From NCBI RefSeq assembly GCF_001517585.1, contig NZ_FBYC01000001.1, positions 434,001-498,000 on the forward strand: 64,000 bases of DNA, written 5' to 3'. Source of the stretch: Roseibaca calidilacus. GTDB lineage: Bacteria > Pseudomonadota > Alphaproteobacteria > Rhodobacterales > Rhodobacteraceae. The position numbers and the translations under genes are program-made. A model generated the notes under the pieces. It was not told the DNA's origin, did no database searches, and saw nothing but the letters and a program-made list of their open reading frames with translations. Below, piece by piece: positions 1 to 64,000 of the stretch (positions within the stretch are counted from its first letter, which is position 1; each line of letters begins with the position of its first letter).

Positions 1-1
1 G

Positions 2-142
2 GGCGCGGCGCTGGCCCGCATGTCCGGGTCGGGGGCAACCTGTTTTGGGCTGTTCCCTGACCTTGGCACCGCAAAGCAGGCGGCAACCCTCATCGCCCGC
101 GCGCAGCCCGGTTGGTGGGTGCGGGCAACGGCGCTGCTTTAA
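2..142 (+). CDS. ispE: 4-diphosphocytidyl-2-C-methyl-D-erythritol kinase, C-terminal fragment
   Basis: Only the last 46 codons are in the window; the gene continues off the left edge. The fragment contains the glycine-rich GHMP-kinase motif 3 ([12 protein letters not shown]), followed by a short tail ending in TAA at 140-142. IspE phosphorylates CDP-methylerythritol in the non-mevalonate isoprenoid pathway. The motif shows a GHMP kinase directly; the choice of IspE over other GHMP kinases rests on the 'SGSGATCFG' variant and tail length, so it is likely rather than certain. The stop overlaps the convergent ruvB stop: TTAA at 139-142 serves both genes. Confidence 0.75.
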
Positions 143-1176
143 CCGTCGAACAACCGGCCTTGCGGTTCGGCTTGTGGCATGGGCAGGCCCAGATGCGCCC
201 ATGCCTTGGCCGCCAGCATCCGCCCGCGCGGGGTGCGCGCCAGAAGGCCCTGTTGTAGCAGGTAAGGCTCGATCACTTCCTCGATCGCGTCGCGGCTTTC
301 CGACAATGCGGCGGCGATGGTTTCCACCCCCACAGGCCCGCCGCCATAGTTTTCCGCCAGCAGCGACAGATAGCGCCGGTCGGCCCCGTCCAGCCCCAGC
401 TTGTCCACGCCCAGCCGGGTCAGCGCGTTGTCGGCCAAGGCGCGCGTCAGCTTGCCATCGCCTTCGACCAGCGCGAAATCGACCACGCGGCGCAGCAGAC
501 GGCCCGCGATGCGCGGCGTGCCGCGCGCGCGTTTGGCCACTTCGCGCACGCCGTCCTCATCTGCCGCCACGCCCAATAGCCGGGCCCCGCGCGCGACGAT
601 CAGGCACAGTTCATCCTCTGTGTAGAATTGCAGCCGCGTGGGAATGCCGAACCGGTCGCGCAGCGGCGTGGTCAGAAGGCCCATCCGGGTCGTGGCCCCG
701 ACCAGCGTGAAGGGCTGCAATTCAATGCGCACGGTGCGCGCGGCGGGCCCTTCGCCGATGACCAGATCAAGCTGGAAATCTTCCATCGCGGGATAAAGCA
801 CTTCTTCCACCACCGGGTTCAGGCGGTGGATCTCGTCAATGAACAGCACATCGCGCGCTTCCAGATTGGTCAGGATCGCCGCCAGATCGCCCGCCTTTGC
901 CAGAACCGGGCCGCTGGTCATGCGAAAGCCCACGCCCAATTCGCGCGCCATGATCTGCGCCAGCGTCGTTTTGCCCAAGCCGGGGGGGCCGTAGAACAGG
1001 GTATGGTCCATCGCCTCTGCCCGCATCTTGGCAGATTGGATGAAAACGCGCAGATTGGCGCGCGCTTCGTGCTGGCCGACGAATTCGTCCAGCCCTTGCG
1101 GGCGAAGCGCGCGGTCCAGATCGGGGCTGTCGCTGGGCATGTCTTGCCCGCGCAGGGTGGGGTCGGGGCTGGTCAT
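139..1176 (-). CDS. ruvB: Holliday junction branch migration ATPase RuvB
   Basis: 345 aa, the normal RuvB length. Walker [10 protein letters not shown] lies near residue 64, Walker B 'FIDEIHRLN' follows, then sensor 1 'GATTRMG' with the arginine-finger region 'PLRDRFG', and a C-terminal winged helix ending '[15 protein letters not shown]'. RuvB is the hexameric AAA+ motor that drives branch migration with RuvA; the junctions are then cut by RuvC. It is the last gene of ruvC-ruvA-ruvB on the minus strand, starting 4 bases after the ruvA stop. An internal Met at residue 13 ([14 protein letters not shown]) could also be the start. Confidence 0.97.
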
Positions 1177-1180
1177 CGCA

Positions 1181-1846
1181 CTACCCTTTCGGTGCCAGCA
1201 GGCGCAGCGCCGCGCGGATCAGCGCGGGCGTGTCGGCCTCTGGCAGGTTGGTTTGTGCTTCGGCCACGGCGCGGGCGGCATCGGACGGGCCATAGCCTAG
1301 GTTGCCAAGGGCTGACATGGCTTCGGCCACCGCGTTGCTTGGGGCCGGCGCAGGGGCTGCCGGGGTGGCGCGTTTGGGTGCGGGGTCGATCACCTCGCTG
1401 GCCGCTGGGGCAGATGGCATGGCCGGACTATCGACCGCCATAAGGGCAGGGGCCTTGTCCTTCAGCTCGTTCGCGATGCGCAGCGCCAGTTTGGGGCCAA
1501 CGCCCGGCGCTTTGCGCAAGGCTGCGCTGTCGCCCAAGGCAATCGCGCGCGACACGCCCTCTGGCCCAAGCGCGCCCAGAATGGCCAAGGACGCTTTCGC
1601 CCCCACCCCCTGAACCGAGGTCAGAACCCGGTGCCATTCCTTCTCCAGAAGTGTCGGGAAGCCGTAAAGCTGCATCAGGTCTTCGCGCACGACCATATCG
1701 GTGTAAAGCGCGCAGGTTTCGCCCCGTCCCGGCAGGCCCATCAAGGTGCGGTCAGAAACATAAACGATATAGCCCACGCCGCGCACATCCAGCAGGACAT
1801 GATCGGTCCCGCGCATGTCGACCACGCCTGTCAGCTTGCCGATCAT
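1181..1846 (-). CDS. ruvA: Holliday junction branch migration protein RuvA
   Basis: 221 aa from ATG at 1846 ([10 protein letters not shown]). The frame stays open further upstream, but that part is the antisense-like overlap with ruvC and is not RuvA. Domain I (OB fold) covers about residues 1-62, the helix-hairpin-helix domain II contains '[17 protein letters not shown]' and '[16 protein letters not shown]', then an Ala/Pro-rich linker of about 35 residues leads to the RuvB-binding domain III ([17 protein letters not shown]). It tetramerises on four-way junctions and docks RuvB. The start overlaps the ruvC stop by 4 bases (ATGA), so the genes are translationally coupled. Confidence 0.97.
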
Positions 1847-2343
1847 CCGACCACCTTTGCCGCGCGCCGTGCGGTCTGGCTGTGGAAGGCGTGGCAAATG
1901 GCAATGGCCAGCGCATCCGCCGCGTCCGGCCCTTCGATTGTCACGCCGGGAAGTTGCATCCGCACCATATGATCCACTTGTTCCTTGGCGGCTTTGCCCA
2001 CGCCGACCACGGCTTTCTTGACGGCATTGGGGGCGTATTCGCCCACCTCTAGCCCAGCTTGTGCGGGGACCAAAAGGGCGATGCCGCGCGCGCTGCCCAG
2101 TTTCAGCGTGGCGACGGCGTCTTTGTTCACAAAGGTCTGTTCCACCGCCGCCGTATGCGGGGCGAAGCGCGCCAGAACGTCGGTCAGTTGGCGGTGCAGT
2201 TCCAGCAATCGCGTGGCCAGATCGGCGCTGGCGGTGGAGTGGCAAATGCCATTGCCGACATGGCGCATACGCACCCCGTCCACGTCGATCACGCCCCATC
2301 CAAGGTTGCGCAAGCCTGGGTCTATGCCGATTACGCGCATCAT
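1843..2343 (-). CDS. ruvC: Crossover junction endodeoxyribonuclease RuvC
   Basis: 166 aa, first gene of the ruvCAB operon. The RNase H-like fold shows the expected acidic catalytic residues: Asp in '[14 protein letters not shown]', Glu in '[11 protein letters not shown]', and the C-terminal '[14 protein letters not shown]'. RuvC cuts Holliday junctions symmetrically to resolve them. Two adjacent ATG codons (2343 and 2340) can both start the protein; MRVIGIDPG is the typical family beginning, so 2340 may be the true start. Longer upstream extension in frame is not homologous-looking and crosses the shared 5' region with the divergent DUF1127 gene. Confidence 0.96.
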
Positions 2344-2553
2344 ATCTGGGGCCTGCCTGCTGCTTTTTCTTATCGTTAGCACGAAAAGCGAACATCTGCC
2401 AAGTGGGTCGCGGCGCAAGATCGGGCAGAGCCATGCAAAAAAGGCATATGGGGCATGCAAACTCTCTGAGTTGTGCTGCGCCGCAGCGAAGACTATCTGC
2501 CGACCATGCACAAATATGCAGCAGTTTGAAAACTTCCCTCTCGGAGACCTGAC

Positions 2554-2769
2554 ATGACCTTCTACGCAGATAGCCGCAATACCGCGGCAGAGGTCCTTGC
2601 CGGTTTCCATGGCCTCTCGCTTGGCGCTTTGGTCGCCTCCCTGATGACGTGGAACACGCAAAGGATTACCCGCAACCAGTTGAGCGCGCTGAGCGATCGT
2701 GAATTGGCAGATATCGGTGTGGAACGCGCCGATATTGCCGCCGTCGCGCAGGGCCGGCTTCGCCGCTGA
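2554..2769 (+). CDS. DUF1127 domain protein (YjiS-like small basic protein)
   Basis: 71 aa. The C-terminal half carries the DUF1127 signature, '[24 protein letters not shown]', ending in basic residues (GRLRR). The N-terminal 30 residues are mildly hydrophobic. Members of this family are abundant in Alphaproteobacteria; some bind RNA and affect phosphate or carbon regulation, but no role can be assigned here. The RBS is CTCGGAGACCTGAC just before the ATG. It is monocistronic, divergent from ruvC, with a strong terminator 20 bases after the stop. Confidence 0.88.
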
Positions 2770-2788
2770 CCTGACCGCTCAACGCCAA

Positions 2789-2819
2789 CGCCCGCGGCCT
2801 GCCAGCCGCGGGCGTTTTT
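2789..2819 (+). terminator. Rho-independent terminator of the DUF1127 gene
   Basis: A perfect 10-bp GC stem (CGCCCGCGGC / GCCGCGGGCG) with a 6-base loop is followed by TTTTT. Confidence 0.93.
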
Positions 2820-2876
2820 GTTTATTCAGTCACAGGTTTGCGGCGAAACCGCCTGCAAGGTTCCTGTGGAACTGCT

Positions 2877-3269
2877 TTAATTTGTCTTTGCCTTCGGGAT
2901 GAAAGGCAGTGGCAGGACTGGAACGCCTTCGTCAATCAGGGCCTTGGCCTCTGCCAGTTTTGCTTCGCCATGAATGGCGCGCTCCGGCAGTTCGCCCAGA
3001 TGCATGGCGCGGGCCTGTTGCACGAAATCGCGCCCGACATAATCCGAATTCGCCTCGACCTCGGCGCGCAGGGCTTGCAGTTTTTCCACCATCGCGGCGC
3101 GCTTGGCGGTTTTGACCGACGGAGCCATGATAGCCTTGCTCACATCGGCACTGCCGCAATCGGGGCAGGTGACAAGCCCACGTTTGTGCAGATCATCAAA
3201 GGCCGTGCCAGATTGGAACCAGCTTTCGAACCTATGTGCATTTGGGCAATCGAGCATATATTTTATCAT
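2877..3269 (-). CDS. DUF1178 family protein (putative zinc-ribbon regulator)
   Basis: 130 aa from ATG at 3269 (MIKYMLDCPNAHRFESWFQ). This is the standard N-terminus of DUF1178; the frame is open further upstream, but those residues are not family-like. A CxxC pair (TCPDCGSADVSKAIMAPSV, about residues 34-37) together with the earlier Cys8/His11 suggests a small zinc ribbon. The rest is helical and charged (EKLQALRAEVEANSDYVGRDF, then GELPERAIHGEA). The family is common in Proteobacteria and its function is unknown. It is divergent from the glutathione peroxidase gene. Confidence 0.9.
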   Translation of the reverse strand: MIKYMLDCPNAHRFESWFQSGTAFDDLHKRGLVTCPDCGSADVSKAIMAPSVKTAKRAAMVEKLQALRAEVEANSDYVGRDFVQQARAMHLGELPERAIHGEAKLAEAKALIDEGVPVLPLPFIPKAKTN

Positions 3270-3380
3270 GGCGGTGCCTTGTGATAGCCCAACAGGACTT
3301 AACGATCCGCAGATGTAATTCAAGATGAAAGCACTTTTGCGCCCCTTGTGCCGCTCATCTGCCGCGCTACGTCGCACCGC

Positions 3381-3890
3381 ATGAGACAGATTTTCCTGAC
3401 TGCACTGTTGTTGTTTGCCGCGCCCATGGCGCAGGCTTTTAGCTTTACGGCGTTGGATGGCACAAAGCTGGACCTGACAGACTGGCGCGGGCGGCCCGTT
3501 CTGATCGTAAATACCGCGTCATTCTGCGGCTTTACCCGGCAATATCGCGACATGCAGGCGCTGCATGATGAATACAGCGAGGACGGGCTGGTGGTGCTGG
3601 CTGTGCCGTCGGAAGATTTCAATCAGGAATACAGCGACAACAAGGATGTGGTGCAGTTTTGCCGTGTCGACACTGGGCTAACCTTTCCGATTACCGAAAT
3701 CACCTCGGTGCGCGGGCCGGATGCCCATCCATTCTACCGCTGGCTGGCGCAAGAGCACCGCGAAGCACCGAATTTGAATTTCAACAAGGCGCTCATCGGG
3801 CCGGACGGTGCGTTGATCGGGTTCTGGGGGGCGTCGATCCGTCCGACTGCCCCTGCGATCACCAGCGAAATTCGCCGCGCCCTGCCGTGA
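3381..3890 (+). CDS. Glutathione peroxidase family thiol peroxidase, exported
   Basis: 169 aa from ATG at 3381. The N-terminus (MRQIFLTALLLFAAPMAQA) is a clear signal peptide with cleavage expected after residue 19, so the enzyme should be periplasmic. The peroxidatic Cys49 sits in 'NTASFCGFT', matching the GPX N-x-ASxCG motif. Cys94 ('VVQFC') is placed like the resolving Cys of thioredoxin-dependent GPX. Two of the usual tetrad residues look replaced: the Gln of the FPCNQF motif is Asp79 (VPSEDF) and the Trp of the WNF motif is Leu (NLNF). The stop overlaps the GTG start of the next gene by 4 bases. Confidence 0.88.
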   Translation: MRQIFLTALLLFAAPMAQAFSFTALDGTKLDLTDWRGRPVLIVNTASFCGFTRQYRDMQALHDEYSEDGLVVLAVPSEDFNQEYSDNKDVVQFCRVDTGLTFPITEITSVRGPDAHPFYRWLAQEHREAPNLNFNKALIGPDGALIGFWGASIRPTAPAITSEIRRALP

Positions 3891-5038
3891 AGCCAGTATT
3901 CATCGGGTCAGAGATCTATCGCGGCTCTAGCTACGGGGCGGCGCACCCGCTGCATATTCCGCGAGTCTCGACCGTGATGGATATGGTGCGCGCCTTGGGG
4001 TGGCTGGGGCCGGGGCAGTATCGCACCAGCCCACGCGCCAAACCTGTGGCGCTGACCGGCTTTCATACGCCCGATTACATTGCCGCGCTGGAACGGGCCG
4101 AAGCCGCGCAAGCGGTGGACGAGGTGGCGTTCAAGCGCCACGCCCTTGGCACCACCGCGAACCCCGTTTTTCCAGAGATGTTCCGCCGTCCCGCCACGGG
4201 GGCAGGCGGCGTCATGCTGGCCGCCCAACTGGTGGCAGAGGGCGGTGTTGTGCATGTGCCCGGCGGCGGCACACATCACGCCATGGCCGATCGCGCAAAC
4301 GGGTTTTGCTACCTGAACGATCCGGTTCTGTGCCTGCTGGCGCTGCGGCGTCTGGGGCTGTCGCGGATTGCCTATGTCGATATCGACGCGCACCATGCTG
4401 ACGGGGTCGAGGCGGCTTTGGGCGCGGATGACGATATGCTGTTGATATCGGTCCATGAGGAAAACCGCTGGCCCTATACGGGCAAGCTGACAGACACTGG
4501 TGGCGGGCGTAGCACGAACCTGCCTGTGCCGCGCGGCTTTAACGATACCGAGATGGGCCATGTGCTGCACCGCCTGATCCTGCCCTTGCTGGCGCAGTTC
4601 GACCCGCAGGCTGTGGTACTGCAATGCGGGTCCGATGCCATCCTTGAAGATCCGCTGTCGCGCTTGGCTCTGTCGAACAACGCCCATGCAGAGGTTGCGC
4701 TGGCCCTGCGCGACTTGTCCCAGCGCTTCGTTGTGCTGGGCGGGGGCGGCTATAACCCGTGGTCGGTCGCGCGCTGCTGGACGCGGGTTTGGGGCGCGCT
4801 GAACGGGCATGGGGCGGGGGCAGAGCTACCCGCCCCCGCGCAAGACATCCTTGCCGCGCTGACATGGAACCGGCGCGGCCCCGCATGGCAAGTGCAGCCG
4901 CATTGGGCCAGCACGCTGAACGACCCGCCGCGCCCCGGACCGGTGCGGCCAGAACTTGCCGACCGCGTTGCCTATTTGCGCAAACGTGCCGGGCTCGCGC
5001 GTGCGGTTCATCTTGCGCCGTCCATCGCCCGCGCGTAG
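3887..5038 (+). CDS. Histone deacetylase family / acetoin utilization AcuC-like deacetylase
   Basis: 383 aa from a GTG at 3887 that overlaps the peroxidase stop (GTGA), read as VKPVFIGSEIYRG. Zinc-enzyme motifs are intact: 'GGGTHHAMADRANGFCYLND' carries the two active-site His, 'YVDIDAHHADGV' the Asp and His metal ligands, and 'LQCGSDAILEDPLS' with 'VLGGGGYNP' the last Asp and the catalytic Tyr. The family removes acetyl groups from lysines or small amides; bacterial AcuC can deacetylate acetyl-CoA synthetase. The substrate is not evident from the neighbours. Confidence 0.92.
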   Translation: MKPVFIGSEIYRGSSYGAAHPLHIPRVSTVMDMVRALGWLGPGQYRTSPRAKPVALTGFHTPDYIAALERAEAAQAVDEVAFKRHALGTTANPVFPEMFRRPATGAGGVMLAAQLVAEGGVVHVPGGGTHHAMADRANGFCYLNDPVLCLLALRRLGLSRIAYVDIDAHHADGVEAALGADDDMLLISVHEENRWPYTGKLTDTGGGRSTNLPVPRGFNDTEMGHVLHRLILPLLAQFDPQAVVLQCGSDAILEDPLSRLALSNNAHAEVALALRDLSQRFVVLGGGGYNPWSVARCWTRVWGALNGHGAGAELPAPAQDILAALTWNRRGPAWQVQPHWASTLNDPPRPGPVRPELADRVAYLRKRAGLARAVHLAPSIARA

Positions 5039-5074
5039 AAGGGCCGCGAAATTCTGGGGCGAAGAGGTCTGTTA

Positions 5075-6331
5075 ATGCCGCTTCTGGTAATGAAATTCGG
5101 GGGCACCTCTGTCGCCGATCTGGACCGTATCCGCAACGCGGCGGCCAAGGTTCGCGCAGAGGTCGCGCGCGGCTATGACGTGATCGTCATCGTCTCTGCC
5201 ATGTCGGGCAAGACCAATGAACTGGTGGGCTGGGTGAATGAAACCTCGCCGCTTTACGACGCGCGCGAATATGATGCCGTGGTCAGTTCGGGCGAGAATG
5301 TGACCGCGGGCCTGATGGCGCTGACGCTTCAGGAAATGGATGTGCCTGCGCGGTCTTGGCAGGGGTGGCAAGTGCCGATCCAGACCACCAGCCAGCATGG
5401 CGCCGCGCGCTTTGTCGATATTCCGCGCGCCAATCTGGACGCCAAATTTGCCGAAGGTTTCAAGGTTGCGGTGATCGCGGGCTTTCAGGGTGTCAGCCCC
5501 GAAGGACGGATTACCACGCTGGGCCGTGGCGGGTCCGATACCACTGCCGTGGCGTTTGCCGCGGCCTTCGGGGCGGAGCGTTGCGATATCTATACCGATG
5601 TGGATGGTATCTATACCACCGATCCGCGCATCACCTCGAAAGCGCGCAAGCTGGACAAGATCAGCTTCGAGGAAATGCTGGAGCTTGCCTCGCTTGGTGC
5701 GAAGGTGCTGCAAACCCGGTCTGTGGAACTGGCCATGCGCTACAAGGTGCGCCTGCGCGTGCTGTCGTCGTTCGATGAGACCGACGAAACCTCTGGAACT
5801 CTGGTCTGTGATGAGGATGAGATCATGGAATCGAAAGTCGTCTCTGGCGTGGCCTATAGCCGCGAAGAAGCCAAGCTGACCCTTGTCACGGTCGAAGACC
5901 GCCCCGGCATTGCCGCCGCCATTTTCGGCCCGCTGGCCGATGCGGGCGTGAATGTCGATATGATCGTGCAGAACATCTCGGAAAAGGCGCAAGACAGCGA
6001 CAAGCCTGTGACCGACATGACCTTTTCCTGCCCGGTCGATCAGGTTGTCCGCGCGCGTAAGGCGCTGGAAGCGGCCCGCGATGCAGGGCAGATCAGCTAC
6101 GACACACTGCAAGTGGATGAGAACGCCGCCAAGGTGTCTGTTGTGGGCATCGGGATGCGCAGCCATGCTGGCGTGGCCGCACGCATGTTCAAGGCGCTGG
6201 CCGCCGATGGTGTGAATATCAAGGTTATCGCCACGTCAGAGATCAAGATTTCCGTTCTGATCGACAGGAAATATATGGAATTGGCGGTTCAGGCGCTTCA
6301 TGATGCGTTTGAACTGGACAAGGCGGGATAA
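5075..6331 (+). CDS. lysC: Aspartate kinase
   Basis: 418 aa. It opens with the aspartokinase signature 'VMKFGGTSVADLDRI'. The kinase domain (about residues 1-240) includes 'TTLGRGGSDTTAVAFAAA' and 'YTDVDGIYTTDPR', and two ACT domains (about 265-410) start at 'TLVTVEDRPGIAAAIFGPLA' and 'VSVVGIGMRSHAGVAARMF'. It makes aspartyl phosphate, the first step to lysine, threonine and methionine, and the ACT pair implies feedback control by lysine and/or threonine. It lies upstream of ptsP, an arrangement common in Alphaproteobacteria. dapA is about 15 kb away in this window. Confidence 0.97.
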   Translation: MPLLVMKFGGTSVADLDRIRNAAAKVRAEVARGYDVIVIVSAMSGKTNELVGWVNETSPLYDAREYDAVVSSGENVTAGLMALTLQEMDVPARSWQGWQVPIQTTSQHGAARFVDIPRANLDAKFAEGFKVAVIAGFQGVSPEGRITTLGRGGSDTTAVAFAAAFGAERCDIYTDVDGIYTTDPRITSKARKLDKISFEEMLELASLGAKVLQTRSVELAMRYKVRLRVLSSFDETDETSGTLVCDEDEIMESKVVSGVAYSREEAKLTLVTVEDRPGIAAAIFGPLADAGVNVDMIVQNISEKAQDSDKPVTDMTFSCPVDQVVRARKALEAARDAGQISYDTLQVDENAAKVSVVGIGMRSHAGVAARMFKALAADGVNIKVIATSEIKISVLIDRKYMELAVQALHDAFELDKAG

Positions 6332-6357
6332 AACCCGCCACGGGATCGGGAGGGGCC

Positions 6358-8604
6358 ATGCCCCAAAGGACGGAAACCGACAGCCGCCGCATGTTGCGCC
6401 AGCTGCGCGACGAGATGGCAAGCGCCCAGCCGGGACAGGAACGGCTGGACCGCATTACCACGATCATTGCGCGGTCAATGGGGACGGATGTCTGCTCTAT
6501 CTACCTGTTTCGTGACCCCGACACGTTGGAACTATGCGCCACCGAAGGGCTGCGCCCAACCGCCGTGCATGAAACCCGCTTGCGCTTTGGCGAGGGGTTG
6601 GTGGGCAAGGTGGCGCGTCTGGCCCGGCCGCTGAAAAGCGCCAACGCCCCGTCAGAGCCGGGCTTCCGCTATATGCCCGAAACCGGGGAAGAGGTGTTCA
6701 CGTCGTTTCTGGGTGTGCCGGTGCAGCGGCTTGGGGAACGGCTGGGTGTGCTGGTGGTGCAATCCAAGGAAGCGCGCGACTATTCCGAAGATGAAATCTA
6801 TGGCCTTGAAGTGGTGGCCATGGTCATTGCCGAGATGACCGAGCTTGGCGCTTTCGTGGGCGAGGGCACGAGTTTCGCCTCTCCGCACAAGCGCGCCGCC
6901 AGTTTGCGGGGCGTGGCCGCACAAGAAGGCGAGGCCGAGGGCTATGTCTGGCTGCACCAGCCGCGCGTGGTCGTCACCAACCTTGTGAATGATGACTCCA
7001 AGGCCGAAATAGCCCGCCTGCACGAAGCGGTGGACAAGCTGCGCGGCTCTGTCGATGACATGCTCAGCGCGGCGCGGTCGCGCGACAAAGAACACCAAGA
7101 GGTTTTGCAAACCTACCGCATGTTCGCCAATTCGCGCGGCTGGATGAAGCGGATGGAAGAAGACATCCGCCTTGGCCTATCTGCCGAAGCCGCTGTCGAG
7201 AAAGAGCAATCCGCCGCGCGCGCCCGGCTGGAAACCGTGCCGGACCAGTATCTGCGCGACCGGTTGCATGATCTGGATGACCTGTCGAACCGGCTGTTGC
7301 GCATTCTGACCGGGCAGGGCGTGGAAACCGGCGCGGAAATGCCCGACCGCGCCATTCTTGTGGCGCGCAATATCGGCCCCGGTGATCTGCTGGAATATGG
7401 CCGCAAGCTGCGCGGCGTGGTTCTGGAAGAGGGCGCGGTGGGCAGCCATGCAACCATCGTGGCGCGGGCGCTGGCGATCCCCTTGGTCATCAATGTGCCG
7501 CGCATTACGACCGATGCGCTGAGCGGCGACCACATTCTGGTGGATGGCACCGAAGGCGTGGTCCATCTGCGCCCCGATGATAGCGTAACCGGCGCGTTCC
7601 GCGACAAGATGGCAATGCAGGCCAAGGCGCAGGAACGCTATGCCAGCCTGCGCGACAAACCTGCTGTGGGGCGCTGCGGCACACAGATCACGCTGAAAAT
7701 GAATGCCGGGCTGATGGCCGATCTGCCGTCCTTGCCGACCTCTGGGGCCGAAGCGGTGGGGCTGTTTCGCACCGAGTTGCAATTCCTGACCCGCGAACGG
7801 ATGCCGCGGCGGTCAGAATTGGTGGCCACTTATGCCCGGGTGTTGGATGCGGCGGCGGGCAAGAGCGTGCATTTCCGCACGCTCGATATCGGGTCCGACA
7901 AGGTCGCGCCCTATATGAAACGCCCAGACGAGCCGAACCCCGCGATGGGCTGGCGGGCCTTGCGCGTCGGGCTGGATAAACCAGGCGTGTTGCGCATGCA
8001 GATTCAGGCGCTGATCCGCGCTGCAGCAGGCCGTCCGCTGAGCGTGATGTTCCCGCTCGTCGCCACGGGCGAGGAATTCGCCCGCGCCCGCGACACGCTG
8101 ATGCGCGAAATCGAACGCGAGCGCCGCCTTGGCCACCTGCTCCCCGCCGATCTGAAGGTGGGGGCGATGATGGAAACCCCCTCGCTGGCCTATGCGCCCG
8201 ACAGTTTCTTCCGCGAGGTCGATTTCATCTCGATCGGGGGCAATGATCTGAAACAGTTCTTCTTTGCCGCCGACCGCGAAAATGAACTGGTGCGCCGCCG
8301 CTATGATACGTTGAATGTCAGCTTCCTGACCTTCCTTCAGGTCATCGTCGACCGCTGCCACGAGACAGATACGGCGCTATCCTTTTGCGGCGAGGATGCA
8401 GGCCGTCCGGTCGATGCGCTGGCCATGGCCGGGATCGGCATTCAGGCGCTGTCGATGCGGCCTGCCTCTATCGGGCCGGTCAAATCGCTGATCCGGCGGT
8501 CAAACCTGAATGAGGTGTCGGAATTGATCGCCCGCGTGCAGGCGCGGGGGCTGGAAAGCGCCCGGCCCGCGCTGCTGGATTACGTCGCCGCGCTGGTGGA
8601 ATGA
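6358..8604 (+). CDS. ptsP: Phosphoenolpyruvate-protein phosphotransferase PtsP (EI-Ntr)
   Basis: 748 aa. An N-terminal GAF domain (about residues 20-165, 'IIARSMGTDVCSIYLFRD') precedes an EI domain: a helical HPr-binding segment, the phosphohistidine site in 'EEGAVGSHATIVARAL' (about residue 364), and a C-terminal PEP-binding TIM barrel with 'GLFRTELQFL', 'SIGGNDLKQFFFA' and 'SFCGEDAGRP'. PtsP starts the nitrogen PTS phosphorelay (PtsP to PtsO to PtsN), which senses glutamine and alpha-ketoglutarate and adjusts K+ transport and stress responses. It starts 26 bases after lysC and overlaps the convergent GNAT gene by 25 bases at the 3' end. Confidence 0.96.
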   Translation: MPQRTETDSRRMLRQLRDEMASAQPGQERLDRITTIIARSMGTDVCSIYLFRDPDTLELCATEGLRPTAVHETRLRFGEGLVGKVARLARPLKSANAPSEPGFRYMPETGEEVFTSFLGVPVQRLGERLGVLVVQSKEARDYSEDEIYGLEVVAMVIAEMTELGAFVGEGTSFASPHKRAASLRGVAAQEGEAEGYVWLHQPRVVVTNLVNDDSKAEIARLHEAVDKLRGSVDDMLSAARSRDKEHQEVLQTYRMFANSRGWMKRMEEDIRLGLSAEAAVEKEQSAARARLETVPDQYLRDRLHDLDDLSNRLLRILTGQGVETGAEMPDRAILVARNIGPGDLLEYGRKLRGVVLEEGAVGSHATIVARALAIPLVINVPRITTDALSGDHILVDGTEGVVHLRPDDSVTGAFRDKMAMQAKAQERYASLRDKPAVGRCGTQITLKMNAGLMADLPSLPTSGAEAVGLFRTELQFLTRERMPRRSELVATYARVLDAAAGKSVHFRTLDIGSDKVAPYMKRPDEPNPAMGWRALRVGLDKPGVLRMQIQALIRAAAGRPLSVMFPLVATGEEFARARDTLMREIERERRLGHLLPADLKVGAMMETPSLAYAPDSFFREVDFISIGGNDLKQFFFAADRENELVRRRYDTLNVSFLTFLQVIVDRCHETDTALSFCGEDAGRPVDALAMAGIGIQALSMRPASIGPVKSLIRRSNLNEVSELIARVQARGLESARPALLDYVAALVE

Positions 8605-9077
8605 TCCTTTTCCACCCGGCCTGACACCCCGTCCCATGCGCCGGGCACCAAGGCCAGCCCCAAAACCCGCGCGGGGTTTGTGGGTGGCGGCATGGTAACG
8701 CCGTCCAGCCGTTCAAACCCGAACCGCCCGTAATAGGGCGCGTCACCCACCAGCAGAACGCGCGCCCAGCCCAAGGCGCGCGCTTGGTCCAATGATTCGC
8801 GGATCAGCCAGCCGCCCAGCCCTTCGCTTTGGTGGGTGGGGTGCACGGCAATCGGACCCAGCAGCAACACGCGCGCCCCGGCCACCCGCACCGGCCAGAA
8901 CCGGATCGCGGCGGCCACGCCGCTTGTATCCCGCAGCAACAGGCACAAGTCCGCGACCGGCGCCACGCCGTCGCGCAGCCGGTAAGATGACAGCGCCTCG
9001 CGCCCCGGTGCGAAACACAGATCGTATAGGGCCTCGACCTCCCACCAGTCGGCGGGGGTTTCGCGTGATAACTGCAT
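8580..9077 (-). CDS. GNAT family N-acetyltransferase
   Basis: 165 aa. A GNAT fold is visible with the acetyl-CoA pyrophosphate loop in 'PIAVHPTHQSEGLGGWLIRE' (R/Q-x-x-G-x-G/A type), then 'YYGRFGFERL' near the end. It resembles the YhbS-like predicted acetyltransferases ('GPIAVHPxxQ... VGDxxYYxRFGF'). The substrate is unknown. The 3' end overlaps ptsP by 25 bases; the start is divergent from the flavoprotein gene at 9153. Confidence 0.87.
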   Translation of the reverse strand: MQLSRETPADWWEVEALYDLCFAPGREALSSYRLRDGVAPVADLCLLLRDTSGVAAAIRFWPVRVAGARVLLLGPIAVHPTHQSEGLGGWLIRESLDQARALGWARVLLVGDAPYYGRFGFERLDGVTMPPPTNPARVLGLALVPGAWDGVSGRVEKDHSTSAAT

Positions 9078-9152
9078 GGGCGTGGTCCCGCATGGTCTGG
9101 CGGCGCGGTTAGCATGGCGCTAGGTTGGGCGCAAATCAAAGGAAGCACCCCA

Positions 9153-9758
9153 ATGTTCTACGAACCAAAGCACGGCCACGGCCTGCCGCACAACCCGTTC
9201 AATGCCGTGATTGCCCCGCGCCCGATTGGCTGGATCGCGACACGCGGCGCAGACGGGCGCGACAACCTTGCGCCCTATTCCTTCTTCAATGCCGTGGCCT
9301 ATACGCCGCCGCAGGTGATGTTTGCCTCGACCAGCGCCAAGCCCGACCGCGATGGCACGAAGGATTCGGTCGCCAATATTCGTGAAACGGGCGTGTTCTG
9401 TGTGAATGTCGTGGAATTTGCCGCGCGCGACGTGATGAACCAAAGCTCTGGCCCATGGCCGCGCGAGGTGGATGAGTTCGACCATGCGGGCATTGCGCGG
9501 GCAGAGTGCAGCGTGATCGCGGCCTCGCGCGTGGCGGGTGCGCCAGCCGCGCTGGAATGCGAGATGCGCCAGATCATTCAACTGGATGGCGCGGCGAATT
9601 TCATCGTGGTGGGAGAGGTCGTGGGCGTGCATCTGCGCGACGATTGCATGGTGGACGGGCAGTTCGACATCACGCGGTTCCAGCCGCTTGCGCGGTGCGG
9701 CTACCGCGATTACGCGGTGGTGCGTGACGTGTTCAGCCTGTCACGCCCCGGTGACTGA
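9153..9758 (+). CDS. Flavin reductase family protein (DIM6/NTAB type flavoprotein)
   Basis: 201 aa from ATG at 9153, preceded by AAAGGAAG. The frame is open slightly upstream, but MFYEPKHGHGLPHNPF is the normal family start. It has a split-barrel FMN-binding fold with 'IAPRPIGWIATRGADG', 'NLAPYSFFNAVAYTPP' and 'KDSVANIRETGVFCVNVV'. Members bind FMN and can act as NAD(P)H:flavin reductases for two-component monooxygenases. This copy is monocistronic and widely conserved in the family, so it is probably housekeeping. It is the only flavin reductase-like gene in the window, which matters because the SsuD-type monooxygenase at 53106 has no linked reductase. Confidence 0.87.
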   Translation: MFYEPKHGHGLPHNPFNAVIAPRPIGWIATRGADGRDNLAPYSFFNAVAYTPPQVMFASTSAKPDRDGTKDSVANIRETGVFCVNVVEFAARDVMNQSSGPWPREVDEFDHAGIARAECSVIAASRVAGAPAALECEMRQIIQLDGAANFIVVGEVVGVHLRDDCMVDGQFDITRFQPLARCGYRDYAVVRDVFSLSRPGD

Positions 9759-9814
9759 CCCCTTGTTTGCCCGCCGCCGTGCAATATCTCTCTGTTAGCA
9801 GATAGGAGCACAGC

Positions 9815-10465
9815 ATGTTCGGTTTTGGCGCGACGAAAACCCAGATGGTCGACAAGGCGCAGGCGTTGCCGGGCCGCGCAAGCCCAATCGCGACCGCCGC
9901 GCGGCACGCGATCTTTGAGCGCGACCTGAAAGCGGCGGTGCCCGAGGGGATGGAACAAGCCATGTTCGGAATGGGCTGTTTCTGGGGGGTTGAGCGGATT
10001 TTCTGGCAAATGCCGGGTGTGTGGCTGACGATGGTCGGCTATGCCGGTGGTTTTACGCCCAACCCGACCTATCAGGAAGTGTGCACCGGCCAGACCGGGC
10101 ATAACGAGGTTGTGCGCGTGATTTTCGACCCGGCCGTCACAAGCTATGAGAGTGTGCTGGCGAAATTCTGGGAAGGGCATGACCCGACCCAAGGGATGCG
10201 ACAGGGCAATGACCGGGGCACGCAATATCGCTCTGGTATCTATGCCTATGGCGCCGCGCAACTGGCGGCGGCACTGGCCAGCAAAGATGCCTATGCGCCG
10301 CGTTTGGCACAAGCTGGCTATGGTGCGATCACGACAGAGATTTTGCCCGCGCCGGAATTTTACTATGCCGAGGACTACCACCAGCAATATCTGCACAAGA
10401 ACCCGAACGGGTATTGCGGGATTGGCGGAACCGGCGTGACCTGCCCCGTCGGCTTGTCGGCATAA
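9815..10465 (+). CDS. msrA: Peptide-methionine (S)-S-oxide reductase MsrA
   Basis: 216 aa. The catalytic motif '[13 protein letters not shown]' puts the nucleophilic Cys at about residue 54. Further MsrA blocks are '[17 protein letters not shown]', '[12 protein letters not shown]', '[23 protein letters not shown]' and the C-terminal '[17 protein letters not shown]'. It reduces methionine-S-sulfoxide in proteins using thioredoxin. The roughly 45-residue N-terminal extension ([16 protein letters not shown]) is typical of the longer E. coli-type MsrA. It ends just before a large GC-rich hairpin. Confidence 0.96.
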
Positions 10466-10468
10466 CCC

Positions 10469-10541
10469 GCGCCCGCGCGCGGACCGGGCGGCGGCGCCCA
10501 CCCGCCCACCCTTGCGCGCCGCCCGACCCGCGCGCGGGCGC
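10469..10541. repeat. Large GC-rich imperfect inverted repeat between msrA and prmA
   Basis: Arms 10469-10492 and 10518-10541 pair over 22 of 24 positions (14 bp, then a 2-bp mismatch, then 8 bp), with a 25-base loop. It starts 3 bases after the msrA stop and has no T tract on either side. It may act as a factor-dependent terminator or mRNA stabiliser for msrA. Confidence 0.75.
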
Positions 10542-10601
10542 TTGACCGGGGACAGGGGCGGCTGTATCGCGGCAACAGTTTCCTTGCCCTGAAAGCGCCT
10601 C

Positions 10602-11465
10602 ATGACGACCTTCACCGCGATCACGACCCTGACATCCGAAGCCTCTGCCTATGCTCTGTCCGAGGCTATGGAGAACATGCAGCCCGAACCCACCGGCGTT
10701 GGCGTGTTCGAGATGGAGGACGGCTCTGGCCTATGGGAAGTGGGTGGCTATTTCATTGAAGCGCCGAATGACGTGGAATTGACGCTTCTGGCGCAGGCAT
10801 TTGGGGCCAAGCCCTTTGTCGTGTCGGAATTGCCGGAAATCGACTGGGTTGCCAAGGTCAAGCGCGACCTGTCGCCGGTCGAAGCGGGGCGGTTTTTCGT
10901 CTATGGCAGCCATGATGCAGAGAAATTGCCAGAGGGCCGCATCGGCCTGTTGATTGAGGCGGCCATGGCCTTTGGCACCGGCCATCATGGCACCACGCTG
11001 GGCTGTCTGCGCGCCTTGGACCGTTTGGACAACGCGGGGTTCCGCGGCAAACGCGTGGCCGATATTGGCTGCGGCACCGCCGTGCTGGCCATGGGCGCGG
11101 CGAAAATCTGGCCCGAGCCTGTTCTGGCCAGCGACATTGATGCCATCGCGGTAGAGGTCGCGCAGGCCAATGTCACGGCCAACGGGCTGGATGGGCGCGT
11201 GCAGTGTTTGGAAGCAACGGGCTTCGACCATCCCGACCTGATCGCGGCGTCGCCATTCGATCTGGTTTTCGCCAATATCCTGATGGGGCCATTGATCGCG
11301 CTTGCACCGGATATGGGGCGCATGATCGGCACGGGGGGCTATGCGATCCTGTCGGGCCTTTTGGTAGAACAGGCCGAGAGTGTTCTGGCCGCCTATACTG
11401 CCGAGGGATTCGCCTTGCACCACCGCGAGGATATCGGTGACTGGGCCACGTTAACTTTGTCGTGA
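10602..11465 (+). CDS. prmA: Ribosomal protein L11 methyltransferase
   Basis: 287 aa. The AdoMet-binding motif I is 'VADIGCGTAVLAMGAAK' (about residue 150), preceded by the PrmA hallmark 'AMAFGTGHHGTTLGCL' and followed by 'SDIDAIAVEVAQANVTANG' and 'DLVFANILMGPLIALA' (N-I-L variant of the NPPY-like motif). PrmA trimethylates several amino groups of ribosomal protein L11. The N-terminal substrate-recognition domain (residues 1-about 95) is shorter and more divergent than in enterobacteria, as usual for Alphaproteobacteria. Confidence 0.94.
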   Translation: MTTFTAITTLTSEASAYALSEAMENMQPEPTGVGVFEMEDGSGLWEVGGYFIEAPNDVELTLLAQAFGAKPFVVSELPEIDWVAKVKRDLSPVEAGRFFVYGSHDAEKLPEGRIGLLIEAAMAFGTGHHGTTLGCLRALDRLDNAGFRGKRVADIGCGTAVLAMGAAKIWPEPVLASDIDAIAVEVAQANVTANGLDGRVQCLEATGFDHPDLIAASPFDLVFANILMGPLIALAPDMGRMIGTGGYAILSGLLVEQAESVLAAYTAEGFALHHREDIGDWATLTLS

Positions 11466-11558
11466 AACTAACGCGCCTTTGCCCGCGACGCGCCCAGATT
11501 GTGCCCGATTTCCATGGTGTTCTTCGGTCAAGAAACGGCAGGATCGGGGTTTGAGGGC

Positions 11559-11954
11559 ATGACACCCAAACAAATGATAGAGTTCGATGCGCGGCGCGAA
11601 GCCGTGTTGCGCGCGCATCTGGCGCGGAATCCGAAATACCGCAAGATGATGCGGGATCGCCGCGTGGCCTTTGCCGCCGGTGTCGTGCGGTATTTCGCCG
11701 GGCTGGGGCTGGTTCTGTTCCTGATAAAGGCTTTCCTTATGGGCCAATACGGCCAAGACGGATATCTGGCCTTGGTTGCGCCACTGATGGCGCATGTTCC
11801 AGCGGATGGGCTTTTGGCGCAATCCATCGCGCCTGACCACTATAGCGGTTTGGTGGCCTCTGCCATGGCCGAGTTGTTCGCGCCGACGGCGCAAACCGCC
11901 ACCAGCCCTTCCGACGGGTTGGAGCGCATTATCCCGGGGCTGTCCGAGTCGTAA
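11559..11954 (+). CDS. Hypothetical protein with one membrane segment
   Basis: I do not recognise a family. From ATG 11559 (MTPKQMIEFDARREAVL) it is 131 aa; an ATG at 11514 in the same frame would add 15 residues, but only 11559 has a purine-rich stretch (TTTGAGGGC) near it. The N-terminal 35 residues are basic and helical (RREAVLRAHLARNPKYRKMMRDRR), followed by a single hydrophobic helix (YFAGLGLVLFLIKAFLM) and a soluble, Ala/Ser-rich C-terminus. A membrane-anchored cytoplasmic helix is plausible. It sits alone between prmA and the convergent SpoIIAA-like gene. Confidence 0.62.
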   Translation: MTPKQMIEFDARREAVLRAHLARNPKYRKMMRDRRVAFAAGVVRYFAGLGLVLFLIKAFLMGQYGQDGYLALVAPLMAHVPADGLLAQSIAPDHYSGLVASAMAELFAPTAQTATSPSDGLERIIPGLSES

Positions 11955-11995
11955 TCGGGGAAGGTGGCCTCGGTCCGACAGGGCAGGGTGTCAGG

Positions 11996-12358
11996 CTAGG
12001 CCTGCGCTATCCATGCGCGGGCCGCGTTCAACTCGTCCAACTGAAAGAACCGGACTTGTGATGAGATAAGCGCACCAGCAGCCTTTGAGAGTGGTCCCAC
12101 CCAACCAAGGTCGGACACGACCGCAACATGGCTGATCTGGCTTATATTTCGCCAGTCGAATTTTATTCCCGGCCAAAGCACAGCCGGGTCGAAACCTGAA
12201 AAACTCTCGATCACCTCTATGAATTTGACCGTGCCGTGGCGGTCGATGAAGGCCTGCATCGGTTCTACCGCAGCGGTGTAATCTTCCATCGTGATCTTGC
12301 CCCGAACCAGCACTTCTGCGGTGCGGGTGGCGTCATCCTCACGGTATTCAATGGTCAT
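11996..12358 (-). CDS. SpoIIAA-like / STAS-fold protein
   Basis: 120 aa. Sequence features match the SpoIIAA-like family (Sec14/STAS-like fold): 'VRGKITMEDYTAAVEPMQAFIDRHGTVKFIEVIESFSGFD', then 'SHVAVVSDLGWVGPLSKAAGALISSQVRFFQLDELNAARAWI' spread over the second half. Members are small cytosolic proteins of unclear function, often stress-linked. It lies downstream of clpB on the same strand with a 119-base gap holding a GC hairpin, so it probably has its own promoter. Confidence 0.82.
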   Translation of the reverse strand: MTIEYREDDATRTAEVLVRGKITMEDYTAAVEPMQAFIDRHGTVKFIEVIESFSGFDPAVLWPGIKFDWRNISQISHVAVVSDLGWVGPLSKAAGALISSQVRFFQLDELNAARAWIAQA

Positions 12359-12436
12359 GGCTCAGTCCTCCATTCGCGATTGGGCACGCTTAACATAGCG
12401 GTTGGCACCCTGCCTTGATGCCGGTCATGACCCGGT

Positions 12437-12468
12437 GCGCCGCCCTGTCAGATAGGGCAGGGCGGCGC
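12437..12468 (-). terminator. GC hairpin downstream of clpB
   Basis: A perfect 11-bp stem (GCGCCGCCCTG / CAGGGCGGCGC) with a 10-base loop lies 9 bases past the clpB stop. There is no U tract in the clpB direction, so it is a weak or factor-assisted terminator or an mRNA stabiliser. Confidence 0.6.
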
Positions 12469-12477
12469 GGCGGTGTG

Positions 12478-15087
12478 TTAGTGGATGGCCGCTTTGGGCA
12501 GGTCGGGGCTGTCGGCGATATGCTCGCCGATAATCAGCCCATCGGCACCGGCGGTCACAGGCAGGCTTTGCCCATCCAGCACCTGCCCCCCCAGCAGCAA
12601 CTGCGCCAGCGGGTCTTGCAGGTGGCGCTGGATGACCCGTTTCAGCGGGCGCGCACCATAGACCGGGTCATAGCCCTTGTCGGCCAGCCATGCGCGGGCG
12701 CTGTCATCCATTTCTAGCGTGATTTTGCGCGCCAGAAGACGTTTCAGCAAGCGCTCGATCTGGATATCGACAATCGCATCCATATCCCTGCGCGCCAGAC
12801 GGTCGAAGATAACGGTTTCATCCAGACGGTTCAGGAATTCGGGGCGGAAATGGGCGCGCACGGCTTCCATCACCTCTGTGCGGGCGGCCTCGGGGTCGGC
12901 CCCTTCGGCCAGCCGCGACAGGGCTTGTGACCCAAGGTTAGAGGTCAGCACGATCAGCGTTTGCTTGAAATCGACCGTGCGGCCATGGCCATCGGTCAGC
13001 ACCCCGTCATCCAGCACCTGCAACAGCACGTTGAACACGTCTGGATGCGCCTTTTCGACCTCGTCGAACAGGATGACCTGATACGGCCTGCGCCGCACGG
13101 CTTCGGTCAGCACGCCGCCCTCGTCATACCCGACATAGCCCGGAGGAGCACCAATCAGCCGCGCGACCGAATGCTTCTCCATGAATTCGGACATGTCGAT
13201 GCGCACCATGGCCTGATCGTCGTCGAACAGATAGGCCGCGACCGCCTTGGTCAGTTCGGTCTTGCCCACGCCGGTCGGCCCAAGGAACAAGAAAGACCCA
13301 AGCGGGCGGTTTTCATCGTTCAATCCTGCGCGCGCCCGGCGCACGGCATTGGCCACGGCCCGCAAGGCGCTGTCCTGACCGACCACGCGCTTGCGCAACG
13401 CGTCTTCCATGCGCAAAAGCTTCTCGCGCTCGCCTTCCAGCATCTTGGATGTCGGGATGCCTGTCCAGCGTTCGACCACCTCGGCAATCTGCTCTGGGCG
13501 CACGGCATCGGCGACCAGCTTCTCGGCCTCGCGCGCTTCGGCCTCTGCCAGTTTGCGCTCTAGCTCTGGGATGTCGCCATATTGCAGCCGCCCGGCGCTG
13601 GCGAAATCGCCCGTGCGCTTGGCGGTTTCCAGCTCTATCCGGGCGCGGTCCAGATCTTCCTTGATCTGGCGCGCGGCTTCCAGCTTGTCGCGCTCGGCCT
13701 GCCATGTGGCTGTCATTTCGGCGCTGCGCTGCTGCAACTCGGCCAGTTCGCGGTCAAGCGCGTCCAGCCGGTCCTTGGAGGCCGCGTCATCTTCCTTTTT
13801 CAGGGCCTCGGCCTCGATCTGCTTTTGCAAGATGTCGCGGTCCAGCGCATCCAGTTCTTCGGGCTTGCTGTCCACTTCCATGCGCAAGCGGCTGGCGGCC
13901 TCATCCATCAGGTCGATCGCTTTGTCGGGCAGGAACCGGTCGGTGATATAGCGATGCGAGAGCGTGGCCGCCGTCACCAGCGCACTATCGGAAATGCGCA
14001 CGCCGTGGTGCAGTTCATATTTTTCCTTGATGCCGCGCAGGATGGAAATTGTATCCTCGACCGTCGGTTCCTCGACCAGAACGGGCTGGAACCGGCGGGC
14101 TAAGGCTGCGTCCTTTTCCACATGCTTGCGGTATTCATCCAGCGTGGTTGCGCCGACGCAGTGCAATTCGCCGCGCGCCAAAGCGGGCTTGATAAGGTTC
14201 GCGGCATCCATCGCGCCCTCAGATTTGCCCGCGCCGACCAGCGTGTGCATTTCGTCAATGAACAGGATGATCTCACCCTCGGCCGCGGTCACTTCGGACA
14301 GGATCGCCTTTAGCCGCTCCTCGAACTCGCCCCGGTATTTCGCGCCCGCAATCAGCGCGCCCATATCAAGCGCCATCAGCTTCTTGTCGCGCAGGGATTC
14401 CGGCACATCGCCGTTCACGATGCGCAGCGCCAGCCCTTCGGCAATGGCGGTTTTACCCACGCCCGGCTCGCCAATCAGCACTGGGTTGTTCTTGGTGCGG
14501 CGCGACAGAACCTGCATGGTGCGGCGGATTTCGTCATCACGGCCAATGATTGGGTCAATCTTGCCATCGCGCGCGGCATCCGTCAGGTCGCTGGCATATT
14601 TCTTCAGGGCGTCATAGCCCTCTTCCGCCGAAGCAGAATCGGCCCTGCGCCCTTTGCGCAAGTCATTGATCGCAGTGTTCAGGTTCTGCGCGGTCACGGC
14701 GCCGGCATCCAGCGCATCTTTCGCGTCGGACTTGACCAGCGCCAGCGCGGTCAATAGGCGTTCCACGGTGACAAAGCTGTCCCCTGCTTTCAAGGCGATC
14801 TGCTGCGCCTGATCCAGCACCTTCGCCATCTGCGGGTCCATGTAGATCTGACCATCACCACCCTGAACCTTGGGCAGCTTGGCCAATGCCAGATCGTTCG
14901 ATTGCGCCACTTGTGCAGCAGCGCCGCCAGCGCGGGCAATCAGCTTGGTGGCCATGCCTTCGCCATCGTCCAGCAATGCCTTGAGCAGATGCGCGGGCAC
15001 CAGCCGCTGGTGATCCTCGCGCAGGGCGATGGTTTGCGCCGCCTGAATGAAACCGCGGGCACGTTCGGTGAATTTGTCCATATTCAT
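12478..15087 (-). CDS. clpB: ATP-dependent disaggregase ClpB
   Basis: 869 aa from ATG at 15087 ([13 protein letters not shown]), with AGAAAGGATAACGAC upstream; the open frame upstream is not coding. The N-terminal Clp repeat domain covers about residues 1-145. NBD1 has Walker A '[13 protein letters not shown]', then comes the coiled-coil middle domain (about 400-525, '[15 protein letters not shown]'), and NBD2 has Walker A '[13 protein letters not shown]' and '[11 protein letters not shown]'. ClpB dissolves protein aggregates with DnaK. A heat-shock-like promoter lies about 80 bases upstream. It is a single gene on the minus strand. Confidence 0.97.
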
Positions 15088-15164
15088 GTCGTTATCCTTT
15101 CTAAAGCACCCGTTCCTGAACCCCGCCTGACATGCAGCACGGCAGCCTGTATGGGCCTTGCGCC

Positions 15165-15195
15165 ATATGTGGGTGGCGCTAAGCACTGTTGCAAG
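15165..15195 (-). promoter_or_regulatory. Candidate sigma-32 (RpoH) promoter of clpB
   Basis: Read on the minus strand: -35 CTTGCA (15195-15190), a 17-base spacer, and -10 CCACATAT (15172-15165). This is close to the RpoH consensus CTTGAA / CCCCATNT. It would leave a 5' leader of about 70 bases before clpB. Assigned by eye. Confidence 0.45.
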
Positions 15196-15331
15196 ATTGG
15201 CACAGCGACTTGCGCGCAATTTTAAGTATCGCGTCACGGCATGTCGCGCGAAAGCCGTGCCCGTTCCGCATTCTTGCCCGAATTGGCGACAAAAGTGCGA
15301 ATCTGTTGAATTGGTTTCTTGAGGCGTGACG

Positions 15332-16237
15332 ATGGACCGACTGACCGAGATGGAAGCATTTGCCACGGTGGTGGACCAAGGCGGCTTTACCGACGCGGCC
15401 CGCAAGATGGGGATTTCCAAATCCGCCGTGTCCAAGCATGTCTCGGCCTTGGAAGCGCGGCTGGGCGCGCGGCTGTTGAACCGCACCACCCGGCGGGTCA
15501 GCCCCACCGATATCGGCCTTGCATATTATGACCGCGCGCGCCGTGTTCTGAACGATGCGGGCGAGGCTGACAGCCTTGTGACGGCCATGCAATCCGCGCC
15601 CTCTGGCGTGTTGCGGCTTGCGGTTCCGACCGATTTCGGCGCAACGCATTTGTCGCCCATCCTAGGCGAGTTCCTGAACCGCTACCCGGATGTGTCGGTC
15701 AACATGGTGCTGAAAAACCGCTATGTCGAACTGATCTCGGAAGGGTTCGATCTGGCCATCCGCATGGGCGAGATGGATGACAGCACGCTGCGTGCGCGCA
15801 AGATTTGTGAAACCACGCAACGTCTGATCGCGTCGCCCGCCTATTTGTCCGAACAGGGCCGCCCAGAGCGGCTGGACGATCTGAACGCGCATCGATTGCT
15901 ATACTATTCGCACAATGCCGCGTCTTCTATGTGGAAGATCACCGCCCCGTCTGGCGAAGTGCGGCAAGTTCGGTCTGCAACATGGTTTTCCGTCAATGAT
16001 GGCCAATCCCTGTTGACGGCGGCTATCAATGGTCTGGGCATCGCCTATCTGCCCAGCTTTCTTTATGCCGATGCGATGAAAGCCGGGCTGGTGGAAGATG
16101 TCATCCCTGACCTGCCGCGCGATGTGCAGGGCTTGCATGCGGTTTACCCATCGGGCCGCTATACCCAGCCCAAGGTGCGCGCGTTGATTGATTTTCTGGT
16201 CGAGAAATTCGGTACCCGCAACGCCGACGGCTGGTAA
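15332..16237 (+). CDS. LysR family transcriptional regulator
   Basis: 301 aa from ATG at 15332 ([19 protein letters not shown]); a GTG two codons upstream is also possible. The winged HTH at residues 1-60 contains '[25 protein letters not shown]' and '[15 protein letters not shown]'. The periplasmic-binding-like effector domain follows (about 88-290). It belongs to the AaeR/DsdC-like 'MDRL.EMxxFV.V' subgroup. It is divergent from clpB, but the target is not obvious and the effector is unknown. A terminator follows the stop. Confidence 0.9.
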
Positions 16238-16281
16238 CGCTTTTCTACCGCGCCCTTGCGGCGCAACCCTCGCCAAACTTG

Positions 16282-16313
16282 GCCAAGGCGCACTTCGGTG
16301 GCCTTGGCTTTTT
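16282..16313 (+). terminator. Rho-independent terminator of the LysR gene
   Basis: Stem GCCAAGGC / GCCTTGGC with an inner CAC-TTCG-GTG tetraloop helix (one bulged G) is followed by TTTTT. Its last bases touch the convergent rlmH stop codon. Confidence 0.85.
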
Positions 16314-16783
16314 CAGTCCCGATGATAGGGGCTGCCCGACAGGATGGTTGCAGCGCGGTAAATCTGTTCGGCCAGCATGACCCGCGCCAGCATATGCGGC
16401 CAGACCATGGGCGAGAGCGACAGCACCGTGTCGGCCCGCGCGCGCAGATCAGGGTCCAGCCCGTCCGCGCCCCCGATGACAAAGGCCATATCACGCGCGC
16501 CATGGTCGCGTGTGCGTGCCAAAAGCTGCGCGAAATCGGGCGATGACAGCATTACCCCGCGCTCATCCAGTGCAACCAAATGCGCCCCGTCCGGGATCGC
16601 CCGTGCCAGAAGCGGCACTTGGGCCGCAGGCGTTGTGGCCTTGCGCTCATCGACCTCATGCTCGTCACAAGGGCCAAGCGACAGGGCGCGCCCGATGCGG
16701 TCAAACCGTGTGCGGTAATCGTCGATCAATGCGCGTTCGGGGCCTTTGCGAAGCCGGCCCATCGCGCAGATATGAAGGCGCAT
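16313..16783 (-). CDS. rlmH: 23S rRNA (pseudouridine1915-N3)-methyltransferase RlmH
   Basis: 156 aa, the family length. This is a SPOUT methyltransferase: N-terminus 'MRLHICAMGRLRKGPERALIDDY', AdoMet loop 'MAFVIGGADGLDPDLRARAD', and C-terminal knot 'LSLSPMVWPHMLARVMLAEQIYRAATILSGSPYHRD', which is the invariant end of the family. It methylates pseudouridine 1915 in helix 69 of 23S rRNA in the 70S ribosome. It starts 3 bases after rsfS, the usual rsfS-rlmH operon. Confidence 0.97.
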   Translation of the reverse strand: MRLHICAMGRLRKGPERALIDDYRTRFDRIGRALSLGPCDEHEVDERKATTPAAQVPLLARAIPDGAHLVALDERGVMLSSPDFAQLLARTRDHGARDMAFVIGGADGLDPDLRARADTVLSLSPMVWPHMLARVMLAEQIYRAATILSGSPYHRD

Positions 16784-16786
16784 GGC

Positions 16787-17194
16787 TTAGGCGCCCGAGC
16801 GCCCGATATCCTGCCACATCTTTTCAAGCTGGTAGAATTCGCGCACTTCCGGGCGGAAGATATGCACGACCACATCACCCGTGTCGATCAAGACCCAATC
16901 GCCGGTATCCTTGCCTTCGACGCGGGCGGTCAGGCGAAACGTCTCTTTCAGGCGGTCCATCAGCTTTTGCGCCATTGCGGCCACCTGCCGGGTTGACCGC
17001 CCAGAGGCCACGACCATCGTATCGGCCATCGCAGATTTGCCCTTCAGGTCAATCTGGACCACGTCTTCGGCCTTGTCGTCGTCCAGCGAGGACAGAACCA
17101 GTTCCAGTAAAGCCGCACTGGTCAGCGGCAGGGCAGGGGCGGGGCGGGCCGCGAACGCGGTCGGGTCGGTGTAGGACAGGGGCTGATCCTCCAA
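16787..17194 (-). CDS. rsfS: Ribosome silencing factor RsfS
   Basis: 135 aa. The RsfS/DUF143 core begins at about residue 27: 'LLELVLSSLDDDKAEDVVQIDL', then 'SAMADTMVVASGRSTRQVAAMAQKL', 'GDWVLIDTGDVVVHIF' and 'REFYQLEKMWQD'. It binds ribosomal protein L14 and blocks subunit joining during starvation. The N-terminal 25 residues are extra compared with short homologs and Pro/Ala-rich; an internal start is possible but no better RBS is visible. First gene of rsfS-rlmH. Confidence 0.94.
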   Translation of the reverse strand: MEDQPLSYTDPTAFAARPAPALPLTSAALLELVLSSLDDDKAEDVVQIDLKGKSAMADTMVVASGRSTRQVAAMAQKLMDRLKETFRLTARVEGKDTGDWVLIDTGDVVVHIFRPEVREFYQLEKMWQDIGRSGA

Positions 17195-17492
17195 GATTTG
17201 CGATAAGGATAAGATAACATTCGCGCGGCCTTATCTCAATCACCCTGCAAGGTGCAATCGGCTTCGTGATGAAGAAATGCACAAGCGCGAAGCCGTTGCC
17301 ATAGGGCGGGAATAGGCGTATCTAGCGCAGCATGTATAGGTTTTTCGACATGACAGATCACGCGCGCCTGCCGCAGCGTTTCACACGCGAGAACCGCTCG
17401 GTTCTGGCACGACTGTCTTGATCGCGCCCGCGCGCCCTTTGGTTGCGCCTTGAAGCTACGCCAAATTTCCGCTTATCCCGAGAGATATCGCC
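17195..17492. other. 298-base divergent intergenic region (rsfS / leuC)
   Basis: This region must hold the promoters of rsfS-rlmH and leuC. A 23-codon open frame (17350-17421, MTDHARLPQR...) exists, but it has only three leucine codons and no attenuator-like hairpin plus T run after it, so it is not offered as a leader peptide. I see no convincing riboswitch or T-box. Confidence 0.6.
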
Positions 17493-18905
17493 ATGCCAAA
17501 AACCCTCTATGACAAAATCTGGGACGCCCATGTCGTGCACGAAGATGCCGATGGCACCAGCCTGCTGTATATTGACCGCCACTTGGTGCACGAAGTGACC
17601 AGCCCGCAAGCCTTTGAAGGGTTGCGCATGGCAGGCCGCAAGGTGCGCGCGCCAGAGCGCACCATTGCCGTGCCCGATCACAATGTGCCCACCACCGAAG
17701 GGCGCGACAATCCCGACCAGATGCCAGAAGACAGCCGTATTCAGGTCGCAGCCCTTGACACGAATGCCAAGGAATTCGGCATACACTATTACCCGGTGTC
17801 GGATGTGCGCCAAGGCATCGTGCATATCGTCGGCCCCGAACAGGGTTGGACCTTACCGGGCATGACCGTGGTTTGCGGCGACAGCCACACCGCCACCCAT
17901 GGAGCGTTCGGCGCGCTGGCGCATGGCATCGGCACGTCCGAAGTGGAACATGTTCTGGCCACGCAAACGTTGATCCAGAAGAAATCCAAGAACATGAAGG
18001 TGGAAATCACCGGCTCGCTGCCGCCGGGGGTAACCGCCAAGGACATCACCCTGTCCGTCATCGGGGCGACTGGCACCGCGGGCGGTACCGGCTATGTCAT
18101 CGAATATTGCGGCCAAGCAATCCGTGAACTCTCGATGGAAGGGCGCATGACCGTGTGCAACATGGCCATCGAAGGCGGCGCACGTGCCGGGATCATCGCG
18201 CCGGATGAAAAGACCTTCGCCTATGTGCAGGGCCGTCCCCATGCACCCAAGGGCGCACAATGGGAAGCGGCGCTCGCTTGGTGGAAAACGCTCTATTCGG
18301 ATGATGATGCGCATTGGGACAAGGTTGTCACCCTGCGCGCCGAGGACATCGCGCCGGTTGTCACATGGGGCACCTCGCCCGAAGACGTGCTGCCCATCAC
18401 CGCCACCGTGCCCGACCCTGCCAGCTTTACCGGCGGCAAGGTCGAGGCCGCGCGTCGCGCGCTTGACTATATGGGTCTGACAGCGGGCCAAAAGCTGAGC
18501 GATATCGAAATCGATACCGTTTTCATCGGGTCCTGCACCAATGGCCGGATCGAAGATCTGCGCGCCGCTGCCGACATCCTCAAGGGCCAGAAGATCAAGG
18601 TCAAACGCGCCATGGTCGTGCCCGGATCGGGCCTTGTGCGTGCGCAGGCCGAAGAAGAGGGGCTGGCGCAAATATTCATCGATGCAGGCTTTGAATGGCG
18701 CTTGGCAGGTTGTTCCATGTGCTTGGCCATGAACCCCGACCAACTGGCGCCGGGCGAACGCTGCGCGGCCACCTCGAACCGCAATTTCGAGGGCCGCCAA
18801 GGCCGTGGCGGTCGCACGCATCTGATGTCGCCCGCCATGGCGGCGGCGGCTGCCATCACCGGGCGCCTGACCGATGTGCGTGACCTGATGCTCGAACCCG
18901 CCTGA
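17493..18905 (+). CDS. leuC: 3-isopropylmalate dehydratase large subunit
   Basis: 470 aa. An aconitase-superfamily protein with the three [4Fe-4S] cysteines: one in '[16 protein letters not shown]' and two in '[22 protein letters not shown]'. The N-terminus '[12 protein letters not shown]' and '[20 protein letters not shown]' are LeuC-specific, as is '[26 protein letters not shown]'. With LeuD it isomerises 2- to 3-isopropylmalate in leucine synthesis. leuD follows after a 68-base spacer that contains a repeat element. Confidence 0.97.
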
Positions 18906-18907
18906 TT

Positions 18908-18950
18908 TCATCCTTGCAAAAATATCCTGGGGTCCGGGGCAAAGCCCCGG
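18908..18950 (+). repeat. Intergenic repeat element, copy 1 (leuC-leuD)
   Basis: A conserved box at 18908-18932 (TCATCCTTGC, 3 variable bases, then AAATATCCTGGGG) is followed by a perfect 7-bp hairpin (CCGGGGC-AAA-GCCCCGG, 18934-18950). The same box and the same GGGGCAAAGCCCC hairpin occur inverted at 58601-58661. It lies between the leuC stop and the leuD start and would be transcribed in the operon mRNA. Confidence 0.8.
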
Positions 18951-18973
18951 TGCTTCCAGCCAGGAGAAGACCT

Positions 18974-19579
18974 ATGGAAAAATTCACTACCCTGACAGGC
19001 GTTGCCGCGCCTATGCCGCTGGTCAATATCGACACCGATATGATCATTCCCAAACAGTTCTTGAAAACCATCAAGCGGTCAGGGCTGGGCGTGAACCTGT
19101 TCGACGAGATGCGCTATGACAATGACGGCAACGAGATTGCGGATTTCGTGCTGAACCAGCCCGCTTATCGCAACGCTCAGATCCTTGTCGCGGGCGACAA
19201 TTTCGGCTGCGGGTCGTCGCGCGAACATGCGCCTTGGGCGCTTTTGGATTTCGGCATCCGCTGCGTCATCTCGACCAGTTTCGCCGATATCTTCTACAAT
19301 AACTGCTTCAAGAACGGCATTCTACCGATCGTTCTGCCGCAAGAACAGGTCAATGCCCTGATGGATGATGCCCGCAAGGGCGAGAACGCGCGCATCGCGG
19401 TCGATCTGGAAGCGCAGACCGTCACCGGGGCGGATGGCACGGAATATCACTTCGAACTGGATGCGTTCAAGAAGCATTGCTTGCTGAACGGGCTGGATGA
19501 CATCGGCCTTTCTTTGGAGAAAGTAGCGTCAATTGACGCTTTCGAGGCGCAGGCAGCCCAAGCGCGACCTTGGGTCTAA
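18974..19579 (+). CDS. leuD: 3-isopropylmalate dehydratase small subunit
   Basis: 201 aa from ATG at 18974 ([26 protein letters not shown]), with CCAGGAGAAGACCT upstream; the longer frame reads through the repeat element. LeuD signatures: '[20 protein letters not shown]', '[23 protein letters not shown]' and '[17 protein letters not shown]'. It is the swivel domain that completes the LeuC active site. A strong terminator closes the leuCD transcript; leuB is not in this window. Confidence 0.97.
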
Positions 19580-19604
19580 TCTCTGAAAAATCTGCATTTT
19601 CTGA

Positions 19605-19633
19605 CGGCACCCGGCGCGGGTGCCGTTTTTTTT
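19605..19633 (+). terminator. Rho-independent terminator of leuCD
   Basis: A 9-bp stem CGGCACCCG / CGGGTGCCG with a GCG loop is followed by eight T. Confidence 0.95.
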
Positions 19634-19852
19634 CCACAAATTTGATGCAAAGACGCGACAGTTCGACCTCGAAAATGCCCCATCCCTTGCCAATAGTAAC
19701 TCTGGCTCTTGCTAGGATGACCAAAAATGGGCAACATTGTGTCAACAATAAGGCAGCTGCGGTTGTTCGGACTATCCGATAAGTTGAAAGCAGCGAAAAC
19801 ACTGCGGGGGCCAACCCTGCATCAGGCACCGAAACGAGGCAATCGAGCGTCT

Positions 19853-20695
19853 ATGTCGCATGTGGCACAAAGTTTTCTGCGCGGCCTGTTGGTCGTGGCC
19901 TTCGTGCTGTTGCCCGCGATGTTGCTGCCGGGAATCTCTCAGGACGTAGCGCAGGCCGCGACCCTGATCGCACTGATCTCGGGGGCTGTCGTAATGGCGG
20001 AATACGCCGCAGCCTATCCGGGCCTGATCGAATTTCGCGATGCCAAGCCCTATAATCGTCTGCGTTTCGGCATGTTGGTCGCGGTCGTTCTGGTGCTTGC
20101 GGTGTTGCAACGCGGGGTCACAGCGGGGGATCCGGGCGTCTTGGGTGCCGTGGCCTTGTGGCTGGCAGGTGCGTTTGATTTCAGCTTCAGCCCCATTCGG
20201 CTATTGGTCCTGTCGTTGCCGCAGGGCCTGCCGGTCGAGCATTTGCTGAACGTCATGGCCAGCGCGGCGCTGGCTTTCGTGATGTGCTTTTTCGGCCTGT
20301 TGCTGTTCGTCGGCACGATGTTGATGAAGTATTGGCCTGCGAAGGGCAGTTCGTTCAACGTCTGGATCAACCTGCCCAATTTCGACCCAACCAAAGGTGT
20401 CGACGTGGTCCAGCGTCTGGAGCGGGACGCGCAAATTAACGTTATGTTAGGGGTCGTCCTGCCATTCTCTTTGCCGGTGTTGCTGCATCTGTCCAGCCTG
20501 CTGGTGCAGCCGCTGACGTTTGAAAACAGTCTGACATTGGTCTGGGGGGTGGCGTTCTGGGCATTCATTCCGTTCAGCCTTATAATGCGGGGCATTGCCA
20601 TGTATCGCGTCACACAGCTGATCCGTGCTCAACGCCGCCGCATTGCAGAAGAAGAGGCTGCGGTGCCCTTGCCCGCGCGCTCTGCCTATACCTGA
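19853..20695 (+). CDS. Conserved membrane protein of unknown function
   Basis: 280 aa from ATG at 19853 (MSHVAQSFLRGLL). An ATG at 19727 in frame, with AGGA eight bases ahead, would add a 42-residue basic N-terminus, so the start is uncertain. I count about six hydrophobic helices: 'LLVVAFVLLPAMLLPG', 'ATLIALISGAVVMAEYAA', 'FGMLVAVVLVLAVLQ', 'MASAALAFVMCFFGLLLFVGTM', 'VMLGVVLPFSLPVLLHLS' and 'LVWGVAFWAFIPFSLIM'. The tail is basic. I do not recognise the family. Its stop overlaps the inferred CTG start of the next gene (CTGA). Confidence 0.78.
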   Translation: MSHVAQSFLRGLLVVAFVLLPAMLLPGISQDVAQAATLIALISGAVVMAEYAAAYPGLIEFRDAKPYNRLRFGMLVAVVLVLAVLQRGVTAGDPGVLGAVALWLAGAFDFSFSPIRLLVLSLPQGLPVEHLLNVMASAALAFVMCFFGLLLFVGTMLMKYWPAKGSSFNVWINLPNFDPTKGVDVVQRLERDAQINVMLGVVLPFSLPVLLHLSSLLVQPLTFENSLTLVWGVAFWAFIPFSLIMRGIAMYRVTQLIRAQRRRIAEEEAAVPLPARSAYT

Positions 20696-21756
20696 TCTTT
20701 CTGTGCGCTCCGGCGGCGGCCTTTCCGCCAGCCCCGGGCGCAGATACGGTGCGCATCGCATTCTGGCGGGTCGATTTTGCAGCGGCCGGGCCGGGGGCTG
20801 CGCTTGCCGCGATCCTAGCGCGCCGCCCGCATACAGTTGCAATGGCGCAGGTTATCGCGGGCCTTGCCCCTGATATTCTGGTCCTGTCGGGTGTCGATTA
20901 TGACCCACGGGGTCATACGTCAGCGGCCCTGAACGCACTGATTGCCGCGCAGGGCTATGATCTGCCCCACACCTTTGCGCCCACCCCGAATGCGGGCATG
21001 CCCAGCGGCGTTGATTTGAACGGCGACGGCATGGCGCATGGCGCCGATGATGCGCATGGCTATGGTGCCTATGCAGGCGCGCGCGCGTTGCTTTTGCTGT
21101 CGCGCTACCCATTGGCGACCGACCGGCTGCGCGATTTCACCCAAATGCTGTGGCGCGATTTGCCGGGCGCAATGCTGTTTACCGGCGCAACCCCAGAGCA
21201 GCTTGCGGTGCACCGCTTGTCCAGCATTGCGCATGTCGCCTTGCCTGTCCTGCTGCCCAATGGCGCGGACCTGTGGCTGTTGGCCTATCATGCTGGCCCG
21301 CCGCTATTCGGCAACCACCCCGACCGCAACCGCAACCGCAACCACGACGAAAGCGCCTTCTGGTCGCATTGGTTGTCGGGGGAGTTGGCGGATAAACCGC
21401 CCCTTGGTCCGTTTGTGCTGGCAGGTGGCAGCAACCTTGACCCGTTCGACGGGGACGGTTTGTCAGAGGCGATGCGCCGCCTTCTGGCCCATCCGCGACT
21501 GCAAGACCCGCGCCCCACCAGCCCGGGCGGGGCGGCGACTGCAAATGCCGATCATATCGGACCGGCAGAGCAAGATACCGCCGCGTGGGACGAAAAACAG
21601 GGCAATCTGCGCGTCAGCTATGTGCTACCATCCTCGGATATGACCGTGCTTGGCTCTGGGGTGCTATGGCCCCTGCCGGGCACCCCGCTTGATGACCTGC
21701 TGACAGCCACAGGCAGCGCCCATAAACCCGTTTGGCTGGATCTGTCGCTTAATTGA
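20692..21756 (+). CDS. Endonuclease/exonuclease/phosphatase family protein, probably exported and with a degenerate active site
   Basis: The body matches the alphaproteobacterial EEP subfamily ('[18 protein letters not shown]', '[16 protein letters not shown]', '[17 protein letters not shown]', '[18 protein letters not shown]'). The first conventional start is GTG 20749, but the frame upstream reads [18 protein letters not shown] then PPAPGADT, a signal peptide ending in an AxA-like site, so translation should begin earlier. The only in-frame candidate coupled to the upstream stop is CTG 20692 (CTGA overlap), giving 354 aa; this start is inferred. Usual catalytic residues are changed: the GDxN motif reads GGSN, and the expected RVDYVLPS reads RVSYVLPS. 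It overlaps dapA by 8 bases at the 3' end. Confidence 0.68.
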
Positions 21757-22627
21757 GCAGACCTGCATGGCGCATGGCGGCGTCCATGCGTGCCTGTGCG
21801 ACCTCTGTCAGGCCAACAAGCGGCAGGCGCACATCCGGGCGGCATTTGCCAAGGCGCGACAGCCCGTATTTCGCAGCAACCAGCCCCGGCTCTGCAAAGA
21901 TGGCCACATGCAGCGGCATCAGCCGGTCATGAAGTTCAAGCGCGCGGACGTAGTCGCCCGCCAGCGTTGCTTCTTGAAATTCCGCACAAAGCCGGGGTGC
22001 TACATTCGCAGTAACCGAAATACAGCCCACCCCGCCCTGAGCGTTGAAGCCCGGCGCGGTCGCATCCTCGCCCGATAGCTGAATGAAATCGGGGCCGCAG
22101 GCCATGCGTTGTAGGCTGACACGTTCCAGCTTGCCCGTGGCATCTTTCACCCCGACAATGCGCGGAAGCTCTGCAAGGCGCGCCATCGTGTCGGGCATCA
22201 TGTCGACCACGGACCGGCCCGGAATGTTGTAGATGATGATCGGCAATTCGCAGGCATCATGCAGCGCGGTAAAATGCGCGATAAGCCCTTCTTGTGTGGG
22301 CTTGTTGTAATAGGGCGTGACAACAAGTGCCGCGTCGGCCCCGACAGTTTCCGCGTGGCGTAAAAAGCCGATCGCCTCTGTCGTATTGTTGGACCCTGCC
22401 CCTGCAATCACCGGCACGCGGCCCGCCGCTGCTTGCACCACTTCTTCAATGACGCGCTTATGCTCGTCATGGCTAAGCGTTGGGCTTTCGCCGGTCGTGC
22501 CAACCGGCACCAACCCGTGCGAGCCTTCGGCAATCTGCCAGTCGATCAGCGCATGCAAAGCGTCGAGGTCCAGAGCGCCGTCCTTCAAGGGCGTGACCAA
22601 TGCCGGAATCGAACCCCTGATCTGCAT
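21749..22627 (-). CDS. dapA: 4-hydroxy-tetrahydrodipicolinate synthase
   Basis: 292 aa from ATG at 22627 ([17 protein letters not shown]), the E. coli length. DapA hallmarks: '[22 protein letters not shown]', '[21 protein letters not shown]', '[16 protein letters not shown]', catalytic Tyr in '[13 protein letters not shown]' and Schiff-base Lys in '[14 protein letters not shown]'. It condenses pyruvate with aspartate semialdehyde in lysine and diaminopimelate synthesis. It is monocistronic and divergent from the lytic transglycosylase, both being peptidoglycan-related. Confidence 0.97.
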
Positions 22628-22738
22628 CTGCCTGTCCCCCAAAAGTTGCGCGCCTGATTGCGCGATTGTGTGTTGTCGCAGGATTTGTGGCGGTTAGAAC
22701 GAAGTGGCGTGTTTTTCAAGGTCAAAAGAGGAGTTCCC

Positions 22739-24715
22739 ATGCAACTGCGCGGCCCAGAGAGCTTTGCCACGGCTTGCCTTTTCGCGCTGTGGGGCTGGGG
22801 CAGTGCACCAGCGGTTGCGCAAGACACGCCGCCGCCGCCCCGCATCGTGGGTGTGCTGGGCAATGCGCTGGATGCCGCGGAGGGGGGCGATCTGGACAGC
22901 GCCCGCGCGTTGGTGGCACCACTGGGCGCGGTCGCAGACAGTTTGGTGACATGGGAATTCCTGCGCGGCGGCACGGCCAGCCCCGACGCCTATGCGCGCT
23001 TTCTGAAAGCTCATGCGCATTGGCCGCTCGCGGACCACCTGCAACGTCTGGCCGAGGCGGAATTGGCCGATGCAGACGTAGATTCCGCGCAGGTGCGCGC
23101 GTTTTTCGAGACGCGCCGCCCATTGACCGAAGAGGGCAGGCTGGCCCTGGCCTTCGCGCTGCGCGAGGCCGACCCGGACCGCGCCAAGGAACTGGCCCGC
23201 GCGCTGTGGTCGGATGCCCCCATGTCGGCAGAAGACGAGGCCCGTCTGCTTTCGGCATTCGGTTCGCTGCTGGAGCCGTTGCATGGCGACCGCGTGGAGG
23301 CGCTGCTATGGACCGGCGCGCGAGAGGCCGCCGCGCGCACCATCCCGCGGCTGGATGCCGACCGACAGGCTTTGGCGCGCGCACGGATCGCGCTTCAGGC
23401 GCGGCAATCGGGGGTTGATGCGCTGGTCGCGGCGGTGCCAGAACGGTTGCGCAATGACCCCGGCCTTGCTCATGACCGCTTTGATTTTCGCTATGATCAA
23501 GTCAGCGGCGAAAGCGCCGCCGATCTGATGTTGCAGCAATCGCGCGCGCCCGAAGGCTTGGGCCGCCCGCAGGCTTGGGCCGCACGGCGTATCGCGCTGG
23601 TGCGTGCGGCAATGTCGGATGAGGATTACGAACGGGCCTACGATCTTGCCACGCCGCATGGGCTGGAGGATGGTATCGCCTTTGTCGATCTGGCCTTTCT
23701 GGCCGGGTTTCTGGCACTGGAGCATCTTGACGACCCAAAACAGGCGCTGGAGCATTTCCGGGCCTTGCGGGTGCGCGTGTCCAGTCCGATCTCGCTGGGG
23801 CGCGCGGGTTACTGGGAAGGCCGCGCGCATGAGGCCGCAGGCGACCCGGTTTCGGCGCAGGCGGCTTACGAATTCGCCGCCGAATACCAGACCGCCTATT
23901 ACGGCCAGCTTGCCGCCGACCGGATCGGGCTGCCGTTCGATTCCGCGTTGATCGATGGCCCGACCTACCCGGATTGGCAAGAAACGGACCTCGCGGAGTC
24001 TGACCTGCTGGCAGCGGCCAAGCTGCTTTATGATGCGGGCGATTGGTATGAGGCCCGCCGCTTCTTGATGCATCTTGCCACGCAACTTTCGGCAGAGGCC
24101 GAACTGGGCGCGCTTGCCGACCTGATGCTTGACTGGGGAGAGCCGAATTTCGCGCTGAAATTGGCCAAGATCGCGGTGCAACAGGGAATCGTGCTGCCGC
24201 GCGCCTATTTCCCGGTTCCAGCAGGCCGGGTGGATACAACCTCTGCCCCTGCCGAGCTGATCCTTGCGATCACCCGGCGCGAAAGCGAATTTGACCCGCG
24301 TGCGCGCAGCAGCGCCGATGCGCGCGGGTTGATGCAGCTTTTGCCGGGGACCGGGCAGATGATGGCGCAGCGTCTGGGTGTGGCTTTCGACCCGTTGGAC
24401 CTGACGCTTGATCCGGGGCTGAACATGCGCTTGGGGGCGGCCTATCTGGCAGAATTGCGCGACGAATTCGGGCCATCCTTGGCGCTGGTCGCAGCGGGCT
24501 ACAATGCCGGGCCGGGCCGCCCGCGCCGCTGGGTGTCTGAAATCGGCGATCCGCGTGATCCGCAGGTTGATTTCGTGACATGGGTGGAACGCGTGCCCTT
24601 CGCGGAAACGCGCAACTACATTATGCGCGTGGCCGAATCGCAGGTCATCTATCGCAGTCGGCTGGCAGGCAGCCCGCAACCGATTGATCTAGAAGGGATT
24701 ATCCGGGGCCGCTAA
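22739..24715 (+). CDS. Soluble lytic murein transglycosylase (Slt70-like)
   Basis: 658 aa from ATG at 22739 with AAAGAGGAGTTCCC upstream. A signal peptide (about residues 1-29, ending 'APAVAQD') is followed by a long alpha-superhelical U-domain of TPR-like repeats (about 40-480) and a C-terminal SLT lysozyme-like domain. Catalytic Glu lies in 'AITRRESEFDPRARSSADARG', then 'LMQLLPGTGQMMA', 'NMRLGAAYLAELRDEF' and 'VAAGYNAGPGR'. It cleaves the MurNAc-GlcNAc bond, releasing 1,6-anhydro-muropeptides in the periplasm. Good match to the alphaproteobacterial Slt family. Confidence 0.94.
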   Translation: MQLRGPESFATACLFALWGWGSAPAVAQDTPPPPRIVGVLGNALDAAEGGDLDSARALVAPLGAVADSLVTWEFLRGGTASPDAYARFLKAHAHWPLADHLQRLAEAELADADVDSAQVRAFFETRRPLTEEGRLALAFALREADPDRAKELARALWSDAPMSAEDEARLLSAFGSLLEPLHGDRVEALLWTGAREAAARTIPRLDADRQALARARIALQARQSGVDALVAAVPERLRNDPGLAHDRFDFRYDQVSGESAADLMLQQSRAPEGLGRPQAWAARRIALVRAAMSDEDYERAYDLATPHGLEDGIAFVDLAFLAGFLALEHLDDPKQALEHFRALRVRVSSPISLGRAGYWEGRAHEAAGDPVSAQAAYEFAAEYQTAYYGQLAADRIGLPFDSALIDGPTYPDWQETDLAESDLLAAAKLLYDAGDWYEARRFLMHLATQLSAEAELGALADLMLDWGEPNFALKLAKIAVQQGIVLPRAYFPVPAGRVDTTSAPAELILAITRRESEFDPRARSSADARGLMQLLPGTGQMMAQRLGVAFDPLDLTLDPGLNMRLGAAYLAELRDEFGPSLALVAAGYNAGPGRPRRWVSEIGDPRDPQVDFVTWVERVPFAETRNYIMRVAESQVIYRSRLAGSPQPIDLEGIIRGR

Positions 24716-24721
24716 GCTGGA

Positions 24722-25564
24722 TTAGCCCGCCAAACAGGCCCAAGGCGGCGGGTGCGGGTCGGCCAGTCGTTGGTTGATCGCGTCCAGATCCAGCGGGCGC
24801 GACGGGGCTTGCTGATGCGGCGCGAAGGCCGTGTAGCCGAACAGGTCGAAATCCCAACGGTAGATCTCATGCACTAGATGCAAGGTCAGATCGTCGAAAT
24901 AGCTTTCGACCGGCAGATCGGGTTTGCGCGTGACATTGAATCGGGGCAACACGGCGGGCCGCCTGTCCGGTGCAATCCGCGCCATCACGGGGGCTATGCC
25001 GGTGGCAAACCGCTCGACCGGGAACAGGTGATCGAAGGCAACCCCGTTCACCGCGAAAGAGCGCAGATGCTGCGCTTGTGGGGTCCAGTGGCGATCATAC
25101 CAGAACCGGTCCCGATTGCGCAGCGTATCGCGCAGGAACAGCACGAACCGTCGAAACGCCGGGCGCGGGTCGGCGCTGTCCGCCAGATCGGCACCGTAAT
25201 GCTGTGTCAGCACATCGCGCAGGTTTCCCCTGTAATATGAACCGTCGCGTTGTCGCGTGCAGACCTTGTCATGAAAACAGGCCAGCAGCCGGGAATAGGG
25301 GTTGCGCAGGGCAGAAAAGACCAACCGATCAGATTGGCCGAGTGCCGTGGCAAAGGCTGGGTCCGGCCATTGCACCGTGCCCGCTTCGGCATCGTGAATA
25401 TCGCCTGCGAAGAACCTGCCATGGTCGGCGTGATACAACAACTGACCCAAGGTCGAGCAGGCCGCTTTCGGCACCTCGCGGTAGACCAGCGGGACCGAAC
25501 CGCAGGCGCGCCCCCCCGACAGCCGACCCGGGTGCAGACTCATGCCGCTGGCAGGTCTGTGCAT
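24722..25564 (-). CDS. Sulfotransferase family protein (type 2, PAPS-dependent)
   Basis: 280 aa; ATG 25564 has AAGGGAAAGGGA upstream, while a second ATG lies 7 codons in. The 5'-phosphosulfate binding loop is 'YREVPKAACSTLGQLL' and the 3'-phosphate loop is 'VFSALRNPYSRLLACFHDKV', the pair typical of the sulfotransfer_2 (carbohydrate/HNK-1-like) family. C-terminal 'VHEIYRWDFDLFGY' also matches. It should transfer sulfate from PAPS to a hydroxyl group of a glycan or lipid; the acceptor is unknown. It stands alone, convergent with the transglycosylase (6-base gap). Confidence 0.82.
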   Translation of the reverse strand: MHRPASGMSLHPGRLSGGRACGSVPLVYREVPKAACSTLGQLLYHADHGRFFAGDIHDAEAGTVQWPDPAFATALGQSDRLVFSALRNPYSRLLACFHDKVCTRQRDGSYYRGNLRDVLTQHYGADLADSADPRPAFRRFVLFLRDTLRNRDRFWYDRHWTPQAQHLRSFAVNGVAFDHLFPVERFATGIAPVMARIAPDRRPAVLPRFNVTRKPDLPVESYFDDLTLHLVHEIYRWDFDLFGYTAFAPHQQAPSRPLDLDAINQRLADPHPPPWACLAG

Positions 25565-25630
25565 GGCTGTCCCTTTCCCTTGGGCCGTGAAGCGCGTAAT
25601 ATGTTCAGGTCACACAAGCCGGACGGTTCC

Positions 25631-26014
25631 ATGCCCTATACCTACGACGACCAGAACATTTTCGCCAAGATATTGCGAGGCGAGATTCCCTGCAACAAGC
25701 TGGCAGAAACAGAGCACTGCCTGGCCTTTCACGACATTGCCCCGCAGGCCCCGCAGCATGTGCTGGTCATCCCCAAGGGCGCTTATGTAAATTACGACCA
25801 TTTCGCCAGCACGGCGTCGGATGCAGAGATCGTGGATTTCACGCGCGCGGTGGCTTCGGTCTGTGCGCAGCTTGGTGTCTGCCCATCAGAGGGCGCGGCT
25901 GGATATCGGCTGATTTCGAATGCCGGGCCAGATGGGATGCAGGAAGTGCCGCATCTGCATGTCCATATTCTGGCGGGAACTAGAATCGGGCCATTGACCG
26001 TGAAGCGCACTTGA
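25631..26014 (+). CDS. HIT family nucleotide-binding protein (HINT type)
   Basis: 127 aa from ATG 25631 (MPYTYDDQNIFAKILRGEIPC). The histidine triad is 'VPHLHVHILAGTRIGPL'; other family blocks are 'IFAKILRGEIPCNKLAETEHCLAFHDIAPQ' in pieces and 'HVLVIPKGAYVNYDHF'. HINT proteins hydrolyse purine nucleoside phosphoramidates. An ATG at 25601 in frame would add ten residues. It precedes the tRNA-Cys gene by 35 bases. Confidence 0.94.
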   Translation: MPYTYDDQNIFAKILRGEIPCNKLAETEHCLAFHDIAPQAPQHVLVIPKGAYVNYDHFASTASDAEIVDFTRAVASVCAQLGVCPSEGAAGYRLISNAGPDGMQEVPHLHVHILAGTRIGPLTVKRT

Positions 26015-26049
26015 CCTTCGCCTGACAAGCCCCTAATCCCGCAGTCAGA

Positions 26050-26123
26050 GGCGAGTTGGCGGAGTGGTTACGCAGCGGATTGCAAATCCGTGTACACCGG
26101 TTCGATTCCGGTACTCGCCTCCA
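26050..26123 (+). tRNA. tRNA-Cys (anticodon GCA)
   Basis: Acceptor stem GGCGAGT (26050-26056) pairs with ACTCGCC (26113-26119), followed by discriminator T and an encoded CCA (26121-26123). The anticodon stem GCGGA / TCCGT closes the loop TTGCAAA with GCA at 26082-26084. The T arm is ACCGG-TTCGATT-CCGGT. All four arms fold, so the gene looks intact. Confidence 0.98.
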
Positions 26124-26522
26124 GCTATTCACCACTTTTCGCAACCCAGTCTTTCGTCGCGCTGATCGCAGTCAGGGCGCGTTGGAATGGGTATTGGCAC
26201 AGGGCGCGTGCCAATCGGTTCCCGCCATTTCTGGTCGGTTTTGGCTGCATTGGTCAAAGGATGCGACCCGCTACAACCGACAGACCCGCATGAGTCGGTC
26301 CTTCGGTTCTTTTCGGTTTCTTTCCAACCGGACACTGCACTTTGCCTGTGATCTGTCACTTTCACAGGCGAATGTTGCGAAATGCAGCAGATCACTTGTT
26401 TAACCGCTTGACCGTTTGGCCAAGCTTGTCGCAAGTTATCCATGCAGATGACGCAAATGCGCCATTGCTCAACGCCCAAAAGGGCAGACCGCCGCCAAGG
26501 CGGCGTCAACAGAGAGGATAAC
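26124..26522. promoter_or_regulatory. 399-base non-coding region upstream of aapJ
   Basis: No credible gene. It holds a 23-bp dyad at 26193-26215, an ACCGAC/GTCGGT inverted pair at 26276-26299, several TCGGT(T) repeats between 26234 and 26319, and a hairpin CGCCGCC-AA-GGCGGCG (26490-26505) ending about 10 bases before the aapJ RBS (AGAGAGGATAAC). The unusual length suggests complex control of aapJQMP. No sigma-54 -24/-12 pair stands out. Confidence 0.55.
26193..26215. promoter_or_regulatory. Perfect dyad, candidate NtrC-type operator
   Basis: ATTGGCAC, 7 bases, GTGCCAAT. The core GCAC-N7-GTGC has the spacing of enterobacterial NtrC sites. It is 307 bases before aapJ, so the link to the aap genes is inferred. 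Confidence 0.4.
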
Positions 26523-27542
26523 ATGAAAAAATCCGTATTCTACGGCACCATTGCCGCATCGGCATTGCTGGCCGGTGGCGCCAGCGCCCAGTCTATGCTG
26601 GAAACCATTCAGGATAGAGGAGAGCTTGCTTGCGGCGTGTCCACCGGGCTTGCCGGCTTCTCGGCGCCTGATGCGAATGGTGTCTGGCAGGGTTTCGACG
26701 TGGCGGTCTGCCGCGCTGTTGCGGCGGCGGTTCTGAACGACCCGATGGCCGTAAACTTCGTGTCGACCACCGGGCAGACCCGCTTCTCTGCGCTCGCTTC
26801 GGGCGAGGTCGACATGCTGGCGCGCAACACCACTTGGACCTTCTCGCGTGATGTTGACTTGGGCAACACCTTCGCCGGTGTGAACTACTATGACGGTCAG
26901 GGCTTCATGGTGAACCGCGAGTTGGGCGTCAGCTCTGCAATGGAACTGGACGGCGCGACGGTCTGTATCCAGACCGGAACCACCACAGAACTGAACTTGG
27001 CCGATTTCTTCCGTGTCAACGGCATGAGCTATGAGCCGGTTCCGATTGAAACCAATGCCGAAGCACAGCAGCAGTATCTGGCTGGCGCTTGTGACGTTTA
27101 CACCACCGACGCGTCGGGTCTGGCGGCAACGCGTGCGTCCTTCCCAGAGCCGGGCAACCACGCAATCCTGCCCGAGATCATCTCGAAGGAACCGCTTGGG
27201 CCGGCTGTGCGCCAAGGCGACGAGCAGTGGGCTGATATCGTGCGCTGGGTCTTGAACGCGCTGATCGCAGCCGAAGAACTGGGCGTGACCTCTGCCAATA
27301 TCGAAGAGCTGAAGGCGGGCACCGACAACCCCGAGATCAACCGTATGCTGGGCTCGGAAGGTGAGTTGGGCGCGATGCTGGGGCTTGATGCCGAATGGGC
27401 TGTGCGCGCAATTGCGGCTGGCGGCAACTATGGCGAAATCTTCGCCTCGACCATTGGCGAGCAAACTCCGATCGGTCTGGCACGCGGTCTGAACGCTCAA
27501 TGGACCCAAGGTGGCCTGCTTTACGCACCGCCCTTCCGCTAA
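26523..27542 (+). CDS. aapJ: General L-amino acid ABC transporter, periplasmic binding protein
   Basis: 339 aa. Signal peptide MKKSVFYGTIAASALLAGG, cleaved after ASA (about residue 22). The mature protein starts 'QSMLETIQDRGELACGVSTG', followed by 'GFSAPDANGVWQGFDVAVCRAVAAAV' and 'CIQTGTTTELNLADFF', typical of AapJ (longer than ordinary type-3 amino-acid binding proteins of about 250 aa, with an extended C-terminus ending 'GGLLYAPPFR'). It binds a broad range of L-amino acids and feeds AapQM/P. A terminator directly after it should make it the most abundant product of the operon. Confidence 0.95.
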   Translation: MKKSVFYGTIAASALLAGGASAQSMLETIQDRGELACGVSTGLAGFSAPDANGVWQGFDVAVCRAVAAAVLNDPMAVNFVSTTGQTRFSALASGEVDMLARNTTWTFSRDVDLGNTFAGVNYYDGQGFMVNRELGVSSAMELDGATVCIQTGTTTELNLADFFRVNGMSYEPVPIETNAEAQQQYLAGACDVYTTDASGLAATRASFPEPGNHAILPEIISKEPLGPAVRQGDEQWADIVRWVLNALIAAEELGVTSANIEELKAGTDNPEINRMLGSEGELGAMLGLDAEWAVRAIAAGGNYGEIFASTIGEQTPIGLARGLNAQWTQGGLLYAPPFR

Positions 27543-27557
27543 GTTCTGGCACCGGAA

Positions 27558-27587
27558 CCGCGCCCCCCGGTCGGGGCGCGGTTTTTT
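27558..27587 (+). terminator. Intra-operonic terminator between aapJ and aapQ
   Basis: A 9-bp stem CCGCGCCCC / GGGGCGCGG with a 6-base loop is followed by six T. Partial read-through would set binding protein above permease, as in many ABC operons. Confidence 0.92.
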
Positions 27588-27653
27588 CGTTTCTGTTTTA
27601 CCCCTGAGCGCCTTTGGCCAGACGTTGCCGCCGAGCAGCGACAGGAGAGTTTT

Positions 27654-28925
27654 ATGTCGAGCACCAGCGATCTTCGCACGCAGACAGCGCCGCCGAAAAC
27701 GGCCTTCCGGTTTAGCATGCTGCTGTACGACCAGCGCTACCGGTCGGTTACAATTCAGATCGTGTTCCTGTTTGTCCTGATGTTGGGGATCGCGTGGTTG
27801 GTCGATAACACGATCAGCAACTTGCGTGCGCTGGGCAAGGATTTCAGCTTTGCATTCCTGTCTGCCCCTGCCGGGTATGACATCAACCAGCGTCCCATCG
27901 AATATAATAGCCAGATGACCCATGGCCGCGCAGCCTTGGTCGGCCTGCTGAACACGGCAATTCTGGCGGTGATGGCCTGTGCGCTGGCGACCGTTCTGGG
28001 CGTGATTGCCGGTGTCTTGCGCCTGTCCAACAATTGGATCGTGGCGCGGCTGATGACGATCTATGTCGAATTGTTCCGCAACATTCCGACCTTGGTCTGG
28101 ATCATCATCTTCGGTGCCATCATGACCGAATCGATGCCCGCGCCATCCGCCTTCCGTGGCGATACCCCAAGTGCCAGCATGTTCTTGAACGACTCGGTCG
28201 CGATCACCAACCGGGGCGTCTACATTCCGGCCATTCAGTTTGCCACTGACTTGGGCACTTTGCCGCTGGGCGTAGTGGCGCCATCCATCAATTGGCTGTT
28301 GGTTCTGGTTGCCATCATCGGGGGCATCTATGCCAACAAGGCAATCCTCAAACATGCCACGGCGGTTCAGAACGCGACCGGGCTGCGCCCCAAGACATGG
28401 TGGAAAAGCCTTGCTGTGTTGTTCGGCCCCTTGGTGGTTCTGTTCGTGCTGTTCGGCGCACATCTGGAGTATCCGGAATTGCGCGGCTTCAACTTTGCGG
28501 ACGGCGTGCATTTGCGCAATTCGCTGATCGCAATGTGGTTGGGGCTTGGCATCTATACCGGTGCCTTCGTGGCGGAGAATGTGCGCTCTGGGATTCTGGC
28601 AATCTCGCGGGGGCAGACCGAAGCGGCCTTTGCGCTGGGCTTGCAACCGGGCAAGACGATGCGGCTGGTGATCCTGCCGCAAGCGTTGCGGGTGATTATC
28701 CCGCCCTTGATCTCGCAATATCTGAACATCACCAAGAACACGTCGCTGGGTCTGGCCGTGGGCTATATGGACCTGCGATCGACCCTTGGGGGCATCACCA
28801 TCAACCAGACCGGGCGCGAGTTGGAGGGGATGCTGCTGATGATGCTGATCTACCTGGCCGTCAGTCTTGGGATCTCTGGTGCGATGAATGTCTACAACAA
28901 TCGCGTCAAGCTGAAGGAGCGGTAA
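27654..28925 (+). CDS. aapQ: General L-amino acid ABC transporter, permease AapQ
   Basis: 423 aa, much longer than ordinary HisM-type permeases because of the extra loop and helices typical of AapQ. RBS GACAGGAGAGTTTT precedes the ATG. About eight membrane helices, e.g. 'IVFLFVLMLGIAWLV' and 'LFGPLVVLFVLFGAHL'. The EAA loop that docks the ATPase is 'EAAFALGLQPGKTMRLVILPQALRVIIPPL'. It forms the transmembrane channel with AapM. The stop is 1 base before the aapM start. Confidence 0.95.
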   Translation: MSSTSDLRTQTAPPKTAFRFSMLLYDQRYRSVTIQIVFLFVLMLGIAWLVDNTISNLRALGKDFSFAFLSAPAGYDINQRPIEYNSQMTHGRAALVGLLNTAILAVMACALATVLGVIAGVLRLSNNWIVARLMTIYVELFRNIPTLVWIIIFGAIMTESMPAPSAFRGDTPSASMFLNDSVAITNRGVYIPAIQFATDLGTLPLGVVAPSINWLLVLVAIIGGIYANKAILKHATAVQNATGLRPKTWWKSLAVLFGPLVVLFVLFGAHLEYPELRGFNFADGVHLRNSLIAMWLGLGIYTGAFVAENVRSGILAISRGQTEAAFALGLQPGKTMRLVILPQALRVIIPPLISQYLNITKNTSLGLAVGYMDLRSTLGGITINQTGRELEGMLLMMLIYLAVSLGISGAMNVYNNRVKLKER

Positions 28926-28926
28926 T

Positions 28927-30219
28927 ATGAGTGATACCAACCCTATCAGCTATGTCCGCGAAACAATGCTGGACCAGCAAGAGCCGCCCGTCACCGAACG
29001 CGGCGCCATCAAGTGGCTGCGAGAGAACCTGTTTTCGGGCTGGTTGAATTCGCTGCTGACGGTTGCATCCCTTGGGGTGATCTGGTTCCTAATCATCGAA
29101 ATCGGTCCATGGCTGATGAACACGGTCTGGAACGCGGAATCGTTGCGCCAATGTCGGGAAGTGCTTGACGGTAGCTCTGGCGCCTGTTTCGCGGTCATCA
29201 AGGACCGGTGGCACCAATTGCTGTTTGGCTTCTACCCGAGAGAACACTATTGGCGCCCGGTCTTGGCACTGGTGTTGATGCTTGTGGCCCTTGCCCCGAT
29301 CCTGTTCGCAGAATTGCCGCGTAAGATGCTGTTCTTCTCGGCCCTGTTCCCGTTCATCGGCTATCACCTGCTGTGGGGCGGATCCATCTGGTTCCCCATT
29401 TCGATTTTGCTGGGGTTCGTGGCCGGGTATGTTGCATTCCGATTGGTGGTGAAGGTTTCGTCTTTGGTCGGCGTGATCGCGGCGGTCGCGGGAACCTTGC
29501 TGTGGTGGGTGTTTCTTGCCGGGCCATTTGACGCAGCGCTTTATTCAGTGGCCCCGATTGGGCTGGAATTCGTCCGCTCCGACAGTTTCGGGGGGTTCCT
29601 GATTTCCATCGTGATCGGGGTGTCGGGGATTTCGCTGTCCTTGCCGCTTGGCATCTTGCTGGCTTTGGGGCGGCAGTCCGATATGATCTTCGTGAAATCC
29701 GTCTGCGTGGTGTTCATCGAATTCATCCGCGGCGTGCCGCTCATCACGCTGTTGTTCACCGCATCGCTGCTGCTGAACTATTTCCTGCCGCCGGGCACCA
29801 GCTTTGACCTTATCCTGCGCGTGGTCATCATGGTGACGCTGTTTGCCGCCGCCTATATGGCAGAGGTGATCCGCGGTGGTCTGGCCGCCTTGCCCAAGGG
29901 CCAGTATGAGGCGGCCGATGCGCTGGGTCTGGATTACTGGAAGGCGCAGCGGCTCATCATCATGCCGCAGGCTTTGAAAATCTCGATTCCCGGTATCGTG
30001 AACACTTTTATCGGGCTGTTCAAGGATACCACTCTGGTTGTGTTCATCGGGCTTTTGGACCCGATCGGGCTGTCCAACGCCATCCGCGCCGATACCGACT
30101 GGAACGGGATCTACTGGGAACTGTTCATCTTTATCGGGGCTTTGTTTTTCATTTTCTGTTTCAGCATGTCGCGTTACTCCATGTATCTGGAGCGCAAGCT
30201 GAAAACCGATCATCGATAA
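28927..30219 (+). CDS. aapM: General L-amino acid ABC transporter, permease AapM
   Basis: 430 aa. The N-terminal half has a soluble start, one helix ('SLGVIWFLIIEIGPWLMNTV') and a periplasmic segment with the AapM-like 'RWHQLLFGFYPREHYWRPVLAL'. The C-terminal half is the permease domain with EAA loop 'EAADALGLDYWKAQRLIIMPQALKISIPGI'. It ends with 'SRYSMYLERKLKTDHR', a family-typical tail. RBS AAGGAGCGGTAAT overlaps the end of aapQ. Confidence 0.95.
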   Translation: MSDTNPISYVRETMLDQQEPPVTERGAIKWLRENLFSGWLNSLLTVASLGVIWFLIIEIGPWLMNTVWNAESLRQCREVLDGSSGACFAVIKDRWHQLLFGFYPREHYWRPVLALVLMLVALAPILFAELPRKMLFFSALFPFIGYHLLWGGSIWFPISILLGFVAGYVAFRLVVKVSSLVGVIAAVAGTLLWWVFLAGPFDAALYSVAPIGLEFVRSDSFGGFLISIVIGVSGISLSLPLGILLALGRQSDMIFVKSVCVVFIEFIRGVPLITLLFTASLLLNYFLPPGTSFDLILRVVIMVTLFAAAYMAEVIRGGLAALPKGQYEAADALGLDYWKAQRLIIMPQALKISIPGIVNTFIGLFKDTTLVVFIGLLDPIGLSNAIRADTDWNGIYWELFIFIGALFFIFCFSMSRYSMYLERKLKTDHR

Positions 30220-30231
30220 GGAGTGTGACAT

Positions 30232-31038
30232 ATGTCAGACCTAGCTGCCCCCGAAATCCCCGTTGATCGCGATATCGACATCAGCAAAATGCAGGTCAGC
30301 GACGAGCTGGCGATCCAGATCACCGGTATGAACAAGTGGTATGGGTCATTTCATGTGCTTCGTGACATCAACATGTCGGTCTATCGCGGCGAGCGGATTG
30401 TGGTCTGTGGCCCGTCAGGGTCGGGGAAATCCACGCTCATCCGCTGCATCAACCGTTTGGAAGAACATCAGGCAGGGCAGATCATTGTCGATGGCACTGA
30501 ACTGACGGGCGATCTGAAGAACATCGACAAGGTGCGCTCAGAGGTCGGGATGGTGTTCCAGCATTTCAACCTGTTCCCGCATCTGACCATTCTGGAAAAC
30601 TGCACCCTCGCGCCCATCTGGGTGCGCAAGGTGCCAAAACGTCAGGCCGAGGAAACGGCCATGCATTTTCTGGAAAAAGTGAAAATCCCGGAACAGGCCA
30701 ACAAATATCCCGGCCAGTTGTCGGGCGGTCAGCAGCAGCGCGTGGCCATTGCGCGGTCACTGTGCATGAAACCGCGTATCATGCTGTTCGACGAACCGAC
30801 CTCGGCGCTTGACCCGGAAATGATTAAAGAAGTGTTGGACACCATGATCGCGCTGGCCGAAGAAGGCATGACCATGATCTGCGTGACCCATGAAATGGGC
30901 TTTGCGCAGGCTGTTGCGAACCGGGTAATCTTCATGGACCAAGGCCAGATTGTGGAACAGAACGAACCGAAAGAGTTTTTCAGCAATCCGCAATCGGATC
31001 GCACGAAGCTGTTCCTGAGCCAGATTCTGGGGCACTGA
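30232..31038 (+). CDS. aapP: General L-amino acid ABC transporter, ATP-binding protein AapP
   Basis: 268 aa. Walker A '[21 protein letters not shown]', Q-loop '[19 protein letters not shown]', signature '[15 protein letters not shown]', Walker B '[16 protein letters not shown]' and H-loop '[15 protein letters not shown]' are all intact. The N-terminal 35 residues are an acidic extension before '[17 protein letters not shown]'. It energises AapQM. RBS AAGGAGTGTGACAT follows the aapM stop; the operon ends at the palindromic terminator 31061-31086. Confidence 0.97.
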
Positions 31039-31060
31039 CCTGCAGGCGCCTCGAAAACCG

Positions 31061-31086
31061 AAACGGGGGCCGCGCGGCCCCCGTTT
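31061..31086. terminator. Bidirectional terminator shared by aapP and hemP
   Basis: AAACGGGGGCCG-CG-CGGCCCCCGTTT is a 12-bp perfect stem. It is followed by a T on the plus side and by TCGGTTTT on the minus side. It ends immediately before the hemP stop codon (31087-31089), so it can stop transcription from both convergent genes. Confidence 0.88.
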
Positions 31087-31248
31087 TCATTTCGTCAGGA
31101 TCAGCTTGCCCGCGCGGGTAATGCGAAGCTGGTAGGTTTTGCCGTCCAGTACGATCTGTGCCAGATTGCCACCGCGCGTCAGGTTGTAGACGTCATGCAC
31201 CGGGGCGGTGGGGGCGGTCTCGGGGATGAAACGGGTAATGGCGTTCAT
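31087..31248 (-). CDS. hemP: Hemin uptake protein HemP
   Basis: A 53-aa protein from ATG 31248 to TGA 31087. The C-terminal half is the HemP/HmuP signature: 'GGNLAQIVLDGKTYQLRITRAGKLILTK', shown here in pieces as 'AQIVLDGKTYQLRITR' and 'AGKLILTK'. The N-terminus (MNAITRFIPETAPTAPVHDVYN) is variable, as in homologs. HemP is a small regulator or accessory protein for heme uptake, needed for expression of the TonB-dependent heme receptor in some Proteobacteria. It has RBS CCAAGAGAGAGCCC upstream. No heme transport genes are nearby; it lies between the aap operon and bhcR. Confidence 0.9.
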   Translation of the reverse strand: MNAITRFIPETAPTAPVHDVYNLTRGGNLAQIVLDGKTYQLRITRAGKLILTK

Positions 31249-31329
31249 GGGCTCTCTCTTGGGTCAGATGTGGGTTGGCTGACCTGTCGGTTGGCTCTGA
31301 CATAAACCTGACAAAATAAATCGGATTTG

Positions 31330-32157
31330 TCAAACCGCTTTTGCGGCAGGGGCCACGCCCCCGGTCGCCGCCGTGATCCGCGCCGCTGTTTCGACGACAA
31401 GCGCCCCGATCCGGTCCAGATTGCCGGCCTCTAGCCGAAAGGCCGGGCCAGAGACCGACACACCCGCCACCGGTTCGCCATGCGGGTTGAAGATGGGGGC
31501 GGCAATGCAGCGCATCCCCGGCGCGCGCTCTTCATCGTCAAAGGCAAAGCCGCGCGCGCGGGTGCGGGCGCAATCGGCTTGCAGCGCGTCCAGCGATGTC
31601 AGGGATGCGGGTGTGAAAGCCTGCAACCCTCTGCGCGCCACCACTTGCGCGACCCGCGCGTCGTCAAACCATGCCAGCAGGGCTTTGCCGATGCCCGACA
31701 CATGCATTGGCCCAATCGTGCCGGGGGGAAAGAAGGCGCGAATCGCCTGATGCGTTTCGACCTGCGTTAGGAACAATACCTCGTCCTGTTGTTCCACGCC
31801 CAGATTGGCCGTCTCGCCGCTGTCGCGCATCAGGGCTTGCATTGGCGCGCGGGCGCGTTCCACCAGCGAGGTGCGGCGCAGAAACGACGTGCCCGCGCGG
31901 AACGTGCCGACGCCGACGTGCCAGACTTGCCCGGCTGGGTCTAGGTCCACCATCTCGCGCTGTTGCAGGGTGATCAGCACACGGTAAACGGTTGCGGTGG
32001 ATTGCCCGCAAGCACTGGCAAGGGTCGACAGCGTCATCCCTTCGGATTGCGCCAAGGTTTCTAGAATTGCCATGGCCCGGTCCAGGGACTGAATCGTGTT
32101 CTGCGCCGTTTTGTCATGGAATGCGCGCGGGCGACCGCGCCGTGAAAGTTGTGTCAT
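31330..32157 (-). CDS. bhcR: IclR family regulator of the beta-hydroxyaspartate cycle, BhcR
   Basis: 275 aa. N-terminal winged HTH (about residues 20-80: 'NTIQSLDRAMAILETLA', 'TLSTLASACGQSTATVYRVLITLQQ'). The C-terminal IclR effector domain contains 'LFLTQVETHQAIRAFFPPG', 'MHVSGIGKALLAW' and 'PIFNPHGEPVAGVSVSGPAFR'. It is divergent from bhcABCD, the arrangement described for bhcR in Paracoccus and marine Alphaproteobacteria, where glyoxylate is the effector. The shared 171-base region carries TGAAAAA inverted repeats. Name given from context plus family. Confidence 0.9.
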   Translation of the reverse strand: MTQLSRRGRPRAFHDKTAQNTIQSLDRAMAILETLAQSEGMTLSTLASACGQSTATVYRVLITLQQREMVDLDPAGQVWHVGVGTFRAGTSFLRRTSLVERARAPMQALMRDSGETANLGVEQQDEVLFLTQVETHQAIRAFFPPGTIGPMHVSGIGKALLAWFDDARVAQVVARRGLQAFTPASLTSLDALQADCARTRARGFAFDDEERAPGMRCIAAPIFNPHGEPVAGVSVSGPAFRLEAGNLDRIGALVVETAARITAATGGVAPAAKAV

Positions 32158-32197
32158 CGGCTACCTTTTCGCCAAGCGCCGCAGTGCAGAAAGCAGA

Positions 32198-32247
32198 GTG
32201 AAAAACGCTTAGCATCTGTAATATAACATGAAATCTGTGTTTTTCAC
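32198..32247. promoter_or_regulatory. Wide inverted repeat in the bhcR-bhcA promoter region
   Basis: GTGAAAAAC at 32198-32206 and its exact complement GTTTTTCAC at 32239-32247, 32 bases apart. The half-site TGAAAAA is the same as in the dyad at 32259-32281, giving four half-sites in 83 bases. Candidate BhcR binding sites. Confidence 0.55.
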
Positions 32248-32258
32248 ATTGGGCAATG

Positions 32259-32281
32259 ATTTTTCAAAAAAATTGAAAAAT
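32259..32281. promoter_or_regulatory. Perfect 9-bp dyad, candidate BhcR operator
   Basis: ATTTTTCAA, AAAAA, TTGAAAAAT: a 23-bp palindrome 47 bases before the bhcA start. A weaker dyad CATTG-GG-CAATG lies just upstream (32247-32258). IclR proteins bind such dyads as dimers of dimers; the assignment is inferred. Confidence 0.6.
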
Positions 32282-32328
32282 ACCGCCAAAGCTGTGACAA
32301 CGCCCCCAATACCAAAAAGGGGGACAAG

Positions 32329-33519
32329 ATGTCTTTGCAGAACCCGGTTTTCATTCCCGGCCCGACCAATATGCCCGAAAGCCTGCGCAAGGCGTGTGAC
32401 ATGCCGACCATCGACCACCGATCACCCGCCTTTGCCGCGGTGTTCCAGCCTGCTGTGGCCGGCGTGAAAGAGGTGCTGGGCATGGAAGCGGGCGAAGTGC
32501 TGCTGCTGCCCGCCACCGGCACTGGCGGCTGGGAAGCCGCGATCAGCAACGCGCTCTCGCCCGGTGACAAGGTTCTGGCCGCGCGCCACGGCATGTTCAG
32601 CCATCGCTGGATTGACCTGTGCCAGCGTCATGGGCTGGATGTGCAGATCATCGAAGCGCCATGGGGCGAAGGTTGCCCGACCGACGCAATGGGCGAAGCC
32701 TTGGCTGCGGATACCGACCATAGCATCAAGGCCGTGTTGGCCACGCATAATGAAACCGCAACTGGTGTGCGCTCTGACATTGCCGGCCTGCGCGCTGCGA
32801 TGGACAAAGCTGGCCACCCGGCGCTTCTGCTGGTCGATGGTGTCAGCTCCATCGCCTCTATGCCGTTCGAGATGGATGCGTGGGGCGTGGATATTGCCGT
32901 TGCCGGCTCGCAAAAAGGCTTCATGCTGCCCGCTGGTCTGGCCATTCTGGGCGTGTCGTCCAAGGCGCTGGCCGCGCGGGACAGCGCCACATTGCCGCGC
33001 ACCTATTTCGACTTTGGCGATATGCTGAAGGGCTATGCCGCAGGCGGCTACCCGTTCACCCCGCCGGTGGGGCTGATAAACGGGTTGGCCGCCAGCATTG
33101 CCATGCTTCAGGCAGAGGGGCTGGACAATGTCTATGCGCGGCACCACCGCTTGGCAGAGGCCACGCGCCGCGCCGTGGGGGGCTGGGGCCTGAAGGTCTG
33201 CGCGGCGCGGCCCGACCTCTATTCCGACACTGTAACCGGCGTCATGGCGCCCGAAGGGTTCAACGGCACCGATGTGGTGACATTGGCCGCCAGCAAATAC
33301 GGTGTCGCTTTTGGTGTTGGGCTGGGCGAAGTCGCGGGCAAGTTGTTCCGCATCGGCCATCTGGGCAGCTTGACCGATGTGATGCTGCTATCGGGGCTGG
33401 CCACGGCAGAGATGTGCATGGCCGATCTGGGCTGGCCGGTCAAACTGGGCAGTGGCGTGGCGGCGGCTCAAGAGTATCTGCGCGGCACGACGGCGGAATC
33501 GATCGCCAAGGCCGCATAA
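32329..33519 (+). CDS. bhcA: L-aspartate-glyoxylate aminotransferase BhcA
   Basis: 396 aa. Class V PLP aminotransferase of the serine-glyoxylate type: 'NPVFIPGPTNMPESLRKACD' at the N-terminus, 'LPATGTGGWEAAISNALSPGDKVL', 'LLVDGVSSIASMPFEMDAWGVD' and the PLP lysine in 'AVAGSQKGFMLPAG' (about residue 193). BhcA converts glyoxylate to glycine using aspartate as donor, giving the oxaloacetate that closes the beta-hydroxyaspartate cycle. First gene of bhcABCD; RBS AAAAAGGGGGACAAG. Placement before bhcB-D separates it from plain serine-glyoxylate transaminases. Confidence 0.92.
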   Translation: MSLQNPVFIPGPTNMPESLRKACDMPTIDHRSPAFAAVFQPAVAGVKEVLGMEAGEVLLLPATGTGGWEAAISNALSPGDKVLAARHGMFSHRWIDLCQRHGLDVQIIEAPWGEGCPTDAMGEALAADTDHSIKAVLATHNETATGVRSDIAGLRAAMDKAGHPALLLVDGVSSIASMPFEMDAWGVDIAVAGSQKGFMLPAGLAILGVSSKALAARDSATLPRTYFDFGDMLKGYAAGGYPFTPPVGLINGLAASIAMLQAEGLDNVYARHHRLAEATRRAVGGWGLKVCAARPDLYSDTVTGVMAPEGFNGTDVVTLAASKYGVAFGVGLGEVAGKLFRIGHLGSLTDVMLLSGLATAEMCMADLGWPVKLGSGVAAAQEYLRGTTAESIAKAA

Positions 33520-33588
33520 GCTGCAACCGGCGGGGCAGGCGGGGCGTGGAACCCCGCATGCCTTGGCCATCTGACATCTGGGGGTGAT

Positions 33589-34560
33589 ATGAAAGACCAC
33601 ACAGACGCACCATTGCCGACATATGACGATGTGATCGCGGCCCATGAGCGGATTAAACCGTATATCCATCGCACGCCGATCCTGACCTCGGAATTCATGA
33701 ACAAACTGACCGGGGCAGAGCTGTTCTTTAAATGCGAGAACTTCCAGAAAGCTGGTGCGTTCAAGGTGCGCGGCGCGTCGAATGCCGTGTTCGGCCTGTC
33801 GGACGCAGATGCGGCCAAAGGCGTCGCCACGCATTCCAGCGGCAACCATGCCTTGTCGCTCAGCTACGCGGCGGGCCGCCGGGGCATTCCGTGTCATGTG
33901 GTCATGCCGCGCACCGCGCCGCAGGCCAAGAAAGACGCCGTGATTGGCTATGGCGGCACGATCACCGAATGTGAGCCATCGACGACCAGCCGTGAAGCGG
34001 TTTTTGCCGAAGTTCAGGCCCGCACCGGGGCCGATTTTGTCCACCCCTATAACGACCCGCGCGTGATCGCAGGGCAGGCCACTTGCTCGCGCGAGATGAT
34101 GGAGCAGGTCGAAGGGCTGGATGCCGTAATCGCGCCCATTGGCGGCGGCGGCATGATTTCGGGTTGCTGCCTGACGCTGTCGAATATCGCTCCGCATGTT
34201 GAGATTTATGCCGCCGAACCCGAACAGGCCGATGATGCCTATCGCAGCTTCAAGGCGGGCCATATCATTGCCGATGACGCGCCCAACACCATCGCAGATG
34301 GTTTGAAAGTGCCGCTGAAAGAAAACACATGGCATTTCGTGTCGCATCATGTGACCGATATTCTGACCGCGTCGGAACAGGAAATCATCGATGCGATGCG
34401 TCTGACATGGGCGCGCATGAAGATCGTGATGGAGCCAAGCTGCGCCGTGCCGCTGGCCACCATCCTGAAAAACCCCGAGGTGTTTCGTGGAAAGCGCGTT
34501 GGCGTGATTATCACCGGGGGCAACGTGGATCTGGACAAGCTGCCATGGATGGCAAGCTGA
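33589..34560 (+). CDS. bhcB: beta-hydroxyaspartate dehydratase BhcB
   Basis: 323 aa. Fold-type II PLP enzyme of the threonine/serine dehydratase group: 'IHRTPILTSEFMNKLTGAELFFK', PLP lysine in 'FQKAGAFKVRGASNAV' (about residue 54), 'THSSGNHALSLSYAA', glycine loop 'APIGGGGMISGCCL' and a late 'VIITGGNVDLDKLPW'. In the cycle it dehydrates erythro-beta-hydroxyaspartate to iminosuccinate. It resembles threo-3-hydroxyaspartate ammonia-lyase, from which context separates it. RBS GGGGGTGAT; 69 bases after bhcA. Confidence 0.92.
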   Translation: MKDHTDAPLPTYDDVIAAHERIKPYIHRTPILTSEFMNKLTGAELFFKCENFQKAGAFKVRGASNAVFGLSDADAAKGVATHSSGNHALSLSYAAGRRGIPCHVVMPRTAPQAKKDAVIGYGGTITECEPSTTSREAVFAEVQARTGADFVHPYNDPRVIAGQATCSREMMEQVEGLDAVIAPIGGGGMISGCCLTLSNIAPHVEIYAAEPEQADDAYRSFKAGHIIADDAPNTIADGLKVPLKENTWHFVSHHVTDILTASEQEIIDAMRLTWARMKIVMEPSCAVPLATILKNPEVFRGKRVGVIITGGNVDLDKLPWMAS

Positions 34561-34584
34561 CCAATACAACAAGGGGTTAATCTT

Positions 34585-35748
34585 ATGAACGCACCGACGA
34601 AATTTGACGGCCTTGAAGTGGGTTTTGACGTGCCGGCCCTGCCGGGCATGGACGAGGCCGATATTCAGACGCCCTGCCTTGTGCTGGATCTGGACGCGCT
34701 GGAGCGCAACATCAAGAAAATGGGCGATTATGCCCGCGAACATGGCATGCGCCACCGTGTGCATGGCAAAATGCACAAATCGGTCGATGTGGCCAAGCTG
34801 CAAGAAAGCCTTGGCGGCGCCTGCGGCGTCTGCTGCCAGAAGGTAAGCGAGGCAGAGGTCTTTGCCCGTGGCGGCATCAAGGACGTGCTGGTCAGCAACC
34901 AAGTGCGCGATCCGGCCAAGATCGACCGCTTGGCGCGCATCCCGAAGCTGGGCGCGCGCGCCATCTGCTGTGTCGATGACGTGGCGAATGTGGCCGACCT
35001 GTCGGCTGCGGCGGTCAAGCATGGCACGCAGATCGAATGTTTGGTCGAAATCGACTGCGGCGCAGGCCGCTGCGGCGTGACCACCACCGAAGCCGTGGTC
35101 GAGATTGCCAAGGCCATCGACGCCGCCGAGGGGCTGAAATTCGCCGGTATCCAAGCGTATCAAGGTGCCATGCAGCACATGGACAGCTATGAAGAGCGCA
35201 AGGCCAAGGTCGATATTGCCATTGCCATGGTGCGCGACGCGGTCGAAGGGCTGAAGGCCGAAGGTCTGGACTGCGACATCGTCGGCGGCGGCGGCACAGG
35301 GTCGTATTACTTCGAATCGAACTCGGGCGTGTACAATGAACTGCAATGCGGCAGCTATGCTTTCATGGATGCCGATTATGGCCGCATTCTGGACAAGGAC
35401 GGCAAGCGCATTGACCAAGGCGAATGGGAAAACGCGTTGTTCCTGCTGACCAGCGTGATGAGCCACGCCAAGGCCGACAAGGCTATCGTGGATGCCGGCC
35501 TGAAAGCGCAGTCGGTCGATAGTGGGTTGCCCTTCATCTACGGGCGCGACGATGTGAAATACGTCAAATGCTCGGATGAACACGGCGTGGTGGCCGACCC
35601 CGAAGGCGTGTTGAAAGTGGGCGACAAGCTGAAACTGGTGCCGGGCCATTGCGACCCGACCTGCAACGTCCACGACTGGTATGTCGGCGTGCGGGAGGGC
35701 AAGGTCGAAACCGTCTGGCCCGTCAGCGCGCGCGGCAAGGCTTATTAA
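34585..35748 (+). CDS. bhcC: beta-hydroxyaspartate aldolase BhcC
   Basis: 387 aa. D-threonine aldolase/alanine racemase-fold PLP enzyme: 'IQTPCLVLDLDALERNIKKM', PLP lysine region 'HRVHGKMHKSVDVAKLQ', 'VEIDCGAGRCGV', 'IQAYQGAMQHMDSYEERKA', 'VGGGGTGSYYFES' and the C-terminal metal-site stretch 'LVPGHCDPTCNVHDWYVG'. It condenses glycine with glyoxylate to (2R,3S)-beta-hydroxyaspartate, the carbon-carbon bond-forming step of the cycle. Translation begins after AAGGGGTTAATCTT. Followed by a GC hairpin before bhcD. Confidence 0.93.
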   Translation: MNAPTKFDGLEVGFDVPALPGMDEADIQTPCLVLDLDALERNIKKMGDYAREHGMRHRVHGKMHKSVDVAKLQESLGGACGVCCQKVSEAEVFARGGIKDVLVSNQVRDPAKIDRLARIPKLGARAICCVDDVANVADLSAAAVKHGTQIECLVEIDCGAGRCGVTTTEAVVEIAKAIDAAEGLKFAGIQAYQGAMQHMDSYEERKAKVDIAIAMVRDAVEGLKAEGLDCDIVGGGGTGSYYFESNSGVYNELQCGSYAFMDADYGRILDKDGKRIDQGEWENALFLLTSVMSHAKADKAIVDAGLKAQSVDSGLPFIYGRDDVKYVKCSDEHGVVADPEGVLKVGDKLKLVPGHCDPTCNVHDWYVGVREGKVETVWPVSARGKAY

Positions 35749-35776
35749 GCGCCGCAACACAGCATGCATGTCTTAT

Positions 35777-35800
35777 GGCCCCGAGCTGAGGTTCGGGGCC
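35777..35800 (+). repeat. GC hairpin between bhcC and bhcD
   Basis: GGCCCCGA, 8-base loop, TCGGGGCC: perfect stem in the 85-base bhcC-bhcD gap, with no T run. It may lower or stabilise expression of the distal part of the operon. Confidence 0.65.
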
Positions 35801-35833
35801 TGACTTTCCCGGAATATTGAAAGGACCACTCTC

Positions 35834-36796
35834 ATGTGGATCGTGCCCGAATCCGCCATTGGCGGGCTTGTCGATGACCAAAGCGCATTCGACGCCGTCG
35901 AAGCCACCTTCGCCGCGATGGCGCGCGACGATGCCTATAACTTCCCCGTGGTGCGCGAGGCGCTGGGCGAGGGGCGGCAATACGGGTTTAAATCCGGCCT
36001 TGACCGCGCGGGCGCGCAACTGGGGGTGAAAGCGGGCGGCTATTTCCCCGGCAATGCCGCCAAGGGCATCATCAACCATCAATCGACCGTTTTCCTGTTC
36101 GACCCCGACACAGGCATTCTGCAAGCCGCCGTGGGGGGCAACCTTCTGACCGCGTTGCGCACGGCGGCGGCTTCGGCCATTTCCATCGCGCATCTGTCGC
36201 GGGCGGATTCGACCGTGCTGGGCATGGTCGGCGCGGGCCACCAGTCGGTGTTCCAGATGCGCGCAGCCCTGCGCCAGCGCAAGTTCGAGCGGGTCGTGGC
36301 GTGGAACTACCACCCAGACATGATGGACCGTCTGGCAAGCGCCGTGGCCGAGGAAGGCTTACCGTTTGAAGAGGTCAGCCTTGAGGAATTGGGCGCGCAG
36401 GCGGATGTGATTATCACCATCACCTCCAGCCCCGCCGCGAGCCTGATGGACGCCCATGTGCGCCCCGGCACACATATTGCCTGCATGGGCACCGACACGA
36501 TCGGCAAGCAAGAAGTGGACCCGGCGCTCCTGGCCCGAGCCGCGGTCTTTACCGACGAAGTGGCGCAATCCGTTACCATTGGCGAAGCGCAGCACGCCAT
36601 TGCCCAAGGGCTGATAAAGCCCGAGGACATTACCCCCATCGGTGCGGTCATCAACGGCGCCCACAAGGGCCGCACCAGCGCTGAGGAAATTACGCTGTTC
36701 GACGGCACGGGCGTTGGCTTGCAGGATATCGCGGTGGCGTCCAAGGCGGTGGATCTTGCCCGCGCCAATGGCAGTGCGATCGAGGTCGCGCTCTAG
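35834..36796 (+). CDS. bhcD: Iminosuccinate reductase BhcD
   Basis: 320 aa. Ornithine cyclodeaminase/mu-crystallin family: substrate-binding 'YGFKSGLDRAGAQLGVKAGGYFPGN', Rossmann loop 'TVLGMVGAGHQSVFQMRAAL', 'HIACMGTDTIGKQEVDPALLARA' and 'ITLFDGTGVGLQDIAVASKAVDLA'. In the cycle it reduces iminosuccinate to L-aspartate with NADH, regenerating the amino donor for BhcA. It is the last of the four enzymes, RBS GAAAGGACCACTCTC. The GAPDH-like gene begins 58 bases later. Confidence 0.92.
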   Translation: MWIVPESAIGGLVDDQSAFDAVEATFAAMARDDAYNFPVVREALGEGRQYGFKSGLDRAGAQLGVKAGGYFPGNAAKGIINHQSTVFLFDPDTGILQAAVGGNLLTALRTAAASAISIAHLSRADSTVLGMVGAGHQSVFQMRAALRQRKFERVVAWNYHPDMMDRLASAVAEEGLPFEEVSLEELGAQADVIITITSSPAASLMDAHVRPGTHIACMGTDTIGKQEVDPALLARAAVFTDEVAQSVTIGEAQHAIAQGLIKPEDITPIGAVINGAHKGRTSAEEITLFDGTGVGLQDIAVASKAVDLARANGSAIEVAL

Positions 36797-36854
36797 CCTT
36801 GCAACCGGCTTGCGCGCGGGTCTAACTGCGCGCAAGGCATGAAGGGGCGATCCG

Positions 36855-37835
36855 ATGAAAGTGGTCATCAACGGCTTTGGGCGCATTGGCCGAACGGTTC
36901 TGCGCGCGTGGTTGCAAGGCGGTTGGCCGGGGGTGCAGATCGTTGCGATCAACGATATCGCAGATGCTGAAACCTGCGCCTACCTGTTCGAATATGACAG
37001 CGTGTTCGGACGCATGGCACAGCCTGTTTCCGTCGCGGATGGCCAGTTGCGCGTAGGCGATACCTGTTTGCGGCTGACCCACAAGGCCGACCTGTCGGAA
37101 TTGGACTTGTCAGGCGTAGATTTGGTCATGGAATGCACCGGCCGCGCCGACCGCACAGAGGTTGCGCGGCGCGGCATTCGCGCCGGTGCGCGGCGGGTGC
37201 TGATTTCTGGCCCGTCCGATGCCGCCGAGGTGACAGTGGTGCTTGGGGCGAATGACGTTGTTCTAACGCCAGAGCACGCGCTGATCTCGAACGCGTCTTG
37301 CACCACGAATGCGCTGGCCCCTTTGGCGAAGTTTTTGCATGACCGCTGGGGCATCGCGACCGGTTTCATGACCACCGTGCATTGCTATACCGGCAGCCAG
37401 CCCACGGTCGACGCCCCGCGCGGCGATCTGGCCCGTTCGCGGGCGGCGGCACTGTCTATGGTGCCGACCACCACCAGCGCGCAAAAGCTGGTAGAAAGGG
37501 TGCTGCCGGAAATGGAAGGCCGCCTGCTGGGCGCCGCGGTGCGGGTGCCCACCGCGTCCGTATCGGCGGTGGACCTGTGCGTTATGCTGAACCGCCGCGC
37601 CACCGTGGCCGAGGTCAACACCGCTTTGCAAACGGCTGGCGGCGTGATTGGCTGGACCGACCGGCCGCTGGTCTCGACCGACCTGCGCGCGCGCCCTGAA
37701 AGCGTGGTCATGGCCTTGCCAGAGACACAACAAACCGATGGCGGAATGCTGCGGGTCTTTGGCTGGTATGACAATGAATGGGGCTTTTCCTGCCGGATGC
37801 TAGACATGGCCGCGCGGCTTGCCACGTTCGACTAA
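36855..37835 (+). CDS. Glyceraldehyde-3-phosphate dehydrogenase-like protein
   Basis: 326 aa. NAD-binding 'VVINGFGRIGRTVLRAW' and catalytic domain with the nucleophile in 'SNASCTTNALAPLAKFL' (about residue 147) and His in 'TTVHCYTGSQPTVDAPRGD'. The GAPDH loop differs from the glycolytic consensus (HSYTNDQ), so it may be a paralog with another role, e.g. erythrose-4-phosphate dehydrogenase-like or a gluconeogenic GAPDH. It could be read through from bhcD. The N-terminal core ends 'GWYDNEWGFSCRMLDMA', which keeps the family's NEWGYS motif with Tyr to Phe. Confidence 0.88.
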   Translation: MKVVINGFGRIGRTVLRAWLQGGWPGVQIVAINDIADAETCAYLFEYDSVFGRMAQPVSVADGQLRVGDTCLRLTHKADLSELDLSGVDLVMECTGRADRTEVARRGIRAGARRVLISGPSDAAEVTVVLGANDVVLTPEHALISNASCTTNALAPLAKFLHDRWGIATGFMTTVHCYTGSQPTVDAPRGDLARSRAAALSMVPTTTSAQKLVERVLPEMEGRLLGAAVRVPTASVSAVDLCVMLNRRATVAEVNTALQTAGGVIGWTDRPLVSTDLRARPESVVMALPETQQTDGGMLRVFGWYDNEWGFSCRMLDMAARLATFD

Positions 37836-37998
37836 GCGAATTTCCTTGCGAGTTGGGCCGCGAATCTGTATTCAAGTGGTGCGACGTTACCTCTATCGAC
37901 GACTGTTCTCCTTTACCGGCCACAGTGATTTCGATCTTGCACTGACTGAGCCGAACTGCCGCAATGTCGTGGGCAGTGACACAATTAGGAGACTTCAC

Positions 37999-38205
37999 AT
38001 GGCCACTGGCACAGTGAAATGGTTCAACGCAACCAAAGGTTTTGGCTTCATTCAACCCGATGGCGGTTCCAAGGATGTGTTCGTGCACATCTCCGCTGTT
38101 GAGCGCGCTGGTCTGCGCGGTCTGGACGATGGTCAGAAAGTGACCTTCGATCTGGAAAAAGGTCGTGATGGCCGCGAATCCGCGTCGAACCTGGCTCTGG
38201 CCTAA
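37999..38205 (+). CDS. Cold-shock protein, CspA family
   Basis: 68 aa. It contains both RNP motifs, 'KGFGFIQPDG' and 'VFVHISAV', in a single cold-shock domain starting MATGTVKWFNATKG. It binds single-stranded RNA and melts secondary structure. RBS TTAGGAGACTTCAC is strong. The 163-base upstream gap probably includes a long 5' leader, usual for csp genes, with a 6-bp hairpin ACTGCC/GGCAGT at 37955-37977. A strong terminator follows. Confidence 0.96.
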   Translation: MATGTVKWFNATKGFGFIQPDGGSKDVFVHISAVERAGLRGLDDGQKVTFDLEKGRDGRESASNLALA

Positions 38206-38237
38206 TTCGACGGCCCGCTTTTAGGGCAATCCTTCTG

Positions 38238-38269
38238 AAAGCCGCCCAAATTTTGGGCGGCTTTTGTTT
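38238..38269 (+). terminator. Rho-independent terminator of the cold-shock gene
   Basis: AAAGCCGCCC / GGGCGGCTTT stem with an A/T loop, followed by TGTTTTT. The flanking A and T runs make it usable in both directions. Confidence 0.92.
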
Positions 38270-38340
38270 TTGGGGTGGTTTCAGCCATCCTGCCCCCTGT
38301 GCGGCTTGGACCCAGCGGGCGCGCGTCCCATCCTTAGGGT

Positions 38341-39120
38341 ATGGATAGCCTTTCAAAACGCCCGGTGGCTGGGCAGGGCACCCGAATGGTGCTGGCCACC
38401 GATCTGGACGGAACCTTTCTGGGCGGTTCGTTGCAACATCGCCGCTCGCTGTATGAGTGGTTGCGCAGGCAAAGCGATGTTCAACTGATCTTTGTAACGG
38501 GTCGTGACCCGGCTTTCATTGCCGATCTGTGTCGGGACCAAGCAGTTCCTGCCCCAGATTTCGTGATCGGCGATGTCGGCACGACCATTGCGCGGTTCGA
38601 TGCTGGCCGCGTGCATCCGTTGGCTGATCTGGAAGCGCCCATTGTGCAGGCATGGCACGGGCTGGCCTTTGAGGTGCAGGCGCGTCTTGCCCCCGTCGCG
38701 GGCCTGCGGCTGCAAGACACGCCGTTTCGCCACCGTCTTTCCTACGACTATGACAGCCGTTTCAACCGTGCGGCCCTGTCGGTTCTGGACGGGTTGGCGG
38801 TTGATATCATCGTCTCGCATGGCTGCTTTGTCGATGTGCTGCCGCGCGGTGTCAGCAAAGGCCCGTCGCTGCTGCGCCTGATCGCGCATCTGGGGCTAGA
38901 GGCAGAGCGCGTGCTAGTGGCAGGCGACACGCTGAACGATCTGTCCATGTTCGAAACCGGGCTGCACGGCGCGCTTGTCGGCGGATCAGAGGCCGAATTG
39001 TTGGCCGCCACCGCGCATCTGCCGCGCGCCCATCGTTGCCGCCAGACCGGCGCGGGCGGGATTATCGAAGCCATTCACGCCCATGCCCTGCACCCAACCC
39101 CACCGGAGTTGCCGCTATGA
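38341..39120 (+). CDS. HAD-family phosphatase, probable glucosylglycerol-phosphate phosphatase
   Basis: 259 aa. HAD-IIB (sucrose-phosphate phosphatase-like) fold: motif I 'VLATDLDGTFLGG' with Asp21 and Asp23, motif II in 'LIFVTGRDPAF', and motif III/IV 'VSKGPSLLRLIAHLGL' with 'VLVAGDTLNDLSMFETG'. The gene overlaps ggpS by 4 bases (ATGA), so it most likely dephosphorylates glucosylglycerol-3-phosphate. That specificity comes from context, not sequence alone. RBS TTAGGGT is weak; Met16 is an alternative start. Confidence 0.83.
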   Translation: MDSLSKRPVAGQGTRMVLATDLDGTFLGGSLQHRRSLYEWLRRQSDVQLIFVTGRDPAFIADLCRDQAVPAPDFVIGDVGTTIARFDAGRVHPLADLEAPIVQAWHGLAFEVQARLAPVAGLRLQDTPFRHRLSYDYDSRFNRAALSVLDGLAVDIIVSHGCFVDVLPRGVSKGPSLLRLIAHLGLEAERVLVAGDTLNDLSMFETGLHGALVGGSEAELLAATAHLPRAHRCRQTGAGGIIEAIHAHALHPTPPELPL

Positions 39121-40637
39121 AATCGGACCTTGTGATTGTTTACCACCGTCAGCCCTATGAGGAGGTGATCGAGGACGGGCAGGTCCAATACCGCGAAAAT
39201 TCCAGCCCGAACGGCATTGCGCCCACGATGAAGGGCTTTCTGGGGCAGGCCAATCGCGGCGCATGGGTGGCTTGGAAAGAGGCTGAGGATACCGCCAATC
39301 CCGGTTTCGACCCGGTGATAGAGATTTCTGACAGTTTTGGCACCTACACCGTCAGCCGCCTGCCCTTGACCAAGGAACAGGTCAAGAGCTTTTATCATGT
39401 CACCAGCAAAGAAGCCTTCTGGCCTATCCTGCACGGCTTCAAGGAACGTTACAATTACGACCCGGTTGATTGGCCGACCTTCCGCGCCGTGAACTGGGCC
39501 TTTGCCGAAGCGGCCGCCGAACAGGCCACGGATGGTGCCGTGATCTGGGTGCATGATTACAACCTTTGGCTGGTGCCGGGCTATCTGCGGCAATTGAAAC
39601 CCGATGCCACGATCTGTTTCTTCCATCACACGCCGTTTCCGGGGCCGGATATGTTTAACGTGCTGCCGTGGCGCGAAGAAATCATCAACAGCCTGATGAC
39701 CTGCGACAGTGTGGGCTTTCACATTCCGCGTTACGCGCAGAATTTCGCGGCCGTTGTGCGGTCGGTGAAAGGTGCAAAACTGGTGGCCGAGGCTGAGACA
39801 CCCAGCACCCTGTCGGCCACCGGGGTCGCCCTGAATGACCGCCGTATGCCGCTGCTGCTAGAGCATATGGGGTCCACGACCTGTGTGCATACCAATCCTG
39901 TTGGGGTGAATTTCGATTACATCGAGGAACTGGCGCAAAAACCAGAGGTTGCCGAACGCGTCGCACAGATTCGTGCGGAACTGGGCGACACGAAGCTGAT
40001 CCTGTCGGTGTCGCGCACAGATTACACCAAAGGCAATATCGAGCAGTTGGAAGCCTTTGAACGGCTGTTGCTGCGCCGCGATGATCTGCGCGGCAAGGTG
40101 CGGTTGATGCTGGTCTCTGTCGGCGCCAACCGCAATATGACCGCCTATGCCGAAGTGCAGTACGCGATCGAAGGGCTGGCCGGGCGGATAAACGGCAGTT
40201 TCGGTAGTTTCGACTGGCAACCTGTCACGCTGGTCAGCACGGCGATTCCGCTGGCGCAACTGGTGGCCTATTACCGCGCGGCGGATCTGGCGTCGATCAC
40301 ACCCTTGGCAGATGGGTTGAATCTTGTGGCGTCCGAATTTTGCGCCGCGCGCGATCTGACCCAACCGGGTGCGCTGATCCTGTCAGAATTCGCGGGCTGC
40401 GCGGTGCTGCTGGACGGGGCGATCCCGGTCAACCCGTTCTCGCATTCGTCGATGGATTCGGGTCTGGAACAGGCATTGTCCATGGGCATGGAAGAAGCCA
40501 GCGCGCGCATGGCGGCCCTGCGCCGGTCGGCCCGCACATGGGACATCGCGGCGTGGACCCATTCCGAAATGGCGCATTTCCGCACGCTGCAACGCGAGCG
40601 CCATGGGGCAGGGGCGCAGGTGGCCCCCGCCGCCTGA
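39117..40637 (+). CDS. ggpS: Glucosylglycerol-phosphate synthase
   Basis: 506 aa from ATG 39117, overlapping the phosphatase stop. A GT-B glycosyltransferase of the trehalose-phosphate-synthase group with GgpS hallmarks: 'VIVYHRQPYEEV', 'SSPNGIAPTMKGFL', 'TSKEAFWPILHGF', 'WVHDYNLWLVPGYLRQLKP', 'FFHHTPFPGPDMFNVLPWRE', 'GFHIPRYAQNF' and 'ITPLADGLNLVASEF' with 'SEFAGCAVLLDGA'. It joins ADP-glucose to glycerol-3-phosphate for the compatible solute glucosylglycerol, a salt-stress product. TPS itself lacks the 'HRQPYEEV...SPNG' start. Convergent with mrpG, 9-base gap. Confidence 0.93.
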   Translation: MKSDLVIVYHRQPYEEVIEDGQVQYRENSSPNGIAPTMKGFLGQANRGAWVAWKEAEDTANPGFDPVIEISDSFGTYTVSRLPLTKEQVKSFYHVTSKEAFWPILHGFKERYNYDPVDWPTFRAVNWAFAEAAAEQATDGAVIWVHDYNLWLVPGYLRQLKPDATICFFHHTPFPGPDMFNVLPWREEIINSLMTCDSVGFHIPRYAQNFAAVVRSVKGAKLVAEAETPSTLSATGVALNDRRMPLLLEHMGSTTCVHTNPVGVNFDYIEELAQKPEVAERVAQIRAELGDTKLILSVSRTDYTKGNIEQLEAFERLLLRRDDLRGKVRLMLVSVGANRNMTAYAEVQYAIEGLAGRINGSFGSFDWQPVTLVSTAIPLAQLVAYYRAADLASITPLADGLNLVASEFCAARDLTQPGALILSEFAGCAVLLDGAIPVNPFSHSSMDSGLEQALSMGMEEASARMAALRRSARTWDIAAWTHSEMAHFRTLQRERHGAGAQVAPAA

Positions 40638-40646
40638 CGCCGTCAT

Positions 40647-40955
40647 TCAGTCGGAACTGTCCGGGTTACCCTGAAGCGATTTCGTGCGCTTCGCATGGGC
40701 GCGTCCGATCATATGCGCCGAAATCGGGGCGGTCAGCAGCAGGAACAGCGTTGCCGCGACAACCTTGCTGATCACATCGCCGTTTGCCTGATGCAGGGCT
40801 AGACCCGCCAGCACAAGCAACGCCCCCAATGTCCCGGCTTTGGTTGAGGCATGCATCCGTGTCAGCAAATCGGGCAGACGCACAATGCCGATAGCGGCAA
40901 TCAGCACGAAAGCAGAGCCAGCCAAAAGCAATACACCGATCACGATATCAGCCAT
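40647..40955 (-). CDS. mrpG: Na+/H+ antiporter subunit MrpG
   Basis: 102 aa from ATG 40955 (MADIVIGVLLLAGSAFVLIAAIG); a longer frame upstream lies inside mrpF. Three membrane helices and the family motif 'IGIVRLPDLLTRMHASTKAGTLGALLVLAG' (quoted in part: VRLPDLLTRMHASTKAGT). The tail 'HAKRTKSLQGNPDSSD' is cytoplasmic. Last gene of mrpABCDEFG, overlapping mrpF by 8 bases. Confidence 0.95.
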   Translation of the reverse strand: MADIVIGVLLLAGSAFVLIAAIGIVRLPDLLTRMHASTKAGTLGALLVLAGLALHQANGDVISKVVAATLFLLLTAPISAHMIGRAHAKRTKSLQGNPDSSD

Positions 40956-41274
40956 CTGATTGCTCCTTTTCAAGGGCGGCGCGGTCCGCGTCTTCGTCTT
41001 GCAGGCGCTTTTCGGCGTAGCGCGCCAGTGCGACAGTGGCCAGAAAGCCGACCAATGCCAGCACGATGGCCACGTCAAGGAATGAGGGTTCATCCATGAA
41101 CACGGCATAGACCCCGCAGAACGAGATGATCGTTACGGTCATCATATCGAGGGCAACCACGCGGTCCGCCAAGGATGGTCCCTTGACCAGACGGATCAGT
41201 GCGACGGCCAACCCCAGCAGGATCAGCAACAAAGAGGCCTGAATTGCCACCGACAGAAATACGGCAGATGTCAT
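40948..41274 (-). CDS. mrpF: Na+/H+ antiporter subunit MrpF
   Basis: 108 aa, three helices. Motif 'VKGPSLADRVVALDMMTVT' (GPs..DRvvalD) carries the conserved Asp thought to sit on the ion path. The C-terminus is charged (EKRLQDEDADRAALEKEQSDG). Overlaps mrpE by 4 bases and mrpG by 8. Confidence 0.95.
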   Translation of the reverse strand: MTSAVFLSVAIQASLLLILLGLAVALIRLVKGPSLADRVVALDMMTVTIISFCGVYAVFMDEPSFLDVAIVLALVGFLATVALARYAEKRLQDEDADRAALEKEQSDG

Positions 41275-41750
41275 GTCTCAAACACTCCCATGATCAGGCG
41301 CTCGAACCCGTCCTTGATATCCTTGCGCAGCGCGTCCGGGTCATCCGCGAACATGGCGTGAACGATCAGTGTCTCACGGTCTTCGGACACATCAACGCTG
41401 AGCGTTCCTGGTGTGAGCGAGATGAGATTGGTCAGCAGCAAGATCTCGAAGTCGTTCTTGACTGTGAGCGGAATGTCGATCAGCGCGGGATTGTTGCGCG
41501 GAACCGGACGAATGACATCCCACGCCACTTTGATCGACGACAAGATCAGTTCCCACAGGAAAAACAGCGCCAGATAGGTGATGCGATACAGCCGTTTGAA
41601 ATACAGCCGGTCAATGCCCGTCAGCGGTTGTGACAACCAAAGCGCGACAAACCCAAGGACAGCGCCAGTTGCAATAGAGCCGAGGCTGTAATCCCCTGTC
41701 ATTGCGGCCCAAGCAAAGGCCAGCAGAAGATTGAACAAGAAGCCGTTCAT
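41271..41750 (-). CDS. mrpE: Na+/H+ antiporter subunit MrpE
   Basis: 159 aa. N-terminal helices 'NLLLAFAWAAMTGDYSLG' and 'GFVALWLSQPL', then 'YRITYLALFFLWELILSSIKVAWDVIRP', with the soluble C-terminal domain holding 'LLTNLISLTPGTLSVDVSED' typical of MrpE. It is a structural subunit of the Mrp complex. Overlaps mrpD by 4 bases. Confidence 0.95.
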   Translation of the reverse strand: MNGFLFNLLLAFAWAAMTGDYSLGSIATGAVLGFVALWLSQPLTGIDRLYFKRLYRITYLALFFLWELILSSIKVAWDVIRPVPRNNPALIDIPLTVKNDFEILLLTNLISLTPGTLSVDVSEDRETLIVHAMFADDPDALRKDIKDGFERLIMGVFET

Positions 41751-43246
41751 GGTTGCACCCCCAGAACAGTCGTAACGTAGTCGGTTGGGTCCAGAAGCTG
41801 GTTTGCAGCGGTTTCAGCAAATTGCACGAAGGGTTCCGGGTAGAACCCGATCACGATGGTCATCGCGGCTAGTCCGGCAATCGGCAGGATCATCGCCCGT
41901 GTTACCTGCGGCGGCGCGCGATCAGGAGTAGGGTCTATGCCGTCGGGGTGCGGTTTCCAGAATGCCATGCCCCAGATCTTGGTCATGGAATAGATGGTCA
42001 GCAAGCCGACGAACAAAGACACGAAGGTCACGAACCAGAAATTCAGTTCCAAGGCCGCCTTCACGATCAGGTATTTCGCCCAGAAACCCGAAAGGGGCGG
42101 GAAGCCAGCCAGTGAAAAGGCGGGAATGATGAACAGAGCCGCCAATAATGGTGCAGATTTATAGAGCCCGCCAATCCGGTTCAGATCTGTGCTGCCTGCA
42201 TATTGGCGCGCAAGACCCGCGACAAAGAACAGGTTTGCCTTCACGATGATGTGGTGCACCAGATAGAACACGCCGCCCACAAGGGCCAAGGGTGTGAACA
42301 GGGCCAAGCCTAAGGTCATGTAACCGATCTGGCTGATGATGTGGAAGGACAGGATTTTGCGGAAATCGGTTTGTGCGGCGGCACCGATCACGCCGGTGAA
42401 CATGGTCAGCAAGGACACCCAGAGCAAAATTTCATGGGTAAAGCCGATATCCCCTACAAAGACGAGGCTGAACATTCGCATCAATGCGTAGACGCCCACT
42501 TTGGTCAGCAACCCGGCGAATACCGCAGAAACCGCGAAATAAGGCGTGTGGTAGCTGGCGGGCAACCAGAAGAACAACGGAAAGACCGCAGCCTTTACAC
42601 CAAAACCCACCATGAACATCATCGCGATTACGGTAATCAAACCTTGGTCTTCGGCGGCGGCAACAGCGCCGCGCAGGTCGGCCATGTTCAGCGTGCCGGT
42701 GACACCATACAACATGCCGATCCCGGACAGGAACACCAAGGTAGAGACCAGGTTGAGCGCGACGTATTTAATGCCCGCATCCAGCCGTTCCTTGCCGCCC
42801 CCCATGACCAGCAGCGAGAAGGATGCGATCAGCATCACCTCGAACCAGACATACAGGTTAAACAGGTCGCCTGTCAGAAAGGCCCCAGTGACCCCGGCAA
42901 GCAGGGTCTGGAACAGGGCATAAAAGCCAAGTCTTTCGGTTTCCTCGGGGATTTCGCCAAGTGCGTAGACGGTGGTTGCCAAGCCGGTAATTGCGGTGAT
43001 GACGACCATCACCGCACTCAGGTAATCGGCCACCAGCGTAATGCCGAACGGGGCGTCCCAGTTGGACATCTGCCCGGCGATCACCCCTTCGTTCAGAACC
43101 GCAACCATCAGGACCGCGGCGGCGACCAGCGACAGCACCGAGCCGACAAGCGACACCCACCGGTTGACAGGAGAATTGCGCAGCACAAACGCGACCACCG
43201 CCGTCGCAAACGGGATCACGAGCGGCATCACCAGAACCCAACTCAT
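41747..43246 (-). CDS. mrpD: Na+/H+ antiporter subunit MrpD
   Basis: 499 aa, about 14 helices, homologous to Complex I NuoM/N. Conserved Glu in 'LYVWFEVMLIASFSLLVMGG' (TM5) and Lys in 'FMVGFGVKAAVFPLFFWLP' (TM7), plus 'YKSAPLLAALFIIPAFSLAGFPPLSGFWAKYLIVKAA' around TM12, shown in part as SLAGFPPLSGFWAK. These belong to the proton path. Overlaps mrpC and mrpE by 4 bases each. Confidence 0.96.
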   Translation of the reverse strand: MSWVLVMPLVIPFATAVVAFVLRNSPVNRWVSLVGSVLSLVAAAVLMVAVLNEGVIAGQMSNWDAPFGITLVADYLSAVMVVITAITGLATTVYALGEIPEETERLGFYALFQTLLAGVTGAFLTGDLFNLYVWFEVMLIASFSLLVMGGGKERLDAGIKYVALNLVSTLVFLSGIGMLYGVTGTLNMADLRGAVAAAEDQGLITVIAMMFMVGFGVKAAVFPLFFWLPASYHTPYFAVSAVFAGLLTKVGVYALMRMFSLVFVGDIGFTHEILLWVSLLTMFTGVIGAAAQTDFRKILSFHIISQIGYMTLGLALFTPLALVGGVFYLVHHIIVKANLFFVAGLARQYAGSTDLNRIGGLYKSAPLLAALFIIPAFSLAGFPPLSGFWAKYLIVKAALELNFWFVTFVSLFVGLLTIYSMTKIWGMAFWKPHPDGIDPTPDRAPPQVTRAMILPIAGLAAMTIVIGFYPEPFVQFAETAANQLLDPTDYVTTVLGVQP

Positions 43247-43608
43247 TTCGCGGTATCCTCCTTGGGTTCTGCATGGCGCATCGCGTCGGTATCGACAACG
43301 TTCAAGCGGCGATACGTTTCGAACACCAGCGCCAACAGGAACGCCAGCAATCCAAAGCCAATCACGATGGCGGTCAGCACCAGCGCTTGTGGCAGGGCAT
43401 TTCCGATTTCGGTCAGCGGCGCGTCCTCACCATAAGGCACAAGGGCTGGAACACCTTTGGTCATACGGCCCGCCGTGAAGATGGTCAAATTCACCGCATT
43501 CGACAGCAGGATCAGACCGAACATGAAGCGCATGATGTTTCTGGCCAGCATCATATAGACAGCCGCAGCCGTCAGCACGCCAATCAAGATGGCAGTCAGG
43601 CTTTCCAT
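43243..43608 (-). CDS. mrpC: Na+/H+ antiporter subunit MrpC
   Basis: 121 aa, NuoK-like with three helices: 'LTAILIGVLTAAAVYMML', 'GLILLSNAVNLTIFTAG' and 'PQALVLTAIVIGFGLLAFLLAL'. The motif 'LILLSNAVNL' and 'DPLPQALVLTAIVI'-like segment (here GNALPQALVLTAIVI) define the family. Overlaps mrpD by 4 bases, 3 bases after mrpB. Confidence 0.95.
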   Translation of the reverse strand: MESLTAILIGVLTAAAVYMMLARNIMRFMFGLILLSNAVNLTIFTAGRMTKGVPALVPYGEDAPLTEIGNALPQALVLTAIVIGFGLLAFLLALVFETYRRLNVVDTDAMRHAEPKEDTAK

Positions 43609-43611
43609 GGT

Positions 43612-44034
43612 TCAGGTCTCCTCGTCGAAAGCAAAGGCGAGGGTCAGGATTCCGCCCAGCACCACAAGGTACACGCCGATGTCAAACACCAAGATGCTGT
43701 TCGGGGCAAAGACAGCCGTGTCGTAGCTGTCCCCGCCAATCCAGAACCACTGGCCGGTGAACAGCGGGTCGCCCATGAAGAACGAAAGCAACCCGGCCAG
43801 AAGCGCAATGCCAAGGCCGACGCCAGACAGGGTTTCCGGGGCGACATGAAGGGCTTTGCGGGCCTCGGCTGGTCCTTTCGCCAAGGAATAGACGATGAAG
43901 GACACCGCCCCCAAAAGCCCGCCGATAAAGCCGCCACCGGGCAAGTTATGCCCGCGCAGCAACATGAACAGCGAGAAGACGAAGATCAGGGCAACCAGCA
44001 AACGGGCTGCAGTTTCAAAAATGACCGATTTCAT
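43612..44034 (-). CDS. mrpB: Na+/H+ antiporter subunit MrpB
   Basis: 140 aa, four helices. Contains the family stretch 'LLRGHNLPGGGFIGGLLGA' (GHn.PGGGF.gGl) and 'ILVFDIGVYLVVLGGILTLA' (vfdiGVyl.VlG). It is a separate gene here rather than fused to mrpA, so the operon is the seven-gene (group 1) type. Overlaps mrpA by 4 bases. Confidence 0.95.
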   Translation of the reverse strand: MKSVIFETAARLLVALIFVFSLFMLLRGHNLPGGGFIGGLLGAVSFIVYSLAKGPAEARKALHVAPETLSGVGLGIALLAGLLSFFMGDPLFTGQWFWIGGDSYDTAVFAPNSILVFDIGVYLVVLGGILTLAFAFDEET

Positions 44035-46307
44035 TTCTTGGCCTCATCTGCTTTGCCGCTGCGCGCGATCCCTTTCAGCAACGCCGCCGCGCCGATTGCG
44101 GCAATCATGACCACAGCGATTTCGCCAAATGTGTCGATTGCCCGGAAATCTACCAAGATCACGTTCACGATGTTGCGCCCGAAGGCTTCAGTCCAGCTGG
44201 CCGCTTCGAAAAATTCTGTCAGGCGTCGGTCGAAGGGTTGGTCAAGGACCAACAGCAAGGTCAGCGTTGTTCCCAGGCCGACCGCGCCAGCCAAGGCAGC
44301 ATTCGCAAAGCTGTGTTTCTGGTGCCCGTCCGGGTCCAGATTTGGCATTTTCAGGAAGGCGAAGGCCATCAAAAGCACCACCAGCAATTCCACCAGCAAT
44401 TGCGTTATGGCCACATCCGGTGCCGAGAACATGATGAAAATCAGCGCGACGCCCACGCCAACCACCCCAAGCGCAACAAGGGCGACAATCCGCGATGATG
44501 TCAGCGCCGTCACCACTGTGCCAGCGACGATCAGCAGCGCCACACCCCATTCCATGAAGCTAAGGTTTGTCAGCTGCAACTCTATGCCACCTGCACCGCG
44601 CAGCGCCAGCGTGACCAGAACAGTTGCCGCAAGAACGGCAAATGTGGCGAACATATATTGGCGCAAAACGCCTGTCTGGATCACCGCCGTTTGTGCTTTT
44701 GTGAAGCTTACGAAGCGGTCCAGAAGCGTGTCCCACCCGGCATCCAGATTAGGGCCACGTTCTTCTAGCCAGATAAGCGCCCGTCGCAGCTTTTGATGGC
44801 CCAGATACAGCACAAAGCCCAGCGCGAAGGTCACAAGGCTTAGAACCAGTGGCAGGTTGAACCCGGCCCACAGCTTGATCCGGCCGCCCTTGTCGGGCGC
44901 CCCCATGACCGCGTTCACCGCAGGTTCTATCAGGTAATAGGCGCTCAATCCGGGCAGAAGGCCAAAGGCCAGACCCAGCGTGCCCAGCACCACTGGGCCG
45001 AACAGCATTGGCCATGGCCCCTCATGCGGGGCATGGGGCAGTTTGCCCTGCGGACCGAAAAAGGGCTTGTAGGCAACGATCCCGGCCACCGCGAACATCA
45101 GCGCGAAGGCGGCCAGCGCCATGGGCAGCACAAAAACCGACAGTTGCATTTCCAAAGCGCCTGCATAGGCGACTTCCTTGGCAATGAAGCCCAAAACGGG
45201 TGGCACACCCGCCATTGCCAGACCAGCGACAATGGCTGCGGCGGCGGTAATCGGCATGGCGCGGGCCAGCCCGCCCAAGACAGTCGCGTCGCGTGTATGT
45301 GTTGCGTGATCGACGATCCCGATAATCAGGAACAATCCAGCTTTATATAGCGAATGCACCAACAAGAAGGTCATCGCCGCCGTGATCGCGTAACCGCTGG
45401 ACCCGGCAAGGAACATGACCAATGTGCCCAAGGCCATCAAGGTCGTATAGGCAAGCGTTTGCTTTAGGTCGGTTTGGCGCAGCGCCATGAAAGATGCGAA
45501 CACCGCTGTGACGGCCCCGAATATGGACAAGGTCCAAATCCAGACATCGCTGCCCGAAAGCGACGGATGCATCCGTGCAAGCAGATAAACCCCGGCTTTC
45601 ACCATCGTTGCCGAATGCAGATAGGCGGAAACCGGCGTTGGCGCGGCCATGGCGTTTGGCAGCCAGAAATGGAACGGCACTTGCGCCGATTTGGTAAACG
45701 CACCGCAAAGCACAAGGATCAGGATCAGCAGGTAGAAGGGTTGCTCGGCAATACTGCCTGCGGCATTCAACTGCGACAGCTCGAACGTGCCTTGCGTGAT
45801 ACCGATCAGGATGAAACCCGCCAGCATGGCCAGCCCGCCTGTGGCGGTCAACAACAAGGCCTGCAAGGCGTTGCGGCGCGATTTCGGATCGGTATGGACA
45901 AAGCCGATCAGCAAATAGGACGTGAAGGTCGTCAATTCCCAGAACACGAACAAGGCGATCAGGTTGTCGGCCAGCACCAGCCCCAACATGGACAGCATGA
46001 AGCTAAACAAATAAATGGCGAATCTGTCATATTGCGGGTGCCCGGCCAGATATTTCGCGGCATATAGCATGACCATCGCGCCAATGCCGGTGATCAGCAG
46101 CGCAAACAACAGGCTCAGGCCGTCAATCCAGAACGATAGCCGCACATCAAGCGATGGCACCCAGTTCCAGACCACCTGCACAGGCTCGCCACCGGCAACA
46201 CTGGGCAAAAATTGCAAGAAAAACACGAAAAGCAAAGCTGTGATAGCCGCTGTTCCCAGACCGGACAGGGTCTTCCACTGGGCATTGGGGTCCGAATGAT
46301 CCGCCAT
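44031..46307 (-). CDS. mrpA: Na+/H+ antiporter subunit MrpA
   Basis: 758 aa. N-terminal NuoL-like domain with 'WIDGLSLLFALLITGIG', 'FVFWELTTFTSYLLIGF' (catalytic Glu) and 'AFTKSAQVPFHFWLPNAMAAPTPVSAYLHSATMVKAGVYL' (in part SAQVPFHFWLPNAM). The C-terminal MbhD/MrpA domain has 'LLVAGTVVTAL'-like helices and 'APDVAITQLLVELLVVLLMA'. It exchanges Na+ for H+ with the other subunits. It begins at what is normally the second helix ('TAAITALLFVFFLQFLPS') and an in-frame TAG about 40 codons upstream rules out a longer start, so the first helix of typical MrpA seems missing. First gene of the operon. Confidence 0.94.
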   Translation of the reverse strand: MADHSDPNAQWKTLSGLGTAAITALLFVFFLQFLPSVAGGEPVQVVWNWVPSLDVRLSFWIDGLSLLFALLITGIGAMVMLYAAKYLAGHPQYDRFAIYLFSFMLSMLGLVLADNLIALFVFWELTTFTSYLLIGFVHTDPKSRRNALQALLLTATGGLAMLAGFILIGITQGTFELSQLNAAGSIAEQPFYLLILILVLCGAFTKSAQVPFHFWLPNAMAAPTPVSAYLHSATMVKAGVYLLARMHPSLSGSDVWIWTLSIFGAVTAVFASFMALRQTDLKQTLAYTTLMALGTLVMFLAGSSGYAITAAMTFLLVHSLYKAGLFLIIGIVDHATHTRDATVLGGLARAMPITAAAAIVAGLAMAGVPPVLGFIAKEVAYAGALEMQLSVFVLPMALAAFALMFAVAGIVAYKPFFGPQGKLPHAPHEGPWPMLFGPVVLGTLGLAFGLLPGLSAYYLIEPAVNAVMGAPDKGGRIKLWAGFNLPLVLSLVTFALGFVLYLGHQKLRRALIWLEERGPNLDAGWDTLLDRFVSFTKAQTAVIQTGVLRQYMFATFAVLAATVLVTLALRGAGGIELQLTNLSFMEWGVALLIVAGTVVTALTSSRIVALVALGVVGVGVALIFIMFSAPDVAITQLLVELLVVLLMAFAFLKMPNLDPDGHQKHSFANAALAGAVGLGTTLTLLLVLDQPFDRRLTEFFEAASWTEAFGRNIVNVILVDFRAIDTFGEIAVVMIAAIGAAALLKGIARSGKADEAKK

Positions 46308-46547
46308 CGTCGGGTCTGGGCTCCTTGCTGGTGTTACGAATGTCGTTGGTGTGATGCCGCAAAGGCAAAGCGATGTCTATCTCACTTCTTTCCGCAGCGT
46401 CCACAAATCGGTTTGACGCGAAATCTATCCAAAACCCGTTTTGCAAAGGTTGAAACTTGGCAAATCTAGGTAAAACCGCCTAACCTTTACCCCGCAAAAG
46501 GCAGCATCGGCCGTGATGGCGTGCTGTATTGGTTTGGGGCAGACTGA

Positions 46548-46964
46548 ATGAACGGCAGGACATCCACGGAACGGTTTGCACGCCCAAGCTTGGCGTCCCA
46601 ATTCGCCAGCGCGCAGTCAGCGGAACCCCAGATAGAGCAGATGACCGTCTATGCGTGTAACGCCGTTGCAGATGTGTCGTTTCCCTTGGCGTCGTTGCCC
46701 ATAGAGCTTGCGCGCCTGGCGCCGACTGTTCCAGCGTTGCAGCTTGGCCTTGTTCTTGCCTCTGCCGCAGATGCCACGCAAAGCATGTTCGGCACGTCAG
46801 GTCCAAGCGGCGCGCGGTCGCAGGAATTGTGGAAACAGGCCGCGATTATTGGTGTCGATGTGCTTTACCTGTCGCTTTTGGATCGGCAATCCGCAACGGC
46901 GCAAGATTTGTTGGATTATTGGCTAAACGAAGATGGCACCTTCCACCCCCATGACACGTTTTAA
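46548..46964 (+). CDS. Hypothetical protein
   Basis: 138 aa, no family recognised. The N-terminal 30 residues are polar (MNGRTSTERFARPSLASQFASAQ). The middle has hydrophobic helical stretches ('VPALQLGLVLASAADATQSMF') and the end is 'LLDRQSATAQDLLDYWLNEDGTFHPHDTF'. There is no signal peptide or clear motif. It overlaps the following P1 peptidase start, which suggests cotranscription. RBS is poor (GGGGCAGACTGA), so the start is uncertain. Coding is supported by composition and by being the only long frame here. Confidence 0.55.
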   Translation: MNGRTSTERFARPSLASQFASAQSAEPQIEQMTVYACNAVADVSFPLASLPIELARLAPTVPALQLGLVLASAADATQSMFGTSGPSGARSQELWKQAAIIGVDVLYLSLLDRQSATAQDLLDYWLNEDGTFHPHDTF

Positions 46965-47955
46965 CCGGCCCGGCCCCCGTAACCTACTGACCGATGTGGG
47001 CGGTTTGCGCGTTGGAAATGCGCAAGATGCGGTGTTGGTCAGCGGGGTTACAGTTGTGACGGGGGATGCGTCTTTCACTGCGGGGGTGCACATTATGGGA
47101 GGCGCGCCCGGCACCCGAGAGACCGCGTTGCTAGCGCCCGAGCGCCTTGTGCAACAGGTGGACGCCATTGTGCTGGCCGGTGGGTCTGCCTTTGGGTTGG
47201 ACGCGGCTTCGGGCGTGATGGACGGTCTGCGCGCGCAGGGGCGCGGCTTTCAGGTTGCAGGGCAGCGCGTGCCTATTGTGCCGGCGGCAATCCTGTTTGA
47301 TTTGGCCAATGGGGGCGCGAAGGACTGGGGGGCAAACCCTTACCCGGCGCTTGGGCGCGCCGCGCTTCATGCGGCTGCAACTGAGTTCGCTTTGGGCAGC
47401 CATGGTGCCGGGATCGGGGCCACAACGGCCAATTTCGCCGGTGGCCTTGGATCGGCGTCTTGGGTGTTGGAAACTGGCACAACCGTGGGATCGCTGGTGG
47501 CGGCGAACCCGGTCGGCAGCGTGACGGTGGGGCAGGGGCGGCATTTCTGGGCCGCGCCGTTCGAATGGCAAGACGAATTCGGCGGGCTTGGTCCCGCGCC
47601 GCAAGGGGACTATGGCACGCCCCCCATAACCAAACTGGCGCGCGAAGCGACGACGCTGGCTGTGGTCGCGACCGATGCCACGCTGACGCAGGCGCAACTG
47701 ACGCGGCTGGCGATTGCCGCGCATGATGGGATGGCCCGCGCCATCGTGCCCTCGCACACGCAATTTGATGGCGACATTGTTTTTGCGCTCTCTACCGGTG
47801 CGGGGCCTGCGGCTGAGGCGCTGGATATGGTGGCCTTGGGCCATGCCGCCGCCACATGCCTGACCCGCGCCATTGCGCGCGCCATCTATCATGCCGACCC
47901 GCCTAAGCGCATGTCGCATCCGGCATGGCGCGCACCGCATCTGCCGCTTGACTAA
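46951..47955 (+). CDS. P1 family peptidase (DmpA/BapA-type aminopeptidase)
   Basis: 334 aa from ATG 46951 (MTRFNRPGPRNLLTDVGGLRVGNA); ATG 46933 in frame is also possible. Family blocks: 'NLLTDVGGLRVGNAQDAV', 'VDAIVLAGGSAFGLDAASGVMDGL', 'GAGIGATTANFAGGLGSASW' and 'PSHTQFDGDIVFALSTG'. The last block is the usual place of the Ntn-hydrolase self-cleavage and nucleophilic Thr/Ser. These enzymes process N-terminal or beta-amino residues of peptides and amides; the natural substrate is unknown. Overlaps the hypothetical gene by 14 bases. Confidence 0.9.
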   Translation: MTRFNRPGPRNLLTDVGGLRVGNAQDAVLVSGVTVVTGDASFTAGVHIMGGAPGTRETALLAPERLVQQVDAIVLAGGSAFGLDAASGVMDGLRAQGRGFQVAGQRVPIVPAAILFDLANGGAKDWGANPYPALGRAALHAAATEFALGSHGAGIGATTANFAGGLGSASWVLETGTTVGSLVAANPVGSVTVGQGRHFWAAPFEWQDEFGGLGPAPQGDYGTPPITKLAREATTLAVVATDATLTQAQLTRLAIAAHDGMARAIVPSHTQFDGDIVFALSTGAGPAAEALDMVALGHAAATCLTRAIARAIYHADPPKRMSHPAWRAPHLPLD

Positions 47956-47982
47956 GCCCATGACACGCCGGACAACAGGCTG

Positions 47983-48852
47983 ATGAGTGAACATGTTAAA
48001 GGTCTGGCCCTGACCACCTTGGGTGTGCTGTTCATTGTGCCCGATTCGCTATTCGTGCGCCTGATCGACGCTCCGGCCATAACAACCGCCTTTTGGCGCA
48101 ACCTGATTGCAGGCGGGTTGATCTTGGCGTTCGTGCTGGCCACCCAAGGGCCGCGCGCGGTCACGTCGCTGGCGCAAACGGGGCGCGCAGGGGCCGCCTA
48201 TCTGGTGTTCTTCGGTATGGCCGCCAGTGGGTTTGTGCTGGCGGTGTCGCTGACCAGCGTGGCCAATGTGGTTTTTATCCTTGCGGCAACGCCGGTCTTT
48301 GCAACCGTGTTCAGCCGGGTGTTCTTGGGAGAGCCGATTTCCATGCGCATGGTCCTGACCATGGCGGGCGTTTTCGTCGGTCTGGGCATTATCCTGCGCG
48401 GGTCGCATGAAACGGCAGGCGCAAGTTGGCAGGGCGATCTTGTCGCTTTGGGCGTCGCGGCCTGTTTCGCTGCTGCAATGACCGCGCTGCGGGTGCTGCG
48501 GGGGCGCTCTATGCTGGCGGCGGTGCCGGTGTCACTGATCGGCGCAGCCTTGGTGCTGCTGCCCTTTGCCGATGTCATGGGGCCGCTATCCGCGCAATGG
48601 CTGCTGCTGCTGGGGCATGGCGCGTTCATTGCCTGCGCGTCGTCACTGATGACAATGGGGCCGCGCTACATCACCTCTGCCGAAGTGTCGCTGTTGTTGT
48701 TGCTGGAATCGGTGCTGGCACCCCTGCTGGTCTGGGCGCTGCTGGGCGAAAACCCTGGCCCATGGGCCATCTGGGGGGGGGCGGTCGTGATCGCGGTGCT
48801 GCTGGTGTCGAACCTGTGGCTGGTGATGCGCTTTCAGTCGTCCAGAAGGTAG
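47983..48852 (+). CDS. EamA/DMT superfamily transporter
   Basis: 289 aa, ten predicted membrane helices in two EamA repeats (about residues 7-135 and 148-282), e.g. 'NLIAGGLILAFVLATQG', 'VANVVFILAATPVFATVFSRVFLGEP' and 'SLLLLLESVLAPLLVWALLGENPGPWAIWGG' (in part LLLLESVLAPLLVWALLGE). The family exports or imports metabolites; the substrate is unknown. It overlaps the convergent UPF0260 gene by 19 bases. Confidence 0.9.
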   Translation: MSEHVKGLALTTLGVLFIVPDSLFVRLIDAPAITTAFWRNLIAGGLILAFVLATQGPRAVTSLAQTGRAGAAYLVFFGMAASGFVLAVSLTSVANVVFILAATPVFATVFSRVFLGEPISMRMVLTMAGVFVGLGIILRGSHETAGASWQGDLVALGVAACFAAAMTALRVLRGRSMLAAVPVSLIGAALVLLPFADVMGPLSAQWLLLLGHGAFIACASSLMTMGPRYITSAEVSLLLLLESVLAPLLVWALLGENPGPWAIWGGAVVIAVLLVSNLWLVMRFQSSRR

Positions 48853-49277
48853 TCTTCCCAATCGTCCAGCGGCACCACGCTTTCCGAAACGGTCTGATCT
48901 TGCATCGACACGCCCGCTTGCCGCACCGTGTTCGGATCGCCGGACACAAGCGGATGCCAGAGCGGCAATTTATGCCCTTCATGCAGCAACCGGTAGGCGC
49001 AGGTCTCGGGCATCCAATAGGCAATCTCTGGCAGGTTTTCTGGCGTCAGAACCACGCATTCCGGCACCAGTGACTTGCGGTTGGCATAGCTTGCGCAGCG
49101 GCAGGTGCTGTCATCGAACAGGCGGCAGGCGACACGGGTAAAGATCAGCTCTTCCGTGTCGATATCTTCCAGCTTGTTCAGGCAACAACGCCCGCACCCA
49201 TCGCAGAGCGCCTCCCATTCGGGGGCGGTCATGTCGGACAGGGGCACATTATGCCAAAATTCAGAGCGCAGCGTCAT
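48834..49277 (-). CDS. UPF0260 / YcgN family cysteine-cluster protein
   Basis: 147 aa. Cys-rich pattern 'WEALCDGCGRCCLNKLED', 'RVACRLFDDSTCRCASYANR', 'VPECVVLTPENL' and 'WMPETCAYRLLHEGHKLPLWHPLVSG' (last given in part: MPETCAYRLLHEG). This is the UPF0260 arrangement, suggesting a metal or Fe-S site. Function unknown; conserved in Proteobacteria. Confidence 0.94.
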   Translation of the reverse strand: MTLRSEFWHNVPLSDMTAPEWEALCDGCGRCCLNKLEDIDTEELIFTRVACRLFDDSTCRCASYANRKSLVPECVVLTPENLPEIAYWMPETCAYRLLHEGHKLPLWHPLVSGDPNTVRQAGVSMQDQTVSESVVPLDDWEDYLLDD

Positions 49278-49351
49278 GTGCCGCTAGATAATCCGCTTTG
49301 CGCCCGTGCGACAGTCCCTATCGGCGCGCGCTGCGCCACGGCGGGCAGGGG

Positions 49352-50104
49352 TTATGGCGCGCCCTTGCGTAGCGCGGGCAAGCCCACGCCCGTGCTGTCA
49401 AAACCGCCATCTGCGGCCAGAACCTGCCCGGTAATGTAGCTGGCGCTATCCGAGGCAAGGAAGATGATCGCGGCCGCGATTTCGGCTTCTGACCCGTAGC
49501 GGTTGAGCGGGATCGCATCATGATAAGCGTTGATAATCTCTTGGCTGTGGACTGCCATCGCCAGCTTGGTGCGCACCGGTCCGGGGCAGACGCAATTCGC
49601 GCGGATACCATATTCGCCCAGTTCTGCCGCTTGCTGCTTGGTAAGCTGAATAACAGCGGCTTTGGACGTGCCATAAGCCACCCGCAGGGTCGAGGCGCGC
49701 AGGCCCGAGATGGAGGCGACATTCACGATGCTGCCCCGGCTGTCCTTCAGGAACGGCAAGGCCGCCTGCGAACACAGGAAGGTGCCGTCCAGATTGGTGG
49801 CCATGATGGTGCGCCACAGGGCGAAATCGCACGCCTCTATGGGGCCGAATTGCGCAACGCCAGCATTGTTCACAAGGCAGTCCAACCGGTCCAGCGTGGC
49901 AAAGCTGGCAGCCACGGCATCTGGGTCGGAAATGTCGCAAACCAGTGCCGTGGCATCCGGCAGATCGCTGACAACGCGCGCCAATTCATCGGCGTCGCGG
50001 TCCAGCAGCACCACCCGCCAGCCTTGCGCTGCAAACCCCTGCGCCGTGGCCAGCCCGATACCCCGCGCAGCCCCAGTGACCAGCGCCACGTGTCGTGTTG
50101 ACAT
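49352..50104 (-). CDS. Short-chain dehydrogenase/reductase
   Basis: 250 aa classical SDR: nucleotide loop 'VTGAARGIGLATAQGFA', 'CLVNNAGVAQFG', catalytic Ser in 'IVNVASISGL' and Tyr/Lys in 'RVAYGTSKAAV', then 'CPGPVRTKLAMA' and 'YITGQVLAADGGF'. Asp after beta-2 ('VVLLDRDADEL') points to NAD(H) rather than NADP(H). The substrate is unknown; it is a single gene divergent from the AsmA gene. Confidence 0.93.
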   Translation of the reverse strand: MSTRHVALVTGAARGIGLATAQGFAAQGWRVVLLDRDADELARVVSDLPDATALVCDISDPDAVAASFATLDRLDCLVNNAGVAQFGPIEACDFALWRTIMATNLDGTFLCSQAALPFLKDSRGSIVNVASISGLRASTLRVAYGTSKAAVIQLTKQQAAELGEYGIRANCVCPGPVRTKLAMAVHSQEIINAYHDAIPLNRYGSEAEIAAAIIFLASDSASYITGQVLAADGGFDSTGVGLPALRKGAP

Positions 50105-50211
50105 GTATTCCCCCCTTTTGTGTTGGGATCAGTTTGACCGTCGAAATTGTGAAAGACAAGCGGTGCCATGCCCGTTAGGCTTGGCGTAAATTAAAGCTGG
50201 TGGAGTGTGTC

Positions 50212-52200
50212 ATGCGTCTTGTCAAAGCCCTGTTCGCGGTTGTGTTGGGTCTGGTTGCCCTATTGGCGGCAGCGGTATTTTTCATTCCAACAGAACGGCT
50301 TGCCACGCTGGCTGCGCAACAATTCGAAGCCGCGACCGGGCGCAGCCTGACCATCGGCGGCGAGATCGGGCTAAGCCTGTATCCGGTGCTCGGGGCGACC
50401 GCGCAAGATATCGCCATCGGCAACCCGGACTGGGCCGGTGGTGGCGAGATGCTGCGCGCCGATGAGATGGATATCGGGGTGAACCTGATGCGCCTTATAT
50501 CCGGGACAGTGGCGGTAGAGCGCGTGGTGCTGCAATCCCCGGTGGTGGAATTCCGGCGCGCGGCGGATGGGCGCGCAACATGGGACTTCCGCGCGCCCGA
50601 GGCGGATGAGACGCCAGCCGCCAGCACTTCCGAGGCCCCGACGCTGACTTTGGCGCGCGCCGAAATCCATGACGGGCGGCTACGCTATATCGATGAGCAG
50701 GGCGGGATGGATTTTCGCGTGATGGATCTGGACGCCACCCTGTCGCTTCCGGCGATGGATGGTCCCCTGTCGCTGGAGGCGTCGGCACAGTTGAACGGAC
50801 AGCCAGTTTCGCTGGCATTGCAAGCCGGGACTGCGGGGGATTTGCTAGGTGGCGGTTTGACGAGCATTACCGCCGATGCCCAGATTGCTGGGGCAGAAGC
50901 GCGCTTTGAGGGGCGCGTGTCGCTCTCGGACATGGCGGCTGAAGGACAGGTTAGCGCAGCCTTGCCTGCATTGGCGCCAGTCGTTGCCGCCATCGGGCAA
51001 TCTGGGGCGGAACTGCCGGACAATTTGCTGCCCGTGTCCTTTTCCGGGCAGATCACCCATACCGCCGATGGGCAAGTGTTTCTGCGCGATGGCGCGGCCA
51101 ATCTGGGTGATATTGCCCTGACAGCCGCAGCGGATGTGTCCATGACCAGCCCGCGCCCGCGGGTGAATGCGCAAATCGCGGTGCCGGTGCTGGACCTGCG
51201 CGGGGCCGGGGGCGCTGGGTCATCCGCCGAAGAACAGGTGGAACCGGGCTGGTCGCGCGCGCTGATAGACGCTTCGGCCCTTGGCGCAGTGGATGGAGAG
51301 ATCTCTGTTGCGCTCAACGAGTTGCGCAGCGACAGCGGCACATTCGGCCCGATCCGCCTGCGCAGCACCATCGACAATTCCCGCGCCGTGACCGACATTC
51401 GTGAAGCGCGCTTGTTCGGCGGCGCTGTGACGGGGCAGGTCATTGTCAACAATCGCTCCGGTTTGTCGGCGCGCGCCGATCTGCAAGTTCGCGATATCAG
51501 CTTGGTCGAACTTCTGCGCGACACGGCCGGGTTTGAGCGGTTGAACGGCACGGCGCAGGGGCGTTTTGATCTGCTTGGCTCTGGTAACAGTCTGCACGCG
51601 ATCATGAATAGCTTGCGCGGCGAGGGTGACCTGTCTTTTTCCGAGGGAGAGATCATCGGTCTGGACCTTGCAGGCATGTTGCGCAATCTGGACCTAAGTT
51701 ATGTCGGGGAAGGCGCTCGCACGATCTATAACAGCATCACGGGCAGCTTCACCGTGGCCGATGGCGTGCTGAGCAATGATGATCTTCTGTTCGACTCGCC
51801 GCGCGTGCAGGTCACGGGGCAAGGGCAGGTCGGTCTTGGCGCGCAAACTCTGGATTACCGGATTGTGCCGTCAGCCCTGCGCGACGACGAGGGCAATGCC
51901 CTGCGTGTGCCACTAATGGTGACAGGACCGTGGAGCGCGCCGCGACTTCGGCTGGATATGGAGGCATTGGCGCGCGAACGGCTGGCCGAAGAGCAGGAAC
52001 GGCTGGAAGAACTGGCCCGCGAAGAGGCGCGTCGCCTTGAAGATCGCGCGCGCGCTGAAGCAGAGGCGAAGATCGTGGATGAACTGGGCGTGACCGCCGA
52101 AGAAGGCGAATCGCTGGAAGATACCGTGCGCCGTGGGGTTGAGCAGCGTCTGGGCGAGGAAATCGGCGAAGGGCTGCGCGGGCTGTTCGGGGGGAACTGA
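50212..52200 (+). CDS. AsmA family protein
   Basis: 662 aa from ATG 50212, spaced 6 bases from GGTGGAG. An N-terminal membrane anchor ('LVKALFAVVLGLVALLAAAVFFIP') is followed by the AsmA start 'ATGRSLTIGGEIGLSLYPVLGATAQDIAIGNPDWA' (in part TGRSLTIGGEIGLSLYPVLG). The C-terminal AsmA domain holds 'LNGTAQGRFDLLGSGNSL' and 'GLDLAGMLRNLDL'. The last 65 residues form a charged coiled coil (ERLAEEQERLEELAREEARR). AsmA-like proteins bridge the periplasm and help outer-membrane lipid homeostasis. Convergent with the ZIP gene, 2-base gap. Confidence 0.92.
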   Translation: MRLVKALFAVVLGLVALLAAAVFFIPTERLATLAAQQFEAATGRSLTIGGEIGLSLYPVLGATAQDIAIGNPDWAGGGEMLRADEMDIGVNLMRLISGTVAVERVVLQSPVVEFRRAADGRATWDFRAPEADETPAASTSEAPTLTLARAEIHDGRLRYIDEQGGMDFRVMDLDATLSLPAMDGPLSLEASAQLNGQPVSLALQAGTAGDLLGGGLTSITADAQIAGAEARFEGRVSLSDMAAEGQVSAALPALAPVVAAIGQSGAELPDNLLPVSFSGQITHTADGQVFLRDGAANLGDIALTAAADVSMTSPRPRVNAQIAVPVLDLRGAGGAGSSAEEQVEPGWSRALIDASALGAVDGEISVALNELRSDSGTFGPIRLRSTIDNSRAVTDIREARLFGGAVTGQVIVNNRSGLSARADLQVRDISLVELLRDTAGFERLNGTAQGRFDLLGSGNSLHAIMNSLRGEGDLSFSEGEIIGLDLAGMLRNLDLSYVGEGARTIYNSITGSFTVADGVLSNDDLLFDSPRVQVTGQGQVGLGAQTLDYRIVPSALRDDEGNALRVPLMVTGPWSAPRLRLDMEALARERLAEEQERLEELAREEARRLEDRARAEAEAKIVDELGVTAEEGESLEDTVRRGVEQRLGEEIGEGLRGLFGGN

Positions 52201-52202
52201 CC

Positions 52203-52943
52203 TTAGCCCAGCACCAGCGTTGCGGCCATCATTGCGGCGAAGGCCAGCGTCACCACCACGCCGATCAGCGAGGAATCGGCGTGCTCTTGCGCTTCGGGCA
52301 GCAGTTCGGAAAAGATCATCCACAACATAGCCCCCGCCGCCAAGCCTAGCCCGACCGGAAGCACCGGTTCAAAAGACTTCACGAATAAAAAGGCCGGAAT
52401 TGCCAGCAGCGGTTGCGGCAAAGACGAAACAACCGCCCACAAGCCCGCCTTGGCCACAGATGCGCCGCGCGGCACCATGACCAGCGCAATTGCAAGCCCC
52501 TCTGGCACGTTGTGCAAGGCAATGGCCAGTGTGATAAGATCGCCCAAGGGCCGCCCGCCGCCAAAGGCCACGCCCACACCGATCCCTTCGGCGGCAGAAT
52601 GCGCGGTCATGACGCCCATAATCATCAGGATCTTGGCCGCATCCGCGCTTGTCATGTCGCCCAAGCTGACGTTGCTTTTGCGGTCCAGCAGTGTCTTGAC
52701 CAGCCAGATCGCCAAGACCCCTAGCACAATGCCGCCCACGCTGCGCGGCCCGGACAGGTCAAACCCTTCCATCACCAAGGTCACGCTTGCGGCCAGCATC
52801 AGTCCGGCGGCCAGTGCATTGCCCATCGCCAAAGCGCGGGCGGACATGGACCGCACCGCCAGTAAGGGCAATGCGCCAAGCCCAGTCGCCAATGCGGTGA
52901 CAAGCGCGGCGATGAAAACGATCATTAGGGTTGGCTCGGTCAT
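52203..52943 (-). CDS. ZIP family metal ion transporter
   Basis: 246 aa, eight helices. Metal-site helices IV and V carry 'MTAHSAAEGIGVGVAFGGG' and 'LAIALHNVPEGLAIALVMVP', the ZIP H-S-x-x-E-G and H-N-x-P-E-G motifs. N-terminus 'LVTALATGLGALPLLAVR' is family-typical. ZIPs import Zn2+, Mn2+ or Fe2+. The start is 16 bases from a perfect ICE-like (Irr) palindrome, hinting that this one responds to iron status. It is divergent from the sulfonate monooxygenase cluster. Confidence 0.93.
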   Translation of the reverse strand: MTEPTLMIVFIAALVTALATGLGALPLLAVRSMSARALAMGNALAAGLMLAASVTLVMEGFDLSGPRSVGGIVLGVLAIWLVKTLLDRKSNVSLGDMTSADAAKILMIMGVMTAHSAAEGIGVGVAFGGGRPLGDLITLAIALHNVPEGLAIALVMVPRGASVAKAGLWAVVSSLPQPLLAIPAFLFVKSFEPVLPVGLGLAAGAMLWMIFSELLPEAQEHADSSLIGVVVTLAFAAMMAATLVLG

Positions 52944-52959
52944 CCTGGCTCTCCCAATA

Positions 52960-52974
52960 TTAGAATGATTCTAA
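52960..52974. promoter_or_regulatory. Irr/ICE-type operator upstream of the ZIP gene
   Basis: TTAGAATGATTCTAA, a perfect 15-bp palindrome (TTAGAA-N3-TTCTAA), matches the iron control element bound by the heme-sensing Fur-family regulator Irr in Alphaproteobacteria. It lies 16 bases before the ZIP start codon on the minus strand and 131 bases before the monooxygenase start on the plus strand. Confidence 0.65.
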
Positions 52975-53105
52975 GCTATGGGTGGCGCTTATGAAGTGCA
53001 AGCGGAAAAACTGCAATGCGAATTGATACATTATTGATTTATAAAATCCGCTCTGCTAGCGTTATATGCAAGACGCCCGGAAACAGGGCGCAAGGGAGGG
53101 AAGAC

Positions 53106-54263
53106 ATGACCATCGTTCCGGTAACCTCGGGCGACCTTGACGCCGCTGAAGTGTCATGGTTCGCGGCGCTGTGTTCGGATGACTACCGCTTTCTGGGTGT
53201 GCCCGAAGGCGACCTGCGCTCTAGCTGGGCGCATTGCAGTGATATCGTGAAATCTGCCGAAGCGCAGGGGTTTCGCAATATCCTGTGCCCATCCAGCTAC
53301 CAAGTGGGGCAGGACACGCTGAGTTTTGTCGCCGCCGCGTCGCAGGTCACCGACCGCATAAACATGCTGGCCGCCATTCGATGTGGCGAAATGCAGCCGA
53401 TCATGTTGGCGCGCACCGTGGCCACGTTGGACCATATGCTGAAGGGGCGGTTGACGCTAAATGTGATATCGTCGGACTTCCCCGGAGAGGTGGCCGACAG
53501 CGCCTATCGCTACAAGCGCAGTCATGAAGTGGTGCAAATTCTGCGTCAGGCGTGGGAGCGCGACGAGATCAACCACGAGGGCGAGGTCTACCAGTTCAAA
53601 GGTGTGCCGACTGCGCCCGCCAAGCCTTACCAGCAAAACGGCGGCCCGCTTCTGTATTTCGGGGGCTATTCGCCCGCCGCGCTGGAGCTGTGCGCAGCGC
53701 AATGCGACGTCTACCTGATGTGGCCGGAAACAGAGGATCAGTTGGCAGAGCGTATGCGCGCTGTCCATGCCCGCGCCGAAGCGCATGGCCGAACCTTGGA
53801 TTACGGTCTGCGTGTGCATGTCATCGTGCGCGATACAGAGGCAGAGGCGCGCGACTACGCCGACCATCTGGTCAGCAAGCTGGATGATGAATATGGCCGC
53901 CTGATCCGCGAACGCGCGCATGACAGCGGCAGCCTTGGCGTGTCGCATCAGGCCCGCGCGCGCGAATTGGCCGACCAGTTCGGTTATACCGAACCCAACC
54001 TCTGGACAGGTGTGGGGCGCGCGCGTTCGGGGTGCGGGGCTGCGCTTGTTGGCAGCGCCGACCAAGTGCTAAGCAAGCTGGAGCGCTATCGGAAGATGGG
54101 GATTCGGGCTTTCATTTTCTCTGGCTACCCGCATCTGGACGAATGCCAGCATTTCGGGCGGCTGGTGATGCCGCATTTGAGCACCTGCTCATTGCCGCAA
54201 GAATATGGCCGCGTGCCAAGCGAAACACCGGCGACGCCTTTGGGCGTGGGGGGGCGCGTGTGA
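53106..54263 (+). CDS. smoC: SsuD-type FMNH2-dependent sulfonate monooxygenase, probable sulfoquinovose monooxygenase (SmoC-like)
   Basis: 385 aa from ATG 53106 (MTIVPVTSGDLDAAEV), RBS AAGGGAGGGAAGAC; the frame open upstream to 53016 is not family-like. Bacterial luciferase-like TIM barrel matching SsuD through 'QVTDRINMLAAIRCGEMQP', 'GGPLLYFGGYSPAALELCAAQ' and 'FIFSGYPHLDE'. Residues that bind sulfonate/FMN in E. coli SsuD (Arg226, His228, Arg297, Tyr331 as I remember them) fall at Arg236, His238, Arg307 and Tyr341, a constant shift of ten. With the AKR and sugar ABC genes, the best reading is oxidative desulfurisation of sulfoquinovose to 6-oxo-glucose and sulfite. Symbol from context. Stop overlaps the AKR start by one base. 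Confidence 0.8.
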   Translation: MTIVPVTSGDLDAAEVSWFAALCSDDYRFLGVPEGDLRSSWAHCSDIVKSAEAQGFRNILCPSSYQVGQDTLSFVAAASQVTDRINMLAAIRCGEMQPIMLARTVATLDHMLKGRLTLNVISSDFPGEVADSAYRYKRSHEVVQILRQAWERDEINHEGEVYQFKGVPTAPAKPYQQNGGPLLYFGGYSPAALELCAAQCDVYLMWPETEDQLAERMRAVHARAEAHGRTLDYGLRVHVIVRDTEAEARDYADHLVSKLDDEYGRLIRERAHDSGSLGVSHQARARELADQFGYTEPNLWTGVGRARSGCGAALVGSADQVLSKLERYRKMGIRAFIFSGYPHLDECQHFGRLVMPHLSTCSLPQEYGRVPSETPATPLGVGGRV

Positions 54264-55162
54264 TGGAACGGATTGACCTGACCGAGGGTCTGAGCCTGTC
54301 GCGCCTTGTCTATGGCATGTGGCGGCTGGGCGACGATTCCGACACCAGCCCTGCCCATGTGCAAGCCAAGGTAGAAGCGTGCTTGGCCCAAGGGGTCACC
54401 ACCATGGACCAAGCCGATATCTATGGCGATTATGGCGCAGAGGCGCTTTTGGGGGCCGCGTTCCGCGCAGCACCCGGCCTGCGTGACAAGGTGGAACTGG
54501 TCACGAAATGCGATATTGTGGCACCCGTGGGCAAATATGCCACGGCGCGGGTCAAGCATTATGACACGAGCGCCGCGCATATCCGCGCCTCGGTCGACGC
54601 GTCGCTGTCCAGTATGGCGACGGACCGCATTGACCTGTTGCTGATCCACCGGCCCGACCCGTTGATGGACCACTACGAAACCGGTGCCGCTTTGGATGCC
54701 TTGGTGGCAGAGGGAAAGGTGCGCGCCGTGGGCGTGTCGAATTTCCGGCCATGGGATTGGGATTTGCTGCAATCCGCGATGACCACGAAGCTGTGCACCA
54801 ATCAGGTTGAACTGAGCCTGCTGGCGCGCGACGCTTTCAACAATGGCGATCTGGCGCATCTGCAACGGTTGGGCGTGCCACCGATGGCGTGGTCGCCCTT
54901 GGCAGGGGGCGCGCTGTTCGGCGAAGGGGACGCCGCCATGCGCCTGCGCCCGCATTTGGAACGCCACGCGAAAGTGCAGGGCGTGGGCACAGACGCGGTT
55001 GCCGTGGCATGGCTGCTCGCCCATCCCGCGCGCATCTTGCCGGTGCTTGGAACGAACTCGCTGGAACGCATTGGGCGCATTGCAGATGCAGCGCGCGTCA
55101 CGCTCTCGCGCGAGGACTGGTTCGAGTTATGGACCGCAGCGGCCGGGCAAGAGGTGCCCTGA
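54263..55162 (+). CDS. smoB: Aldo-keto reductase, probable 6-oxo-glucose reductase (SmoB-like)
   Basis: 299 aa from ATG 54263 (TGATG overlap with the monooxygenase). YdhF-type AKR: 'LSRLVYGMWRLGDD', catalytic Asp and Tyr in 'TTMDQADIYGDYGAEALLG', Lys in 'VELVTKCDIVAP', His in 'IDLLLIHRPDPLMDHYETG', then 'VGVSNFRPWDWDLLQS', 'TNQVELSLLARDAF' and 'ILPVLGTNSLERIGRI'. In the sulfo-SMO pathway the AKR reduces the aldehyde left after desulfurisation to glucose using NAD(P)H. The immediate coupling to an SsuD homolog supports that; a general carbonyl reductase remains possible. Confidence 0.8.
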   Translation: MERIDLTEGLSLSRLVYGMWRLGDDSDTSPAHVQAKVEACLAQGVTTMDQADIYGDYGAEALLGAAFRAAPGLRDKVELVTKCDIVAPVGKYATARVKHYDTSAAHIRASVDASLSSMATDRIDLLLIHRPDPLMDHYETGAALDALVAEGKVRAVGVSNFRPWDWDLLQSAMTTKLCTNQVELSLLARDAFNNGDLAHLQRLGVPPMAWSPLAGGALFGEGDAAMRLRPHLERHAKVQGVGTDAVAVAWLLAHPARILPVLGTNSLERIGRIADAARVTLSREDWFELWTAAAGQEVP

Positions 55163-55198
55163 CGCCAAGGCCAGAGTTTCATCAAAGGGAGGAAAATG

Positions 55199-56458
55199 AT
55201 GAAAACGACACTGACCACAACGGCCCTTGGGCTAATCTTGACGGCAGGTGCCGCCGGCGCGCAGGAACTGCGCTTCATGTGCTATCAGGACGGGACCGAA
55301 TGCACCGTTTGGGAGGGGCAATTCGACCGGTTCGAAGCCGAAAACCCCGGCATTACCGTTGTCGTGGATGAAGTGCCCTACCAATCGATTCTTGAATCTC
55401 TGCCAGTTCAGCTGGAAGTGGGCGAAGGCCCCGATCTGGCCCGCGTCACCGATTACGGCGGTCTGGCCCGCTACATGCTGGACGTGCGCCCCTATGTATC
55501 CGATCCCGACGCGATCGAGGCTCGCTATGGCCAGTCGCTGGAGTGGGCGCGCGTGGGCGACAACGCATCGGACGGTATCTACAACATTGTCGACCAGCTG
55601 ACCGCTACGGGTGGCTTCGCCAACAAGACGCTGTTCGACCAAGCGGGTGTCGAGATGCCGGGGCCGGGCGCGACCTTCGCGGAATGGGCCGAGGCTAGCC
55701 GCGCCGTGCGGGACGCCGTGGGCGTCGATTTCGCCATGGCCATTGACCGCACAGGCCACCGTTTTGCGGGTCCGGCCATGTCCTACGGGGCAGCGTTTTT
55801 TGATGACAACGGCGATCCCATTCTGGTCGATGACGGGTTCCGCACCTTTGCCGAACAGTTCGTCGCATGGCATGAAGACGGCACCTTGGCGCGCGATGTG
55901 TGGGCCGGGGCCGGGGGGGGCACCTATCAGGATGCCGCCGCAGAATTCATCAACGCGAATCTTGTGATGTATTATTCTGGCAGTTGGCAGATCGGGCGCT
56001 TTGGCCGCGACATTGGCGATGCGTTCGACTGGGTCGCCACGGGTGGCATTTGTGGGCCAGAGGCTTGCACCGGTATGCCGGGCGGCGCCGGGATTGTGGG
56101 CTTCAAGCAGACCGAACACCCCGAAGCCGTCGGTAAGCTGATTGAATTCATCGCGCAAGACGACGTGCAGGCCGCTGTGCTGGCGCAGACCCGCAACATT
56201 CCGGCCAATGCCGTGCTGCAAGAAGAGGGCATCGAATATCAGGATGTCAGCGACGATGTGAAAGCGGCCCTGACCATATTTGCCGGGTCCATCCCGACCT
56301 TTGCCGACACTGCCTACCAGTTGCAGGGATATGCCAATAACCGTGCAATCTTTACCGCAACGCCAGCGCGGATCACGCAGGCGATCGTGGGCGAACTGAC
56401 GCTGGATGAGGCGTTGGACCGTCTGGATGCTGATATCGCCGAGGCGATTGCCCAGTAA
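55199..56458 (+). CDS. Sugar-type ABC transporter periplasmic binding protein (SmoF-like)
   Basis: 419 aa from the second of two tandem ATGs (55196, 55199); GGGAGGA spacing favours 55199. Signal peptide 'KTTLTTTALGLILTAGAAGA' ends before QELRFMCYQDG. Cluster B / UgpB-MalE type: 'WEGQFDRFEAENPGITVVVDEVPYQS' in part, 'GEGPDLARVTDYGGLARYML', 'NANLVMYYSGSWQIGRFGRD' and 'GMPGGAGIVGFKQTEHPEAV'. It would capture the cluster's substrate, predicted to be sulfoquinovosyl glycerol or sulfoquinovose. Followed by a 12-bp hairpin that may protect its mRNA. Confidence 0.85.
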   Translation: MKTTLTTTALGLILTAGAAGAQELRFMCYQDGTECTVWEGQFDRFEAENPGITVVVDEVPYQSILESLPVQLEVGEGPDLARVTDYGGLARYMLDVRPYVSDPDAIEARYGQSLEWARVGDNASDGIYNIVDQLTATGGFANKTLFDQAGVEMPGPGATFAEWAEASRAVRDAVGVDFAMAIDRTGHRFAGPAMSYGAAFFDDNGDPILVDDGFRTFAEQFVAWHEDGTLARDVWAGAGGGTYQDAAAEFINANLVMYYSGSWQIGRFGRDIGDAFDWVATGGICGPEACTGMPGGAGIVGFKQTEHPEAVGKLIEFIAQDDVQAAVLAQTRNIPANAVLQEEGIEYQDVSDDVKAALTIFAGSIPTFADTAYQLQGYANNRAIFTATPARITQAIVGELTLDEALDRLDADIAEAIAQ

Positions 56459-56482
56459 CGACGTTAGGGTGTCCTCCCGACG

Positions 56483-56516
56483 GACCGGCCTGCCAGCTTG
56501 TGCAGGCAGGCCGGTC
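56483..56516 (+). repeat. 12-bp hairpin between the binding protein and first permease genes
   Basis: GACCGGCCTGCC, 10-base loop, GGCAGGCCGGTC: perfect stem, no T tract. A placement typical of an mRNA 3' stabiliser or attenuator favouring the binding protein. Confidence 0.75.
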
Positions 56517-56543
56517 TCTCGTTCGCACAGGAAGGGACGCAAG

Positions 56544-57530
56544 ATGCTGAAATCATTTGCCACCCAAGCCTATGACGGTGCGTTCAACCTGTTTGAACGA
56601 CCGATGTTGGTGCTTCAAAAGCTGTTTGGACAAAGCCGCATCGCTTGGGTCTTCCTGTTGCCGAATCTGTTGATTTTCGGCCTGTTCACATTCTTGCCGA
56701 TTATCCTGAATTTCGTATTCGCCACCACCGGCGGCGACCGCATTCTGCTGGGCGACCGGCCCTTTGTGGGCACGGAACATTTCGCCAGCCTGCTGGATTG
56801 CGAAAGCTATTTTGACCCTAATTCCTGCCACCGCGACCTGTTCTGGCGCGCGGTCGGCAATACCGGCTGGTTCGTGCTGATGCAGGTCGGGTTCATGGTT
56901 CTGTTTTCGCTGATTACGGCGCTGATCCTGAACCGTGACATCGTGCTGCGCGGCTTCTTCCGCGCGGTGTTCTTCTACCCGGTGCTGCTGTCGCCCGTGG
57001 TTGTGGCGCTGATCTGGAAATGGATCTTGCAGCGCAATGGTGTGCTGAACGCGGGGCTAGAGGGGACAGGCTTTGGCACCGTCAACTGGCTGCTGGAAGC
57101 TGACTGGGCATTCTTCTGGGTCGTGTTTGTGTCGATCTGGTGTAATATGGGGTTCTATGTGCTGATCCTGCTGGCGGGTCTGCAATCCATCCCGTCGGAC
57201 GTATACGAGGCCGCCGAGATGGACGGCACCCCGCGCTGGCGACAGTTGCTGCGTATTACGCTGCCGCTCTTGATGCCCACGATGCTGGTGGTCATGGTCC
57301 TGTCGGTCATCCGCGCGGTGCAGGCATTCGACGAAATCTATGTGCTGACCGGCGGCGGGCCGGGCTCTGCCACGACGCTGCTGATCCAGTATATCTACGA
57401 TGTCGGCTTCTCGACCCGGCCACGGCTTTATGGGCTGGCGGCGGCGGCATCGCTTTTGATGGCGGGCGTGCTGTTCGTGCTGACGATGATGCAGCTTGCC
57501 GCCACGCGCAAACAATCGGGGGATAACTGA
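56544..57530 (+). CDS. Sugar-type ABC transporter permease 1 (SmoG-like)
   Basis: 328 aa from ATG 56544 with GGAAGGGACGCAAG upstream. MalF/UgpA-type permease with about six helices ('WVFLLPNLLIFGLFTFLPIIL', 'PVLLSPVVVALIWKWIL') and EAA loop 'VYEAAEMDGTPRWRQLLRITLPLLMP' near residue 220. Between the first two helices lies a periplasmic loop with two Cys (LLDCESYFDPNSCHRD). It pairs with the next gene. TGATG overlap of one base. Confidence 0.9.
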   Translation: MLKSFATQAYDGAFNLFERPMLVLQKLFGQSRIAWVFLLPNLLIFGLFTFLPIILNFVFATTGGDRILLGDRPFVGTEHFASLLDCESYFDPNSCHRDLFWRAVGNTGWFVLMQVGFMVLFSLITALILNRDIVLRGFFRAVFFYPVLLSPVVVALIWKWILQRNGVLNAGLEGTGFGTVNWLLEADWAFFWVVFVSIWCNMGFYVLILLAGLQSIPSDVYEAAEMDGTPRWRQLLRITLPLLMPTMLVVMVLSVIRAVQAFDEIYVLTGGGPGSATTLLIQYIYDVGFSTRPRLYGLAAAASLLMAGVLFVLTMMQLAATRKQSGDN

Positions 57531-58573
57531 TGTTTGGCTGGCTATTAGGGCGGCGCGGGCGCCACGGGTTCGACCTGACAGATTGGATGGCCTTCGGCTT
57601 TCTGGGCCTTGGCGTGTTCCTGATGCTGGGGCCGGTGCTGTGGCTGGTGCTGTCCAGCTTCAAGACCGAAGCGGCGCTTCAGGAATACCCGCCCAAATTT
57701 CTGCCGCTCGCGCCAATAGAGCGGATGGTCGATGGCTATGACCAACCCTTGCAAATGTACACCGTCACGGCGGGCGAGCACGCGGGTCGGGAATTGGCGC
57801 AGGTGCGCCGTATCGGTTTGAACGCGCAGATGGTGGACCCCGCCAACCCGTCCGAGCGGCTGAACGTGGCCATCAGCGACCGCGAACCCTTGCGCGAATT
57901 CGGCATCGCGACCGAAAACTACACCGGCGTGTTCGAGCGTTTCAATTTCATGCTGTATTTCTGGAATTCCACCTTCATTACGGTGATAGCCACCGTGCTG
58001 ACAGTGCTGTTCAATTCCATGGCTGCCTTTGCGCTGGCGAAATACAAGTTCACCGGGCGTAACGCGGTCTTCGTGCTGATTATCGCGACGCTGATGATAC
58101 CGCCGACGATCACGCTGGTGCCGCTGTTTCTGGTCATCAGCGAGATGGGCATGGTTAATAGTCACTGGGGCGTGATCTGGCCCGCGATTGCCACGCCCAC
58201 GGGCGTATTCCTGCTGCGCCAATATATGCTGACAATCCCGGATGACCTGCTGGACGCCGCGCGCATGGACAATGCCAGTGAGTGGAAGGTCTACTGGAAG
58301 ATCGTGCTGCCCTTGTCGGCACCCGCGCTGGCGGTGCTGGTGATATTCTCTGTCATGTGGCGCTGGAACGAATTCCTGTGGCCCTTGATCGTGCTAACCC
58401 GGTCGGAGGTGTTTACGCTGCAACTGGCGCTGAACAGCTTTCAAGGCGAATTGCAGACAAGTTGGTCTAGCCTGCTGGCCATGACGGTGCTGACGTTGTT
58501 GCCCATCACCATCGTGTTTGCCTTTTTGCAAAAATACATCACGCAGGGCATTGCCCAATCTGGCGTTAAATGA
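57530..58573 (+). CDS. Sugar-type ABC transporter permease 2 (SmoH-like), with a large periplasmic insertion
   Basis: 347 aa. MalG/UgpE-type permease: helix 1 'AFGFLGLGVFLMLGPVLWLVLSSF', then a soluble segment of about 90 residues (around 40-130, 'YTVTAGEHAGRELAQVRRIG' and 'DREPLREFGIATENYTGVF'), then five helices and EAA loop 'LLDAARMDNASEWKVYWKIVLPLSAPALA' in part. Ordinary members are about 275-300 aa, so the insertion is notable and may contact the binding protein. 103 bases precede the ATPase gene, filled by a repeat element. Confidence 0.9.
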   Translation: MFGWLLGRRGRHGFDLTDWMAFGFLGLGVFLMLGPVLWLVLSSFKTEAALQEYPPKFLPLAPIERMVDGYDQPLQMYTVTAGEHAGRELAQVRRIGLNAQMVDPANPSERLNVAISDREPLREFGIATENYTGVFERFNFMLYFWNSTFITVIATVLTVLFNSMAAFALAKYKFTGRNAVFVLIIATLMIPPTITLVPLFLVISEMGMVNSHWGVIWPAIATPTGVFLLRQYMLTIPDDLLDAARMDNASEWKVYWKIVLPLSAPALAVLVIFSVMWRWNEFLWPLIVLTRSEVFTLQLALNSFQGELQTSWSSLLAMTVLTLLPITIVFAFLQKYITQGIAQSGVK

Positions 58574-58600
58574 GCGCCTGCGGCGCATTGCTTTTGGTGG

Positions 58601-58661
58601 GGGGGCTTTGCCCCCGTCGCGCTAGGGCGCGACTCCCCCAGGATATTTGGGGCAAGGATGA
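58601..58661 (-). repeat. Intergenic repeat element, copy 2, inverted (permease - ATPase)
   Basis: On the minus strand it reads TCATCCTTGC-CCC-AAATATCCTGGGG (58661-58636), then a 7-bp hairpin GTCGCGC/GCGCGAC (58616-58633), then the GGGGCAAAGCCCC hairpin (58601-58615). The outer parts match copy 1 at 18908-18950; the inner hairpin is an extra insertion. Confidence 0.8.
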
Positions 58662-58676
58662 AGGGGAGGAGGGCAT

Positions 58677-59786
58677 ATGGCGGGACTGTCGCTGAAAGGC
58701 ATCGTCAAGGATTATGGTGCTGTGCGCGTGATCCATGGGGTGGATCTGGAGATCACGGATGGCGAGTTCTGCGTATTCGTCGGCCCCTCGGGTTGTGGGA
58801 AATCGACGCTGTTGCGGATGATCGCGGGGCTGGAGGATATCACCGGCGGTGACCTGCTGATCGGCGGCGACCGTGTGAATGACCAACGCGCCAGCGAGCG
58901 TGGGCTGGCCATGGTGTTCCAGACCTATGCGCTTTACCCGCATATGAGCGTGCGGGCGAATCTGGCCTTTGGGTTGGAGAATATTCGCATGGCCCGTGCC
59001 GAGATCGACGCCCGCGTCAGCGAGGCCGCGCGGATGTTGCAACTAGAGCCTTATCTGGACCGCAAGCCCAAGGCGCTGTCCGGCGGGCAGCGGCAGCGCG
59101 TGGCCATCGGGCGCGCCGTGGTGCGCGAGCCCAAGGTGTTCTTGTTCGACGAACCCCTGTCCAACCTTGACGCCGAATTGCGCGTGACCATGCGGGGCGA
59201 GATCGCAGCTTTGCATAGGCGCATTGGCAATACGATGATTTACGTCACCCACGATCAGGTTGAGGCGATGACCATGGCCGACCGCATCGTCGTGTTGCGC
59301 GACGGGCGGATCGAGCAACAGGGCGCGCCGATCGAACTGTATAACCGGCCCGCCAACAAGTTCGTGGCAGGGTTCATCGGGTCGCCCCGAATGAATTTCA
59401 TCGCCTGCGAGGTGATTGAAGGCGACGGCAACGGCGTGCGTTTGCGCGACCCGTCTGGGCGGGCCTTGCGCGCGGATGTCGACGGGCGCGGGCTGAACCC
59501 CGGCAACAAGGTCGATCTTGGGGTGCGGCCCGAACATCTGCGCCCGGTGGCGGATGGGGAGAATGGCATCACCGCGACGGTTGAGAATATCGAGCAGTTG
59601 GGCGGTGAGAGCTACCTGTATTGCCGCGGCCCGGATGGCGTGGATGTGACCGTCCATATGTCGGGCCAAACCGGGCTTGCCCGTGGTGCAGAGATTGTCT
59701 TGGGGGTGCAGCCCGACCTATGCCATGTGTTCCGCGCCGAGGGGGCCGCGCAACCGCGCCTGCGCCTTGGCGAGGCCGTGGGCTGA
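58677..59786 (+). CDS. Sugar-type ABC transporter ATP-binding protein (UgpC/MalK type, SmoE-like)
   Basis: 369 aa. Walker A '[21 protein letters not shown]', Q-loop '[14 protein letters not shown]', signature '[20 protein letters not shown]', Walker B '[16 protein letters not shown]' and H-loop '[17 protein letters not shown]'. C-terminal TOBE/MalK regulatory domain about residues 235-360 with '[11 protein letters not shown]'. It powers the two permeases. RBS GGGGAGGAGGGCAT follows the repeat element. The GntR gene begins 5 bases after its stop. Confidence 0.95.
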
Positions 59787-59791
59787 GCGCC

Positions 59792-60499
59792 ATGGACGAC
59801 GCGCCGAGCGGGGCATTGCCGCGCTACCAGCAGATCAGCGAGTTGTTGATCCGGGACATCGCCGCCGGGCGGCTGATGGATGGCGCTCGGCTTGCGCCAG
59901 AGCGCGAGATGGCCGCCGATCTGGGTGTTGCCGTGGGCACGTTGCGCAAGGCGTTGCAGGATTTGGCTGAAAAGGGCCTGCTGGAACGTGTGCAGGGATC
60001 GGGCAATTACATCCGGGCGCAGCCTGAGGTTGCCAGCATTTACGCGCTGTTCCGGTTGGAACTGGTCGCAGGCGGGGGCCTGCCATCGGCCGAAGTGCTA
60101 GAGGTGACGCGTTGTGCCAAACCAGCGCATTTGCCGGAATTTGGCAGCGGGGCAGAGGCCCATCGCATTCGCCGTTTGCGGCTGCTCTCTGGCCAACCTG
60201 CGGCAGTGGAAGAAATCTGGTTGGATGCGGCCTATGCGCCCGAATTGCGGGCCGATGAGCTGTCGCAATCGCTGTATTTGCATTACCGCACCCGTCTTGG
60301 TCTGTGGATTGCCCGCGCCGAAGACCGGATTGGCACCGGGACGGTGCCCAAATTCGCGCCGGCGCGTTTCGGGCTGCGCCCCGGCGCGGTGGCCGGGCAT
60401 ATTCAGCGTATCAGTTGGAGCCAAGACAACCGGCGCGCGGAAGTGTCGGAAACCTGGTTTGACCCGAATGTGGCGCGATATGTGTCGCGCCTGAAATAA
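59792..60499 (+). CDS. GntR/HutC family transcriptional regulator (UTRA domain)
   Basis: 235 aa. Winged HTH at about residues 10-75: 'LPRYQQISELLIRDIAAGRL', 'LAPEREMAADLGVAVGTLRKALQDLAEKGLLERVQGSGNYI' in part. The C-terminal UTRA domain (about 95-230) includes 'EEIWLDAAYAPELRADELSQSLYLHY'. HutC regulators bind sugars or small acids and usually repress their own cluster. Embedded between the ATPase and the Gfo/Idh gene (gaps 5 and 10 bases), so it very likely controls this cluster; ligand predicted to be sulfoquinovose or an intermediate. Confidence 0.92.
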   Translation: MDDAPSGALPRYQQISELLIRDIAAGRLMDGARLAPEREMAADLGVAVGTLRKALQDLAEKGLLERVQGSGNYIRAQPEVASIYALFRLELVAGGGLPSAEVLEVTRCAKPAHLPEFGSGAEAHRIRRLRLLSGQPAAVEEIWLDAAYAPELRADELSQSLYLHYRTRLGLWIARAEDRIGTGTVPKFAPARFGLRPGAVAGHIQRISWSQDNRRAEVSETWFDPNVARYVSRLK

Positions 60500-60509
60500 G
60501 GAAACGGAC

Positions 60510-61619
60510 ATGAGCAAGGCTATTTGTTACGGCATGATCGGCTGTGGCATGATGGGGCAGGAACACCTGCGCAATATCGCGCTGATGGATGGTGCCCGCG
60601 TTGGCGCAATTTTTGAGCCGGATGGCGGGATGCGGGCGCAGGCCGCACGGCTTGCCCCCGAAGCGCGGTTCGTGGACAGCGTGGAAGCGTTGCTGGCGGC
60701 CCAAGATGTCGAGGCGCTGGTCATCACCAGCCCCAACCACATGCATTTGCCGCAACTGGAGCAGATTGCCCGGACCCAGCCGCGCCCGGTTCTGGTGGAA
60801 AAGCCGCTTTTCACGGATGCTGCCGATCTGGACCGCGTGCGCGGTCTGGCGCTGGGGGCACCGCTCTGGGTGGCGATGGAATATCGCTACATGCCCCCCG
60901 TTGCGGCCTTGATAGAGGCCGCGGACCGGGCGACCGGTGGCATCCGGATGCTGACCATCCGCGAACATCGGTTTCCGTTCCTGCCCAAGGTTGGCGACTG
61001 GAACCGCTTCAACGCGCAGACCGGCGGAACGCTGGTCGAGAAATGCTGTCATTTCTTAGACCTGATGCGCCATATCCTGCGTGATGACCCGGTGCGGATC
61101 ATGGCGTCGGGTGGTCAGGATGTGAACCATCTAGAGGAGAGCTACGCAGGGCAGACACCCGACATCTGGGACAATGCCTATGTGATCGTCGATTTCAAAG
61201 GCGGCGCACGGGCCATGCTGGAACTGTGTATGTTTGCCGAGGGTGCGCGCTATCAAGAAGAGATTTCCGCCATTGGACCGATGGGCAAGATCGAATGCCT
61301 TGTGCCCGGGCCGGGGCGGTTCTGGCCCGCGCATCTGGGCGAGCCGCCGGTGCCGCAATTGATCGAGAGCCCGCGCAATCCAAAAGGCCCCCGCGCCATA
61401 GAGATCCCGGTAGATCCCGCGCTTCTGGCCGCTGGCGACCATAATGGGTCAACTTTTTACCAACATGCGCGATTTGCTGCTGCGGTGCGCGGGCAAGCTT
61501 CGGTCGAGGTCACGATGGAAGATGGCATCTGGGCCGTGCTAATGGGGCTTGCGGCGCAGGAATCCGCCCGCACGGGGCGCGCCATGGCAATATCCGAGCG
61601 CGGCTTCACGCCGATCTGA
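60510..61619 (+). CDS. Gfo/Idh/MocA family protein, candidate NAD+-dependent sulfoquinovosidase (GH188-like)
   Basis: 369 aa. N-terminal Rossmann domain with 'YGMIGCGMMGQEHLRNIAL', 'ALVITSPNHMHLPQLEQIAR' and 'VLVEKPLFTDAADL'; the C-terminal alpha/beta domain has 'VAMEYRYMPPVAALIE', 'GTLVEKCCHFLDLMRHIL' and 'IWDNAYVIVDFKGGARAML'. It is intact in the EKP and 'KCCHFxDLxR' motifs of the superfamily. Roseobacter-clade sulfoquinovose clusters without a GH31 sulfoquinovosidase are reported to carry NAD+-dependent SQases of exactly this fold, acting by transient C3 oxidation. Here it closes such a cluster. A plain sugar or inositol dehydrogenase cannot be excluded from sequence alone. Confidence 0.72.
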   Translation: MSKAICYGMIGCGMMGQEHLRNIALMDGARVGAIFEPDGGMRAQAARLAPEARFVDSVEALLAAQDVEALVITSPNHMHLPQLEQIARTQPRPVLVEKPLFTDAADLDRVRGLALGAPLWVAMEYRYMPPVAALIEAADRATGGIRMLTIREHRFPFLPKVGDWNRFNAQTGGTLVEKCCHFLDLMRHILRDDPVRIMASGGQDVNHLEESYAGQTPDIWDNAYVIVDFKGGARAMLELCMFAEGARYQEEISAIGPMGKIECLVPGPGRFWPAHLGEPPVPQLIESPRNPKGPRAIEIPVDPALLAAGDHNGSTFYQHARFAAAVRGQASVEVTMEDGIWAVLMGLAAQESARTGRAMAISERGFTPI

Positions 61620-61712
61620 TGCCTTTTGGCTGGATTGGCGAACTGTTTCGCGGTAGTGTCTGCCCGAGACCCGGAAAACGGGCATAACAGGCAACCCGAG
61701 CAGGACAGCCCA

Positions 61713-62876
61713 ATGACGGAAATGGTCTATGGCACCGCGCCAGTGCGCGTGGAAGATCCGATTCTGCCGCGCTGGTGGCGCACCATCGACAAGATGACAC
61801 TTACATCGGTTCTGCTGCTGATGGCAGTGGGCATCCTGCTGGGCATGGCGGCGTCACCGCCCTTGGCGCAGCGCAACGGGGTGGAGCCGTTCTACTATGT
61901 CGAGCGCCAAGTTCTGTTCGGCGGTCTGGGGATTATCGCGATGCTGTTGATTTCGATGGCTTCGCCGGAGCGGATACGCAGACTGGCCACGATCGGCTTT
62001 CTGCTGACCTTGACTTCGCTGATCCTGCTGCCGTTCTTCGGCACCGATTTCGGCAAGGGGGCGGTGCGCTGGTATAGTTTCGGGGTCGGGTCCATCCAAC
62101 CGTCGGAATTTCTGAAACCCATGCTGGCGGTTTTCGCAGCATGGCTGATGGCGGCAAGCTCTGATGTGGGGGGACCGCCGGGGCGGGCCATGTCCTTTGG
62201 TGTCACGCTTCTGGTCGTTGGCCTGCTGGTCATCCAGCCGGATTTCGGGCAGGCCGCGCTGGTCGCCGCAGGCTGGATGGTCATGTATTTCGTCGCCGGA
62301 GCGCCGATCCTTCTGCTGGTGGGTCTGGCGGTACTGGCGCTGGCCGGTGGCTATGTCGCCTATCAGAACTCGGAACATTTCGCGCGCCGGATTGACGGGT
62401 TTCTGGCTGAAGATGTCGACCCGCGCACACAGATGGGCTATGCGCAGAACGCCATTTCCGAAGGTGGTTTTTTCGGCACCGGGCTTGGTGAAGGGCGTGT
62501 GAAATGGTCCTTGCCCGACGCCCATACCGATTTCATCATCGCGGTTGCCGCCGAAGAATACGGGCTGGTGCTGGTGGTGTTCATCATCGGGCTTTTTGCC
62601 ACGATCCTGCTGCGGTCGCTGTTCCGCCTGATGCGCGAACGCGACATGTTCATCCGCTTGGCGGGCACCGGTATTGTGACCATCTTCTGCTTGCAGGCCA
62701 TGATAAACATGGGTGTTGCGGTGCGGCTGTTGCCCGCGAAAGGCATGACTTTGCCCATGATAAGCTATGGTGGATCGTCCTTGCTTGCGACGGGCATTGC
62801 AATCGGTATGCTTTTGGCACTGACGCGCCAGCGCCCGCAGGGCGAGATGGGCGACATTCTCGCGCGGCGCGGATAG
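61713..62876 (+). CDS. ftsW: Lipid II polymerase / SEDS protein FtsW
   Basis: 387 aa from ATG 61713 ([16 protein letters not shown]); upstream frame is non-coding. SEDS family, about ten helices: '[26 protein letters not shown]' in part, '[20 protein letters not shown]', the catalytic region '[20 protein letters not shown]' with Asp, and '[22 protein letters not shown]'. The N-terminal cytoplasmic tail is long, as in Alphaproteobacteria. It polymerises septal glycan strands with FtsI. Directly upstream of murG in the division/cell-wall cluster. Confidence 0.96.
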
Positions 62877-62892
62877 GGCAGGAGGGGTTTGC

Positions 62893-63993
62893 ATGGCCAA
62901 GGCACCGCTGATCTTGATCGCGGCAGGTGGCACAGGGGGGCATATGTTCCCGGCGCAGGCCTTGGCCGAGGCGCTGCTGGCGCGCGGCTGGCGGGTCAAA
63001 CTGTCGACCGACGCGCGCGGCGCGCGCTATGCAGGCGGCTTCCCCGATGCTGTGCGTATCGACACGGTTAGTGCTGCAACCTTTGCGCGCGGCGGGTTGG
63101 CCGAGAAGATAAAGGTGCCGTTCAAGCTGGCGTTTGGCGTGCTGGGCGCAGCGTTTGGCATGGTTCTGGACCGCCCGAAAGCGGTTGTGGGCTTTGGCGG
63201 CTACCCCTCTATCCCGGCGCTTTCTGCGGCGTGGTTGCTGCGCGTTCCGCGCATGATCCATGAACAAAATGGCGTTCTGGGCAGGGTGAACCAGATTTTT
63301 GCGCGGCGGGTCAACAAGCTAGCCTTTGGGACATGGCCGACCGAAGGGGCCGAGGGGCTGGACGCTGAATTCACCGGCAACCCGGTGCGCGCAGCGGTTC
63401 TTGACCGCGCAGGTGCAGGCTATATCGCACCGGGCGATTACCCGATGGACCTGCTGGTGATCGGGGGTTCGCAGGGCGCGCGCATTTTGTCCGATGTGGT
63501 GCCAGAGGCAATCAGCGCATTGCCCCATGATCTGAAACGCAACCTGACCGTGGCCCATCAGGCCCGCGAGGAAGATATGGAACGCGTTGTCGCCGCCTAT
63601 GAGGCCGGTGGCGTAAAGGCCGAAATCGCGCCATTCTTTCCCGATATCCCGCGCCGCTTGTCCGAATGCCAGTTGGTCATCAGCCGCGCGGGGGCGTCGT
63701 CTGTGGCCGATATATCTGTCATTGGCCGCCCTTCGGTGCTGGTGCCCTATGCGGCTGCGGCGGCAAACCATCAGGCGGCAAATGCCCGTATGCTGGGCGG
63801 CGTGGATGCGGCCGTGGTCTTTCCCGAAAGCCAGTTCACCGCGCCCGCCCTGACCGAAACCCTGTATTCCATCCTGACCAATCCGCAAGCTGCCGCGCGG
63901 ATGGCCCAAGCCGCGCTGGGCGCGGGCCGCGCGGATGCCACCGAAGCGCTGACCGTCTTGGTCGAAGCGCTTGCCCGAAAGGAACGCCCATGA
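62893..63993 (+). CDS. murG: UDP-N-acetylglucosamine-N-acetylmuramyl-pentapeptide transferase MurG
   Basis: 366 aa. GT28 glycosyltransferase: '[23 protein letters not shown]', '[19 protein letters not shown]', '[22 protein letters not shown]', 'GNPVR', '[20 protein letters not shown]' and '[37 protein letters not shown]' in part. It makes lipid II from lipid I at the inner membrane. RBS GGCAGGAGGGGTTTGC. Overlaps the next start by 4 bases (ATGA). Confidence 0.97.
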
Positions 63994-64000
63994 GCCCTGC
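63990..64000 (+). CDS. Start of next dcw-cluster gene, probably murC (partial)
   Basis: ATG at 63990 overlaps the murG TGA (ATGA) and follows AAAGGAACGCCC. Only three codons plus two bases (Met-Ser-Pro) are in the window. murC follows murG in alphaproteobacterial dcw clusters; identity is inferred from position only. Confidence 0.5.

Follow-up and report, generated by a model that had tools for sequence, protein, structure and literature searches.

Organization of the operon

The window, the whole stretch of 64,000 nucleotides analyzed here, harbors eight forward-strand genes between positions 53106 and 61619 (Table 1), tightly spaced as the initial annotation had described, with each reading frame complete from ATG to stop and intergenic gaps of -1, 33, 85, -1, 103, 5, and 10 bp. 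The Pfam domains named in that annotation were found in 8/8 of the encoded proteins, with scores above the Pfam cut-offs. The reading frame of the monooxygenase is open from 53016; its start is placed at 53106 because the homology to PDB chains begins at residue 1, a promoter-like element lies at 53022-53062, and a purine-rich GGGAGGG precedes this codon. The start of smoB overlaps the stop of smoC (TGATG). The gap between the binding protein (SBP) gene and the first permease gene (56456-56543) folds at -46.1 kcal/mol, a value from a single fold of the real sequence only, and the hairpin that it contains perhaps stabilizes the SBP transcript.

The identical eight-gene set, in the same order, occurs in four further loci of the lineage that are visible in full: L004, L006 (from the cultured relative Roseibaca ekhonensis CECT 7235), L007, and L009, the last with a flavin reductase as an extra gene; because it is kept in these loci, the arrangement is not attributable to chance. 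We propose that the order smoC-smoB-SBP-permease-permease-ATPase-smoD-sqgA very probably represents an inducible sulfo-SMO operon.

Table 1. Position and basis of assignment of the features of the predicted sulfo-SMO operon
Feature	Position	Strand	Basis
Promoter/operator-like element	53022..53062	+	Conserved core 53022-53041, -35-like and extended -10-like letters
smoC, FMNH2-dependent sulfoquinovose monooxygenase (predicted)	53106..54263	+	7olf/7oh2 match; PF00296
smoB, 6-oxo-glucose (6-dehydroglucose) reductase (predicted), aldo-keto reductase, 299 aa	54263..55162	+	7bbz/7bby match
SBP, sugar ABC importer, not SmoF-like	55196..56458	+	SBP_bac_1
Strong hairpin between SBP and permease 1 genes	56482..56517	+	RNA fold
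ABC permease 1, MalF/UgpA type	56544..57530	+	PF00528
ABC permease 2, MalG/UgpE type, 347 aa	57530..58573	+	PF00528
ABC ATPase, MalK/UgpC type	58677..59786	+	PF00005, TOBE_2, OB_MalK
smoD, GntR/UTRA regulator	59792..60499	+	Identity to Agrobacterium GntR protein
sqgA, NAD+-dependent sulfoquinovosidase, GH188 type (predicted)	60510..61619	+	ArSqgA/FlSqgA/8zn9 matches

The catabolic enzymes

Over residues 1-384, the predicted SmoC matches the PDB chains 7olf and 7oh2, which we take to be SmoC, with 752.7 and 746.6 bits, the runner-up being an alkanesulfonate monooxygenase at 205.3 bits and a dimethylsulfone monooxygenase reaching 97 bits. Judged by this bit-score gap in the PDB search, the enzyme does not group with taurine, methanesulfonate, or non-sulfonate enzymes, and the reading of this SsuD-type protein as the sulfo-SMO monooxygenase holds. 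The YdhF-type aldo-keto reductase, likewise proposed as the reductase of the pathway, scores 448 bits against 7bbz and 7bby, presumably SmoB chains, with the next PDB match at 224.5 bits. The operon thus places smoB beside smoC, the pair on which sulfo-SMO is called in the accessible part of a survey (PMC13372026); being defined on SmoB and SmoC, this criterion says nothing about uptake and does not demand SmoA, which counts as a supporting component.

The Gfo/Idh/MocA protein, correctly placed last in the operon by the initial annotation, is here given a role: it is predicted to be an NAD+-dependent sulfoquinovosidase (SQase) of the SqgA type (GH188). It scores 385.6 bits against ArSqgA (8qc3), 375.2 bits against FlSqgA (8qc2), and 534.4 bits against 8zn9, sharing 189 of 356 aligned residues with ArSqgA (53%), and its residues K98, Y125, R154, L158, K160, E177, H181, and H311 correspond to 8/8 of the published sulfoquinovose contacts. 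In the present numbering of 8qc3 the published Glu163 is a valine, the glutamate being at 164 and kept as E152 in the window protein. SqgA is the sole clear SQase candidate of the genome, since the only GH31 match elsewhere is partial and 26% identical. Clusters of this kind are known, GH188 having already been published in Roseobacter sulfo-SMO clusters, according to the available text of Kaur et al. 2023 (PMC10755693).

The ABC importer

The importer is of the sugar type, as anticipated, with an SBP_bac_1 binding protein, a MalK/UgpC-like ATPase, and no SsuA/TauA-type SBP in the cluster. The proposed search against characterized proteins, successful for SmoC and SmoB, gave no such match for SmoF, the only structurally characterized sulfo-SMO binding protein met in the PDB searches: the operon SBP reaches SmoF (7nbz) at an E value of only 0.53 in the PDB search and, in a profile search, at 2.1e-5 behind 40 other distinct chains. 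A SmoF query against the whole genome, run without a positive control, retrieved no match, and BLAST of the operon SBP against the SBP of the Agrobacterium tumefaciens cluster described below (L030) returned none at E 1e-3. Judged by sequence, the SBP family of the operon is not that of SmoF; the predicted ligand is sulfoquinovosyl glycerol or sulfoquinovose. AlphaFold2 on 18 SBPs gave a pLDDT of 65.8, and a Foldseek search with the model placed SmoF at ranks 25, 31, and 37 among many sugar-binding proteins of comparable score; because of this uncertainty and the many similarly scoring sugar binders, no pocket or ligand is read from the model.

Among the 81 smoC loci, 21 have an importer of the window type; the SQase is visible in 18 of these, and in all 18 it is GH188. 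The association between importer and SQase type (Fisher test, 18/0/0/16, p 4.5e-10) was rejected as independent evidence, given that the SQase label changes only twice on the SmoC tree and yields 1 to 2 independent pairs. The importer label changes eight times on the best SmoC tree, of which the starred branches force only one per group.

SmoD and a conserved promoter-like element

The annotated GntR/UTRA regulator shares 62.9% identity over 229 aa with the GntR protein of L030, a metagenome-assembled genome locus, which we take to be SmoD by its place. The element upstream of smoC comprises (i) a 20-bp core, ATTGATACA-NN-ATTGATNTA, (ii) a -35-like TTGATT at 53034-53039 overlapping this core, and (iii) an extended -10-like TGCTAGCGT at 53054-53062, and may act as both promoter and SmoD operator. 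The core lies 62-97 bp upstream of smoC in 79 of 81 loci and upstream of smoE in 16/16 SmoF-type loci. When up to 3 mismatches are allowed, the window contains one site where 0.02 would be expected, and this site is the only exact match in the whole genome. Across 80 loci, the window stretch, and 8 plasmid loci, 97 sites were recovered at up to 2 mismatches, all upstream of smo genes: 78 before smoC, 16 before smoE, and one before an importer SBP (L078) by script, and one before smoA (L009) and one before smoC (Marinovum, L113) read by hand. The two element-less loci among the 81 also lack SmoD (co-absence p 3.3e-4, resting on two loci), a test that left out L005, L008, and L010, where the site is present and SmoD is not visible on cut contigs.

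In one genus the element precedes an unlinked window-type SBP gene in five of eight genomes, the remaining three showing no site before that gene at up to 3 mismatches. This distribution supports a SmoD regulon and a sulfoquinovose role for the window-type importer, and favors sulfoquinovose or its glycosides as the SBP ligand. With 1 mismatch allowed, several genomes with the window-type SBP family gave no match to the element. In some genomes, copies of the element, most of them with 1 mismatch, also occur upstream of other genes; genome G202 has 19 matches, and 11 of 30 loci fetched by the element pattern have no smoC within 1.5 kb. The dyads retrieved in a search for the operator were all short and occurred in no more than 7 loci, the consistent signal across loci being a direct repeat of ATTGAT. 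Some loci carry a half-match to a box of the form TTGAT-N4-ATCAA, presumably of the FNR type; the window does not preserve it, and it was set aside.

The conserved 20-bp element before smoC and smoE is new here, no paper on it or on the operon layout appearing among the matches listed; earlier pictures of the importers are possible. The evidence leans toward a joint reading in which (i) a SmoD regulon spans two orders, Rhizobiales and Rhodobacterales, marked by this one box, (ii) at least three unrelated importers, the SmoEFGH ABC system, a TRAP system, and the ABC family of the window, have been exchanged under the box, (iii) these importers carry sulfoquinovose or sulfoquinovosyl-glycosides, the family of the window having become linked to smoC several times independently, and (iv) the SQase type, GH31 or GH188, has changed far less often than the importer. 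If so, the box would offer a simple route to those importers and flavin reductases of the pathway that alphaproteobacteria encode away from the cluster, and the importer family of the window could be tested as a second class of ABC importer for sulfoquinovose in sulfo-SMO.

Comparison with known clusters

The suspected departure from the Agrobacterium layout is confirmed in several respects. The cluster L030, recognized by an SBP matching SmoF at 860.6 bits and a GH31 matching 5ohy/7ofx, its remaining smo gene names being assumed by us, resembles the window in smoC (84% identity), smoB (68%), smoD (63%), and the same promoter-like element upstream of smoC. In contrast, it displays a GH31 SQase (SmoI) instead of GH188, a SmoF-type SBP instead of another family, a smoA match after smoB where the window has none, and smoD divergent from smoC, whereas in the window both lie on the same strand. 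The Roseobacter-clade clusters share smoC and GH188 SqgA and have no GH31, as far as described in the available text of Kaur et al. 2023 (PMC10755693).

The TRAP-type loci of the present set carry smoA and the TRAP genes after smoB, with smoD-sqgA divergent, whereas the window has the ABC importer after smoB, lacks smoA, and ends with smoD-sqgA. Plasmid pMaD9 of Marinovum algicola DG 898 (CP010864.1, L113) shares smoD, sqgA, smoC, smoB, the window-type ABC importer (SBP 54.6%), and the element upstream of smoC, but in the order smoD-sqgA-smoC-smoB-smoA-esterase-Gfo/Idh-importer, with smoA present. The sulfo-ASMO system (SquD/SquF) of Novosphingobium aromaticivorans, likened here by description, performs the same chemistry and also has no clustered flavin reductase, according to the accessible parts of two sources (PMC12890257, PMC9594981); four Novosphingobium plasmid matches to SmoC are only 51-52% identical.

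Proposed pathway and alternative explanations

With SmoC, SmoB, SmoD, and an SQase all present, the probable sulfo-SMO cluster of the initial annotation is borne out, and we consider it highly likely, from sequence comparison, that one explanation covers the operon: uptake, deglycosylation, desulfonation, and reduction to glucose under SmoD control, the sulfo-SMO pathway itself being already known. The ABC importer would take up sulfoquinovosyl glycerol and/or sulfoquinovose, the sugar of the plant sulfolipid; SqgA, given its homology and kept contacts, would hydrolyze the glycoside via transient C3 oxidation on bound NAD+; SmoC, with FMNH2 and O2, would convert sulfoquinovose into 6-oxo-glucose and sulfite, and SmoB would reduce 6-oxo-glucose to glucose, as close homology suggests for both; the glucose would enter metabolism via glucokinase, a glucokinase-family gene being present elsewhere in the genome. 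Since smoA is absent from the operon, FMNH2 would be supplied by a flavin reductase encoded elsewhere. The co-occurrence of regulator and element suggests that SmoD, acting at the element upstream of smoC, keeps the operon repressed until a sulfoquinovose compound becomes available.

It is unlikely that the enzymes belong to sulfo-SMO while the importer serves another sugar and stands in the operon by chance, sulfoquinovose entering otherwise. Besides the dissimilarity to SmoF, this explanation draws on SBPs of the same family at L112 and L114-L119 with no smoC found nearby, among them relatives at 54-55% identity (L112, L114), one of which adjoins three other Gfo/Idh genes, on the smo-linked SBPs not forming a single clade (AU p 7.1e-7), and on the TRAP transporter being the most frequent importer type among related GH188 clusters (25/81 loci); the recurrence of the window-type importer at smoC loci together with GH188, and the smoC element before the unlinked SBP genes and before the importer in L078, argue against it. 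That the monooxygenase acts on another sulfonate, such as an alkanesulfonate, methanesulfonate, or another sulfosugar, is hardly credible: the family is luciferase-like and the PDB labels of 7olf and 7oh2 read 'Methanesulfonate sulfonatase' and 'Alkanesulfonate monooxygenase', but the protein scores well short of the NCBIfam thresholds for alkanesulfonate monooxygenase (252.6 of 518.2 bits, the SsuD family of SsuABC systems) and dimethylsulfone monooxygenase (149 of 383 bits), and keeps the company of SmoB, SmoD, and SqgA.

Very unlikely, too, is an operon degenerate through loss of smoA, with insufficient FMNH2. A smoA match, present in 63 of 80 other loci, is missing from the window cluster, and the clusters of L004, L006, and L007 have no flavin reductase either; against decay stand the eight whole frames with strong domain matches, the conservation of SmoC at 95-96% identity in five further genomes of the genus, and, outside the cluster, four PF03358 genes and two PF01613 genes, one of the latter in the window (9114-9758). 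According to the available text of a review (PMC9594981), clusters without SsuE, the one in N. aromaticivorans for example, may draw on different reductases. For the sulfo-SMO operon as proposed, a relocated smoA was sought in the PF01613 gene on contig 4 (L001), whose product shares 62% identity over 148 aa with the flavin reductase inside the L009 cluster, and rejected as not smo-specific because matches to it occur in 35/37 genomes of the genus (E <= 1e-20) versus 14/37 for SmoC (E <= 1e-100); its product may still supply SmoC. Genomes G001 and G028 encode a flavin reductase match adjacent to smoC (48-49%) and at least one more elsewhere (45-51%).

Gene Layout and Enzymes

The simplest sequence-based account of the cluster is a sulfo-SMO operon of predicted ligand and chemistry under putative SmoD control. 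The usual importer would have been replaced or lost, as would smoA, and smoD-sqgA would have shifted to the far end of a single transcript. The basic plan of the operon is already known from Kaur et al. 2023. The initial annotation placed eight genes on one strand, and both its positions and its domain calls are borne out: each frame is complete, opening with ATG and closing with a stop codon, intergenic gaps span -1 to 103 bp, and Pfam assigns a luciferase-like monooxygenase, an aldo-keto reductase, SBP_bac_1, two BPD_transp_1 permeases, an ABC ATPase with MalK-type domains, GntR+UTRA, and Gfo/Idh/MocA. By SmoC, the closest named relatives among the best 80 of 585 are Roseibaca sp. Y0-43 (96%) and R. 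ekhonensis (95%). The ftsW gene begins 93 bp past the operon end, and in locus L004 sqgA is likewise trailed by ftsW/murG-like frames. The hairpin between the SBP and permease genes resembles the stabilising hairpins of other importer operons.

Features in and around the cluster (window, bases 434001-498000 of contig 1; genome of 3.35 Mb in 4 contigs)
Feature	Position	Strand	Remarks
PF01613 gene	9114-9758		
ZIP transporter gene	52203-52943	-	upstream of cluster
Conserved element	53022-53041		before smoC
Eight-gene cluster	53106-61619		
GC-rich strong hairpin	56482-56517		SBP/first-permease gap (88 bases), which folds at -46.1 kcal/mol
ftsW, then glycosyltransferase-28 protein read as murG	within 61713-63993		downstream of cluster

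In PDB searches, residues 1-384 of the monooxygenase score 752.7 bits against 7olf and 746.6 bits against 7oh2, both of which we take to be SmoC although their PDB labels differ, and at most 205.3 bits against the remaining chains listed, alkanesulfonate monooxygenases among them. The aldo-keto reductase reaches 448 bits against 7bbz/7bby, presumably SmoB, with the next chain at 224.5. Seven loci (L035, L036, L040, L051, L058, L065, and L080; SmoC at about 10001-11152) carry smoC, smoD, sqgA, and the importer type of the window, with no SmoB match of at least 55% within 10 kb on either side; L036 and L040 contain aldo-keto reductase matches of 29-33% only, and flavin reductase matches are also missing from six of the seven. 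These genomes either carry smoB elsewhere or use a different reductase.

The Gfo/Idh protein, to which the initial annotation gave no role, scores 534.4 bits against 8zn9, 385.6 against 8qc3, and 375.2 against 8qc2, the latter two being ArSqgA and FlSqgA according to PMC10755693, and it is 53% identical to ArSqgA (189/356). The eight sulfoquinovose contacts that this paper gives for ArSqgA, K107, Y136, R166, L170 (backbone), K172, E189, H193, and H321, are all identical in the window protein, as K98, Y125, R154, L158, K160, E177, H181, and H311, respectively. Because of this identity and the retained contacts, the cluster is predicted to encode its own sulfoquinovosidase (SQase), of the NAD+-dependent GH188 kind; a genome search with the GH31 SQase of the Agrobacterium tumefaciens locus L030 returned a single partial match (26% identity).

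Among the best 80 of 585 loci, 63 show a flavin reductase match, mostly directly after smoB, with no match in the cluster of the window, L004, L006, or L007; in L009, which belongs to the lineage more distantly, the gene lies between those of the ATPase and SmoD on the opposite strand. Besides the PF01613 gene in the window, the source genome holds one more, together with four PF03358 genes. An HpaC-like flavin reductase is found at G000:C4:514758-515186 (L001), with a TauE/SafE sulfite-exporter-family gene less than 1.5 kb away. This reductase is a candidate FMNH2 supplier, though not a smo-specific one; of the 37 genomes in the source genus, 35 have flavin reductase matches.

Importer and SQase Types

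The window SBP retrieves SmoF from the PDB at E 0.53 only, and a profile of 18 SBP relatives retrieves it at 2.1e-5, ranked after 40 other distinct chains; unlike the window SBP, that of the Agrobacterium locus L030 is a SmoF match (860.6 bits). Loci were typed at identity thresholds of 60% (SmoF), 40% (window-type SBP), 60% (TRAP DctP), 50% (SqgA), and 60% (SmoI), the TRAP query genes of L061 being DctQ, DctM, and DctP by Pfam.

Importer and SQase types in 81 smoC loci (best 80 of 585 relatives in the genome collection, plus the window)
Importer	GH188	GH31	No visible SQase
SmoF-type		16	
TRAP	23		2
Window-type ABC	18 (window counted)		3 (contigs ending early)
None of the three	9	9	1

At these thresholds, GH188 occurs in no SmoF-type locus and GH31 in no window-type or TRAP locus of the 81, an association weakened by the relatedness of the loci: along the SmoC tree, the SQase label needs only 2 changes and the importer label 8. 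A tree was also built from 22 smo-linked SBPs and seven others encoded on plasmid stretches in which no smoC was found (29 in all); it rejects a single smo clade (AU p 7.1e-7), so the window-type importer family seems to have joined smoC, or lost it, more than once. A second Gfo/Idh protein lies near the window-type importer in L230-L233, L241, L242, and L113, with only 24-27% identity to SqgA where measured (L230-L233, L241, and L242), and three adjoin it in Phyllobacterium L112.

A Conserved Element Before smo Genes

A new lead on regulation is the strongly conserved element A-ATTGATACA-YY-ATTGATTTAC, found starting from 10-mers common to smoC upstream regions and followed 32-36 bases further on by a conserved TG-N-TA. 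It lies 62-97 bp ahead of the smoC start in 79 of the 81 loci; it is missing from L076 and L081, and among the fully visible loci it is these two that lack a SmoD match. Element and SmoD occur together in 76 loci, and the element without visible SmoD in three, whose contigs end early. The window element is the sole site there at up to three mismatches (0.02 expected) and the one exact match in the source genome, which has three further sites at 3 mismatches. At up to two mismatches, the best 80 of 585 loci, window stretch 43001-64000, and eight plasmid loci contain 97 sites, the downstream gene assigned by script being (i) smoC in 78, (ii) smoE in 16, covering 16/16 SmoF-type loci, and (iii) the SBP gene of L078 in one. 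Two sites left unassigned by the script were read by hand, directly before the flavin reductase of L009 (17323-16817) and directly before smoC at 3197 in Marinovum L113.

Across the order, the pattern at up to one mismatch occurs in 158 of 390 genomes, and a reversed control pattern in two among the genomes listed (G092 and G181). Among 30 loci fetched by the pattern, smoC is directly downstream in 19 and absent within 1.5 kb in 11, two of which (L150 and L154) have a window-type SBP downstream of the element. The pattern is unspecific in genus g8, because some genomes hold many copies of a one-mismatch form (19 in G202). In all eight g8 genomes sampled a window-type SBP gene lies apart from smoC, with the rest of the importer seen in G105, G115, and G279; the element directly precedes it in five (these three, G202 with one mismatch, and G043 with two), and is absent at up to three mismatches in G045, G155, and G065.

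The window-type SBP occurs in 76 of 390 genomes (E <= 1e-75). Several, such as G052, G373, and G271, have no element match at up to one mismatch, which does not imply absence of smoC, since G049 carries smoC with a two-mismatch element. Ten of 18 stretches read (L226-L233, L239, and L241) unite smoC and the window-type importer, a count that gives no rate, most stretches having been picked for closeness of site and SBP.

Elements at 0-1 mismatch without smoC nearby were seen in L133 and L134, before a molybdopterin oxidoreductase gene, in L136 and L137, where they separate a MocR-like regulator from a further gene, and in L140; these may reflect either chance or a wider regulon. In L135 (G066:C2:687185-687204) an exact match directly precedes a riboflavin-synthesis gene, for DHBP synthase/GTP cyclohydrolase II, which would possibly supply FMN for SmoC within the same regulon; the same genome also carries the element before smoC (L181).
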